From a virus: a stretch of 40,190 nt of DNA. Positions 1 through 40,190 of the stretch are shown piece by piece. The stretch spans positions 1-40,190 of the IMG/VR virus record IMGVR_UViG_3300036790_000808; one strand, given 5' to 3'. The notes beneath the pieces were generated by a model that saw nothing but the letters and a program-made list of their open reading frames with translations, was not told the DNA's origin and ran no database searches. The position numbers and the translations under genes are program-made. Positions within the stretch are counted from its first letter, which is position 1. Each line of letters begins with the position of its first letter.

Positions 1-216
1 ATGGCTCGGTACGAAAATCAGCTCGTATCAAAGAAGGAGCTCAAGACTGTCTGTGGCATTCCCTACGCCCCCCAGCACATCGCGCGGCTTGAGGCCGCCG
101 GGCAGTTTCCCAAGCGGATACGGCTCGGCCAAAATCGAGTCGCATGGCTGCTGGCGGAAGTAGACGAATGGATCAGCGCGCGCATCGCTAGTCGCGAGGC
201 AAGCGTCAACCACTGA
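1..216 (+). CDS. AlpA-family helix-turn-helix regulator
   Basis: This 71-aa protein has the AlpA/excisionase layout: a short N-terminal helix-turn-helix (VSKKELKTVCGIPYAPQHIARLE), then FPKRIRLGQNRVAW and a W-x-x-x-EVDEWI tail. AlpA proteins bind DNA and activate or direct excision of integrated elements. It lies outside the prophage, to the left of the tRNA remnant, so it probably belongs to a neighbouring integrated element. The ATG is the first base of the window, so its ribosome binding site cannot be seen. A terminator follows 21 bases after the stop codon. Confidence 0.85.
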   Translation: MARYENQLVSKKELKTVCGIPYAPQHIARLEAAGQFPKRIRLGQNRVAWLLAEVDEWISARIASREASVNH

Positions 217-237
217 CACTTCCTTCTAGGGTTATGA

Positions 238-268
238 GGGGATCGGCTCGCTACCGGTCCCCTTTTTT
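238..268 (+). terminator. Intrinsic terminator after the AlpA-like gene
   Basis: A 9-bp stem (GGGGATCGG at 238-246 with CCGGTCCCC at 254-262, one G-T pair) closes a 7-nt loop and is followed by six T residues (263-268). Confidence 0.85.
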
Positions 269-282
269 CTTGGCGCGCTCGG

Positions 283-322
283 GGGATACGGACAGGGATA
301 CAGAGCGGGATACCGTATCCCC
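283..322. repeat. GGGATAC direct repeats with an inverted copy
   Basis: GGGATAC occurs at 283, 295 and 307, exactly 12 bp apart. The third copy forms an odd palindrome with GTATCCC (307-321). A longer inverted pair, GGGGATACGG (282-291) and CCGTATCCCC (313-322), frames the cluster. The regular spacing suggests a protein-binding array, possibly for the AlpA-like regulator or the recombinase of the left-hand element. Its function is inferred only. Confidence 0.5.
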
Positions 323-540
323 AAGGCTAACCCTATGCGAGCGGGCACAAGAAGTCGTATCGTTTCTTCGCGCTCGAAACGGATCGGGGGACGATGCCGG
401 TATCGCGCTCGAACACCAGCCAAACGTCGTACCTCGCTAAGCTCTCCGCCTACAGCGCCATCATCGGGAGCCAAACAAACCGGACGCATCTCGGCACTCC
501 CAATCTGCTCGTACTGACACTGACAACCGGAGGGAGCCGC

Positions 541-729
541 ATGCAGGAGATGCTGCGGTTGAGCCGCGAAGAGCGCTGGGATACCGCGCCGTTTTTGTTT
601 GCCACGGCTACCGACGATGACCTGAAGTTTCCCCTTGCCCGACTGTTCGCCGAGCCTTGGGAGCGGGCCGGACATCCGGCGCTTTGTCTCGCGAGTGGCA
701 CTTCGACTCATGCCGCACAAGATGCTTGA
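541..729 (+). CDS. Small hypothetical protein, doubtful
   Basis: A 62-aa ORF begins at an ATG preceded by a good purine-rich site (GGAGGGAG, about 5 nt upstream). The product (MQEMLRLSREERWDTAP...) has no recognised domain, membrane segment or repeat. It lies in the roughly 570-bp flank between the terminator and the tRNA remnant. An ORF covers part of the opposite strand as well. It may be real or a fragment of a degraded gene of the left-hand element. Confidence 0.35.
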   Translation: MQEMLRLSREERWDTAPFLFATATDDDLKFPLARLFAEPWERAGHPALCLASGTSTHAAQDA

Positions 730-834
730 GACAATAGCGAGACAAGGCGATTATGCGCTCGGCTTATGTGCTTCGCGTGCCCGGTGTTTTGGGGGATAAG
801 TGGCTCTATTGCCTTAGTTTTTCGGCGGGGGATT

Positions 835-879
835 TGGTGGGTGATGTAGGGATCGAACCTACGACAAGCTGATTAAGAG
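835..879 (-). other. tRNA-Lys(CTT) 3' remnant, probable left attachment site
   Basis: On the minus strand this reads as the 3' part of a tRNA. The anticodon loop CTCTTAA (873-879, anticodon CTT) is followed by the 3' anticodon strand, a perfect T-arm (GTAGG, TTCGATC, CCTAC), the acceptor strand ATCACCC, A and CCA (835-837). The 5' half is absent: bases to the right do not pair with the anticodon stem and show no D-arm. This is the pattern left when an element integrates into a tRNA gene and carries a copy of the 3' end. The intact tRNA should sit at the other end, to the right of the window, near the integrase. No second copy was found inside the window. Confidence 0.8.
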
Positions 880-959
880 GCGGCTGGCGTGATAGGGATA
901 TCAAGGGCTTGCGCCGCGAAGCATCCGACATTTTCCCGTTCGCGCCGGCTTGACACGTC

Positions 960-1262
960 TTAGGCGCGCTGGGCCATCATGGCGATCAGCCGGTCCAGTT
1001 TTTCGTCCAGGCGCTTATATTGCTCGCCCACCCGGTTCTCGACATCGCGCAGATAGCCGATCGAGGCGAAGGTCTCGGTGGCCTTGATCTGGTATTCCAG
1101 CAAGGTCTTGTCCTGCGCGGCCATGTCTCTACGCAGCCCGTCCAGCGCCTCGTCCACGGTGCGCTTGCGCTGGGCCCGCTGATAGGCGACGTGGCCCGCC
1201 AGCGCCATCGCCAGGGGCGACAGCACCGCGTTGGCCACTTCGATCACATCCCGCAGGTCCAT
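960..1262 (-). CDS. Small membrane-anchored coiled-coil protein
   Basis: The last gene of the late operon encodes about 100 aa from MDLRDVIEV. An N-terminal hydrophobic stretch (about residues 5-25, VIEVANAVLSPLAMALAGHVAY) is followed by a charged helical, coiled-coil-like region ending in LDEKLDRLIAMMAQ. This is the layout of inner-membrane spanins and of small phage proteins such as DUF2730. An in-frame extension to 1292 exists but overlaps the upstream gene and adds only an arginine-rich leader. A role in lysis is possible from position and topology; no family is firmly assigned. Confidence 0.6.
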   Translation of the reverse strand: MDLRDVIEVANAVLSPLAMALAGHVAYQRAQRKRTVDEALDGLRRDMAAQDKTLLEYQIKATETFASIGYLRDVENRVGEQYKRLDEKLDRLIAMMAQRA

Positions 1263-1288
1263 ACGCCACTCCCATCGCCGTGCGCGCC

Positions 1289-2842
1289 TCACGGCGATGG
1301 CGTCAGCTTCACCGTGTACTGGTCGAGCATAAGCGTATCACCCGAACTCGCCTTGAGCCCGGTGATCACCACGGTCTGCGACGCGGTGGTGTCCGCCGAG
1401 CCGGTGATCAGCGCCGCGGTGCCGGCGCCGTTGCCGAAGCTGGCTCCGGCCATGCCGCCGATCTGGCTGTTGGTGGCGTTCGCGTTGCAGATCTTGGTGC
1501 GCCAGGTCCCCCCCGCGCTGGTCGTCGGCGCCACGTTCAGATAGGCCGAGCCGCTACCGCCGGAAAATCGGATGCGCAAAGTTTTTGTGTTGGCCCCGTT
1601 GGTGATGGTCCAGATGGTGTCGATGTCCAGACAGCCATTCGCTCCCATCGCATTCGCCGGAATGGTGATGGTGGCAAGCGTGTCCTCGGTGGTGTCGGCG
1701 CCCGCGCTGACCGCGGCCCCGCTTTGCGCCACGATCACGGTCGCATTGCACCAGAAAGGGTTCTGGCTCGCGCCCAGGGTACATAGCGCCTGATAGGCAT
1801 TGGCGGGCGCCAGCACGCTCCAGCTCGAGGCGCCGCGATAGATCATCTGGCCTTGCGTCGAGCCAAGCGCGCGGTCCAGCAGAGCGGTCACGGTGGTGTC
1901 GGCCGGCGCTGCGCTGGATCCTGTCGAATTGGCCACCACGTCACCGGAGCCGATCGCGGCCAGATCCGAAGCCGCGGGCTGCGCGCAAGAGGGTTGCGTC
2001 TGGGTGGTGGGCACCACGTCGATCCACTGATGTGACGGACAGCTGATGCTTTCCACCGCGCCCAGTGTCGAGGTCGTGGGCAACGGCATTTGCGCTGGCG
2101 GGATGGTGCCGCTGTTGATCTCGCTGCCGGCGATCGACTTGCCCGTCAGCGTCTGCGTGTCGCTGGTGCCGACGATCGCGCCGCTGGGCAGCGTCTTGCC
2201 GCCGTCGGCCGCGCGCTTGCCGGTGGTGTCGGCGAAGATCGCGACGTCATTCGCGGTTGCGCTTGAAGGTCCGATGATCGCGGAGCCCGTATTGTTGGCC
2301 AGCTTCCAGTCGGTGTTCGCCGCGTCGTAGGTGAACATCACGTCGCGGCCGTAGGGGATCGCGTAGCTGGAGCCGCTGGCGATCGTCGTGCCGGCGCCGG
2401 CCGCGATGGTGTCGGTCGCGCTCGCATCGGAATTGGTGACATGCATCACCGTGCCGTTGGTCAAGCCCGTCGTGCCCGCGGCGGGGAACGTATCCGTCAT
2501 GGCGGAGCCGCTGTTGGAGCGGCGCGTCTTCTTGAACAGATCCGCAGTGACGAAGGTGTGGCTGGCGCCCGTCACGAGCTGCAGAGGCAGGATGTATTCT
2601 AGATTGCCTGTGCCCGGATCATTGACGCTGGTGCCTAGCCCTTTGCCCGCCGATCCGCCGGCAGCGCTTCCGCAATCAACAGCGATATCGGAATTTGCCG
2701 TGCTTCCGAAGCAGACGAGATGCGACGGTGTTGACGTGGCTGGCGCCTGCATCGGCTTTCCACCACCGGAAGCCTGCGCCGGCGTAGCGAGGAAAAGCTC
2801 GGCAACCGCAAATAAAGCAAGCACAGCACGAACGTGACGCAT
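1289..2842 (-). CDS. Tail-fibre-like protein with Sec signal peptide
   Basis: The 517-aa product starts at an ATG with a strong GGAGG site 7-8 nt upstream. Residues 1-25 form a typical Sec signal peptide (MRHVRAVLALFAVAELFLA, cleavage near PAQA-S). The mature part is rich in Gly, Ser, Thr and Ala, and carries a fibre-type motif (TQTLTGKSIAGSEINSGTI) common in phage tail fibres. Eight cysteines remain after the signal, enough for disulfides. It follows the main tail fibre gene by 13 bp. It may be an accessory fibre, or a protein exported to the host surface by the lysogen. The signal peptide is unusual for a virion protein. Confidence 0.75.
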   Translation of the reverse strand: MRHVRAVLALFAVAELFLATPAQASGGGKPMQAPATSTPSHLVCFGSTANSDIAVDCGSAAGGSAGKGLGTSVNDPGTGNLEYILPLQLVTGASHTFVTADLFKKTRRSNSGSAMTDTFPAAGTTGLTNGTVMHVTNSDASATDTIAAGAGTTIASGSSYAIPYGRDVMFTYDAANTDWKLANNTGSAIIGPSSATANDVAIFADTTGKRAADGGKTLPSGAIVGTSDTQTLTGKSIAGSEINSGTIPPAQMPLPTTSTLGAVESISCPSHQWIDVVPTTQTQPSCAQPAASDLAAIGSGDVVANSTGSSAAPADTTVTALLDRALGSTQGQMIYRGASSWSVLAPANAYQALCTLGASQNPFWCNATVIVAQSGAAVSAGADTTEDTLATITIPANAMGANGCLDIDTIWTITNGANTKTLRIRFSGGSGSAYLNVAPTTSAGGTWRTKICNANATNSQIGGMAGASFGNGAGTAALITGSADTTASQTVVITGLKASSGDTLMLDQYTVKLTPSP

Positions 2843-2855
2843 AGTTTGACCTCCA

Positions 2856-5711
2856 TCATGGGCATAGCCGTACATTCACGGCATCGATCAGTCTCGCGAT
2901 ACTCCAGCCGCCTTTGGTGTCGATCGTGTCGAGCGGCGCGCCGGTCGGATTTAGAATGGTGAAGGGATGGACGTCCGCGCCGCTGTTTCCGATGTCCATG
3001 ATCTCGATCCGCTGGGACGGCGAAGGCGATGCGGGCCATTGGATCGTCGGCGATGCGGCATATTGGTTCGTGATGTGCACGATCTCATCGCTCGGCAGCA
3101 GCACCACGGTGGCGGCCGTCGTGATGGTGATGCGTCGCGGCAACTTCACCAGCTGGTTCACCGTCACGCGCTTGATCTGCGTCGCGACATGTGTGCCGTT
3201 GCCCTGGAAGCCGGTGAGATTGTAGGGGACGCCGTGGATGTCGCCGGCATAGCGGCCGCCATAGAAGCTTGTGCGGTTGCCGATGCCGGCGCCGACATCG
3301 ATGACGAACCGCATGTTGATCTCGTCCTGGGTGTGGACGTGATGCAGGCTGTTGTCGCCGCCGGAAATGAAAATCTGGGAAGACCAGCCGCCGCCCAGAT
3401 GGCTTGTCGTCACCACGCAGGTCGCGGCCGACACGCTGCCGGTCACCGTCTCACCCACGCGGAACACGAAATCGTCGCCGTTCGGATTGACGCCACGCAG
3501 CCCCATCTCGCCGCCGGCAGTCACGAAGATGTACCCCGTCACGCCGGACAGTGAGCCCGTGACCATCTCCTCTGCCACGAATGCGCCCACCAGGCTGCCG
3601 AAGTCGAGCACCTGGCAGGCCGTCATTCCGCCCAACGCACCGCCGCCCTGGATGACGTGGATGCAGGTGCCGACCGCGCCGGACGTCTCGCCCAGCACCA
3701 GATGGCTGCTGCTGAAACTGCCGACGATATCGGTCACCTCGAGGTGACGGTTACCATGCGTCCAGCTCACCACCACCGCTGTGGCGCCGCTCGTCTCATC
3801 GATGACCGTTTCGCCGGGGGTGTAGTCGCCGACCAGGTCGGTGTTGATGCCGAGGATCAGGCCGGTGCAGACGAAAGAGGCGCCGGATGTAACGCCGGTG
3901 ACCGTGTCGCCATTGTTGAAGCCGCCCACCACGTCATACAGCGTGAGCACGCCGCTGGCGGCGTCCCAGTCCGCCACCTTGCCGGTGGCGCCGGCTGTTC
4001 CCGTGGCCACCTCGAAAAGTTGGAACGCCCCTGTGACGGCGCCGGAGGCAATCAGGGTGGTGCAGGCATGCTTGACAAGATTGCAACTCGCGCCGCTTGT
4101 GCGGCCGCTGACGGCCTCGCCTGTCTGGAATTCGCCCACCACATTGTAGACGATCAGCGCGCCAGCGCCGGCGCTGAAGCGCGAGACCATCGCTGTGGCG
4201 CCGGACACGCTGCCCGTAACGATCTCGCCGCCAAGGAATGTGCCCACGGCTGTATTGATCGCGAAGCCCCAGGCGCGATTGTTGAGCTCCGCATGCAGCC
4301 CGAAGAAGCTGTTATATTGCGCGGCGCTGTCGAGGAAGACCGTGCCCTGGCCGTTCTGGTCGCAGGAGATCCCGAACAGGTGGTTGAGGTTGAACCAGGA
4401 GCGCGGCGATAGGCTGGCCAGCGACCGTGCATAGATCCCGTTGCGTCCGTTATTGCCGAACCGGCAATTGATGAACACGCCGGTCTGCACCTGGTAGTCG
4501 GCCAGCGCCACGGCATCATGCGTGCCGAAGGCGGCGCCGTTCTCCGGGAAATTGTTGACGGTGATGTCAATGATGGTCGAGCCGCGGTCCTGGCTGTGCT
4601 CGAAGCCGCTGACTTTCTGGCCCACAGGAATGGGATTGAGCGCGGCATCATGCGTACCGCCCACATAGCAGCAGTTCGGGCTGGGCAAACGGATCGCGTG
4701 ATCGAAGACCGTCCCGCGCGACAAGAGCGTCTGGTTCGCCCAGGCCGCGTTGGAGAAAGTCAGCGGCGCGCTCAAATGGTGCCTGCGCGCCGGCGTCCAC
4801 CACGAGGCATTGTTATAGGGCTGGGATGCGAAACACACGGTGAGCTCGGCCAGGCAGTCATGCGTGATCCCATCGCCGGGATCGCAGAACAACATGGTGG
4901 GGATCGCGTTCTTCGGTGCGTCGAAGATCACTTGCCCGCTGCCCTGGCAGACGAACATCTTGCGCACGCCGTTCGCGCTGGGCGTGTGCAAGGTCACCCC
5001 ATCCGGCACGGTGATGATGCCGCCCCAAGCTTCCAGGTCCGAAACCATCGTGTAATTCGCGGTGACGGTGAGGTTCGCGGTGGAAAACAGCAACGCGCCG
5101 CCGGCGGCCGCATCGGCGAGCTGCAGCGAGGCAAAGCCCGTGGTGGTGTTGATGTCCGGCAATGTGAATGACGACGGCGTCGGTGTCGCCAGCATGGGCA
5201 AGCCGGAAACCGGGTCGAAGCCCAGAAGCTTGCCGGCGCGTGCCGCGGCCGACGCCAGCACATAGGATGCGTTCGGCTCCTCGGTGGCCGGGATCTGCAG
5301 CGCGTACCCCATCTGCAGCAGGACCTGCTTGATGAGCACCGTCAGCCGGTCGTTTTCGAGATTTACGCCCTGCGCCGGGAATTTCGAATTGTCGCGCACG
5401 ATCAGCGATTGCGTTGCGGGCACCGCGAGCAGCAGCACCACCTTCAGCCCCGCCGCCGGCGCGCTGTTGAACTCGATATTCGCGCCGGAAAGATATTCCG
5501 CTGTCACCGCATCGAGCACGCCATCGACCATATAGTCGTAAGGCTGCATGCCGTTGAGCGCCGGCGCTGGATCGAGCGGCGCGTCCGCCACCGTGTCGTA
5601 GAGGATCACGCTGACATCGCTGGCCGCGAAGAAGGGATGATTGAAGCCGAAGGCTGTCGTCGTGCCGTCGGCCACGTACGAGAACCGCACGGGCCCGGTA
5701 TTGATCGTCAT
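2856..5711 (-). CDS. Tail fibre/tailspike with T7 gp17-type N-terminus
   Basis: This 951-aa protein begins with a segment of about 150 aa typical of the T7 tail fibre attachment domain (VRFSYVADGTTTAFGFNHPFF, then VILYD, YDYMVDG and the NDRLTVLIKQVLLQM helix). That domain docks the fibre to the tail. A middle region (about 190-480) looks like a beta-helix, as in tailspikes that bind or cut surface polysaccharide. Residues about 490-760 hold eight copies of a repeat of the type F-x-x-GETVTG-x-TSGA. No catalytic residues can be assigned. It overlaps the gp16-like gene by 4 bp (ATGA). Its place as the gene after the internal virion proteins matches T7 gene 17. Confidence 0.85.
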   Translation of the reverse strand: MTINTGPVRFSYVADGTTTAFGFNHPFFAASDVSVILYDTVADAPLDPAPALNGMQPYDYMVDGVLDAVTAEYLSGANIEFNSAPAAGLKVVLLLAVPATQSLIVRDNSKFPAQGVNLENDRLTVLIKQVLLQMGYALQIPATEEPNASYVLASAAARAGKLLGFDPVSGLPMLATPTPSSFTLPDINTTTGFASLQLADAAAGGALLFSTANLTVTANYTMVSDLEAWGGIITVPDGVTLHTPSANGVRKMFVCQGSGQVIFDAPKNAIPTMLFCDPGDGITHDCLAELTVCFASQPYNNASWWTPARRHHLSAPLTFSNAAWANQTLLSRGTVFDHAIRLPSPNCCYVGGTHDAALNPIPVGQKVSGFEHSQDRGSTIIDITVNNFPENGAAFGTHDAVALADYQVQTGVFINCRFGNNGRNGIYARSLASLSPRSWFNLNHLFGISCDQNGQGTVFLDSAAQYNSFFGLHAELNNRAWGFAINTAVGTFLGGEIVTGSVSGATAMVSRFSAGAGALIVYNVVGEFQTGEAVSGRTSGASCNLVKHACTTLIASGAVTGAFQLFEVATGTAGATGKVADWDAASGVLTLYDVVGGFNNGDTVTGVTSGASFVCTGLILGINTDLVGDYTPGETVIDETSGATAVVVSWTHGNRHLEVTDIVGSFSSSHLVLGETSGAVGTCIHVIQGGGALGGMTACQVLDFGSLVGAFVAEEMVTGSLSGVTGYIFVTAGGEMGLRGVNPNGDDFVFRVGETVTGSVSAATCVVTTSHLGGGWSSQIFISGGDNSLHHVHTQDEINMRFVIDVGAGIGNRTSFYGGRYAGDIHGVPYNLTGFQGNGTHVATQIKRVTVNQLVKLPRRITITTAATVVLLPSDEIVHITNQYAASPTIQWPASPSPSQRIEIMDIGNSGADVHPFTILNPTGAPLDTIDTKGGWSIARLIDAVNVRLCP
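3420..4245 (-). repeat. Eight-copy GETVTGxTSGA repeat region in the tail fibre gene
   Basis: The encoded units include FLGGEIVTGSVSGATAMV, FQTGEAVSGRTSGASCNL, FNNGDTVTGVTSGASFVC, YTPGETVIDETSGATAVV, FSSSHLVLGETSGAVGTC, FVAEEMVTGSLSGVTGYI and FRVGETVTGSVSAATCVV, plus one degenerate copy (FQLFEVATGTAGATGKV). The period is about 30-45 residues. The copies differ at the DNA level, so the array is old and under selection rather than a recent expansion. Confidence 0.75.
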
Positions 5712-8700
5712 GGCGTCGCTCCGTCGATTTTGGGCGCGTCACCCGCAAGCGCGCCTTTGCGCGCGGTGAGCCCGGCCGACACCGCATCGCGGATATCGGG
5801 GTTTTCGTTCAGCATCTGCTTCTTCGCCGCGGTCCGGAATTTGTTGACCGTCGTGAGGACCATCAGCGCGCGCGCCGCCGGCGTGCTGTCGTTCCAGCGC
5901 TGTTGAACCACGGCCACGGGATAGCTGCCCTTGACAAGGCTGTTGAGCGTATCGAGCGCACCCATGCCGGTCTGCGGATCCTTGAGCCCATTGCCGGCGA
6001 GCTCGCGGAAGCGGTGCAGCTGCTCCGGCGTGAACTTCACTTGAGCGCTGAGTTTGCGATCGGCGCTGTCGAAGCTTTGCACCTGTCCTGCCTTTGTGAG
6101 GCCGAGACGGCCTTCATCCGCGCGCGGAAAGGCGTCGCGGTTCTCCCAGGTCCATTTGTCGATCGGCTCCGCCTGGTCGGCCGGCGCGGTGGAGATCGGC
6201 GAGAGCACCCGCGCCATGCCGCCCAGACCGGTCGGCGACGGAAAGCCGTCATGCAGCTTAATGTCACGGCCCCATAGATCCTGTTGCGCAGGCAAAGTGT
6301 TCGACCATCCCGGCGTGCGCGCCGCGATCGCATCAACCAGCCCGTAATGCGCCCGGGCGAAATCGTTGGTGGCGTTGGCCAGCGCGTCCGCGCCTTGCGG
6401 CATGGCCATGCTGGCCATCAGATTGTCGGCGTAGCGCGCGCCATCCTGATCGGGCTGCTGCAGCGCCTCGAGGAAATTGGCGAAGCCCTGCATATAGGTC
6501 TTGGAAAGCATGGCGTTGCCGGTGCCGAGCACCAGCGACCAGGTCGCGGCGGAAGCGTCTTCGTCATGCGCGTAGTGGAGCAGATCGACGGTGTCGGCGG
6601 TCGCGCCCAGCACCGTGCCGAGTGGTTCAATCTTGTTGTAGCCGTACCAGCTGTTGCCGATCCGCAGGCTGTACGGCTCGTTACCGGCGGCGCGCCAGGC
6701 GCGTTGCATCTGCGGATCGGAAGGCCCACGCCCCGTCAGCATGCCGCCCACGGCCATCATAACCGCAGAGAGCGATGCGGCCGTCCCAAGCCCCACGCGC
6801 GCCATGGCGAGATCGCGCTGCGCGCCTCCGGCGGAGAGTTCGGCGCGGAAGGCGTCGGACGGTGCGATTAGCGGCATCGGCGAATTGCGATAGGCAAACT
6901 TCGTGATGTTCGCGGGCACCTTCACGAAGGGCATCACGATGCGTCCCAGCGGGATCTCCACCGGCGATCCGAATGGCTTGATGTTGATCTTATCGACCGT
7001 GTTCTGCAGGGCCTCTCCCAGGCCGGTAAGCGGCTCTTGAAAGGTATTCTTCAGAGCAGCCGCCATGGCCTGTTCGTGCAGGCCCGGCGTCGGATTGTTC
7101 AGCAGCTGCTTGTACAGATCGGACACGCCGAGTTGTGGAGCATTACCGACGGCCGCGCCCTTGGCCGCGGCTTGCTCGCGCAATGCAACGCGCGCGGAAG
7201 CCTCGCGATAGGCAAGAGCATGAAGTTCGGCGCGGTAATGCGCGACCTTTGCGAAATCGTCGGCAGCGCCGATCCAGCTGGTCGGCATCGCGCTGCGCAG
7301 ATAGTGCACGGCCGCCAGTGTTGGGCTGTCTGTCGGGATCGCATCGGGCGCGCCATTCGCCATACGCGACAACCGCGACACGCTCTGGCCGTCCATCGTC
7401 TGATAGTCACCATAGAATTGGCTCTTGCCGGCGCGCAGCGCCTTGCCGGCGGCCCGGATCGCATCCTGCATGCTGCCGAGATAGCCGGTGGCCAGCGCAC
7501 CGACCTCTCCCTGGCTGACCGCGCCGCTTCCGAAGGTCGCTGCGGCCTGTCGCGTCGCGACATTCCACGTCGCGACCGCGACGTCGCTGGAAAGTTTCTT
7601 GACGATGGTGGCCGGATTGGAAAGCAACCAGTTGTACCAGCCATAGAGCAAGCCATCGCGGCCGCCCATCCAGCGCAGGCTCGAGACGAACGGTGGCACC
7701 TTGGCCGGATCGTCGAGCGCGGCAGCCTTGTGGACAAGGTCCTGCACATTGTCCGGGCCCACCGTCGCGATCGCGTCCTGGATATGTTTCGTGAAGGCAT
7801 CGAAGGTGCCGGCCGCTTCCTGCTGGATCCTGCCGGCGCGGCCCCAGTCGGTCTTCGCATCGCGAAACGCACCGGCATAGTTGTTGAACAACGTGTATGC
7901 CTTGGCGGCCTCTTCGAAGTCGGCTGGATCTCCGGAGGCGTTTGCCTTGCGGGCCGTTTCCCAGAACTGTTTCGCCGCGCTGTTCATCACCATCGCGGCC
8001 GCGTCGAACATCTCATCGCTGGCGAATTTCGGGCGGATGTTCTCCATCACCTCGTCAGGCGTCAGATTGAGCGAATAGGCGCCCATCCGCGTGACGTCGA
8101 TGGGTTTGACGTCATCCTTTGGGATGATCTTCGCGATTTCCTGGACGGCCGCGTTGCGTGTCGACGGATCGGCCAGCTGGTCGAGATGCACATCCACCGG
8201 GTTATCGCGGTCGCCGGCAAGGAACGCAGCCGCGCGCGCGCGAAGCTCGGGCGTCACGTCGATCTTCGCACCAGGCTCGTCTCCCGCGATATCGAACGGC
8301 CGCGCTTTCGGGCCAGCATTGTCGGCCGCGGGCTGTTCTGGCGGCGGCGCACCACCACCACCAGGGCCGCCACCATCCGGGCCGCCACCATCCGGCTTCG
8401 GCACGTCGTCGGCGGCTTCCGCCAAGTCGGCTGCCTTGGAGCCCTTGGCGAGTTTCGCCAGATTGCCGAGCTTCGAGGCCGCACCGGGCGCCACCATGCT
8501 CAGGAGGTTGCCGACGAGCTCGCGATGCACGCCCGTTGCTTCTTCGACCGGACGGCCGATCGCGCTGGTGAGAAATCCGGTGAGCGGCGAAAACGCGCTA
8601 CCGAGAAGGTCGAAAGCCGGCTTCGGGATGATCCCGCCTATCGGCGCGCTGTCCTGCAGCTTCTGCAAATTGCCTTGCGCATCACCGTCTTTGAAATCCG

Positions 8701-9097
8701 GAAGCGTATGCTTGTAGGCATCGTTCAAGCCGCCGACGAACTCCTTCCAGACCTCGGCTGGAATGCCCTTGACGCCCTCCCATGCCGCATTGCTCAGGCT
8801 GGAACCCGCTGCGCCGGGTTTGGCAAAGACCAAGTCGTGCGCGCGCTGCTCGACGCCGCTCCACCAATTGTCGAGCTTCATGCCGATCGGCTGGTCCACG
8901 GGGAGCGGCGCGGCCGCCGGACGCGCGGAAGATGGCGCTGGTCCGGGGCCCGGCTGCGCCGCCGGCGCGCCGCCCCCCATGGGCTCGTGGGATGCGAGGG
9001 CTCGCATCCAATCGTCGTTCGGCTTTGCCGCCTGGGAGCGGACAGCCAGAAAATCATCGCGCACGCTGCCGTCGCCGGGAATGCCAGGACTGCTCAT
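5708..9097 (-). CDS. Large internal virion (ejection) protein, gp16-like by position
   Basis: At 1129 aa this is the largest protein of the window. It is mostly alpha-helical, with an Ala/Pro-rich N-terminus, a Gly/Pro-rich linker near residues 235-265 (runs of GGGP), and a region (LYGWYNWLLSNPATIVKKL, about residue 490) typical of large phage polyvalent and ejection proteins. In T7 the matching gene encodes the core protein that enters the cell ahead of the DNA. No lytic transglycosylase signature is apparent, unlike T7 gp16. It overlaps both neighbours by 4 bp. The assignment rests on size, composition and gene order more than on sequence motifs. Confidence 0.7.
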   Translation of the reverse strand: MSSPGIPGDGSVRDDFLAVRSQAAKPNDDWMRALASHEPMGGGAPAAQPGPGPAPSSARPAAAPLPVDQPIGMKLDNWWSGVEQRAHDLVFAKPGAAGSSLSNAAWEGVKGIPAEVWKEFVGGLNDAYKHTLPDFKDGDAQGNLQKLQDSAPIGGIIPKPAFDLLGSAFSPLTGFLTSAIGRPVEEATGVHRELVGNLLSMVAPGAASKLGNLAKLAKGSKAADLAEAADDVPKPDGGGPDGGGPGGGGAPPPEQPAADNAGPKARPFDIAGDEPGAKIDVTPELRARAAAFLAGDRDNPVDVHLDQLADPSTRNAAVQEIAKIIPKDDVKPIDVTRMGAYSLNLTPDEVMENIRPKFASDEMFDAAAMVMNSAAKQFWETARKANASGDPADFEEAAKAYTLFNNYAGAFRDAKTDWGRAGRIQQEAAGTFDAFTKHIQDAIATVGPDNVQDLVHKAAALDDPAKVPPFVSSLRWMGGRDGLLYGWYNWLLSNPATIVKKLSSDVAVATWNVATRQAAATFGSGAVSQGEVGALATGYLGSMQDAIRAAGKALRAGKSQFYGDYQTMDGQSVSRLSRMANGAPDAIPTDSPTLAAVHYLRSAMPTSWIGAADDFAKVAHYRAELHALAYREASARVALREQAAAKGAAVGNAPQLGVSDLYKQLLNNPTPGLHEQAMAAALKNTFQEPLTGLGEALQNTVDKINIKPFGSPVEIPLGRIVMPFVKVPANITKFAYRNSPMPLIAPSDAFRAELSAGGAQRDLAMARVGLGTAASLSAVMMAVGGMLTGRGPSDPQMQRAWRAAGNEPYSLRIGNSWYGYNKIEPLGTVLGATADTVDLLHYAHDEDASAATWSLVLGTGNAMLSKTYMQGFANFLEALQQPDQDGARYADNLMASMAMPQGADALANATNDFARAHYGLVDAIAARTPGWSNTLPAQQDLWGRDIKLHDGFPSPTGLGGMARVLSPISTAPADQAEPIDKWTWENRDAFPRADEGRLGLTKAGQVQSFDSADRKLSAQVKFTPEQLHRFRELAGNGLKDPQTGMGALDTLNSLVKGSYPVAVVQQRWNDSTPAARALMVLTTVNKFRTAAKKQMLNENPDIRDAVSAGLTARKGALAGDAPKIDGATP

Positions 9098-10731
9098 GGC
9101 CCACTCCCCGGTGAGACGCCGCTAAGGGTCGCCCCATTGCCGCCCTGCTTCTGCCCACGCGCCTTCGCGGCCGCCTGGGCGCGCGCGTCTTCCTCGGCAT
9201 AGAACCGGCGGTAGTTCGACAGCAGCTCTACCTGCTGGGCGTAGTCCGGATCGGAGAGTTTCTTCGCCTGGTGCGCTTTCACCGTCGCGGCCGCGACGGC
9301 CATCAGATCCTTGGTGGAATTGACGGGCCCGAATTTCGGCGACGCCAGCCAGCTCGGCTTCACGAAGACGCTCGAATAGCGCGGGATCATATCCGACAGC
9401 ACCGCATCGGAATTCTCGCCGCCGGATACGACGCGGCGGTTCCACTCGCCCTGCGCCGCGGCCCAATTCGACGCCGCCGCCGACTTGTCGCCGAACACGC
9501 CGGCGTCCACGGCGCCACCGGACAGGGCTGTCTTCAGCACATTGAACGAGGCCTTCGTCTGCGCGCTGTCGCCTTTGCCGTTCTTTGCGTCGATCGCCTT
9601 GATCATATCCGTGGCGGTATTCTTGCTCAGATGTCCGGCACGGAACTGGTCGTAGACGTCGTTGGCGGTGATCTGGTTCTGGTCTACCGCGTGCCAGAGT
9701 GACAGCGAAACGGCCGGCACATCGCGTCCGTCTTCCGCGCGATCGCGGGCGGTGTGCAGCGCCTCGACGCCATTCGCCGTGATCTGGCCATGATCGGCCA
9801 TCTGCTGGATATCCGCGTCGGAGAGTTGTTTGCCAGCATTCACACCGGCCAGCAGGACCGCTTCGTTGTGCGCCTGGCCGATGCGCAGATTGCGATCCGC
9901 GACCGCGTCATTATGGGCAATGCGCGATGCCTCGCGAATATCGAGCCGATAGGCATAGGTTTCGAGATGCTGGCCCAGCGCTTCGCGATCTTGTGGCAGC
10001 AGTCCCGGGAATGTCGACGGATCGTTGACCTTTGCGGCAAGCGCGCGCATCCCGTCGGCATTCTGTGTATCCAGCGCGGTATTGATCTGCTGACGGATAT
10101 GGATCGCCTGGATCTGGGACTTGAAAGAGAGCTCTTTCTGCGATGCCTCTTCCGGCTGGATCCATCCGGCGGCCGAGGAGCCTTTGATTTCGGCGATGCC
10201 ATCATCCGTCAGTTTGGCGCGCAACGCGTCGCCCGTAGCGCCCTCACCGGCGCTGGCCGCGTTCTGCGAGAATTGGAAGAGGTGGGCATCAAGGTCGCCG
10301 CGGTGCTTGCTGCTTTCGAGCTGGAAGGATGCGTTCTGCGTATCGAGGCCGCGGATGATCCGTTCCTGCGACACGCGGTCCTGCACATGCGCACGCACCA
10401 GCGGGTCGCTGATGTCCTTGTAAAGATTTTTCTCAACCGCATCGGCATCGTTGTTGTAGCCCAGCGTGGCAGCGGCGCGATCGGGCACCTTCGACCACTT
10501 GAACTGAAGGTCGCCCAACTGCTTGCTCCCGCTGGCCACCAGATCGGAAGCCTGCGCCTGGCGACGCGCTTCGGCATAGCGCTGCGCCCACACCGTCTCG
10601 ACGTCGGACAGTTCCGCGCCACCACGCTCCACTGCCGCGCCCGGCTGGCTCAGCGCTTGCGGATCGCCGCGTTGCGCTGTGGGTGTAGCGTCCACCCGCG
10701 CTTCATTTTCGAATGTGGGGACTACCGGCAT
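9094..10731 (-). CDS. Internal virion protein, gp15-like by position
   Basis: This 545-aa, highly helical, Ala/Gln/Asp-rich protein has a low-complexity N-terminus (MPVVPTFENEARVDATP) and a charged Gln/Gly-rich C-terminal tail. Repeated helical segments carry NADGMRALAAKVNDPSTFPG and related motifs. It sits between the gp14-like and gp16-like genes, as T7 gene 15 does, and probably forms part of the internal core ejected with the DNA. No enzymatic motif is visible. It starts 3 bp after the stop of the gp14-like gene. Confidence 0.7.
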   Translation of the reverse strand: MPVVPTFENEARVDATPTAQRGDPQALSQPGAAVERGGAELSDVETVWAQRYAEARRQAQASDLVASGSKQLGDLQFKWSKVPDRAAATLGYNNDADAVEKNLYKDISDPLVRAHVQDRVSQERIIRGLDTQNASFQLESSKHRGDLDAHLFQFSQNAASAGEGATGDALRAKLTDDGIAEIKGSSAAGWIQPEEASQKELSFKSQIQAIHIRQQINTALDTQNADGMRALAAKVNDPSTFPGLLPQDREALGQHLETYAYRLDIREASRIAHNDAVADRNLRIGQAHNEAVLLAGVNAGKQLSDADIQQMADHGQITANGVEALHTARDRAEDGRDVPAVSLSLWHAVDQNQITANDVYDQFRAGHLSKNTATDMIKAIDAKNGKGDSAQTKASFNVLKTALSGGAVDAGVFGDKSAAASNWAAAQGEWNRRVVSGGENSDAVLSDMIPRYSSVFVKPSWLASPKFGPVNSTKDLMAVAAATVKAHQAKKLSDPDYAQQVELLSNYRRFYAEEDARAQAAAKARGQKQGGNGATLSGVSPGSGP

Positions 10732-10734
10732 CGA

Positions 10735-11190
10735 TCAGCCCCAAAATCCGCCGCCAACGGATTGCTGTAGCGCATTGTCGGCGGCCGTCAGCACAGTCGA
10801 GCCGGCAGCGATGTAGCCGGCGCTGCGGTCCGCCGTTGCTTGCTCGCTATCCAGCATCGACTTGTTGAGATAGGCCGTCGATGTCGTCTGTCCCTGGTAT
10901 TCGATGAGCTTTTTCTGCAAAGCGCCCTGCGTCACCAGATCATGCATGACGGCAAGCGGCGACCCGGTATTGGCGTCGACGCCGGACGCCGAAATGGCCG
11001 CGCGCGCTTCCGCGGTCTTGCGCTCGAGATCCTGGCCCGCCAGCGCGGCATTCGCATTGCCAGTCTGCTGCGCCTGTTCCGCGTTCAGGAAATCGCCCTT
11101 CGCGTTCATCCGCGAAACGTCACCCGCTTCTTGGCCTTGCATGATTTGGCCGAACCCCTGAAAAGCCGCCGCGGATAATTGGCCTGCCAT
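10735..11190 (-). CDS. Internal virion protein, gp14-like
   Basis: The 151-aa product is Ala/Gln-rich and helical (SAAAFQGFGQIMQGQEAGD, then a long central helix and a Gly-rich end, GGGFWG). This composition, and the short conserved DANTGSPLAVM segment, are typical of gp14-type core proteins of T7-like phages, which form a membrane channel during ejection. A hydrophobic stretch (GYIAAGSTVLTAADNAL) lies near the C-terminus. It overlaps the acetyltransferase-like gene by one base. Confidence 0.7.
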   Translation of the reverse strand: MAGQLSAAAFQGFGQIMQGQEAGDVSRMNAKGDFLNAEQAQQTGNANAALAGQDLERKTAEARAAISASGVDANTGSPLAVMHDLVTQGALQKKLIEYQGQTTSTAYLNKSMLDSEQATADRSAGYIAAGSTVLTAADNALQQSVGGGFWG

Positions 11191-11654
11191 CAGCGCATCC
11201 CCTCTTCGGATATACGCGCATGCAGCACATAGTCCGCGCCATCCAGTCCCCAGCGCCGCAACTTCGCGCCTTGTTCCGCGCAGCCCAGCGCGCGCGCGAA
11301 ACTTTCGCGCCAGGGTGCATCCGCACGGATATAGAATTCGATGCGGGCGTAATCCGGGTCGCGCAGCTTGCGGTCCAGCCAGGCGCGCGCGGCGCGCACG
11401 CCGGCCACGACCTGGCGCGGCCGCGCCAGCCGCGACACCAGCAGCCAGCCCTCCGCTCTCCCGGGCCAGACCGGCACGAGGCCGCCGGCGCCCAGGAGCT
11501 CGCCGCCATCGACAAACGCGAAAGAGCGATCCGGCGCCAGCAATGCGCGGCGTTCATAGAGATTGGTGAACCGCGCGGCCAGTTGGTCGCGCTCGAGCGC
11601 GATCGCGATGCGCAACAGCGTATCGTCCAGCGGAACCAGGCGCGGGCGGATCAT
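11190..11654 (-). CDS. GNAT-like protein, gp13-type
   Basis: This 154-aa protein has a GNAT-fold pattern: a strand with a central Gly pair (ELLGAGGLVPVWPGRAEGWLLVS), an alpha-helical segment (VVAGVRAARAWLDRKL), and a late strand-turn (ARIEFYIRADAP, FARALGCAEQG). Phages of the T7 group encode a GNAT-like gp13 (DUF2833 family) between tail tube B and gp14, the same position as here. Whether it acetylates anything is unknown; T7 gp13 is mainly linked to virion assembly. It overlaps both neighbours by 1-4 bp. Confidence 0.7.
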   Translation of the reverse strand: MIRPRLVPLDDTLLRIAIALERDQLAARFTNLYERRALLAPDRSFAFVDGGELLGAGGLVPVWPGRAEGWLLVSRLARPRQVVAGVRAARAWLDRKLRDPDYARIEFYIRADAPWRESFARALGCAEQGAKLRRWGLDGADYVLHARISEEGMR

Positions 11655-14371
11655 GTCGTCCCCACATCGGAAGACGCGCAGATGCCCAGCACCGTGCAGG
11701 GATAGGGTCCGGAACCCGCGATGCGGATTTGCCCTTCGAGATCGAAGCTCGAAGGCATCGGCAGCCGCTGGATGCCGCTGTAGAGCGGCGGTGCTTGCCC
11801 CATGATGTCGCCCGCGCTGCGGGTCTGCAGGCTCTCCATCTTCGGGAAGATTTCGCCGGTGCCTTCATCGGTGACGAGCTGGCCGAAATCGCAGCCCAGC
11901 GTCTCATGCAAGCGCAAATAGAGATGGTCGATGATCTTGGCCTTGCCCGTCGCCGGCGCCGGCAGCGCGCGCGCCGGCGCCCAGGGCATCGTCACCGTTT
12001 CGTATTCGATCGGCAGCCCCAACGTGGCGTATGAAGCTTCACCATCCAGCGCCACGCCGCCGTTCACCACGGTCTGCGTTCCGAAATCCGCGCCATCGCC
12101 CAGGATCTGGACGGTCGCGCCGTTGAGCTCCGGAATGCCCCCGAAGCTCTGATATTGCGGCGTGCAGCTCCACGCGCCGGACACAAGCGGCCGCGTGCTG
12201 GTCGCGGGCGAAAGATAATCCGCGGTGACATTCCGCGCATCCGCGACCGCGGTGATGACGGCAACACCATTGTTGACCCGCAGCATGGCGCCCACGCTGT
12301 CCGCGTCAAACACATCGGCATCGGCCGAGAAAAGCACGCCATCGCCCGCCATCCCCGCGGGCAGCAGCGTCGCCGCCGGCTGCACCAGGCTGGAGCGTAT
12401 GCCGCAATCGACGAAGAAGGCTTCTTCCTGCGGCTGTCCGTCGAAGAACCGCGCCATCACTTCCGTGGTGCGCGTCGGCACGCCCGCCACCGTGCGCAAC
12501 ACGCTCGCCCACAATTCGTCATACGATCCATCCGGCGACGGGATCGTGTCGATGCTCTCGACGATCGGATGGCCGCCATAATACGCGCCGCCCAATGTGT
12601 GCCGGTGCCAGGCCTGCACCTGTTGCTCCGGCAGATAGGTCAAGCCGATCAGGTTTCCATCGCCGAGAACGCACCAGTCGATGCCATAGGGTTGCTGCTG
12701 ATAGGCCTGGGTGATGATGCCTTGCAGCGTCGCCGGCACGGGCCGCGTGATGTGCTCCGCGTCGACCGTGCGATCGACCGCCAGATAGCCGTTGATCGCC
12801 CACTGCCAGATCCAGTCCAGCACCTTGCGGCCGGAGCGGTTGGCGAAGAGGACGGATTTTCCGATACGGATCGCCGGGACGTTCGGCGCGGAGCCGATGC
12901 GCGTTTCGGGGTAGACCTGGACGTTGGTCTGCGAAAGCGCCAGCGAGTTGGTCGCCGGCTGCATGATCTGCTCGCCGCCGGTTGTGCCGATACCCAGCTG
13001 CATGGCGACGGAGGATCCCGCCGCCGTGGACCAGCGGATGGCGTTGACCTGGTCGTCGCTGATCACCCAGGAAAGCGCGTTCGTGGCGAGCACGGTGCCG
13101 TCGGCCGCGGTGGGCGCGAAGTTCGTGAAATCGCTGCTGCTCGAAGCCTCTGCCGCGCTCGGCTGGTTGTCCGTGCCCAAATGCGCAAGGCGCTGCTGCC
13201 AGAACGTCGGGATATAGGGATGGCCCGTGGTGGCGCTCCATTTGCCGAGCGCCCAATCCTTCGTCGACGTTGGGAAGCTGAAGGGCGGCAGGTAATTCCA
13301 GATCACACTGGCGTCGGCGATGTTCTGTCCGGTTCCGGACGGTCCGCTGCCTTCGCCGTTCGCATTGCCCGGCTGCACGCAGATGTAATGGTGCTTGTCG
13401 ATGCCAGATCCGTTCGAGACGATGTTCCCCGTATTGTAGTAGCTGTTGCCGACCCAGGGCGCGTCGTTGAAGCCGCCCACTGTGTTCCAGGTCACGGTGC
13501 CGTCGAGAATGTCGAGGCCCGTCCCGGCGGGCCCGAAGCCGATGTTGGACGTGCCACCCAGAACGGCTTGATAGTAGAGCCCGTTGGAAAGAACGACCGC
13601 GCCCGTGGGATAATCCGTGCTCGCTACCCACGCCTGGCCGTCGATCCCCGCCGTCGCGCCGCCGTTCACCTTGTCCTGGACCGTCGCCGTGACATGGGTG
13701 GTGTCCGTCACCGCCGTGATGATGCACCACGCCCAGAGCGAATAGAGCTTGATGCGCACATGACGGCCGACATCGGCCGAGACGAAGCCACGGCCGCCGT
13801 TGATGCCATCCGCGGCGGACGCTTCAAGTGTAATCGAGCCCGTTTGCCCGGACGGCGACAGCGTCGTATCGGTGACATTGACGTCGAGATAGGGCCCATC
13901 GCGATACTGCGTCACGCTATAGGTCCAGCTCGTATGCGAGCTGCGCGTCACCGTCGCCGGCGGGTAGGCGGGATGATCGATGTAGAGCGTGTCGGCGCTC
14001 TGGGTGAATTGCAGCGCCGCCAGGTCCGCGGCCTGATACGGCACCGCGATATCCACCGGCACGCCGCCGGACAGAACCGCGGCATCCTGCATGTAGACGC
14101 GCACATTTCCGTCGGAGAATTCCAGCATGTAGGACTGCACGGTGCTGAAGGTGAAGCGGCGCAGGCGCACGCGGAACGGAGCGTCCGTCTGATCCTTGGA
14201 CAACGCCGCAAGCTGGAAGCCTGGCCGGCGCGTGACACCGCCTTGCGGCAACACCACCATGTTGGCCAGCGTGGCGCAGCCGTTGAAATAATTCTTGTAG
14301 TCGGTACGGCCCTTCAGCCGCGGCGTGAGCTCGCCCGCCGTGAAGCTGCAGATCTCGATGTCTGAGCGCAT
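11651..14371 (-). CDS. Tail tubular protein B (nozzle), gp12-like
   Basis: The 906-aa product opens with FTAGELTPRLKGRTDYKNYFNGCATLANMVV..., a hallmark of podovirus tail tubular protein B / nozzle: the protein begins with the F-x-x-GELSP-x-L-x-GR-x-D pattern, then NM-x-V-LPQGG-x-x-RRPGF. It is mainly beta-structured and forms the lower tail tube. The gene directly abuts the tail tube A gene (stop at 14372) and overlaps the GNAT-like gene by 4 bp. Confidence 0.9.
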   Translation of the reverse strand: MRSDIEICSFTAGELTPRLKGRTDYKNYFNGCATLANMVVLPQGGVTRRPGFQLAALSKDQTDAPFRVRLRRFTFSTVQSYMLEFSDGNVRVYMQDAAVLSGGVPVDIAVPYQAADLAALQFTQSADTLYIDHPAYPPATVTRSSHTSWTYSVTQYRDGPYLDVNVTDTTLSPSGQTGSITLEASAADGINGGRGFVSADVGRHVRIKLYSLWAWCIITAVTDTTHVTATVQDKVNGGATAGIDGQAWVASTDYPTGAVVLSNGLYYQAVLGGTSNIGFGPAGTGLDILDGTVTWNTVGGFNDAPWVGNSYYNTGNIVSNGSGIDKHHYICVQPGNANGEGSGPSGTGQNIADASVIWNYLPPFSFPTSTKDWALGKWSATTGHPYIPTFWQQRLAHLGTDNQPSAAEASSSSDFTNFAPTAADGTVLATNALSWVISDDQVNAIRWSTAAGSSVAMQLGIGTTGGEQIMQPATNSLALSQTNVQVYPETRIGSAPNVPAIRIGKSVLFANRSGRKVLDWIWQWAINGYLAVDRTVDAEHITRPVPATLQGIITQAYQQQPYGIDWCVLGDGNLIGLTYLPEQQVQAWHRHTLGGAYYGGHPIVESIDTIPSPDGSYDELWASVLRTVAGVPTRTTEVMARFFDGQPQEEAFFVDCGIRSSLVQPAATLLPAGMAGDGVLFSADADVFDADSVGAMLRVNNGVAVITAVADARNVTADYLSPATSTRPLVSGAWSCTPQYQSFGGIPELNGATVQILGDGADFGTQTVVNGGVALDGEASYATLGLPIEYETVTMPWAPARALPAPATGKAKIIDHLYLRLHETLGCDFGQLVTDEGTGEIFPKMESLQTRSAGDIMGQAPPLYSGIQRLPMPSSFDLEGQIRIAGSGPYPCTVLGICASSDVGTT

Positions 14372-14956
14372 CTAGCGGCGGCTCCTCAGCAGTACGTCGT
14401 CATCCCATTCTTCCGGCGAGTTCTCCTGCGCATCGATGGATTTCGCGCCCTCGATCTTGTCCTTGAGTTTTGCGGCGATGCGGTTCATCGCGGCCGCGTC
14501 GCGCACGATGCGCGGGCCGATTTCCAGCGCCAGCGTGTAGCCGATGCACTGCGCCATCTTGGGATCGAAGCGCGTGGGGTCCTGCAAGTCGAAATGGTAG
14601 ATCAAGTTCAGCGGCGCGCCCTGGTCGGTGTAAAGCACGTTGCCGGCGTCGCAGGCCGCCACTTCCCATTCGGCGTCCAGATCGTCATCGATCCGGTTCA
14701 TGCGGATATAGTCCGGGGGCAGCAGGAAGGCGCTCTGCCACTTGAAGGGCGGCGCGGTCACCTGCGTGGCAAGGACGACGTATTTCTTGGTGCAATTCCA
14801 AGGGTGCTCGCGGATCACGCCTTGGCGCACGTCGTCGTAACGAGTCCGGCAAAGGATCGCCGGCGTGCGGTTCTCACTGATATCGGTGATCGGGCTTTCG
14901 CCCAGCTCGATCAGGGCGATATTCGCGATCCCGGTGATGCTCTGTCCTGCCGGCAT
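14372..14956 (-). CDS. Tail tubular protein A (head-tail adaptor), gp11-like
   Basis: This 194-aa protein has the gatekeeper/adaptor pattern: IANIALIELGESPITDI at the start, then RYDDVRQGVIREHPWNC and the KWQSAFLLPPDYIRMNRI segment that is conserved in tail tube A proteins. It joins the portal ring to the nozzle. No clear Shine-Dalgarno is visible before the ATG, but a strong hairpin lies just upstream. Confidence 0.9.
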   Translation of the reverse strand: MPAGQSITGIANIALIELGESPITDISENRTPAILCRTRYDDVRQGVIREHPWNCTKKYVVLATQVTAPPFKWQSAFLLPPDYIRMNRIDDDLDAEWEVAACDAGNVLYTDQGAPLNLIYHFDLQDPTRFDPKMAQCIGYTLALEIGPRIVRDAAAMNRIAAKLKDKIEGAKSIDAQENSPEEWDDDVLLRSRR

Positions 14957-14973
14957 GATGCGTGCAGCGGTCG

Positions 14974-14999
14974 GCGGCGGCGCGCGTCCGCGCCGCCGC
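14974..14999 (-). other. GC-rich hairpin between head and tail genes
   Basis: A perfect 11-bp stem (GCGGCGGCGCG with CGCGCCGCCGC) closes a 4-nt loop between the decoration-like gene and tail tube A. No T-run follows on the minus strand. Its place resembles that of the T7 late terminator downstream of the capsid gene. It may attenuate tail gene transcription or act in RNA processing. Confidence 0.55.
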
Positions 15000-15011
15000 T
15001 TCCCGCCCCCC

Positions 15012-15527
15012 TCAATCGATCGTGTAGTGAACGATGGTGACGAGATTGCCCGAGCTCGGCATCGTCGCCGCGCCCACGCTCATCAGGATGTCCTCGTAAC
15101 CGCCGCCATAGCCGGAATTGTTGGCATAGGTGGTTTCGGTCCCGGTGACCCCGTCATAGCCGTGCACGATCGGCACGCCATAGGTCGCGGCCTTGGCCCA
15201 GCTCGTCGGCGTATTGGTCGCCGTCAGCGTGGCAGCCGCGCCGTAGATCGCGGCGTTGCCGCTGGCCGCGTCGCCGAACGCCAGCGTCGAGGAGCCGAGC
15301 GAGGTGTCGGTGAGCACGGTAATGCCCAGCAGCGCCGCGCCAACCGGCACGCGGCCGATATGAATGAACGTGCCCGACACCTGGCTGGCAAGCGTGAGGC
15401 GCCCGATTTGGACACGTTCGCGCCCACCCATGGTGGTGACGGGATTGAGGGTCTGGAGCGCGCCGCCGACATTGCCGGTGACGTTTGTCATCAGATCGTT
15501 CCAGGCGGTGGCCGGATTGATAGCCAT
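15012..15527 (-). CDS. Probable head decoration or minor head protein
   Basis: The 171-aa product is beta-rich, with Gly, Ala and Thr throughout (QVSGTFIHIGRVPVGAALLGITVLTDTSLGS) and an ending (GNLVTIVHYTID) common among small head proteins encoded after podoviral capsid genes. It follows the major capsid gene, 47 bp downstream, with its own site (GAGAGAGGAC). The role is inferred from position and composition. Confidence 0.6.
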   Translation of the reverse strand: MAINPATAWNDLMTNVTGNVGGALQTLNPVTTMGGRERVQIGRLTLASQVSGTFIHIGRVPVGAALLGITVLTDTSLGSSTLAFGDAASGNAAIYGAAATLTATNTPTSWAKAATYGVPIVHGYDGVTGTETTYANNSGYGGGYEDILMSVGAATMPSSGNLVTIVHYTID

Positions 15528-15574
15528 GGTGTTTTGTCCTCTCTCTTGGTTTCAGGAATGGCATGACGCGCCCG

Positions 15575-16525
15575 TCAGACGCAGATCACCTCCACCAGCT
15601 TCGCCTCTTCCAGGCGCGAGGCCCCGAAGCTGGCCGCGGCATAGGCCTGCCACGAATAGCTTTTGTCGGGCCGCTCGCTGACCTTGCCGTAGATGTCGGT
15701 GACCATGCCGAGGCCCACCGCCGATTTGCGCCAGAACGGCACGCGGTATTGGCTCGAGTTGTTCTGCAGCAGCCGCTCGCTGTGGATCAGCTCGAAGCCC
15801 AGCACCATGGTGATCTTGCCGTCGCGCAAGGGCGCCAGGTCGTCTTTCGCGATGCCGAATTCCTTCAGCGTCGCTTCGGTGGTGGCCAGCAGGTTGCCCT
15901 TCTGCTTGGCGGCGATCACGCCATAGCGCGGCTCTTCATCGGCGTCGGCGTCTTCCGACGCGCCGCCTTCAGCCGCGTCCAGCGCCACCATCGCCGAGAT
16001 CATCTTGGTGATGGTGAGACCGGAATTGCCGCTGCCGTTGCCATAGGTCCAGTCGCTGACCGAGACTTGGGTTCCACCGGGCGCGGTGGGGGCGCTTTCG
16101 TTGTTGCCGCTCGGCCAAGTGACGGCGGTCGATCCGTTGTGCCCGGTGTAGGCGGTGGCCCACATCGCGTAGAGGATTTCGTCGTCCATGGCGCGATTGG
16201 CCGCCATGGCCAGGTTGATCGCATAGGCGCTGGTGGGATCGATCAAAAGGCGCGCCTTGTCCTCCTTATCGACCAGCTCGGCACGGTCGAAGTCGTAAGG
16301 CGCGATGCGCCGGCGCAGATGCTGCGAATTGCCGAGCGGTGTATCGGCATGTCGCACCGTGCGCTTCTGCATGGTCGTCGGCGCGAGCTGTTCCATATAG
16401 GCCGCTTCGCCGGTGATCATGTCCTCGATCACGCGGCCGCGCAGGCGCGCTTTTCTTTGCTGGGCGAGGAAACGGATGTTCCCCGAGAACTGTTGAACAA
16501 ACGGGTCGGTGATGGTGAAGCTCAT
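15575..16525 (-). CDS. Major capsid protein
   Basis: The 316-aa product from MSFTITDPFVQQFSGNI matches the HK97-fold capsid family of podoviruses and related alphaproteobacterial phages: the VQQF start, the RKARLRGRV and TPLGNSQHLRRRIAPYDFDRAELVD segments, and the conserved YAINLAMAANRAMDDEIL helix. The reading frame is open further upstream to 16918, but that part is arginine-rich and shadow-like. The ATG at 16525 has a good GGAAGGGA site, so this start was chosen. It lies after the scaffold gene, as usual. Confidence 0.9.
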   Translation of the reverse strand: MSFTITDPFVQQFSGNIRFLAQQRKARLRGRVIEDMITGEAAYMEQLAPTTMQKRTVRHADTPLGNSQHLRRRIAPYDFDRAELVDKEDKARLLIDPTSAYAINLAMAANRAMDDEILYAMWATAYTGHNGSTAVTWPSGNNESAPTAPGGTQVSVSDWTYGNGSGNSGLTITKMISAMVALDAAEGGASEDADADEEPRYGVIAAKQKGNLLATTEATLKEFGIAKDDLAPLRDGKITMVLGFELIHSERLLQNNSSQYRVPFWRKSAVGLGMVTDIYGKVSERPDKSYSWQAYAAASFGASRLEEAKLVEVICV

Positions 16526-16562
16526 GTGGAAGTCCCTTCCGTCTGCGCGAGGCCTCCAGCCG

Positions 16563-16584
16563 CGCGCGGTTGATTGACCGCGCG
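16563..16584 (-). other. Hairpin between scaffold and capsid genes
   Basis: CGCGCGGT (16563-16570) and ACCGCGCG (16577-16584) form a perfect 8-bp stem with a 6-nt loop. It lies in the 214-bp gap between scaffold and capsid genes, in the capsid leader, 38 bp upstream of the capsid start. No T-run follows. It may be a processing or stabilising hairpin that raises capsid mRNA. The rest of the gap shows nothing clear. Confidence 0.45.
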
Positions 16585-16739
16585 GCCATCCGCACGATCG
16601 CTTTGACGGCTGAGATCCCCGATCCTGCGAGACGCGCTCGCTCCATCGGACCCGTGCCTGGCGCTTAACGTCCGCTCGACGAAGCCCTTGTGCCGGACGC
16701 GCGCCCCTTCGAGCTGCGATCCCCGGCCGCAGGAATGCG

Positions 16740-17771
16740 TTAGCCCTGTTTCTGGGCGGGATAGGCAAGCTCGTAGAGGCGCTGCATTTCCTTGACCGCG
16801 TCGGCGTGGTCCGGTGCGCGCTTGTTCTGGTAAGCCGCCATGAACTTCGTGTCCGCCTGCCTGGCGTTGATGTGCTGCTGCGCCTCGGCCGGCGACAGCG
16901 CATCCCCCTGGCCGCCACCGCCGCCCTTGCCGATCAGCCCGTCTTCCTGCATTTGCGCGCCCAGATAAGCGAACAGCCGCGCGAAAGCGGGATGCGTTCC
17001 GAGTTTCTGTCCGGTAGAGGGATCGGTCTGCTCCAGCGCCGCGGCCAGGTCGCCACCGAGCTTGGGGCCCTTCTCATCGCTCGCGAGGAAGTTGATCGTG
17101 CTCTGCGCCAGTTTCAGCTTTTCGCCCTTAGCCGCGCCCCACTCCTTGTCGAGATTGGCGTGGCCCGCCTTGATCTCGTTGACGCGCGCCGTCTCGGCCG
17201 CTGCGCCCACCTGCTGCTGCAGCGCATTCCATTCCGGCATGATCGCGGCGAATTGGCGTTGCGTGACGCCGGCCTTGTGCAAAATCGGCAGAACCGCATT
17301 CTGAAAATCCCTGTCGGCCGGAGTGTAATCCTTGCCGTCCGCGAGCTTGGGGATTTCGTATTTGTCAGCCGCTTCCGGGCGCCCGAGTTTGGCGTAGACG
17401 CTCTCCCAGGCTTTCGCATCGTCATTCGCCGGCAGTTCGACCAGCGTATCCGGATTTTTGCCGATCATCTTGGCCTGGTTGAAGGCCTTCGTCGCCAGAT
17501 CGGGGAAGCTCTTGATATCCTTGAAATAGGCTTCGCCGCGGATTGCTTCGGGCAGTTGCTCCGCAAACGGTTTCTGCGTATCCGCGTAGCGCTGTGCCAG
17601 GCTGCCCACATCGCTGACTTCCTTGAAGGCCGGATGCGCGCGCAATGGCTCCGGCAGCGTGCCCAGAAATGCGTTGTTGTTGGCCGCGCCGCCGCCCGCA
17701 CCGCTATCCGCAGCCGCGGCGCCGGCCGAGGATGTTGTGCCCAACAGAAAGCCATCGAGGAAACGCAGCAT
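16740..17771 (-). CDS. Capsid scaffolding protein
   Basis: The 343-aa protein has the composition of a podoviral scaffold: Ala/Gly-rich start, then charged helices (LPEPLRAHPAFKEVSDVGSL, AYFKDIKSFPDLATKAFNQ), a central PEAADKYEIPKL segment and a Gly-rich linker (residues about 288-294) before the C-terminal helix with NKRAPDHADAVKEMQ. It directs procapsid assembly and is lost on maturation. It lies between a small membrane protein and the capsid gene. Confidence 0.85.
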   Translation of the reverse strand: MLRFLDGFLLGTTSSAGAAAADSGAGGGAANNNAFLGTLPEPLRAHPAFKEVSDVGSLAQRYADTQKPFAEQLPEAIRGEAYFKDIKSFPDLATKAFNQAKMIGKNPDTLVELPANDDAKAWESVYAKLGRPEAADKYEIPKLADGKDYTPADRDFQNAVLPILHKAGVTQRQFAAIMPEWNALQQQVGAAAETARVNEIKAGHANLDKEWGAAKGEKLKLAQSTINFLASDEKGPKLGGDLAAALEQTDPSTGQKLGTHPAFARLFAYLGAQMQEDGLIGKGGGGGQGDALSPAEAQQHINARQADTKFMAAYQNKRAPDHADAVKEMQRLYELAYPAQKQG

Positions 17772-17783
17772 CGTTTTTCTCCG

Positions 17784-17957
17784 TCAAAAGAGTTTGGCCG
17801 CCAGCGCGAGCACGCCGGCGACGAGGAAACAAAGCGTTGCTGGGACCTTCAGCAGCGCGAGAAGGTTTCGGTCGATCATGGTGTGACCGGCGAAGCTTTC
17901 CGCGAGCAGGAAGATGCCGAGCAGCGCGAAGACGAGCGCCGGGACGTAGCGCTTCAT
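17784..17957 (-). CDS. Small two-helix membrane protein
   Basis: A 57-aa ORF starts at an ATG that overlaps the Bbp19-like gene's stop (ATGA) and has a GGAGGCGAGG site upstream. Two hydrophobic segments are clear: YVPALVFALLGIFLLAES (about 4-21) and ATLCFLVAGVLALAA (about 40-54), joined by a short polar loop (HTMIDRN). The coupling to its neighbour and the topology support a real gene. A holin-like or head-linked membrane role is possible; no family is recognised. Confidence 0.7.
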   Translation of the reverse strand: MKRYVPALVFALLGIFLLAESFAGHTMIDRNLLALLKVPATLCFLVAGVLALAAKLF

Positions 17958-18253
17958 GGCGCCTCGCCTCCGGTTTCTTGTTCCTGCGTCAGCGCCACCA
18001 CATGCGCCGGCGTCCAGCGCAGTGTCTCGAGGATATCCAGCGCGGCGGCGCGGCGCCCTTCATTGTGCGCGGACATGTGGCTGTCACCGGCGACGGCGGT
18101 CGTTTCGAGGATATGGCACTTGCCCAGGATGTCGCGCAGGACAAGGCCTCCATCCGCGGTTTCGAACACGCGGCGATAGGCCTGGGCGACCTGCGCCTGG
18201 CGCAGGAAGGCGCGGCCCATTTCGCGGACCTTCTCGATCGCCCCGTCAAGCAA
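17954..18253 (-). CDS. Bbp19-like phage protein
   Basis: This 99-aa protein carries the Bbp19-type core (QAYRRVFETADGGLVLRDIL, then a central His/Asn-rich HMSAHNEGRRAAALDI). Small proteins of this family are encoded near portal and scaffold genes in many podoviruses; their function is not known. It overlaps the 135-aa gene upstream by 8 bp and the small membrane protein downstream by 4 bp. Confidence 0.8.
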   Translation of the reverse strand: MLDGAIEKVREMGRAFLRQAQVAQAYRRVFETADGGLVLRDILGKCHILETTAVAGDSHMSAHNEGRRAAALDILETLRWTPAHVVALTQEQETGGEAP

Positions 18254-18653
18254 TGGGGCCTCCCCAGCGATCTTCCGCAGCGTTGAGGCCGGCCTCGAGC
18301 ACTTTCAGGAAATTCTTGTACTGCGCGCCATAGACATCGACATACTGCAGGAAGGCACTGTCGAAATCGGGCTTCCAGTCGATCGGCCGCGCGCGGCGTC
18401 CGAATTCCTCGATCGCGGCTTTCAACTTGTCCGTAAGCAGATCATCGAGTTTGAACGCGCCCTTGTGCAGCTCGCAGCAATGCACCGTCAGCGACATGCG
18501 CGCCTGGGCATGCCCGGGCGCGTCCTGGGTCTTGCTCGGCACGTGAATGCGCAAGCCGTAGAGCACGGGGTTCGGGCACCCCGCGATGACCAGGCTGAAG
18601 CCGTCACAGGTCATGCCGGAGATCCGCTTGAGCGGCGAGAATGGCACGTTCAT
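18246..18653 (-). CDS. Conserved phage protein of unknown function
   Basis: The 135-aa product from MNVPFSPLKRISGMTCDGF has no recognised domain. It includes two neighbouring cysteines (VHCCELHKG) and a charged C-terminal half with WKPDFDSAFLQYVDVYG. The ATG overlaps the portal stop codon (ATGA), which fixes the start, although the frame stays open upstream as a shadow of the portal gene. Position next to the portal suggests a head-assembly role. Confidence 0.7.
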   Translation of the reverse strand: MNVPFSPLKRISGMTCDGFSLVIAGCPNPVLYGLRIHVPSKTQDAPGHAQARMSLTVHCCELHKGAFKLDDLLTDKLKAAIEEFGRRARPIDWKPDFDSAFLQYVDVYGAQYKNFLKVLEAGLNAAEDRWGGPIA

Positions 18654-20341
18654 GTCGCCTCCTGCATCTGCTGCTGCGGCATGCCACCGGCCTGGGCCAC
18701 GTTCTTCAGCGCGGCCGAGCCGTCCTTGGCGGCGCCGGCGACATTGGCGAGCGCCATGTGGTTCGCCATGGCGGCCTCGCTCTGCGCCTTGGCCTGCGCC
18801 TCCTGCTGCAGCTGATCGGCCGATTTCAACACCTCCACCGGCGCATTCCAGTCGCGCGACGCCAGCCGCAGGATCGCCTCGCCGTCGATGATGGTCGCGG
18901 AGTTGTTGTCGATCTGCTTCAGCTGGCTCTGGATCTGCATCAGCCGTGTCACGCCGTCCATCTGCGTCGACTTCTGCGCCAGCGCGATCGGCGAGACGTA
19001 TTCGATGTTGAGCTTCTGCCCCTGCAGCTGTGGCGGGGGCATCCGGAACGGCGAGCCGGGCCCGAATTTCATGCGCTTGGATTTGCGCCAAAGCATGGCG
19101 AATACGCGATCGATCAGCGGCCCGAGGAATTCCGCCTGCCGGCGCGCCAGCGTGGGCGCCAGCATCATCATTTCCTTGTCCCGGCGTTGCAGCCAATAAG
19201 TCGCGGTGACGCCCTTGCCCTCGCTCACCGGGTCCTGCGGATCGACCGGCATGCGCAGCATGTCCACATAGAACGTCTTGGCGATCTGGTTCTGCAGCGC
19301 GTTGAGCATCTCTATGCCGAGCTGGATATCGCCGCCCGTCTTGATCGGCTCGATACGGCCCGTGGTATTGGCGCGATAATAGTTGAAGCTGCCCGGGACC
19401 GTGCGGATCGCCATCAGGAAGCCGCTATCGGGTACCTGAAGCGGCGGATCGATGACTTTCTGCGCCGCCTTGACGATGAGCTTCTTGAACTCGTTCAGCA
19501 TCTGAATATCGGGCAAGCCGATCGACGCTTCGCCGCGGCCATAGATTTCGCCGGACGCCTTTGACGATCGCGGGCAAAGATAGGGAAATTCCTGGAACCC
19601 GGAGACGCTGATTTCGCTCTTGTCGGCGAGCGACACATAGACGCTTTCCCATTCCATGTTGCCGGCGTCCGCGCGTTGCGGATCGCGTTGCTTGCGCGGC
19701 CGCACGCCATGCAGGAATTGGAAGACCGTTTCCGGCTTGTTGTCGTCCAGCGCCTTCTTGACCGCCGCGCCCGCCTTCTCGCGCCACTGCGCCCACGCCT
19801 GCTTCGCGGTCCACTTCCACTGGCGGATGTTCGCGTCGATGCGGTCCTCTTCGTTTTCGAACCAGACGCATTCCTTCATGTGCCGCGTGGTGAACAGCAC
19901 ATCGTTGCGCGCGCTGTCCAGCACGCCCATGCAAGCCGTGCCGATCGACGCCAGATCGAGATACACCTCATAGCTCTGGCTGGCGAAATTGTGCCGGGGG
20001 CTGTTGAACAAGCCATACATCGCGGAGGCCGCATCGTTCAGCCAGCTGCGCACGTCGTCGTTGGCGTTGATGCGGTCGTCGTCGCAATGCATGAAGAACC
20101 ACTGCAGCGACGTCGACGTCATCAGCGAATGCATGCCGCAGGCATTCTGCTCGAGCGCCCAGACCGGCATCGCGTCGTAGATGTAGGTCATGCGCTTCTG
20201 GCCGGGCGTCTTTTCCACCAGATAGTCGCTGCGGTTCGGCAAGGTGTAGTTGGCGATCTGCTGCCACGCCGTCAGCGTGGTCACCTTGTCGGTGCTCCCG
20301 CGTTCCCACTGCTGGATGACGTCGTTGGCCAGATCGCCCAT
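18650..20341 (-). CDS. Portal (head-tail connector) protein
   Basis: The 563-aa product fits the podoviral head-tail connector family in length and sequence: W-x-x-IANYTLPNRSDYL near the N-terminus, the KRMTYIYDAMPVWALEQNA segment, SLMTSTSLQWF, and the C-terminal ALVYSPA-like region here read as IEYVSPIALAQKSTQM. It forms the dodecameric vertex through which DNA passes. The C-terminus is Gln/Ala-rich (GGMPQQQMQEAT). The start ATG sits one base after the previous stop. Confidence 0.92.
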   Translation of the reverse strand: MGDLANDVIQQWERGSTDKVTTLTAWQQIANYTLPNRSDYLVEKTPGQKRMTYIYDAMPVWALEQNACGMHSLMTSTSLQWFFMHCDDDRINANDDVRSWLNDAASAMYGLFNSPRHNFASQSYEVYLDLASIGTACMGVLDSARNDVLFTTRHMKECVWFENEEDRIDANIRQWKWTAKQAWAQWREKAGAAVKKALDDNKPETVFQFLHGVRPRKQRDPQRADAGNMEWESVYVSLADKSEISVSGFQEFPYLCPRSSKASGEIYGRGEASIGLPDIQMLNEFKKLIVKAAQKVIDPPLQVPDSGFLMAIRTVPGSFNYYRANTTGRIEPIKTGGDIQLGIEMLNALQNQIAKTFYVDMLRMPVDPQDPVSEGKGVTATYWLQRRDKEMMMLAPTLARRQAEFLGPLIDRVFAMLWRKSKRMKFGPGSPFRMPPPQLQGQKLNIEYVSPIALAQKSTQMDGVTRLMQIQSQLKQIDNNSATIIDGEAILRLASRDWNAPVEVLKSADQLQQEAQAKAQSEAAMANHMALANVAGAAKDGSAALKNVAQAGGMPQQQMQEAT

Positions 20342-20342
20342 C

Positions 20343-20552
20343 TCAGCCGCCCGTCAACTGTTTCTTCTGCAGCTGCGGGTTGGACGTGTCGCCAAGCCCG
20401 CTTGTCAGAATGGTCGATGCACGGCCTTCGGCATTGGCGTCGGCCGCCGTCTGATCGCGCGCCGCGGCCTGGACCGACGGATCGGTGAGCGACGGCGGCG
20501 CGTTCGGCTGGGCCGGCTGGGAGATGTGGGGCATCGCGAAAAGGTGCGTCAT
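20343..20552 (-). CDS. Small Pro/Ala-rich protein upstream of portal
   Basis: A 69-aa ORF from MTHLFAMPHISQPAQPNAPP starts within the previous stop (TGATG). It is Pro/Ala/Gln-rich and probably disordered, ending in QLQKKQLTGG. Similar short genes precede portal genes in related phages. Function unknown. Confidence 0.6.
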   Translation of the reverse strand: MTHLFAMPHISQPAQPNAPPSLTDPSVQAAARDQTAADANAEGRASTILTSGLGDTSNPQLQKKQLTGG

Positions 20553-20818
20553 CACCAAGCCCTGTTCTGCAGCCATGGGCCGTACTGCACCCAGCCGTCA
20601 AACGGATCCTCGTTGGAGTCCGCGAAGCGCGGCATCGAGGCCGGGGGCAAGGGCAGCGGGCCGGTGATCGCCAGCACCTGGTCTTGCGTCAGCGCCGTAT
20701 AGTCATTCGCCGCGTAGCGCGCAGCCACCGCATCGACGAGCTCGCGCGTGGCGACGACGCCAGGCGCCATCGTGTCCAGCACGCTCCAGTAATCGTAGCG
20801 CGGATCGGGGCCGCTCAT
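20552..20818 (-). CDS. Small hypothetical phage protein
   Basis: The 88-aa product (MSGPDPRYDYWSVLDTM...) has a hydrophilic helical middle (ELVDAVAARYAAND) and a Pro-rich end with GWVQYGPWLQNRAW. The ATG overlaps the spike-base gene's stop by 4 bp and its own stop overlaps the next start by one base. It is part of the packed run between terminase and portal. Function unknown. Confidence 0.65.
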   Translation of the reverse strand: MSGPDPRYDYWSVLDTMAPGVVATRELVDAVAARYAANDYTALTQDQVLAITGPLPLPPASMPRFADSNEDPFDGWVQYGPWLQNRAW

Positions 20819-21102
20819 CCGAGGCCCACGATGTTGGTGGCCGTGGTGCCGGTGGCGTTCACGCCCTGCACGGCGATCGGCAATAGACCGACCGGCACCG
20901 CCTTGAACAGAACCGTCGTGACGCCGCCCGCGCCGTCGCCATTGCGCATCACCACAGTGACGTCGCCCGCCACGCCGATATAGAGCCCTTGATAGGGCCC
21001 GATCGCGGAATTGTCGGTTGGCGTGATCGCCTGCGCGGCCTGGTAAACCGTGGCGATCTTGGGGATGATGATTTGCTTGGGAACGCCGTAAGGTGTCGTC
21101 AT
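20815..21102 (-). CDS. Spike-base-like protein (RcGTA RCAP_Rcc01079 type)
   Basis: The 95-aa product contains the pattern AITPTDNS...GLYIGVAGDVTVVM, then LPIAVQGVNATGTTATNIVGL, which is the core of the head-spike base protein of the Rhodobacter capsulatus gene transfer agent and of many alphaproteobacterial phage relatives. That protein binds the capsid and anchors head spikes that help attach to host polysaccharide. The gene is placed between terminase and portal rather than with other head genes. Confidence 0.75.
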   Translation of the reverse strand: MTTPYGVPKQIIIPKIATVYQAAQAITPTDNSAIGPYQGLYIGVAGDVTVVMRNGDGAGGVTTVLFKAVPVGLLPIAVQGVNATGTTATNIVGLG

Positions 21103-21431
21103 GGCGTGCGCACCGTGGCGGAGAGTGGTCCTTCATCCTTCGGCGCCGGGTCGACGGCCAGATAGGCGCTATTGGTGGCGTCGATCGCCGTGATGATGAA
21201 ATCGCCGTTGTTGAGATTGGTGCCCTGCACGAAGACAGGATCGCCAGCCACGAAGGCGGTGAAGGTGCCGTTGGCGGCTTCGAGCTTCCCATCCGCGGCT
21301 GAAAACGTGATCGACGCGGTGACGTTCTTGCTCATCGACTTGTCGCGCGTGTAGCTGCGCGTCGATCCCGCTTCCGAGGGATGCTCCCGACGCTGGCCCT
21401 GCAGCGTGCGCGTGCCCAGCCGCATCGTCAT
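21099..21431 (-). CDS. Hypothetical virion-type protein
   Basis: The 110-aa product has a basic N-terminal part (MRLGTRTLQGQRREHPSEAG) and a beta-rich C-terminal domain (ASITFSAADGKLEAANGTF, GDPVFVQGTNLNNGDF) like small phage surface domains. A second possible start, MSKNVTASI, would remove the basic part. The longer start was chosen because its ATG overlaps the previous stop (ATGA). It may cooperate with the spike-base protein. Function is inferred. Confidence 0.65.
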   Translation of the reverse strand: MTMRLGTRTLQGQRREHPSEAGSTRSYTRDKSMSKNVTASITFSAADGKLEAANGTFTAFVAGDPVFVQGTNLNNGDFIITAIDATNSAYLAVDPAPKDEGPLSATVRTP

Positions 21432-21628
21432 GGCGATTTCCCCATCTTGAATTCGCCGCACCAATCATTCCCGTGCTTCGGCACCACGTCGGGAAAGCGA
21501 TGGCAGCCGCCGCGATCGGCATCGAACCCAGGGGGCGCCTGCACGCCATCCGCGAGCGCCTTGCGGTGCTCGAAGAACGTGCAATTGGCGCAGCACCCGG
21601 CGCGCGCGACATCGGCGGCCGCGACCAT
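21428..21628 (-). CDS. Small Cys-rich, probably metal-binding protein
   Basis: The 66-aa product has CCANCTFFEH, GGCHRF and a final WCGEF. The spacing C-x2-C ... C-H ... W-C-G-E is typical of small zinc- or iron-binding proteins seen in phage head modules. No more exact role can be assigned. It overlaps both neighbours by 1-4 bp. Confidence 0.65.
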   Translation of the reverse strand: MVAAADVARAGCCANCTFFEHRKALADGVQAPPGFDADRGGCHRFPDVVPKHGNDWCGEFKMGKSP

Positions 21629-21921
21629 CAGTTTTCGATGACCTCGATCTCGCCGGCTTCGCGGCCTTCGCTCACGCCCTCGACGTGTGTCGGTGCGCGG
21701 CCGGGCGGGAAGATCACGATGTCATGGAGCTGCGCCGGCTTTTTCTTGCCGGCGGAGGGACCGGCGCTCAGCCGCGTCACCAGTCCGGCGAAATCGGTGA
21801 GTTCGGGATGGTGGATCGAGCCCTGCAGCTCGACCGCCTCTTCGCCGAGCTGCTTCTTCGTGGTGACGGTGCGGTGTTCGTCGTGCGTGTGATAGATCAC
21901 ATGCGAGCCAAGCCGTGCCAT
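21628..21921 (-). CDS. Hypothetical phage protein after terminase
   Basis: The 97-aa product (MARLGSHVIYHTHDEHRTVT...) begins with a His-rich stretch and includes GKKKPAQLHDIVIFPPGRAP. No domain is recognised. An AAGGGG site precedes the ATG. It starts the small-gene run 86 bp after the large terminase gene. Confidence 0.6.
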   Translation of the reverse strand: MARLGSHVIYHTHDEHRTVTTKKQLGEEAVELQGSIHHPELTDFAGLVTRLSAGPSAGKKKPAQLHDIVIFPPGRAPTHVEGVSEGREAGEIEVIEN

Positions 21922-22007
21922 GTCGAATTCCCCTTCGGTTGCAAACGGTTTGGGAGGAATTCGTCTGCCCGTCCGGCGGCTTTATCAATAACCGGACTGG
22001 TTAAACT

Positions 22008-23507
22008 TCAACCGAGCGGGTTCCAATCGTGCTGCGCGTCGCGGATGCGCGACGCCAAATCCTGCTCCTGCGCCGCGGCGCGGCCGCGAATTTCGATGTC
22101 CTCTCCGCCAGCCGAAAGCAGGTACTGCAGGCTATCATGCGGGTGAGAATACTCGTTCTTGTCGACCTCCGTGCTGTAACGCTCGGTGTCCACGCCGGCG
22201 AGCTTGCGAAAGCGATAGCCCGAATTGAACCCCTCGCGGAGAACAGGGCAAGCGGGGCTGAGCAGCAGAGCTGGCACGCCGGCATCGATCAGCATCGTGA
22301 GCGGCCGGCGCACCGCCTCCCAACGCGGAAGTTGCTGATTTGTCGGCGCGGGATCTACGCGCAAGGCCGCGCGCGCAGACACGATCTCGATCCAGCTGGC
22401 CTCGCCGGCATGCTTGTCCGCGCCGTACGCTGCAGAGGGATCCGCCCAGGCCTGGATCTCGGTGATGCCTTCGAAATTTTCGTGCAGGCATTTGGCGATC
22501 ATGTCGGCGAAACGTAGAGCGCCGGTAACCGATTTTGCTTCCGTCGTCAGCTCGCGATAAATCCGCCACTGGCCGTTCGGCATGCGCTGACCGAAACAGG
22601 CCGCGGGCGTTCCGCCGGCATCAAGGCCGATCTTCAGCGCCAGTCCGGGAATTGGCTGCAGGATATGATCGGCAACGTGAAGCTGATCGTTGAATTCCGG
22701 ATAGATCGGCTTTCCGGCGCGGCTGTAGCCGGGCTTGTTTTCGATCATGCGCGCGATGTACCAGCGCGGCTGGCCGCGGCGCTGCTTCGCGTAATAGCCG
22801 GGCGGCAGGTTCGGGATATTCTCGGCTTCCGGCGACAGCGCACTGGGCTGGCGCAGGAGAACGCCATATTGCGAGAAACGCTCTGCATCCGGATCATCAG
22901 CATCCGCGGGCTTGTCGAGAAAGACGCGCTGGTAGAGCCATGCGTTCAATTCCGGCGCATTGCAGTCGGCGACGACACCGTACCAGCTCGGTCCGCCCTC
23001 GCTCATGTCGGGGTAGCGGCCGACGCGGCCGCGGGCAAACGTGTAAACGTCTTCCGCCAGCAGATCGCACTCGTTCAGGAAAAACGCCGTCGGCTCATAG
23101 CCGCGCATGACATCTTCCGCAGCGTTCTCGCCGATCGCGATGAAGTCGATCTGGAAACGCACCAGCGATCCATCCGGCAGCACGAAATCGACGACATGTT
23201 TTGCCGGCGCGTTTTCCGCGCCGGTGAATTCGCCGGCGTCGCGCGGCATCAACTTCCACCAGCTTGGCAGGGTGGAGCGCCAGAGCTGCCGATAGTTGGC
23301 GTGTACGACGCAGACTTTGAACTTGCGGACGCCGTCTCGCGTGGAAGGCTTTTGCGCCGCGGCGCGGAGGATCAGCTTCGTGAAGATCGTGCGCGTCTTG
23401 CCGGCGCCGATCGGGCCATTCAGGATCTCGACGTCGCGATCGACGCGCATGTACTGGCTCGAGACCGGGCCGGGCGATCGCCATTGCAGATCGAGCTTAA
23501 TCGGCAT
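22008..23507 (-). CDS. terL: Terminase large subunit
   Basis: This 499-aa packaging motor has a Walker A (GPIGAGKT, about residues 31-38), a Walker B-like FFLNECD with adjacent acidic residues, and a C-terminal nuclease half with acidic positions in GLDAGGTPAACFGQ and ADPSAAYG and a late HPHDSLQYLL. The length is normal for the family. The ATG at 23507 was chosen; a TTG at 23525 would add 6 residues. It overlaps the small-subunit gene by about 11 bp. Confidence 0.92.
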   Translation of the reverse strand: MPIKLDLQWRSPGPVSSQYMRVDRDVEILNGPIGAGKTRTIFTKLILRAAAQKPSTRDGVRKFKVCVVHANYRQLWRSTLPSWWKLMPRDAGEFTGAENAPAKHVVDFVLPDGSLVRFQIDFIAIGENAAEDVMRGYEPTAFFLNECDLLAEDVYTFARGRVGRYPDMSEGGPSWYGVVADCNAPELNAWLYQRVFLDKPADADDPDAERFSQYGVLLRQPSALSPEAENIPNLPPGYYAKQRRGQPRWYIARMIENKPGYSRAGKPIYPEFNDQLHVADHILQPIPGLALKIGLDAGGTPAACFGQRMPNGQWRIYRELTTEAKSVTGALRFADMIAKCLHENFEGITEIQAWADPSAAYGADKHAGEASWIEIVSARAALRVDPAPTNQQLPRWEAVRRPLTMLIDAGVPALLLSPACPVLREGFNSGYRFRKLAGVDTERYSTEVDKNEYSHPHDSLQYLLSAGGEDIEIRGRAAAQEQDLASRIRDAQHDWNPLG

Positions 23508-24006
23508 CGGGAGCCCGATCGACAATGGCGCCCGTTAGGGTGAATACATCGCCATCATCCGGTGTCTCACCAGAAGGCGGTGGTTCAACGTAGATCGCCA
23601 GATGCACAGCCTTGGTGTTGGTAATATCAACAGATACGGGCATTTTTTGATGGACGTATGGCAGCATGGCGATAGCCGCCAATCTTTTTTCTTGCCATGC
23701 CTCGAGTTTCGAGCATCCTAGTTGGAGACAGAGTTCATCGACTCGGGCCGTCGCCATCTGCGCCAATACTTCGAGCGGCGACCCGTAGCGTCCCAGAAGG
23801 TATTCGGCCCTGGCAATCGTTCGTTTATTCCGCGAGTTCAGCGGGCGACCGACCTTTTTGGCGGCGTCTTGCGTCTGCAGCTGCACAAGCGTGGCTGGCG
23901 ATCCCGCTTCGGGCAATCCCAACAAGTCGAGTTGCTCGGCCTCTTCGTCGATTTCATCGCGCGTAGCAGCCATGGCGAGCGCTACGGCGGTTTGATCGCC
24001 GCTCAT
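23497..24006 (-). CDS. Terminase small subunit-like protein
   Basis: The 169-aa product from MSGDQTAVALAMAA has a central GRPLNSRNKRT motif, an AT-hook-like DNA-binding element common in small terminases of this kind, followed by a helical stretch with WQEKRLAAIAMLPYVHQKMP. Small terminases recognise the packaging site and load the large subunit, encoded directly downstream. A longer in-frame start exists at 24084, without clear support. It is the first gene of the late operon. Confidence 0.75.
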   Translation of the reverse strand: MSGDQTAVALAMAATRDEIDEEAEQLDLLGLPEAGSPATLVQLQTQDAAKKVGRPLNSRNKRTIARAEYLLGRYGSPLEVLAQMATARVDELCLQLGCSKLEAWQEKRLAAIAMLPYVHQKMPVSVDITNTKAVHLAIYVEPPPSGETPDDGDVFTLTGAIVDRAPDAD

Positions 24007-24030
24007 AGTTCGCACCCCGACCCAATTGGC

Positions 24031-24059
24031 ATTGGTAGATTTTCCGCGATCCGCGTCAA
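24031..24059 (-). promoter_or_regulatory. Possible late-operon promoter
   Basis: On the minus strand TTGACG (24054-24059) is followed after 16 bp by TACCAA (24032-24037), about 25 bp upstream of the small terminase ATG. The -10 match is weak. The placement at the head of the 23-kb late operon is the main support. Confidence 0.3.
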
Positions 24060-24219
24060 AACTGCCCCGATTTGGGCTAAGCACACAAGAAGGGGGGCGC
24101 GGGGCGCGCGCGGCGCGAAAACCGGGGTGCCCCCGGCCCAGCCGGATTTCGTCGACCAGGCTCAGGAGGCTGATTTCAGATCAGCAGGCAGGGCCACCGA
24201 TCCGCGAGGAGGGTCAATG

Positions 24220-24278
24220 GGTTAGCCCGCCCGTCCGACTTCCGCCATCCGACTTCGCGGGCGGTCGCTCCGCTAACC
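24220..24278. other. Two-part hairpin in the intergenic control region
   Basis: Outer arms GGTTAGC (24220-24226) and GCTAACC (24272-24278) enclose inner arms CCGCCCG (24227-24233) and CGGGCGG (24258-24264). It lies between the late promoter and the symmetric hexamer region. It may insulate the late operon or belong to the origin. No gene was found from 24007 to 25063. Confidence 0.45.
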
Positions 24279-24451
24279 TATTGATATTCCACCATTTTGC
24301 ATTTCACGGCCGCCATGCCGGCCGATCGCCGGATCCAGCTCCGCCGCGCCCTCGCGCGCCCCTGGGCAGATCGCCGCCTCCCACCCATTAAAGGGCCCAT
24401 TGTTTATTGATTTTGGCGGGCCAGCGCCCGATCCGATGGCTTTCAGGTGCC

Positions 24452-24714
24452 CGTTCCATGACGGTATGTCGCACGGAACAGCACATGGAACAGCTAAGCT
24501 ATTGATAGATATATATATTCTCTATCATGTTCCGCTGTTCCACTGTTCCATCGCGCGCGCGCCCATGAGTTCAGCCAGAGCGCGACACACATCGCTCGCT
24601 CTCACGCGTATCCCGCACGGAACAGCAGAACAGTGGAACAACACGGCATTAATCGAGCATTATCATAGGCTTAGCTGTTCCACAGGCTGTTCCCTCCCCA
24701 ACCCCGATGGAACA
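24452..24714. other. Candidate replication origin with symmetric TGTTCC arrays
   Basis: Hexamers TGTTCC/GGAACA are placed with exact two-fold symmetry about position 24584. GGAACA stands at 24475 and 24487 (12-bp step) and three TGTTCC at 24528, 24536 and 24544 (8-bp step). On the right three (G/A)GAACA stand at 24619, 24627, 24635 (8-bp step) and two TGTTCC at 24676 and 24688 (12-bp step). GGAACAGCTAAGC and its mirror image also match at both ends. An AT-rich dyad (24503-24527, arms TGATAGA/TCTATCA around TA repeats) suggests an unwinding element. Extra single copies are CGTTCC at 24452 and GGAACA at 24709. The arrangement fits an origin bound by an initiator, or a large operator. Confidence 0.65.
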
Positions 24715-24862
24715 GCAACGACGCGGCGGCGCGACTTGATTTTCAATCCTTTGGTTGGGTGTGGGCAGCCAGTCAGATTTGAACGCTAAGGCGGGAAATG
24801 TGGCTTGGAGGTGCGGAGATCGATGCGGTGCGCGCGCTGGCCGCGCGCGCGCTTCATGCGGT

Positions 24863-24920
24863 CAAGCGTCCGCCGCCTGATAGCATCGCAGACGGATAGT
24901 CCTGTGCCGGCGGACGCTTG
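24863..24920. other. Long-arm inverted repeat
   Basis: CAAGCGTCCGCCG (24863-24875) and CGGCGGACGCTTG (24908-24920) are perfect 13-bp arms separated by 32 bp; four more pairs are possible outside a one-base bulge. It sits upstream of the rightward promoter and may be a termination, RNA-structure or protein-binding element. Confidence 0.6.
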
Positions 24921-24939
24921 CCGCGTCCACAAACAAGCA

Positions 24940-24957
24940 CGCGAAAATATTTTCGCG
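24940..24957. promoter_or_regulatory. Palindromic operator O1
   Basis: CGCGAAAATATTTTCGCG is a perfect 18-bp palindrome ending 6 bp before the -35 box of the rightward promoter. It is AT-rich in a GC-rich setting, as expected for a repressor or activator site. Confidence 0.65.
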
Positions 24958-24963
24958 AGAGAC

Positions 24964-24992
24964 TTGACGTAGGAAACTGTTTCCTATTCATT
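24964..24992 (+). promoter_or_regulatory. Promoter with internal operator O2
   Basis: TTGACG (24964-24969) is followed by TAGGAAACTGTTTCCTA (24970-24986), a perfect odd 17-bp palindrome that fills the spacer. A -10 may be TATTCA (24985, 15-bp spacer) or TTCATT (24987, 17-bp spacer). A protein bound here would block RNA polymerase. It would drive the genes from 25064 on. Confidence 0.6.
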
Positions 24993-24999
24993 GATGGGC

Positions 25000-25029
25000 G
25001 GCCGGCGCGTGGTGACACACGCGCCGGCC
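25000..25029 (+). other. Leader hairpin of the rightward operon
   Basis: GGCCGGCGCGTG and CACGCGCCGGCC form a perfect 12-bp stem with a 6-nt loop (GTGACA). It lies in the 5' leader, ending 34 bp before the first ATG. No T-run follows, so it is more likely a leader structure or attenuator than a plain terminator. Confidence 0.55.
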
Positions 25030-25063
25030 AGTCACACGGGTAAAAACTTGGAGGTTCCAACCC

Positions 25064-25315
25064 ATGCAACAGTCCACTTATACCGCAGCTGAACTTTCCG
25101 GCGATGCGGATTTTCCGACCCATCTTTCCGGCCGCCAGGCGCAACGTCTCATCCGCGACCACGATCACAAGGCCGCCGCCGCAACGGACGGTTCGATCCT
25201 TGTGACCTACATCTGCACCAAGGGCGGCAAAACATTCGAAGCGCTCAAGCGCTTTACCCCAACAGTCGACGGCACGTTCCGCGCCGCGCCGATCCTGTTG
25301 TGGCTGGGCTATTGA
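25064..25315 (+). CDS. Hypothetical protein, first gene of rightward cluster
   Basis: The 83-aa product (MQQSTYTAAELSGDADFPTH...) has no recognised domain; it is hydrophilic and ends in APILLWLGY. A GGAGG site lies 9 nt upstream of the ATG. The next gene also begins with MQQ and follows after 11 bp, so the two are co-transcribed from the promoter at 24964. Confidence 0.65.
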   Translation: MQQSTYTAAELSGDADFPTHLSGRQAQRLIRDHDHKAAAATDGSILVTYICTKGGKTFEALKRFTPTVDGTFRAAPILLWLGY

Positions 25316-25326
25316 GGGAGATGACC

Positions 25327-26034
25327 ATGCAACAGATTTCCGCCGGCGCGTTCGCGCGCAAAGTCTCCATCACCGCTTCGAAGGCGCTGGCCGCAAACGA
25401 CGCGGTCACGCTCGCCGCCCTGGTGCGCAATCTCCTCGAGCGCCAGGCGCCGGCGAAGCCGCAGCGCAAATCCGCGCGCCCCGCGAAGCGTGCACGCAAC
25501 ATGCTTGATCCGCGCAACAACCCGCGCCTGCTGGTGCCGAGCGAGCGCGAGGCTGCCGGCATGGCGCCGGCAGCGCGCGAGAAATTCGGATCGGGCGAAT
25601 ATGCGTGGGTTCTTGTCACCTTCGCGGACGGCTATCGCATTCTGGCCGGCCAATATCCGCGCGCGAAATTCCCCGGCGATTTCTCGCATGCGGTTTCGAG
25701 CGCGCGCTATCAGCGTTTGCTCTTCGCCTCCGGTGGGGAGCACGTCGCGGCCGATGCGAAATGCCCGCGTGTCACCGCGGCCGACCAGCTGACCGATCCG
25801 GCCGAGATCTCCGCCTGGCGCGATCGCTGTTTCGACATGCGCGCCGCGGCCGAGTGCTTCGCCTTCGTGCCCTATTGGGAAGGCGATGTTCCGCGCTCCA
25901 TCGATTGGGTTGGCCAGCGCGCGCGCGAAGCGCGCGAGCTCGCGGGCCCGCTCGCCCAGCCGAGCAGCTGGGATCGCATCCTCACGGCGTGGTTTCGCAA
26001 GCCGCTGTGGTGGCGCTGCCAGTTCGGCGGTTAG
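25327..26034 (+). CDS. Hypothetical protein, second gene of rightward cluster
   Basis: The 235-aa product begins with a helical segment (MQQISAGAFARKVSITASKAL), then a basic, alanine-rich linker (PAKPQRKSARPAKRARNM), and a C-terminal domain with WVLVTFADGYRILAGQYPRA and a Cys/Trp-rich end (FRKPLWWRCQFGG). The basic linker could bind nucleic acid. An ATG six bases earlier exists, but the GAGGGAG site fits 25327 better. No family recognised. Confidence 0.65.
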   Translation: MQQISAGAFARKVSITASKALAANDAVTLAALVRNLLERQAPAKPQRKSARPAKRARNMLDPRNNPRLLVPSEREAAGMAPAAREKFGSGEYAWVLVTFADGYRILAGQYPRAKFPGDFSHAVSSARYQRLLFASGGEHVAADAKCPRVTAADQLTDPAEISAWRDRCFDMRAAAECFAFVPYWEGDVPRSIDWVGQRAREARELAGPLAQPSSWDRILTAWFRKPLWWRCQFGG

Positions 26035-26086
26035 GATCGCGGCCCATAGCCCACGCGCGCCGGCGCGTGGGCCTTGGGGCGCGATC
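26035..26086 (+). terminator. Nested hairpin after the 235-aa gene
   Basis: Outer arms GATCGCG (26035-26041) and CGCGATC (26080-26086) enclose a 10-bp stem GCCCACGCGC/GCGCGTGGGC (26049-26072, 4-nt loop), starting right after the stop codon. No T-run is present. It may reduce transcription into the HTH gene. Confidence 0.45.
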
Positions 26087-26111
26087 GGCGCCAACAGATT
26101 TGAGGATCGCC

Positions 26112-26363
26112 ATGATCGCCGCTGACTTCATCGCCTGGCGCCACCGCCTCGGTCTCAACCAGACCGAGGCGGCCGCCGCGCTGGGGCTCACCGCCCGCAT
26201 GATCCGCATGTACGAGCTGGGCACCCATCCCTCGCGCAAGGATCGCCGGGGCCGTGCGCTGCCCGTGACCATCCCGCGCGTTGTGGAGCTCGCCTGCAGC
26301 GCGCTCGAGTTCGGGCCTCTCTCCCTGCTGCGCGCCCGCCGCGCCGATCGCGAGGCGTCCTAG
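26112..26363 (+). CDS. XRE-type helix-turn-helix protein
   Basis: The 83-aa product has FIAWRHRLGLNQTEAAAALGLTARMIRMYE, a clear helix-turn-helix of the XRE/Cro class, and a basic loop (RKDRRGRALP). It probably regulates phage genes; the operators O1 and O2 upstream of this cluster are possible targets. It stands apart from the CI/Cro pair at the right end. Confidence 0.75.
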   Translation: MIAADFIAWRHRLGLNQTEAAAALGLTARMIRMYELGTHPSRKDRRGRALPVTIPRVVELACSALEFGPLSLLRARRADREAS

Positions 26364-26457
26364 GCCGCGGGCGGGCGCAATCCCCTGCGTCCGCCAAGTC
26401 AGCACCCCCAAATCCTAGCGGCTGGACTCCGGCTGCATTCGTTTCCATTCTGTTCTC

Positions 26458-26676
26458 ATGAGCAAAATAGTCCCGATAGAGCCGGAGCATGTCCGGTCCG
26501 CCCTCGATTTCTCCCTGCGCAAGGTGAGGCTGGAAGCGCTGCGCCGCCGGCTGACGCCCGAAGAACGCGACAAGCTCACCCAAGCCATTACCCAGCATCT
26601 GCAGCTCTGTGGCTGGAGCGTGTGGCATGAGGAAACCGCCGCCGCCACGCATTTCAATCCATACCCGAACAGATGA
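26458..26676 (+). CDS. Small helical hypothetical protein
   Basis: The 72-aa product (MSKIVPIEPEHVRSALDFSL...) is charged and helical (RLEALRRRLTPEERDKLTQAI) with a C-terminal WSVWHEETAAA. The stop overlaps the next start by 4 bp (ATGA). No clear Shine-Dalgarno is seen. Function unknown. Confidence 0.55.
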   Translation: MSKIVPIEPEHVRSALDFSLRKVRLEALRRRLTPEERDKLTQAITQHLQLCGWSVWHEETAAATHFNPYPNR

Positions 26677-27017
26677 CGTCCCTTGCCGACCTCGAGGCCC
26701 GCTGCGGGCCGCCACAGGGCCTGCCGCCGGCGGACGCCACCACCATGCACCGCCTCTGCCGCGTCCTGCTGGAGCAGCGCCGGCGCGCCATCGTGCAGCG
26801 CCTGAAGCCATACCGCCGCAACGGCCGCACGCCGCCGGACGAGGATCTGGAAGAGCTCTATGCCGTCGCGAAAGCCTACGGCCTCAATACCGGCGACTGG
26901 CGCAAGGACAACACGTCCGCCTGGTGGCAACACCCCTTCCACCGGCCCACCTGGCGCGAGCTGCACGCGCTCTACGACAGCACGTCGCCCTTGCTGGAGA
27001 AACGCCGGCTGCGCTAG
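26673..27017 (+). CDS. Hypothetical protein, last gene of rightward cluster
   Basis: The 114-aa product has basic helices (LEQRRRAIVQRLKPYRRNGR) and an acidic DEDLEELYAVAKAYGL stretch, then WRKDNTSAWWQHPFHRP. No domain is recognised. It ends convergently with the leftward operon, overlapping its last gene by 4 bp. Confidence 0.6.
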   Translation: MTSLADLEARCGPPQGLPPADATTMHRLCRVLLEQRRRAIVQRLKPYRRNGRTPPDEDLEELYAVAKAYGLNTGDWRKDNTSAWWQHPFHRPTWRELHALYDSTSPLLEKRRLR

Positions 27018-27235
27018 TCGAACGGCAACGGATCGTTTCTCCGTTTCGGGTAGAGTTTTTTGTTCTTTCTGGCCTCGCGCACGAGATCCGCGAACAGCAT
27101 CACGAAACTCTCCGGATCTAGCCCGCAAGTGGCATAGACGCGCTGTTTGTTGTGAAAGCGGATAATCACTTTGCCGCGACGCGTCACGTTGAACGAAATG
27201 CTGCGCGCCTCCTGCGGCGCATTGCGCTTTTTCAT
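27014..27235 (-). CDS. Small basic protein at the end of the leftward operon
   Basis: The 73-aa product from MKKRNAPQEARSISFN is basic, with an early strand pair (SFNVTRRGKVIIRFHNKQRV) and helix FVMLFADLVREARKNKK. The ATG overlaps the upstream stop. Similar small basic proteins in early operons often bind nucleic acid, but no family is recognised here. Confidence 0.6.
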   Translation of the reverse strand: MKKRNAPQEARSISFNVTRRGKVIIRFHNKQRVYATCGLDPESFVMLFADLVREARKNKKLYPKRRNDPLPFD

Positions 27236-27459
27236 CGCTTGGTTTCCTTGTCCGCGTCGATCGTGCCGGCGGCGCGGCCGCGCAGGTCCTCGAGCTCGGC
27301 CTTGTCGATCACGACCTGGCCGGTGAATTTGAACAGCGCCAGGAACAGCTGCCCCACGAACTGCGCGCCGCCCGGAAAGCGCCGCACACGATCCGCCAAC
27401 GCCGCCAGTGCCAGACAATCCGCACGCTGATCAAGCGTAAGCTTGTCGAGATCGCTCAT
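27232..27459 (-). CDS. Hypothetical protein
   Basis: The 75-aa product (MSDLDKLTLDQRADCLALAAL...) is helical with a hydrophobic middle (FVGQLFLALFKFTGQVVI), too polar to be a clear membrane helix. It is coupled by ATGA overlaps to both neighbours. Function unknown. Confidence 0.6.
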   Translation of the reverse strand: MSDLDKLTLDQRADCLALAALADRVRRFPGGAQFVGQLFLALFKFTGQVVIDKAELEDLRGRAAGTIDADKETKR

Positions 27460-28322
27460 GGTCGCGCACTCGGCACATAGCGCGCGCGCGGCGCGCCCTC
27501 GTCCTGCAGGACGCGGAGGTACTTGTCCGTTTCACACAGGATGTTCGGCACGTCGCTGAAATCCATCCGCACGCCCGTCGCGTCGAAAGCGAGCCGGTAA
27601 ATCTCGCGCATTTCGGAAAGCGCATAAGGCTGCGTGAATTTTGTGTTCAGCGGCCGCCCATAGATGCGATTGAGGCCCCGCATGGTGCCCGGTCCTGCAG
27701 CTGCCCACGTTTCGCGATCGCTCGCATCCTCCATCAGAGCGGTGAAGCGCATATCCACCACTGCCTGATAGGCCATGAAAGGCCCCCAGCAATTGTAGCG
27801 CCTCAGCGCCGCATGCGCGCTCTGCAGCGTTTTCCCAGGAACAAAACAACCCGCCAGCCGCGCGCGATCGCGCCAAAGATTGCCAAGCGTCACCTGCGCG
27901 ACGTGGTCGGTCTTCTTCGTGCCCTTCGTCGACGGCGCCGTGATTGTGTAAGCGCCGGTAAAGACCTTGTCGCCGCTGTCCGCGATCTCGTTCAACTCAT
28001 TCGCCAAGGCTGAGAGAGAAAAGAATTTGCTGGTCGGCCAGCCGTCGCTGCCAATCAGCCATCTCAGTGTGGGCGGCCAGTTGATGACGCGCGCGGCGCA
28101 GAGCATGAACCATAGATAAGGATGATCGCGGAACGGCTCGCGAATATTTTGCCGGATCCAGATGGTGACGCTGTCATCCTCCCGGCGCACGTTGCAGAAG
28201 CGGTAGTTCGCGAGCGCCGCATCGTCCGTCCAAGGCGGCGGCTCGCCAGCCTCCCGCAGCACGCGGATTGCCTCACGCTTGGTGACCCACTGCCACAACG
28301 GTTCAAAATTGCCTTTGCTCAT
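27456..28322 (-). CDS. Thymine-hypermodification pyrophosphorylase / 5-hmdU kinase helical-domain family protein
   Basis: The 288-aa product carries, near its N-terminus, AIRVLREAGEPPPWTDD then YRFCNVRREDDSVTIWI. I recognise this pattern as that of the alpha-glutamyl/putrescinyl thymine pyrophosphorylase and 5-hydroxymethyl-dU DNA kinase helical families, which act in phage thymine hypermodification and relate to helix-hairpin-helix DNA glycosylases. The rest is helical and covers the whole gene. No P-loop kinase, dUMP hydroxymethylase or aminotransferase gene is present here, so it is an orphan. It follows the helicase-like gene by 7 bp. The start at 28322 was chosen for its position after that stop. 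Confidence 0.65.
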   Translation of the reverse strand: MSKGNFEPLWQWVTKREAIRVLREAGEPPPWTDDAALANYRFCNVRREDDSVTIWIRQNIREPFRDHPYLWFMLCAARVINWPPTLRWLIGSDGWPTSKFFSLSALANELNEIADSGDKVFTGAYTITAPSTKGTKKTDHVAQVTLGNLWRDRARLAGCFVPGKTLQSAHAALRRYNCWGPFMAYQAVVDMRFTALMEDASDRETWAAAGPGTMRGLNRIYGRPLNTKFTQPYALSEMREIYRLAFDATGVRMDFSDVPNILCETDKYLRVLQDEGAPRARYVPSARP

Positions 28323-28329
28323 ATCGCCC

Positions 28330-30246
28330 TCAATCCCTGTCCCGCGCGTCGACGAGCTCGCCGTCGTCGTCATTGTCGGCCGCCGGCGGGAACACCGTGT
28401 CCCAAGGCAACAGGCAGCAATAATTCAGCGTGCCGTCGAAACGCAGCCGCAGCGGCTCGCCTTTGCCGCTGCGCGTCACCGCGCCGTGCAGCCGCGCCAT
28501 CATCTGCGCCCAGGCGCCAGGCGCGCCGGGCAAGCCGCTCCAATCCGTCTCGCGGAATATCCGGCCGAGGCCGGGATGATTGTTGCTGATGGCCACCTGC
28601 CAGACTTTCACCTGGGGATCGGTGTTGCGCGCATCGCGGAACAGCTTCACGCCGATCTGCTCGAGCGCGGCGACGGAGGGCATGTCGTTGCTGATCGCCG
28701 TGGTGCCGCGCTCGCTGCGCGCGCCGCGCAACAGCCGCGCCACGCTTTCGCGCGATCCACCGCGCCACATCTCCACCGTCGCGCCCAGCAGATGGGCAAG
28801 GCAGGCCTGGTGCGAGCTGGAATAGCCGCTGGTCTCCGGCAAGCTCGCCGCCGGCAGGCGCGCCGCCCAGGCCGCCGCGCGGTCCGCCTCGAAGCCTTCG
28901 AACATCAAACAATCATAGGCCGCGCCCAGCGCGCCGAACTGGTCGCGGCCGCGGGCGTTGTGCCCGTTCGCCTCGAGCGCGCGGCGATAGGCGCGGAAGG
29001 TCCTCTTGTAGCGCGGCCATTCCGCCAGCGCGCGGCCGCGCAGCTGGCGGCCGATGCGCTCCCATTCGGCGCGCTTGCCCAGGATGCTGTCGTCTTCGTC
29101 CTCGCCGGCGTCTTCGTCCAGATCCTCGCCCGGCTCGCGCGTGGGCTGCGCGCCTTCCCATTCGACCTGGTCGAGCTGCAGGATCGCCATGCGGTTCTTG
29201 TCCTGCTGCGGCAGGCTGGGAATGACGATCGACGAAAACTGGAACGTGTTGCGGCTCACGAAGGTTTGCGCCGCGCCACCCGGCTGTCCGCGCAAGCTCT
29301 CGCCGCCGCTCGACGCGATGCGCGCGAGCTTCACGATATCGCGCGCGCGGCTGTTGTTGCCTTCGCTTTCGATTTCGTCGAGCGACACCGGCAGCGCCGT
29401 GTCGCGCACGCGCTGCTTGATGCCGGCCGGCGTCGCGTCTTCGCTCTTGATCATCGCGCGGCCGCCGAAAATCCAGCGCGTCAATTTCATCAGCGTGGAT
29501 TTGCCGGTGCCCGATCCGCCAGTGATCCATTCGATCGGCCGCCAGTCCGGCGCCGCGCCATAGATGCCCGCGCCGATCCAGCCCAGATGCAGCATGGCGT
29601 CGAGATCGCCGCGCTCCCAATTCCACGTCTTCAGCTTCGCCAGCAGCAGCGCCGCGGGCCCCCTGTCGCCGCCGCGCGCAGTCTCCGGATGCGGCTGCGG
29701 TGGTGCGGCCGGATAGAGCATCTTGCCGCGCAAGCCGGTGGCCACCTTCATGCCGTTGGTGAGGAAGAGATAGTCGCCGCAATGCATCACCAGCGTGCCG
29801 TCATCCTCCATCCAGGTGCCGACGCCGCGCACGTTATCTTCCGGGCTCCAGATGCCCTTGTCATGGCAACTCGCGATCAGCACCGGGCTCATCAGCCCAT
29901 GGTCGAAGTTCACGACGTGCTTGCCGCTGCGATCGTATTTCGGCCATTGCGCCCGCAGGAATTCGTCGCCGCCGAACAAGCCCAGGATCGCGTTACGCCC
30001 GATATCCTTGTCCAGCAGCATCTGGAACTGGCCGCGGGCGTTGAGGAAGTAATACTCCCGCTGGTTCACGCCCAGCGCCTGCACCGGCGAGCTGGGCGGC
30101 AGCCGTGGCGGCGCGATGTGCCGCCCATCGGGCGGCTGCGCCGGCGGCTCACCGCCGCCCTTGCCGCCGCCACTCTTGCGCCCGCGCTTCTCCGCCTTGT
30201 CGAAGGCGGCCGCGATCGAGATGACTTTGTCGGAGTGATCGGTCAT
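28330..30246 (-). CDS. AAA+/helicase-like replication ATPase
   Basis: The 638-aa product from MTDHSDKVISIAAAF has a basic Gly-rich N-terminal stretch (RKSGGGKGGGEPP), a Walker A (GGSGTGKST, about residue 246), then SEDATPAGIKQRV, a Walker B (LPVSLDEIE) and an arginine-rich sensor region. This resembles the ATPases of phage and island replication modules (DUF927 / D5-like class), which act as replicative helicases. It is likely to work with the Toprim primase 2.6 kb upstream. The frame is open further upstream, but the ATG at 30246 overlaps the previous stop (ATGA). Confidence 0.75.
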   Translation of the reverse strand: MTDHSDKVISIAAAFDKAEKRGRKSGGGKGGGEPPAQPPDGRHIAPPRLPPSSPVQALGVNQREYYFLNARGQFQMLLDKDIGRNAILGLFGGDEFLRAQWPKYDRSGKHVVNFDHGLMSPVLIASCHDKGIWSPEDNVRGVGTWMEDDGTLVMHCGDYLFLTNGMKVATGLRGKMLYPAAPPQPHPETARGGDRGPAALLLAKLKTWNWERGDLDAMLHLGWIGAGIYGAAPDWRPIEWITGGSGTGKSTLMKLTRWIFGGRAMIKSEDATPAGIKQRVRDTALPVSLDEIESEGNNSRARDIVKLARIASSGGESLRGQPGGAAQTFVSRNTFQFSSIVIPSLPQQDKNRMAILQLDQVEWEGAQPTREPGEDLDEDAGEDEDDSILGKRAEWERIGRQLRGRALAEWPRYKRTFRAYRRALEANGHNARGRDQFGALGAAYDCLMFEGFEADRAAAWAARLPAASLPETSGYSSSHQACLAHLLGATVEMWRGGSRESVARLLRGARSERGTTAISNDMPSVAALEQIGVKLFRDARNTDPQVKVWQVAISNNHPGLGRIFRETDWSGLPGAPGAWAQMMARLHGAVTRSGKGEPLRLRFDGTLNYCCLLPWDTVFPPAADNDDDGELVDARDRD

Positions 30247-30611
30247 CGCGCACCGCGCAGATGCGCGAACTCTAACCGGACAGCCTTGACAGCCCGTGCA
30301 ACGACCGAGGAATTCAATTCGTGATCCGCGTCCCCGCCGCGCATGCACGCGGCCACGAGGTAAACACGTCTGCAATCCCTAACGTGTTCTTGCTGCGAAA
30401 ACGTCATCCAATTGATATCTTCATACACGACTAACAATGCTTGCCGCACGGCCTCTTCGATATCTTCCTGACGGAATATCGCGATCATGGCATCCGCCCA
30501 GGTCGCGCGCGGTAAAACAGGCTGCAGGTGCGCGCCGATCGCGGCATCGAAATCTTCCGCGTTCACGGCCGCGCAGCCATCCGGCGGCGGCGAACTCACC
30601 CACTTACTCAC
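30243..30611 (-). CDS. Hypothetical early protein (GTG start)
   Basis: The 122-aa product starts with GTG (30609-30611) inside GTGA, overlapping the stop of the restored upstream gene. It includes WADAMIAIFRQEDIEEAVRQ and EHVRDCRRVYLVAACMRGG; no domain is recognised. The coupled GTGA start is useful evidence for the true end of the gene upstream. Confidence 0.65.
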   Translation of the reverse strand: MSKWVSSPPPDGCAAVNAEDFDAAIGAHLQPVLPRATWADAMIAIFRQEDIEEAVRQALLVVYEDINWMTFSQQEHVRDCRRVYLVAACMRGGDADHELNSSVVARAVKAVRLEFAHLRGAR

Positions 30612-30831
30612 CGCACGGCCTCCCGCTCGTCATCCTCGCGCTCATCGTCATCGAAGAGGCAAAGCGCCTCGAGCAGCTGTCCGGAACACTGCACCCGCAA
30701 CACCCCCCCCCGAACGGATACGCCGTCTCCAGGTCCGCGCCATCGATCAGCGCCAGCAACAATTCGCGCGCGGACGCGCGCGGCCGCGAGGCCATCGCTC
30801 TCGATCGCAATGTGCCCCGCAGCCGCGTCAT
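30608..30831 (-). CDS. Small early protein, apparent frameshift at a G9 tract
   Basis: The uninterrupted frame gives a 75-aa protein whose second half changes character after FGGG. Shifting frame at the G9 tract (30703-30711) gives instead LRVQCSGQLLEALCLFDDDE followed by REDDEREAVR and a stop at 30608, which overlaps the next gene's GTG start. That makes a coherent acidic protein of about 74 aa and restores coupling. A tract of 10 (or 7) G would put the frame right. It may be a phase-variable tract or a sequencing error. Function unknown. Confidence 0.55.
30703..30711 (-). repeat. G9 homopolymer inside a coding region
   Basis: Nine G on the minus strand mark the point where the true frame of the small early gene appears to shift. 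Confidence 0.8.
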
Positions 30832-30835
30832 GCCG

Positions 30836-31682
30836 CTAACCGAGTTCCTTTTCGATCAGCCGCAGCGCCACATCGATCAGATGCTGGCGGATGCTGCCGC
30901 CATCCAGGCTCGCCTTGCGCACTGCGGCCGCGTAGATCTTCGCGACCGACACCGCGTTCACGGCGGCGAGCGTTTTCTGGCCGTGCCGGCGCCACAGCGG
31001 GCGCTGCTTCAGAACCTCGCAAAGTCCGGAGATGACGGCCGCGCGCAGCAGGCCAAGATTGCCCCCCCCCCGTGCCCGTCACCAGCACGAGCGCTTCGGT
31101 GAGGATCTCCGCGCCATGGATCCGCATGCAGCTCTGCAGCGTGCCGATCGCGTGCGTCTCGCCGATCTTGGTGATGGTGGTGGCGTAGCGCGGAATGGTG
31201 ACGCATGCGTCGTTCAACACGCGCCGCAGCGCGCGCGCCGCCTTGTCGCCACCGGCGAGCTTGGCGTGATAGATCTGCAAGCCGCTGATCTGGGTGATGT
31301 TGCCGTTGATGGTGGCGAAGCAGATCGCCTCTTCCTCCGCGTCCGCATCGATCACGTAGCAAGGCAGAAGCGGCACGCCGCTATACTTCGCGGCCGCGGC
31401 GTGGTGCTGGCCATCGATCACCGCGAACAACCCCTTCGGGCGGCGGCCGACAACAAGAGGCGAAAATCGCGACCAGCGGAATTCCTCGACGATCCGCTTG
31501 CAATTGCGTAAACCGTCGCCGCGGATGTCCCTTTGATAGAGAGGATCGATACGCAAAAGCGCCACATCGATCCATTCCAGCACGCCGGCGTTACCGAAAT
31601 CCGGTGAAATCGCAGGCGCATTCGCGAACTGCAAAGAAGGTAGCTCGAGAAGCACGTCGGGCGCGGATTGATTGTTTGTCAC
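30836..31682 (-). CDS. ParB-like protein, frameshifted at a G10 tract
   Basis: The first 204 residues hold a ParB/sulfiredoxin-type domain: IDVALLRIDPLYQR, then LFAVIDGQHHAAAAKYSGVPLLPCYVIDA, and FATINGNITQISGLQIYHAK (DUF6551-like). The ParB N-fold can bind DNA, hydrolyse CTP or act as a nuclease. After a G10 tract (31062-31071) the open frame turns into Arg/Pro-rich shadow sequence ending at 30828. With 9 G, the sequence continues as NLGLLRAAVISGLCEVLKQR ... LIDVALRLIEKELG and stops at 30836, giving 281 aa. It overlaps the 128-aa gene upstream by 4 bp. Confidence 0.75.
31062..31071 (-). repeat. G10 homopolymer inside the ParB-like gene
   Basis: Ten G on the minus strand at codons 204-207. 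The downstream frame is restored by loss of one G. Confidence 0.85.
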
Positions 31683-32065
31683 TTATTCGCCTCCTTCGCC
31701 GGCATCTTGAGCAGCAGCGGTACCTCGAGCTTCGTGCCGACGATCGTGCGCATATCGTCGAGATGCGATCGCAGCGCGGCCGTTTCCAGCGTGTGATCCT
31801 TGAAGCCCTGCGGGCGCAGACCGAGATCCCAGGCGGCGTCGAGCGCTGCCTGCAGGAACTGCCTTATCGATCCATCGGGCGTGCCAGCATCTTCAATGAG
31901 ACAGTTCTGCTCCGGCACATCCTTGAAACTCTCCGTGACTTCCACCAGCTGGAGCGGTTTCGCATAGAAGAACTTTTCTTTGAACTGACCACCAGTGAAT
32001 GCGAGGTGGAGGCGTTCGCGATACATGCGCCACGGCTGTTTCTCGACCCAGATTTTCCACGTCAT
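31679..32065 (-). CDS. Hypothetical early phage protein
   Basis: The 128-aa product begins with basic, aromatic-rich WKIWVEKQPWRMYRERLHLAF, followed by FKEKFFYAKPLQLVEVTE and GLRPQGFKDHTLETAALRSH. The pattern suggests a small globular protein conserved in related phages. It couples by ATGA to the ParB-like gene. No function assigned. Confidence 0.6.
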   Translation of the reverse strand: MTWKIWVEKQPWRMYRERLHLAFTGGQFKEKFFYAKPLQLVEVTESFKDVPEQNCLIEDAGTPDGSIRQFLQAALDAAWDLGLRPQGFKDHTLETAALRSHLDDMRTIVGTKLEVPLLLKMPAKEANK

Positions 32066-32104
32066 GTCGGCTTCCTCTCGCTCTTTTCGATCCGCAGGAA
32101 TTAT

Positions 32105-32563
32105 TCAAACGTTCCGGATTTCCGCCGTCAGGCCTTTCCGATCGCCCCAGCGGGCTACGAGCGTCCGAAAAACCGCATCGCTCGCTGTCACACCGCGGCC
32201 AAACGGAAGAATATCGGCGACAACCAAGCCGACCGCCACGCAGCCTTCCAATTGTCTGGGCCAATTCGCCGGGTGGATTTCACAGAGGCTACGGCCTTTG
32301 CAGCCAGCAGGTATTCGGTCCGGGGTTCCGTAGATGCCGAGCGCGGGATTATGGAAAACAACTGTCTCACCGTGCTTCGGAGAGTTGTAAGGCAGCAGAT
32401 CATATTGTCCGGCCGGTATGCAGGAATGCCCCGGGGCGTTGTTTTTCCATGGCTGCTCGCACGTCACAGCAAACGCCGCGAGCAGCGTATCGTCCAGGTA
32501 AAGCACTCCGAAGGTGCCTTCATCGTTAGACATCTTCGACGATCTCTCGATAATCAGGTGCAT
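32105..32563 (-). CDS. DUF5675-family protein
   Basis: The 152-aa product from MHLIIERSSKMSNDEGTFG matches the DUF5675 pattern: FAVTCEQPWKNNAPGHSCIPAGQYDLLPY, then SLCEIHPANWP and GCVAVG. The family is widespread in phages and its biochemical activity is not established. The C-terminal half (SDAVFRTLVARWGDR) is helical. Position near a spanin pair and a holin-like segment hints at lysis. A longer open frame upstream is a shadow of the Toprim primase region. Confidence 0.75.
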   Translation of the reverse strand: MHLIIERSSKMSNDEGTFGVLYLDDTLLAAFAVTCEQPWKNNAPGHSCIPAGQYDLLPYNSPKHGETVVFHNPALGIYGTPDRIPAGCKGRSLCEIHPANWPRQLEGCVAVGLVVADILPFGRGVTASDAVFRTLVARWGDRKGLTAEIRNV

Positions 32564-32835
32564 CCGCCCTTCTCCCGCTCGCTCTTCTCGATCCGCACGC
32601 CGAACAGCGCGCCTTGCGTGCGCACCCAATGCTTGAGCGCGCGCACGTCGCCCGCTGTGATGTGGACGTTGTTGCCGGCATCGCTCATCACGATGCCGTC
32701 GTCCGGGATGTCGACGTAGCCCGGCGCTTGCTGGAAGACAGCGAAAGCCGCGCGCAGATCGCCACCGCAATTGCACGGCTGCGTCGCCGGCAGCGTGCTG
32801 CGCGGGCAGCTTCCGAAATGAATGCCGCTGCTCAT
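32554..32835 (-). CDS. Hypothetical protein with N-terminal Cys cluster
   Basis: The 93-aa product (MSSGIHFGSCPRSTLPATQP...) has four cysteines (SC, PCNCGG near the start, one near the end), possibly a metal site, and a hydrophobic strand pattern (YVDIPDDGIVMSDAGNNVHI). The ATG overlaps the primase stop; its end overlaps the DUF5675 start by about 10 bp. Function unknown. Confidence 0.6.
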   Translation of the reverse strand: MSSGIHFGSCPRSTLPATQPCNCGGDLRAAFAVFQQAPGYVDIPDDGIVMSDAGNNVHITAGDVRALKHWVRTQGALFGVRIEKSEREKGGCT

Positions 32836-33941
32836 GCCGCGCGTTCCTTTCCCTGCAGGATGTCGTTGAAGTCCTTGAAGCGCGGATCCGCGCGCACGAT
32901 GGCGGGCTCGAAGCCGCGCTCGCACAATCTGTCCATCGCCTGGTCGAATTGGCGCAGCGTGGTGGGATCGGTGTCGTTCTGTTTGAGGATGTAGACGCCG
33001 CCCAGCTGCGCCGGCAGCACCAGGCCGCCGATATTGGAGAGGCTGACGCCGGCCAGGCTGCGGATCTCCGGCTTGGCGATCGCGCCCGTCAGCGCATCCT
33101 CGATGCCTTCGGAGACCTGTATCCATTCGCCTTCGGGCGCGGCCTTCAGCGTCTTGCCGCTGGCGCCGCGCGTCAGCCGGATGGAGCCGCCGGCGAAAGG
33201 CCCCTTCACCTGTTTGCCGGTCTTGCAATCGGGCCAGCAATGCTTGGCCCAGACGCCGCGGGTGCAAGCGAGATAGGTGCGATGCGCAGCCGCGAAGCCC
33301 TGCGGCTCGCCTTCGCGGCTGATGCAGGCCACCATGCCCGGAAACGGCCCCATGCGGTTCGCGGCCCAGATCTCGGGATGGAAACGTAGCGCGTGCGGAA
33401 TGCCCTCCGGCAGCTTTGTCACGTCGATGTCGCGCGATTTGAGATAGAGCGAGGCGGGATCGGTGCCGTCGAGCGGCTTCGCGTCCAGCCACAGCTTGAA
33501 CGCGCCGGCGCGCGCCCGGCTGCGCAGCTCGGCCGCTTCCGCCTGGTCGCGCTTGACGCGCGCGGCGATCGCCGCGGCCTCGGCCGGGTCGGGCGCGTGC
33601 CCGGTGAGCCCCAGAAAATCCAGCGCCCAGGACACGGCGCCGGCGCGCACCACGCGCCCGGCCGCATCGCGCTGGGCCTTGTATTCGCCGCGCGTGGCGA
33701 ACTTCGCGATCAGCGACAGCAAGCCCTTGCCGGCGCAATCCTCGAAGCTGAAATCCTTCCAGATGAAACTGCGCGTGTTGTACGAGAACGACGTCCAGTT
33801 CGGGTCGCTGCGCAGCGGGTTCTGCATCCAGATGTCATGGCCGCGGATCTGCACCGCGCCGAACAAATGGATGCAGAGCTCCCGCGCGCGCCCCGCCAGC
33901 CGCGCATTGATCTCGTCGAGGGAATAGCGCGCTTGCATCAT
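32832..33941 (-). CDS. Toprim-type DNA primase (DUF7146 family)
   Basis: The 369-aa product has an N-terminal region resembling the CHC2 zinc-binding part of primases (SFSYNTRSFIWKDFSFEDCAGKGLLSLIA) but lacking the full set of cysteines, then a linker and a C-terminal Toprim domain (QVSEGIEDALTGAIAKP, SLSNIGGLVLPAQLGGVYIL). The usual acidic pair after the last strand is replaced by KQNDTD. Such primases start phage DNA replication together with a helicase, here the ATPase downstream. It overlaps both neighbours by 4 bp. Confidence 0.8.
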   Translation of the reverse strand: MMQARYSLDEINARLAGRARELCIHLFGAVQIRGHDIWMQNPLRSDPNWTSFSYNTRSFIWKDFSFEDCAGKGLLSLIAKFATRGEYKAQRDAAGRVVRAGAVSWALDFLGLTGHAPDPAEAAAIAARVKRDQAEAAELRSRARAGAFKLWLDAKPLDGTDPASLYLKSRDIDVTKLPEGIPHALRFHPEIWAANRMGPFPGMVACISREGEPQGFAAAHRTYLACTRGVWAKHCWPDCKTGKQVKGPFAGGSIRLTRGASGKTLKAAPEGEWIQVSEGIEDALTGAIAKPEIRSLAGVSLSNIGGLVLPAQLGGVYILKQNDTDPTTLRQFDQAMDRLCERGFEPAIVRADPRFKDFNDILQGKERAA

Positions 33942-34258
33942 CCCAGCGTGATCCTCACGCCCTTGCGGACTGTGAGCCGTTGTTCGTAGCGTTGGCGTTC
34001 GTCTTCATACGCCTCCGCCATGCGCTCGAAATATTCGAGGCGCGTCACGATCCCTTTGTCGACAAGCAGCCTGCCGAGCGCGCCGGTCTCCACCAAAGCG
34101 GAATTGATCCCGACACGCAGATGCTTCGCGAGCAGGTTCTTTTCACCATCCGCGAGATCGACGGCGACACCGGACTGGATGCCATGCTGGGCCGCAGCGA
34201 TACGCTGCATGGCCGCGCTCTCCGCCGCATTAAGCGGCTCTTCTTTTTGCGTGCTCAT
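33938..34258 (-). CDS. Conserved small phage protein
   Basis: The 106-aa product from MSTQKEEPLNAAESAAMQ includes KHLRVGINSALVETGALG and RLLVDKGIVTRLEYFERMAE, a pattern I associate with small conserved proteins of unknown role in early phage operons. It is helical. The chosen ATG overlaps the previous stop; an upstream extension is likely shadow. Confidence 0.65.
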   Translation of the reverse strand: MSTQKEEPLNAAESAAMQRIAAAQHGIQSGVAVDLADGEKNLLAKHLRVGINSALVETGALGRLLVDKGIVTRLEYFERMAEAYEDERQRYEQRLTVRKGVRITLG

Positions 34259-34611
34259 GGGGCTTTCTTCTGCCCCCAGCCGCACAACGCCTGGCCGACC
34301 TGGTCGTGGTGCGCGATCTGCTTGATCGTGTCCATCGTGTCGCCAAGGAGAAGCCGAAGATCCTCCGGCGATACGGTGGACACAGCGGCCGCCGCGCGCA
34401 CATCCGCCACGGTCACATGCGGTTTGCCGCCGTGATAAGTGAGCGGCGATGCCACGTCGCAGAACGCGGCATGGCCCAGATCGGCGCTGTCCGCTTCAGC
34501 TTGTGTGATCGTCGGAATTGAAGGGGCTGGCGGTGTCCCGCAGGCTGTCAGGATCGACGCGAGCAGCAGCGTCGGCAGCGTCGCCCGCGTTCTTTGCAAC
34601 CTTGATCTCAT
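34255..34611 (-). CDS. Lipoprotein, candidate outer-membrane spanin (Rz1-like)
   Basis: The 118-aa product has a lipoprotein signal: RATLPTLLLASILTAC followed by GTPPAPSIP, with the lipobox L-T-A-C. A Pro-rich stretch follows, as in Rz1-type spanins, then a longer soluble part. Its gene starts inside the 3' part of the membrane gene at 34496-34765 and overlaps it by 116 bp in another frame, a classic spanin arrangement. Spanins fuse inner and outer membranes in lysis. The protein is longer than typical Rz1, so the assignment is provisional. Confidence 0.65.
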   Translation of the reverse strand: MRSRLQRTRATLPTLLLASILTACGTPPAPSIPTITQAEADSADLGHAAFCDVASPLTYHGGKPHVTVADVRAAAAVSTVSPEDLRLLLGDTMDTIKQIAHHDQVGQALCGWGQKKAP

Positions 34612-34765
34612 TGAGTGCGCCTTTCATATGCGTGTTTAGCACCGCCATGGTGGCGGCCTGTTCTTCGGATTTTCCGCGTTCGAGATCGATCAGGTAATTC
34701 GCGCCCTTGATCAGGAAGCCGATCACCGATCCCCACGGGATATTGGCAAGCAAACTGGCGAACAT
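34496..34765 (-). CDS. Membrane protein, candidate inner-membrane spanin (Rz-like)
   Basis: The 89-aa product has an N-terminal hydrophobic segment (SLLANIPWGSVIGFLIKGANYLI, about 4-26), then a charged helical region (DLERGKSEEQAATMAVLNTH, LNEIKVAKNAG) and an acidic tail. It is the right form for an i-spanin. The lipoprotein gene is nested out of frame in its 3' half. A GGGAGGAC site precedes the ATG, after a strong hairpin. Confidence 0.6.
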   Translation of the reverse strand: MFASLLANIPWGSVIGFLIKGANYLIDLERGKSEEQAATMAVLNTHMKGALNEIKVAKNAGDAADAAARVDPDSLRDTASPFNSDDHTS

Positions 34766-34779
34766 GATGTCCTCCCGCT

Positions 34780-34816
34780 GGGCGCGCGCGGCGACATGCC
34801 AGCGCCGCGCGCGCCC
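34780..34816 (-). other. Strong hairpin upstream of the spanin-like pair
   Basis: A perfect 14-bp GC stem (GGGCGCGCGCGGCG with CGCCGCGCGCGCCC) closes a 9-nt loop. It lies between the holin-like gene and the Rz-like gene. No T-run follows. It may lower expression of the genes after it or stabilise the upstream mRNA. Confidence 0.55.
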
Positions 34817-34822
34817 GTGGCT

Positions 34823-35548
34823 TCAGTTCGCGATCGCCGCCTGCGCGCCGCGATACGCGGTCTGCACCAGCGCCTGGACGTCCTGCTCGGCCACCGGCCC
34901 GAGCTTCACCTCGAGCTGCTGCGTCACGTTGGTGACGGCGTTGCCGAACTTCTCCTCGCCGGTGATCGTCTTGCCGGCCTCGGTGATGACGGCCTGCAGC
35001 GCGATCGGCGCGCCCACCTGGAACACTTGCTTGATATCGGCGACGGCGTCTTGCTCGAGATTGACGGCGACAGTCTTCAGCTCGTCATAGACCTTTTCAG
35101 CTTCCGCCTTGATGTCGTCCCAAAGCTGGATGAAGGGATTGGTTGATGCTGTCGCGAGGGCCGCGACGGCTGTGGCTGATGCGTTGCTCATGGTGATGCC
35201 TTCCAATTTTGCCCTGACGCGCGGGCCGCGCATTCCGTCGTGGAATTGGGTTGGATCGCCGCCGGGGCAGCTCGCGAGGCTGCGCCGAAGCGCATCGCGG
35301 CCACGGCTCACCGCCGCGACGATTGCTTTGTTGATCGGCCCCATCGTCGCGAGGGCTTCGAGTTCGGCGAAGGGCATGCCGTCACGAACAAGCGCGCCCA
35401 GCACGGCCGCCTTTTCATAGACGGCCACTGCATCGGGCCCCTTGTTTTCCAGCAGTGACGCAATGTTCCGCACGGCGCCATCGCGGATATCCGCGATCAC
35501 GACATAGGTGTGATCGTCGAACCGGAAGCCGCAGACGATCCCGGGCAT
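34823..35548 (-). CDS. Two-part protein with LLH-holin-like C-terminus and internal start
   Basis: The frame is open for 241 aa from MPGIVCGFRFDDHTYV with an AGGGA site. The N-terminal part (1-119) is a small alpha/beta domain (VVIADIRDGAVRNIASLLENKG). The C-terminal 122 residues begin at MSNASATAVAALATAS (ATG at 35191), with its own good site (GGAAGG, 7 nt away), and carry EEKFGNAVTNVTQQLEVKLG and EQDVQALVQTAY, which resemble the C-terminal part of LLH-family phage holins, though no clear membrane helix is seen. It may be made as both long and short products, or be two genes of which the first lost its stop. Confidence 0.6.
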   Translation of the reverse strand: MPGIVCGFRFDDHTYVVIADIRDGAVRNIASLLENKGPDAVAVYEKAAVLGALVRDGMPFAELEALATMGPINKAIVAAVSRGRDALRRSLASCPGGDPTQFHDGMRGPRVRAKLEGITMSNASATAVAALATASTNPFIQLWDDIKAEAEKVYDELKTVAVNLEQDAVADIKQVFQVGAPIALQAVITEAGKTITGEEKFGNAVTNVTQQLEVKLGPVAEQDVQALVQTAYRGAQAAIAN

Positions 35549-35550
35549 CT

Positions 35551-35847
35551 TCAGTCCCTGTCCGCGTAAAAGGGTTTCGGGACGGCGTGATTGAGCTCTA
35601 TCGCCAGAACGTCGCTCACCGTGATCAGCAGCGAACGCCACAGCGCTTCGCAGCCTTCGTGGCTGTGGGGGAGTTGCCGCACCAGGCTGCGCGCGCTTGT
35701 GGCGAGCACCGCGGCAGCAGCGCCCCCCTCGGAGGTGAGCACGCGCGGCTGCTGATCGATCGCGAAGGCGAATTGATGCCAGTTCGCACGCGGGGCTTTC
35801 GCGGCGTTGCGCAGCACGTCGATCAATTCAGGCAAGGGCCCGCTCAT
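35551..35847 (-). CDS. Hypothetical early protein
   Basis: The 98-aa product from MSGPLPELIDVLRNAAKAP includes WHQFAFAIDQQPRVLTSEGG, an Ala-rich middle and a helical end (LLITVSDVLAIELNHAVPK). It is coupled to the Cro-like gene by ATGA. No domain is recognised. Confidence 0.6.
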   Translation of the reverse strand: MSGPLPELIDVLRNAAKAPRANWHQFAFAIDQQPRVLTSEGGAAAAVLATSARSLVRQLPHSHEGCEALWRSLLITVSDVLAIELNHAVPKPFYADRD

Positions 35848-36098
35848 GCTGCCCGCCGGCGCGACGCGAGCGCCACCGCATAGTCGTGCCACTGCTGCGG
35901 CGTGACAGGATCCCCGTCGAAGCCTCTGGTGTAAGCGAGGATCGCTTCCTGGTCGGTCGCGCTGGGCGAGCGCACGCCCGTGGCCCAGCGGCTGATGCTG
36001 ACTTCCGATTTTCCGAGGGCCGCGGCGATAACCCGGTGGCGGACGTTGTGGCCCCGCAGCCACAGGGCCAGAGGGTTACTTACCGTTTTGGTTGCCAT
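35844..36098 (-). CDS. Cro-like helix-turn-helix regulator
   Basis: The 84-aa product from MATKTVSNPLALWLRGHN has VRHRVIAAALGKSEVSISRWATG, a helix-turn-helix of Cro/CII type. It is the first gene of the leftward early operon and is divergent to the CI-like repressor across a 124-bp control region, the layout of a lambda-like switch. A TTG start 7 codons earlier (36119) is possible. It probably represses the CI-like gene or activates other promoters. Confidence 0.75.
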   Translation of the reverse strand: MATKTVSNPLALWLRGHNVRHRVIAAALGKSEVSISRWATGVRSPSATDQEAILAYTRGFDGDPVTPQQWHDYAVALASRRRAA

Positions 36099-36136
36099 AT
36101 TTTGGGTATCCCGAACCAAAATTCGCTACATCCGGG

Positions 36137-36165
36137 ATTAGCCACAATGGAAAGTATTTCGTCAA
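36137..36165 (-). promoter_or_regulatory. Leftward early promoter
   Basis: On the minus strand TTGACG (36160-36165) and GCTAAT (36137-36142) have a 17-bp spacer. ACTTTCCATT, a motif repeated at the other two promoters here, lies inside the spacer. It would drive the Cro-like gene and the leftward operon. Confidence 0.65.
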
Positions 36166-36213
36166 GCGAATAACCGAAACGGATATTTCGGTAACTTTCC
36201 ATTTTGGTTATAG
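36146..36213. promoter_or_regulatory. Divergent switch: operators and repressor promoter
   Basis: Inverted 10-bp arms AATGGAAAGT (36146-36155) and ACTTTCCATT (36194-36203) bracket a second dyad, ACCGAAA (36173-36179) with TTTCGGT (36186-36192). The repressor gene's -10 is probably TTATAG (36208-36213), only about 10 bp before its ATG at 36223, so its mRNA would be leaderless, like lambda cI from its maintenance promoter. Confidence 0.55.
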
Positions 36214-36222
36214 AGTTTCGGT

Positions 36223-36711
36223 ATGATCGGCGAACGCATCGCGGAATTGCGCAATGGCAGGGGGCTTACCCAGCCCCAGCTGGCCCAGCGCCTGCACACG
36301 TCGCCCGTGCAGATTTCCCGCCTCGAGAACAATCAGCGCAAGGCCACCTATGACTGGCTTAAACGCATCGCCGATGCGCTCGACGTGAAGGTTTCCGATT
36401 TGCTGCCGGATGAAGACGTGGCCGATCGCCTGAGCGAGACCGAGCGCAGCCTGCTGGCGGAGTTGCGCGCCGATGGCGCACTGCCGCCGACCGAGATGCT
36501 GGCCATGGTTCGCGCCCTGAACAATTTCGTCCAGCAGCAGGCCAGCCGCCGCGTCACGCGCGGCGCCTTGCCGGGCGACCCGACTCAGGTGGCGCTGCTC
36601 GCCGATGCCTGGGCGGAGCTTTCCGCCGATCAGCGCAATAGCGCCCTCGACATGATCCGCGCCGCGGCGCGGATCGCGCCCGGCTACGCACAGGCCGCCA
36701 GAGCCGCCTAG
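36223..36711 (+). CDS. CI-like phage repressor
   Basis: The 162-aa product starts with a full XRE helix-turn-helix (IGERIAELRNGRGLTQPQLAQRLHTSPVQISRLENNQRKA) and continues with a helical C-terminal part (DMIRAAARIAPGYAQAARAA). It lacks a LexA-type peptidase domain, so release from repression would not be by RecA-stimulated self-cleavage. It faces the Cro-like gene and is the likely lysogeny repressor. No Shine-Dalgarno is visible, in line with a leaderless mRNA. Confidence 0.8.
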   Translation: MIGERIAELRNGRGLTQPQLAQRLHTSPVQISRLENNQRKATYDWLKRIADALDVKVSDLLPDEDVADRLSETERSLLAELRADGALPPTEMLAMVRALNNFVQQQASRRVTRGALPGDPTQVALLADAWAELSADQRNSALDMIRAAARIAPGYAQAARAA

Positions 36712-36983
36712 ACGGCCTCTCCGCGCAGCCGCCGCTTCTGTCGCCACCCGACAAGGATCGCCGCCGGCAACGCTGCCAGCAGGTTGACGGCCAGGAATTC
36801 GCCATGGGCGAGCAGCAGCCGCGGATGGCTCAGGGCCTGAAGCGCAAACATCCAGCTGTAGAGGCCCGCGCTTTCCGAAGGCATCCACCAAAAGGCCGCG
36901 GCCAGCGCGCCGCAGATCTGCGCCAGCACAAGGCCACGAATGGTCCAGGTCAGGGTCACGTCGAGGGACGGCTGGTCGCGCAT
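36708..36983 (-). CDS. Small membrane protein convergent with the repressor
   Basis: The 91-aa product has hydrophobic segments at about 17-33 (LVLAQICGALAAAFWWM) and 65-79 (LAVNLLAALPAAILV) with a positively charged end (WRQKRRLRGEAV). Its 3' end overlaps the repressor stop by 4 bp in convergent direction. Membrane proteins beside a repressor often act in lysogeny, e.g. superinfection exclusion, but no family is recognised and no Shine-Dalgarno is clear. Confidence 0.45.
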   Translation of the reverse strand: MRDQPSLDVTLTWTIRGLVLAQICGALAAAFWWMPSESAGLYSWMFALQALSHPRLLLAHGEFLAVNLLAALPAAILVGWRQKRRLRGEAV

Positions 36984-37045
36984 TGCGGCAATATGCCACC
37001 AATGCGGGCTTTAGGGCAGATAGGGGGCAGACTTTCCACTATGGC

Positions 37046-37082
37046 TTGACAATTCCGCGTGATATTTCCATTTTGGTTATAT
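37046..37082 (+). promoter_or_regulatory. Promoter/operator of the right-hand operon
   Basis: TTTCCATTTTGGTTATA (37065-37081) is an exact 17-nt copy of 36196-36212 at the repressor promoter. A TTGACA lies at 37046-37051. The -10 may be TTATAT (37077-37082). The shared element suggests that the same repressor acts at both places. Confidence 0.5.
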
Positions 37083-37098
37083 CCGGACTGCGTCGCCG

Positions 37099-37151
37099 CA
37101 ATTCGTTCCGGATTGGTTGTTTCACAGGAAACAACCAAAGCGGAACAATTG
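37099..37151. promoter_or_regulatory. Long inverted repeat before the right-hand operon
   Basis: Arms TTGGTTGTTTC (37113-37123) and GAAACAACCAA (37128-37138) pair perfectly around ACAG. Beyond a 2-base mismatch, GTTCCG (37105-37110) pairs with CGGAAC (37141-37146), and CAATT (37099-37103) with AATTG (37147-37151) past one bulged base. The whole is a 53-bp imperfect palindrome with 22 pairs. It may be an operator for the HTH protein of this operon or an RNA hairpin in the leader. Confidence 0.6.
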
Positions 37152-37162
37152 AAGGCAGGATC

Positions 37163-37429
37163 ATGATCCATCTCCAGAACCCCACGCCGGACCAGGAGCG
37201 TTCTATCCGCTTCGTCCGCCAGCACACCACCAACCTGGTCATCTGCCTGCAGAGCGGCGGTCTGTTGTCCGAACAGGTCGCCTGCGACGTCTCGGTTCTG
37301 GGCTTCTTCGAAGCGCTGGCCGAACGCATCGTGGCGGAAGCCGATCCCGCCCGCACGACAGCCGCGATCCACCTGATGCTGATCGACAGCGTTCAGGCCG
37401 CCGCCCTCAAGACGAAGGCTACGCGCTGA
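37163..37429 (+). CDS. Hypothetical protein, first gene of right-hand operon
   Basis: The 88-aa product (MIHLQNPTPDQERSIRFVRQ...) is a small alpha/beta protein with HTTNLVICLQSGGLLSEQVA and a helical C-terminus. No family is recognised. It is followed after one base by the HTH gene. The start ATG sits after the sequence GAAGGCAGG. Confidence 0.6.
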   Translation: MIHLQNPTPDQERSIRFVRQHTTNLVICLQSGGLLSEQVACDVSVLGFFEALAERIVAEADPARTTAAIHLMLIDSVQAAALKTKATR

Positions 37430-37430
37430 G

Positions 37431-37838
37431 ATGCCGAAGAAACCCACCACCCAATTCGACGTTCTGGTCGGCCGGCGCGTGTCGATGCTGCGCAAGAGCG
37501 CCGGCATCAGCCAGATGGTGCTAGGCGCCCGGCTAGGCGTGACCTATCAGCAGATCCAGAAATACGAGGCCGGCGCCAATCGCATCTCGCTGGACTTCCT
37601 GTTTCGCCTGTCGCGCATGTTCGCGGTGCCGCTCGACCACTTCATCGAAGAGGCCGACGTCATCGGCGATGAGCCGAACGCCGATGCAGGCCGCATCGCA
37701 TCTTTCGTCAAGACCAGCGAAGGCCAGCAATTGCTGCGCGACTATCTCGCCATCTCCAGCCCAATCGCGCGCAAGCGCGTCGCTGCCTTGATGGAGAGCA
37801 TGGCCGGTGCGCCCAGCGAAAGGATCGCGGCGGAATGA
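37431..37838 (+). CDS. XRE-family helix-turn-helix regulator
   Basis: The 135-aa product has RRVSMLRKSAGISQMVLGARLGVTYQQIQKYEAGANRIS, a canonical XRE domain of the type common in alphaproteobacterial phages and chromosomes, and a helical tail. It probably regulates this operon, which carries the excisionase-like and integrase genes. It overlaps the next gene by 4 bp. Confidence 0.8.
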   Translation: MPKKPTTQFDVLVGRRVSMLRKSAGISQMVLGARLGVTYQQIQKYEAGANRISLDFLFRLSRMFAVPLDHFIEEADVIGDEPNADAGRIASFVKTSEGQQLLRDYLAISSPIARKRVAALMESMAGAPSERIAAE

Positions 37839-38104
37839 GCCTTAAGCGCGACATGAGCGATAGAGAGTTCAAAGCAGCTCTCGCCCGAAACGGGTTTGCG
37901 CCAGCGGGCGATGGCATCGGCAGCATCTGGTTTGTCGACAAGACGGGCATCAGCAAGGTCTGGATCGGCGCGTCCTTCAGGAAGACGCCGTTCCGCATCC
38001 TGAGGCGTGAGACGCTTCGCCGCTTGATCCAGCACCGCGCCGACGAAGCGAAACGTGCAGATGCCGCCAAACGAAAAGCTGCACAACAACGGCGCGATGC
38101 ATGA
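37835..38104 (+). CDS. Small basic hypothetical protein
   Basis: The 89-aa product begins MSLKRDMSDREFKAALARNG, has a short strand motif (GSIWFVDKTGISKVWIGASF) and a long Lys/Arg/Ala-rich tail (KRADAAKRKAAQQRRD). It is coupled by ATGA to both neighbours. A nucleic-acid-binding role is possible. Function unknown. Confidence 0.6.
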   Translation: MSLKRDMSDREFKAALARNGFAPAGDGIGSIWFVDKTGISKVWIGASFRKTPFRILRRETLRRLIQHRADEAKRADAAKRKAAQQRRDA

Positions 38105-38382
38105 CCGCCATCGACCCCGCCGGCCGCTATACCCGCGAGCAGGTCGCGGAGCTCGTGCTGGGGCAGAGCGCGCGCTGGTTCAGCGAACACCGCGCGACGC
38201 TGCACCGGCTGGAAGGTTTTCCACAGCCGATATCGCACATCGGCCGCCCGCGCTGGCGCGGCAGCGATCTGCTGGCCTGGCTGGAACGCCCGCGCAATGC
38301 CGAGACGCCGCAGGCGCCCAACGTCACCCACCTGGCCGAGATCCTGCGCAAGCGGGCCAAGGCCGTGGCATCGGCCGGTTGA
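38101..38382 (+). CDS. Excisionase-like DNA-binding protein
   Basis: The 93-aa product has YTREQVAELVLGQSARWFSEHR and GRPRWRGSDLLAWLE, the winged-helix pattern of excisionase/MerR-like small proteins. It directly precedes the integrase, as excisionases do. It would bend DNA at the attachment site and favour excision. Part of the gene shares sequence with an upstream open extension of the integrase frame, which is shadow. Confidence 0.7.
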   Translation: MTAIDPAGRYTREQVAELVLGQSARWFSEHRATLHRLEGFPQPISHIGRPRWRGSDLLAWLERPRNAETPQAPNVTHLAEILRKRAKAVASAG

Positions 38383-38416
38383 TCATGTGCCCCTTCCGGA
38401 GTCACTGTCCGTGCCC

Positions 38417-39652
38417 ATGAAGATCCCCGCCTATTTCCGCTGGAGGAACGGCCGCCCCCGCTGGGAGCCCGGCCCGGGCCTGCGCGAAGCCGGCCACCAC
38501 GGCCGCGACCTCAAGGACGAAAAAGGCGCGTGGCTGGCCCGTGGCGCGGCCATGGACGCGGCGGCGGCGATCAACGCGGCGATCAAGGCGCGCGGCGAAG
38601 CGGCCGTCAGCGGACTTCCTGCGCGCTCTGGACGCACGCTCGCCGATCTCTTCGATCTGCGCTTGCGCCAGGGCAAATTCCGCATCGATCCGGAATACAA
38701 GGGCAAGCGCCTCGCGCCGAAGACACGCTCTGGCTACGCCTCCCATTTCCGCCTGCTGGAGCAGTGGGGCGGCGACGTGCCGGTGGCGGCGCTCACCCGC
38801 GCCGACATCCGCGAGTTCTACGACGAGCTCGCTTCCGGCCGCGGCCTGGCGCAGGCGCATGCCGTGCTGCGCTCGCTCAAGCTGGCGTTGAATTACGCCG
38901 TCAAGGACCTGGAATGGATCTCGGTCAACCGCGCCAGCGGCCTCGACATGAAGACGCCGGAAGGCCGCCTGGTGCTGTGGACGCGCGAGGAAGTCGACAC
39001 CGCGATCGCCGCGGCAGACTGGTGCGGCCTCGAGGGCGTGGGTGATGCGATCCTCTTCGCCGTCACCATGGGCCAGCGCCGTTCCAACATCCTGGCGCTG
39101 CCGGAGCTCGAGCCGCGCGACGATGTCTTTCAGCTGAAGACGCACAAGACGAACCGCGAGTGCTTCATCCCCAACACGGACTTTCTCCGTACACGGATCG
39201 AAGCCATGCGCGAACGCAAGCGCAGGCTCTGGCCGAACGTTTGCTTCTCGCACGCCGTCATCGACGCCCACGGCATCCCATACTCGATGGACGGGACGAA
39301 ATTCTGGAAGGAATACCGGCTGGTGCGCGCGATCGCGAGCGGCCAGAAATTCGCGATCGAGGATCTGACCCGCGCGCTCGGCGGCCATCCGCCGATGCTG
39401 CGCAATCTCCCCTTCACGCCGCTGCATGCCATCGCCGGCAAGTGCTTCGCGGATCTCCGCGACACGGCCATCACCTGGCTGCTCGATGCGCTCAAGGGCG
39501 ACATCGCCCGCGTCGCCAACATCACCGGCCACTCGCTGGCCACCATCAAGCAGATCGCCGACAAGCACTACTTCGTCCGCAACGCCGACCTGGCCCGCTC
39601 GAGCGCGGCGATGCTAGACCAGTTCCACGCCCGCGGCAGGAAGGGATCGTGA
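38417..39652 (+). CDS. Tyrosine-type integrase
   Basis: The 411-aa product has an N-terminal arm-binding part (YFRWRNGRPRWEPGPG), a core-binding segment (TRSGYASHFRLLEQWGGDVPVAAL) and a C-terminal catalytic domain. Visible catalytic residues are Arg in GQRRSNIL, Lys in LKTHKT, Arg in DLRDTAITWL, His in ITGHSLAT and the Tyr in KHYF. The usual His three residues before the second Arg is Ala here (FADLRDT), a variant known in this subgroup. It likely recombines at the tRNA-Lys gene. The ATG at 38417 was chosen; a GTG lies two codons earlier. Confidence 0.92.
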   Translation: MKIPAYFRWRNGRPRWEPGPGLREAGHHGRDLKDEKGAWLARGAAMDAAAAINAAIKARGEAAVSGLPARSGRTLADLFDLRLRQGKFRIDPEYKGKRLAPKTRSGYASHFRLLEQWGGDVPVAALTRADIREFYDELASGRGLAQAHAVLRSLKLALNYAVKDLEWISVNRASGLDMKTPEGRLVLWTREEVDTAIAAADWCGLEGVGDAILFAVTMGQRRSNILALPELEPRDDVFQLKTHKTNRECFIPNTDFLRTRIEAMRERKRRLWPNVCFSHAVIDAHGIPYSMDGTKFWKEYRLVRAIASGQKFAIEDLTRALGGHPPMLRNLPFTPLHAIAGKCFADLRDTAITWLLDALKGDIARVANITGHSLATIKQIADKHYFVRNADLARSSAAMLDQFHARGRKGS

Positions 39653-39948
39653 TGCGTGATCCGTTCGATTATTTTTTCTCATTGAACTTCGAATTGAAAC
39701 CCGGGCAGGCCATCAAAGTACCGGCAACGATTTGGTCAGAGCTCCAGAGAAACCCGATGACAGACGAGCCGGGCCTCTGGCGAGCGATGTCGTCGCTGGT
39801 CGGAAGCGGGTACGGTGCTTGGCGGTTTTCGATTGCTTCCGATACCGACATTCTCACCGTATCCCGGCACGAGCCCGGTGAGACCCGAGTGTTCTGGGAT
39901 TATGACCGTGCTCCGCCAGGTTGGCGGCCGGCGTGGTTGCCCCGATGA
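39652..39948 (+). CDS. Hypothetical protein after integrase
   Basis: The 98-aa product (MRDPFDYFFSLNFELKPGQA...) includes IKVPATIWSELQRNP and ETRVFWDYDRAPPGWRPAW. It begins within the integrase stop (TGATG). No domain is recognised. It and the next gene lie between the integrase and the expected attachment site and could be lysogenic cargo. Confidence 0.6.
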   Translation: MRDPFDYFFSLNFELKPGQAIKVPATIWSELQRNPMTDEPGLWRAMSSLVGSGYGAWRFSIASDTDILTVSRHEPGETRVFWDYDRAPPGWRPAWLPR

Positions 39949-40190
39949 TGCTGCTCTTCAATCCCGACAAACTCCCCCGCACGATGACTCGCGCGGAGTG
40001 GAAAGAGTGCGATCGATGGCGCCGGGTGACGCAACAGGTCCTCAAGAAGGCGGTGGATCAGCAGATGATGGACTTCGCCGTCTATGGTTCGACGATGCCA
40101 GCGGGTTCTCGGGAAGCTGCCGTATCTCGCATTATCAACCCTCCGGTGCTCTTGCACCCAAGTGCCGACCCTAGTCGGACGTCCGACTGA
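39945..40190 (+). CDS. Hypothetical protein at window end
   Basis: The 81-aa product (MMLLFNPDKLPRTMTRAEWK...) has a helical WKECDRWRRVTQQVLKKAVD stretch and a Pro/Ser-rich end. Its start overlaps the previous stop (ATGA). The stop codon coincides with the end of the window. Function unknown. Confidence 0.55.
   Translation: MMLLFNPDKLPRTMTRAEWKECDRWRRVTQQVLKKAVDQQMMDFAVYGSTMPAGSREAAVSRIINPPVLLHPSADPSRTSD

Follow-up and report, generated by a model that had tools for sequence, protein, structure and literature searches.

The closest described relatives of the locus reported here are the replication origins of phage P4 and of PICIs. Cloning has shown that the origin of EcCICFT073, a PICI of E. 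coli CFT073, is needed for full autonomous replication, and its deletion reduces replication of the cloned rep-ori (PMC6092414). At the locus that we take to be EcCICFT073, judging by its approximate location in CFT073 and by the genes that it carries (integrase, primase, SSB, PerC-family regulator and capsid genes), we found one word, TCTACC/GGTAGA, in the region 3′ of the primase gene, at steps of 9, 46, 22, 11, 9, 31, 11, 22, 46 and 9. In P4 the annotated type-1 iterons (TGTTCACC) lie in ori and crr: ori1 has a pair at 9-10, then 43 bp, an opposed site, 22 and a triplet at 10-11, and crr has pair-43-opposed and lies just 3′ of the alpha gene, which encodes an SF3 primase-helicase. SaPI origins are directly downstream of the helicase gene, and their iterons are bound by the C-terminal domain of Rep, apparently as two hexamers (PMC7581432). 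In pRN1 and Bordetella phage BIP-1 the origin, whether shown to be essential or only predicted, is located 3′ of the gene for a primase-SF3 helicase (PMC4234260), although that region, unlike the array described here, is reported as a large stem-loop without iterons.

The DNA that we analyzed, here called the window, is the whole of the 40,190-base IMG/VR virus record IMGVR_UViG_3300036790_000808, which is marked linear. Unlike EcCICFT073, which is a satellite element, the window represents a phage that encodes a terminase and a portal of its own. The terminase large subunit (22008-23525, minus strand) has 35% identity to TerL of Pseudoalteromonas phage Y3 and 34% to TerL of the Burkholderia phage BcepC6B, and the portal is of the head-to-tail connector family (PF12236). 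The window also carries an integrase, a DUF7146/Toprim primase (32832-33941, minus strand), an SF3-type helicase (28330-30375, minus strand) and a CI-like gene (36223-36711). The array (24452-24714) lies between a TerS-like gene (23497-24084, minus strand; no family match, named from its position and conservation) and a plus-strand cassette beginning at 25064. We consider it very likely that the array is an origin of phage replication belonging to the P4/PICI type and that the SF3 helicase of the same phage binds it, although no binding or replication data are available.

The window contains 28 copies of the word GGAACA/TGTTCC where 13 would be expected. Ten of these exact copies fall at 24475-24714, against an expectation of 0.085; for ten words in 263 bp the Poisson p is 5e-18. 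The array is built of two mirrored half-modules about 24584. On the left, two opposed GGAACA sites (24475-24480 and 24487-24492, plus strand, 12-bp step) are followed by a 35-bp arm that the second of them borders (24493-24527, 74% AT), and then by an inner triplet of TGTTCC words at 8-bp steps (24528-24533, 24536-24541 and 24544-24549, minus strand). A 69-bp core (24550-24618) separates this triplet from the right one, which reads GGAACA, AGAACA (one mismatch) and GGAACA (24619-24624, 24627-24632 and 24635-24640, plus strand); beyond it come the 35-bp right arm (24641-24675, 57% AT) and two opposed TGTTCC sites at a 12-bp step (24676-24681 and 24688-24693, minus strand). Five pairs are exact mirrors, each summing to 49168 (24475/24688, 24487/24676, 24528/24635, 24536/24627 and 24544/24619); they comprise nine exact words and the one AGAACA. 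The two outer sites do not form a mirror pair, being 2 bp off: CGTTCC (24452-24457, minus strand) has one mismatch and lies 23 bp from the next site, and GGAACA (24709-24714, plus strand) lies 21 bp out.

When the two halves are compared, they are identical at 29 of 30 bases within the words but at only 22 of 45 outside them, which indicates that the symmetry is kept in the words and does not come from recent duplication; mirrored IHF-type sites (see below) explain part of the matches outside the words. The core is 33% AT, not above the 36% of the window, and alternating purine-pyrimidine steps are common in it (CGCGCGCG; alternation 0.66). Across 99 arrays, both core and arms were AT-richer than their surroundings.

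An earlier note, made from the letters of the window, had described an exactly symmetric array about 24584 with mirrored pairs summing to 49168, and this holds for five pairs. Its statement that ten hexamers mirror each other to the base holds in part, one mirrored word being AGAACA, and the outermost pair included in its coordinates (24452/24709) fails as a mirror. Its 12-bp outer and 8-bp inner steps are borne out by the site coordinates. The array does lie between divergent units, and primase and helicase genes are present in the same element. The AT-rich dyad that it placed on one side (24503-24527) is only partly right: it belongs to the left of two mirrored 35-bp arms, and the right arm is AT-rich as well.

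The window shares with EcCICFT073 a single word, a mirrored array and the same half-module, which in EcCICFT073 is made up of a pair at 9, an arm of 46, an opposed site, a step of 22 and a triplet at 11 and 9. The P4 iterons of ori and crr build this half-module too, and the P4 arm, measured between 8-bp words, is 35 bp, as are both arms of the window. The spacings are close without being equal: the arm step is 41 in the window versus 43 in P4 and 46 in EcCICFT073, and the inner step 8 versus 9-10. Opposed and outer sites are present in the window, but with two opposed and only one outer site per side. The combination of half-modules differs more. Compared with EcCICFT073, two iteron sets flank a central region in the window array, but EcCICFT073 has its triplets inward and its pairs outward, whereas the window has the 8-bp-step words inside, and the two words differ. 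In P4 a long distance separates the half-modules, which are ori1 and two direct copies in crr, with no joined mirror, and the orientation of the word relative to the pair is reversed. What is new here is that the half-modules, two in number, are joined pairs-inward and that they belong to a complete tailed phage; the P4/PICI type of origin was already known.

Each arm of the window carries an IHF-type site. The left one matches the consensus WATCAANNNNTTR exactly on the minus strand (24495-24507), and the right one (TATCATAGGCTTA, plus strand, 24661-24673) has one mismatch and occupies the exact mirror position. Such sites recur in other arrays: of 237 arm windows, 50 contained the consensus, 30 of them in one orientation and 20 in the opposite one, whereas shuffles gave about one, segments outside the arms two in 440 and cores one in 122; the positions of the sites within the arms are spaced one helical turn apart. 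In a set of arrays chosen by protein, 41 of 88 arms had the consensus at ≤1 mismatch, against 4.4 in shuffles. The forward form of the consensus was found in none of 64 arms of contigs from bacterial genomes, which come mostly from phyla not known to have IHF, and no IHF consensus was found in the arms of P4. The arm sites may serve IHF or a relative, which cannot be distinguished from sequence alone.

The mirrored geometry was reached by two kinds of search. In the search by DNA word, three words at 8-bp steps were found in at least 120 viral contigs, falling into two classes, direct repeats inside O-like initiator genes and intergenic mirrored arrays. Mirrored arrays with a core gap of 60-90 were found in 29 viral contigs, and those with a gap of 91-121 in at least 120. 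The plan was seen in 144 viral loci in all, and in at least 140 viral contigs besides the window, most of them in one lineage (109 of 151 grouped loci). Since these loci were selected for the word, they are uninformative on how common such arrays are. Their steps recur: the words of the inner pair are 8 apart, the arm that follows measures 41-43 or a helical turn longer, and after the opposed site and a step of 13-25 there are as many as three outer sites, spaced at 9-12. Among 122 non-redundant arrays compared with jittered distances, the core gaps (p = 2e-4) and the flank and arm distances (p < 2e-4) were helically phased, with a best period of about 11 bp. Eight cases in bacterial contigs place a mirrored array 37-213 bp downstream of a VapE-like, DUF5906, D5 or Prim-Pol gene; other bacterial contigs of the same set have unrelated neighbors. 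At the DNA level the array itself showed no direct similarity to annotated phages.

Some loci met in these searches stand apart. The direct 8-bp TGTTCCnn repeats were put aside as a separate class: in L053, L098, L120 and about 75 other loci they lie within an O-like replication initiation gene (phrog_2149) and encode GTGEQGNR repeats; their hexamer and their step are those of the mirrored arrays. Repeats near terminase genes in HTVC027P, DSL-LC04 and Pag-Yong1 were rejected for their other geometry; they include intergenic GCTTGA clusters in HTVC027P (L249, from 2805) and intergenic TCATAC repeats in Pag-Yong1 (L251, 5025-5380). No array was found in the pieces examined of the terminase regions of BcepC6B, Pseudoalteromonas Y3 and MEP301. 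The complete seawater phage 023Pt_psg01 (MW574966; L253, 13576-13790) has an array of this geometry built from the word GGCACA/TGTGCC, located where the replication module ends, ahead of the TerS gene. Several mirrored TGTTCC arrays with a conserved core occur in the one genome of Shouchella clausii AKU0647 (L267, L275, L278, L288), and similar arrays in other Bacillaceae (L254, L265, L271, L272, L289); we saw no large helicase-like ORF ending beside these arrays.

The second search started from the helicase protein. As a single query the window helicase gave no matches in the viral contigs, but an alignment of it with five relatives returned 80 loci. Three of the five relatives had come from word searches; a protein-pattern search is, however, blind to intergenic words. 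At each of the 80 loci the DNA on the two sides of the gene was scored, against 240 dinucleotide shuffles, for any hexamer that clusters in both orientations, and 70 held a two-orientation array above the largest of the shuffles. The array was on the 3′ side of the helicase gene in 67 of these and on the 5′ side in three, in many cases within 500 bp. Some of the loci nearly duplicate one another, which makes these counts non-independent. At constant geometry the word differed (GTTCC, GTTAC, GTTGC, GTTCT, GTCCC and a few such as AAGACA and CTAACA), and its similarity tracked that of the helicase (Mantel r about 0.2, p 0.0005-0.02). Because the word correlated alike with every region of the helicase (partial r 0.11), the domain that reads it could not be located.

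L301, the closest relative found (helicase 45% identical), repeats the gene order of the window, namely primase, helicase, array, TerS-like and TerL, and its left-half steps of 23, 12, 41 and 8 are those of the window. Arrays are also borne by the direct relatives L079, L125, L130, L136 and L143.

The helicase ORF has 681 residues and no Pfam match. Aligned with the five relatives, it shows the P-loop GGSGTGKST, a DExE motif and an SF3-like motif C in the family. An AlphaFold2 model made with 57 sequences (pLDDT 84.8) was ranked by Foldseek with NrS-1, African swine fever PrimPol, D5/E5 and SaPI5 Rep, all primase-helicases of the SF3/D5 kind, and a helicase profile matched a set of Prim-Pol/DUF5906/D5 and P4 alpha at E 3e-6. 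The fold of SaPI5 Rep matches the model; the window helicase is only distantly related to that protein. The SF3 fold of the window helicase is that of a predicted model, and its binding to the array is an inference. Because family conservation begins only at residue 44, a nearly invariant Met, the real start is probably near 30246, the TTG start of the ORF being too far upstream.

One support for the origin reading is the arrival of the word search and the protein search at the same geometry independently of each other. The earlier note had proposed a phage origin on which a large nucleoprotein complex assembles, and a check that it set was that the spacing should recur in related phages. The spacing is conserved in near and distant relatives, in the P4 ori and crr iterons and in the tested origin of EcCICFT073 (PMC6092414), which supports its proposal while leaving binding and replication without data. 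Its remark that no described origin with this exact geometry was known has partly failed, since P4 and PICI origins are described relatives. It missed the IHF-type sites and the cognate protein, which is very probably the SF3 helicase of the same element, again without binding data.

Several observations speak against an origin. First, the helicase gene of the window is not adjacent to the array, which lies 3.6 kb off on its 3′ side with other genes between, whereas the EcCICFT073 array is directly 3′ of its primase-helicase gene. Second, the half-modules are joined pairs-inward in the window, pairs-outward in EcCICFT073 and are separate in P4. Third, GC skew gives no clear support: the slope changes near 24 kb in the window, which is a weak signal, and no skew switch was found at the array of 023Pt_psg01, the one complete phage relative of the largest group tested. 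Finally, the P4 arms are without the IHF consensus, the specificity domain is unlocated, and the initiator of the largest phage group (109 loci) remains unidentified, because in all but one of its loci no SF3 gene was seen beside the array and most of its searched records gave only weak DUF5906 matches.

Three rival readings are weaker. The array might be a DNA packaging start (cos or pac) bound by the adjacent small terminase subunit. In favor of this, the array is just upstream of the TerS-like gene in the window and its direct relatives, and a TerS-like gene is near the array in the largest phage group too; TerS proteins bind repeated sites. Against it, arrays are 3′ of the helicase gene in the helicase-chosen loci and beside helicase genes in bacterial contigs, the L028 group has a VapE-type helicase and a structural-looking gene as array neighbors and no TerS, and the same half-module forms P4 ori and crr and the tested EcCICFT073 origin (PMC6092414). 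We regard packaging as very unlikely.

An operator, through which a phage regulator would control the divergent structural genes (leftward) and small-gene cassette (rightward), is less likely still. The array does lie between divergent units in the window, the CI-like gene is present, and phased multi-site looping is typical of repressors. However, relatives have in common the position 3′ of the helicase gene and not the divergent flanks, the helicase and terminase genes that flank the array running in the same direction in L079 and L293; a separate promoter-like sequence has its own 17-bp palindrome at 24964-24990; and the geometry is that of known origins. Lastly, a role in partition or segregation, with the ParB-like DUF6551 protein (30828-31682) as the binder, is suggested by weak matches of that protein to ParB-like families and by the M. 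xanthus parS, reportedly TGTTCCACGTGGAACA, which includes TGTTCC (PMC3899335); it can be all but dismissed, as the word drifts with the helicase across relatives, the closest relative has no DUF6551 match in its 13.8 kb, the inner triplets are 69 bp apart, unlike fused parS, and DUF6551 beside HMUDK_hel better suits a DNA-modification operon.

Returning to the origin reading, the fixed steps and the phasing point to a scaffold whose two arms are bent so that the opposed outer words return to the inner words. The TGTTCC/GGAACA words would be occupied by copies of the SF3 helicase, probably with a single monomer on each, while IHF or a similar bender at the site in each 35-bp arm would fold the outer opposed words onto the inner triplet. 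Each mirrored half-module would then nucleate one helicase ring, and the two rings would face each other across the 69-bp core, their proposed meeting site; two facing rings are assumed by analogy with SaPI Rep, apparently bound as two hexamers (PMC7581432). Melting by the rings would take place in the core or in the AT-rich arms, primers would come from the Toprim primase, the proposed partner, and forks would depart both ways. Where the window would first melt is uncertain, because its AT-rich DNA sits in the arms and not in the core. Binding, ring assembly, melting site and bidirectionality are all inferred.

A bolder reading, to which we incline by a narrow margin, is that one modular origin design is common to P4, PICIs and a broad variety of tailed phages. 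Its unit would be a half-module whose geometry is fixed, made up of a pair, a phased arm in which an IHF site is often present, an opposed site and a triplet, and used in three combinations (pairs-inward, pairs-outward and separated), with a word that drifts with the initiator. The origins of most uncultured phages are unknown, and the geometry has been found in a tailed phage, in many relatives and in contigs of several bacterial phyla. Constant geometry with a drifting word would permit word-independent origin finding, so that, if the design is real, origins and their cognate initiators could be found in uncultured phages by geometry alone. It would also offer a large natural set of initiator-word pairs for learning how helicases read DNA, and it poses the structural question of how a fixed, phased scaffold with a bend per arm loads two helicase rings. 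We saw no printed account of a phage-wide geometry in the open-access literature searched; one could exist beyond that scope.

Other features of the window deserve mention. Over 24-40 kb, the cumulative GC skew is flat to the left of the array and falls steadily to its right, despite mostly minus-strand genes on both sides. Between the array and the plus-strand cassette there is a 13-bp inverted repeat with a 33-bp loop (24862-24874, CAAGCGTCCGCCG, and 24908-24920, CGGCGGACGCTTG). Upstream of the cassette, 24940-24957 is a perfect 18-bp palindrome (CGCGAAAATATTTTCGCG), and 24964-24990 holds TTGACG and TATTCA spaced 15 bp, with a 17-bp palindrome (TAGGAAACTGTTTCCTA) between and overlapping both; these resemble, and may be, a regulated promoter of the cassette. 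The replication operon includes a gene with a 5-hmdU DNA kinase helical domain (27456-28373; PF18723) as well as that of the DUF6551/ParB-like protein, and the two together suggest hypermodified thymidine in the phage DNA.
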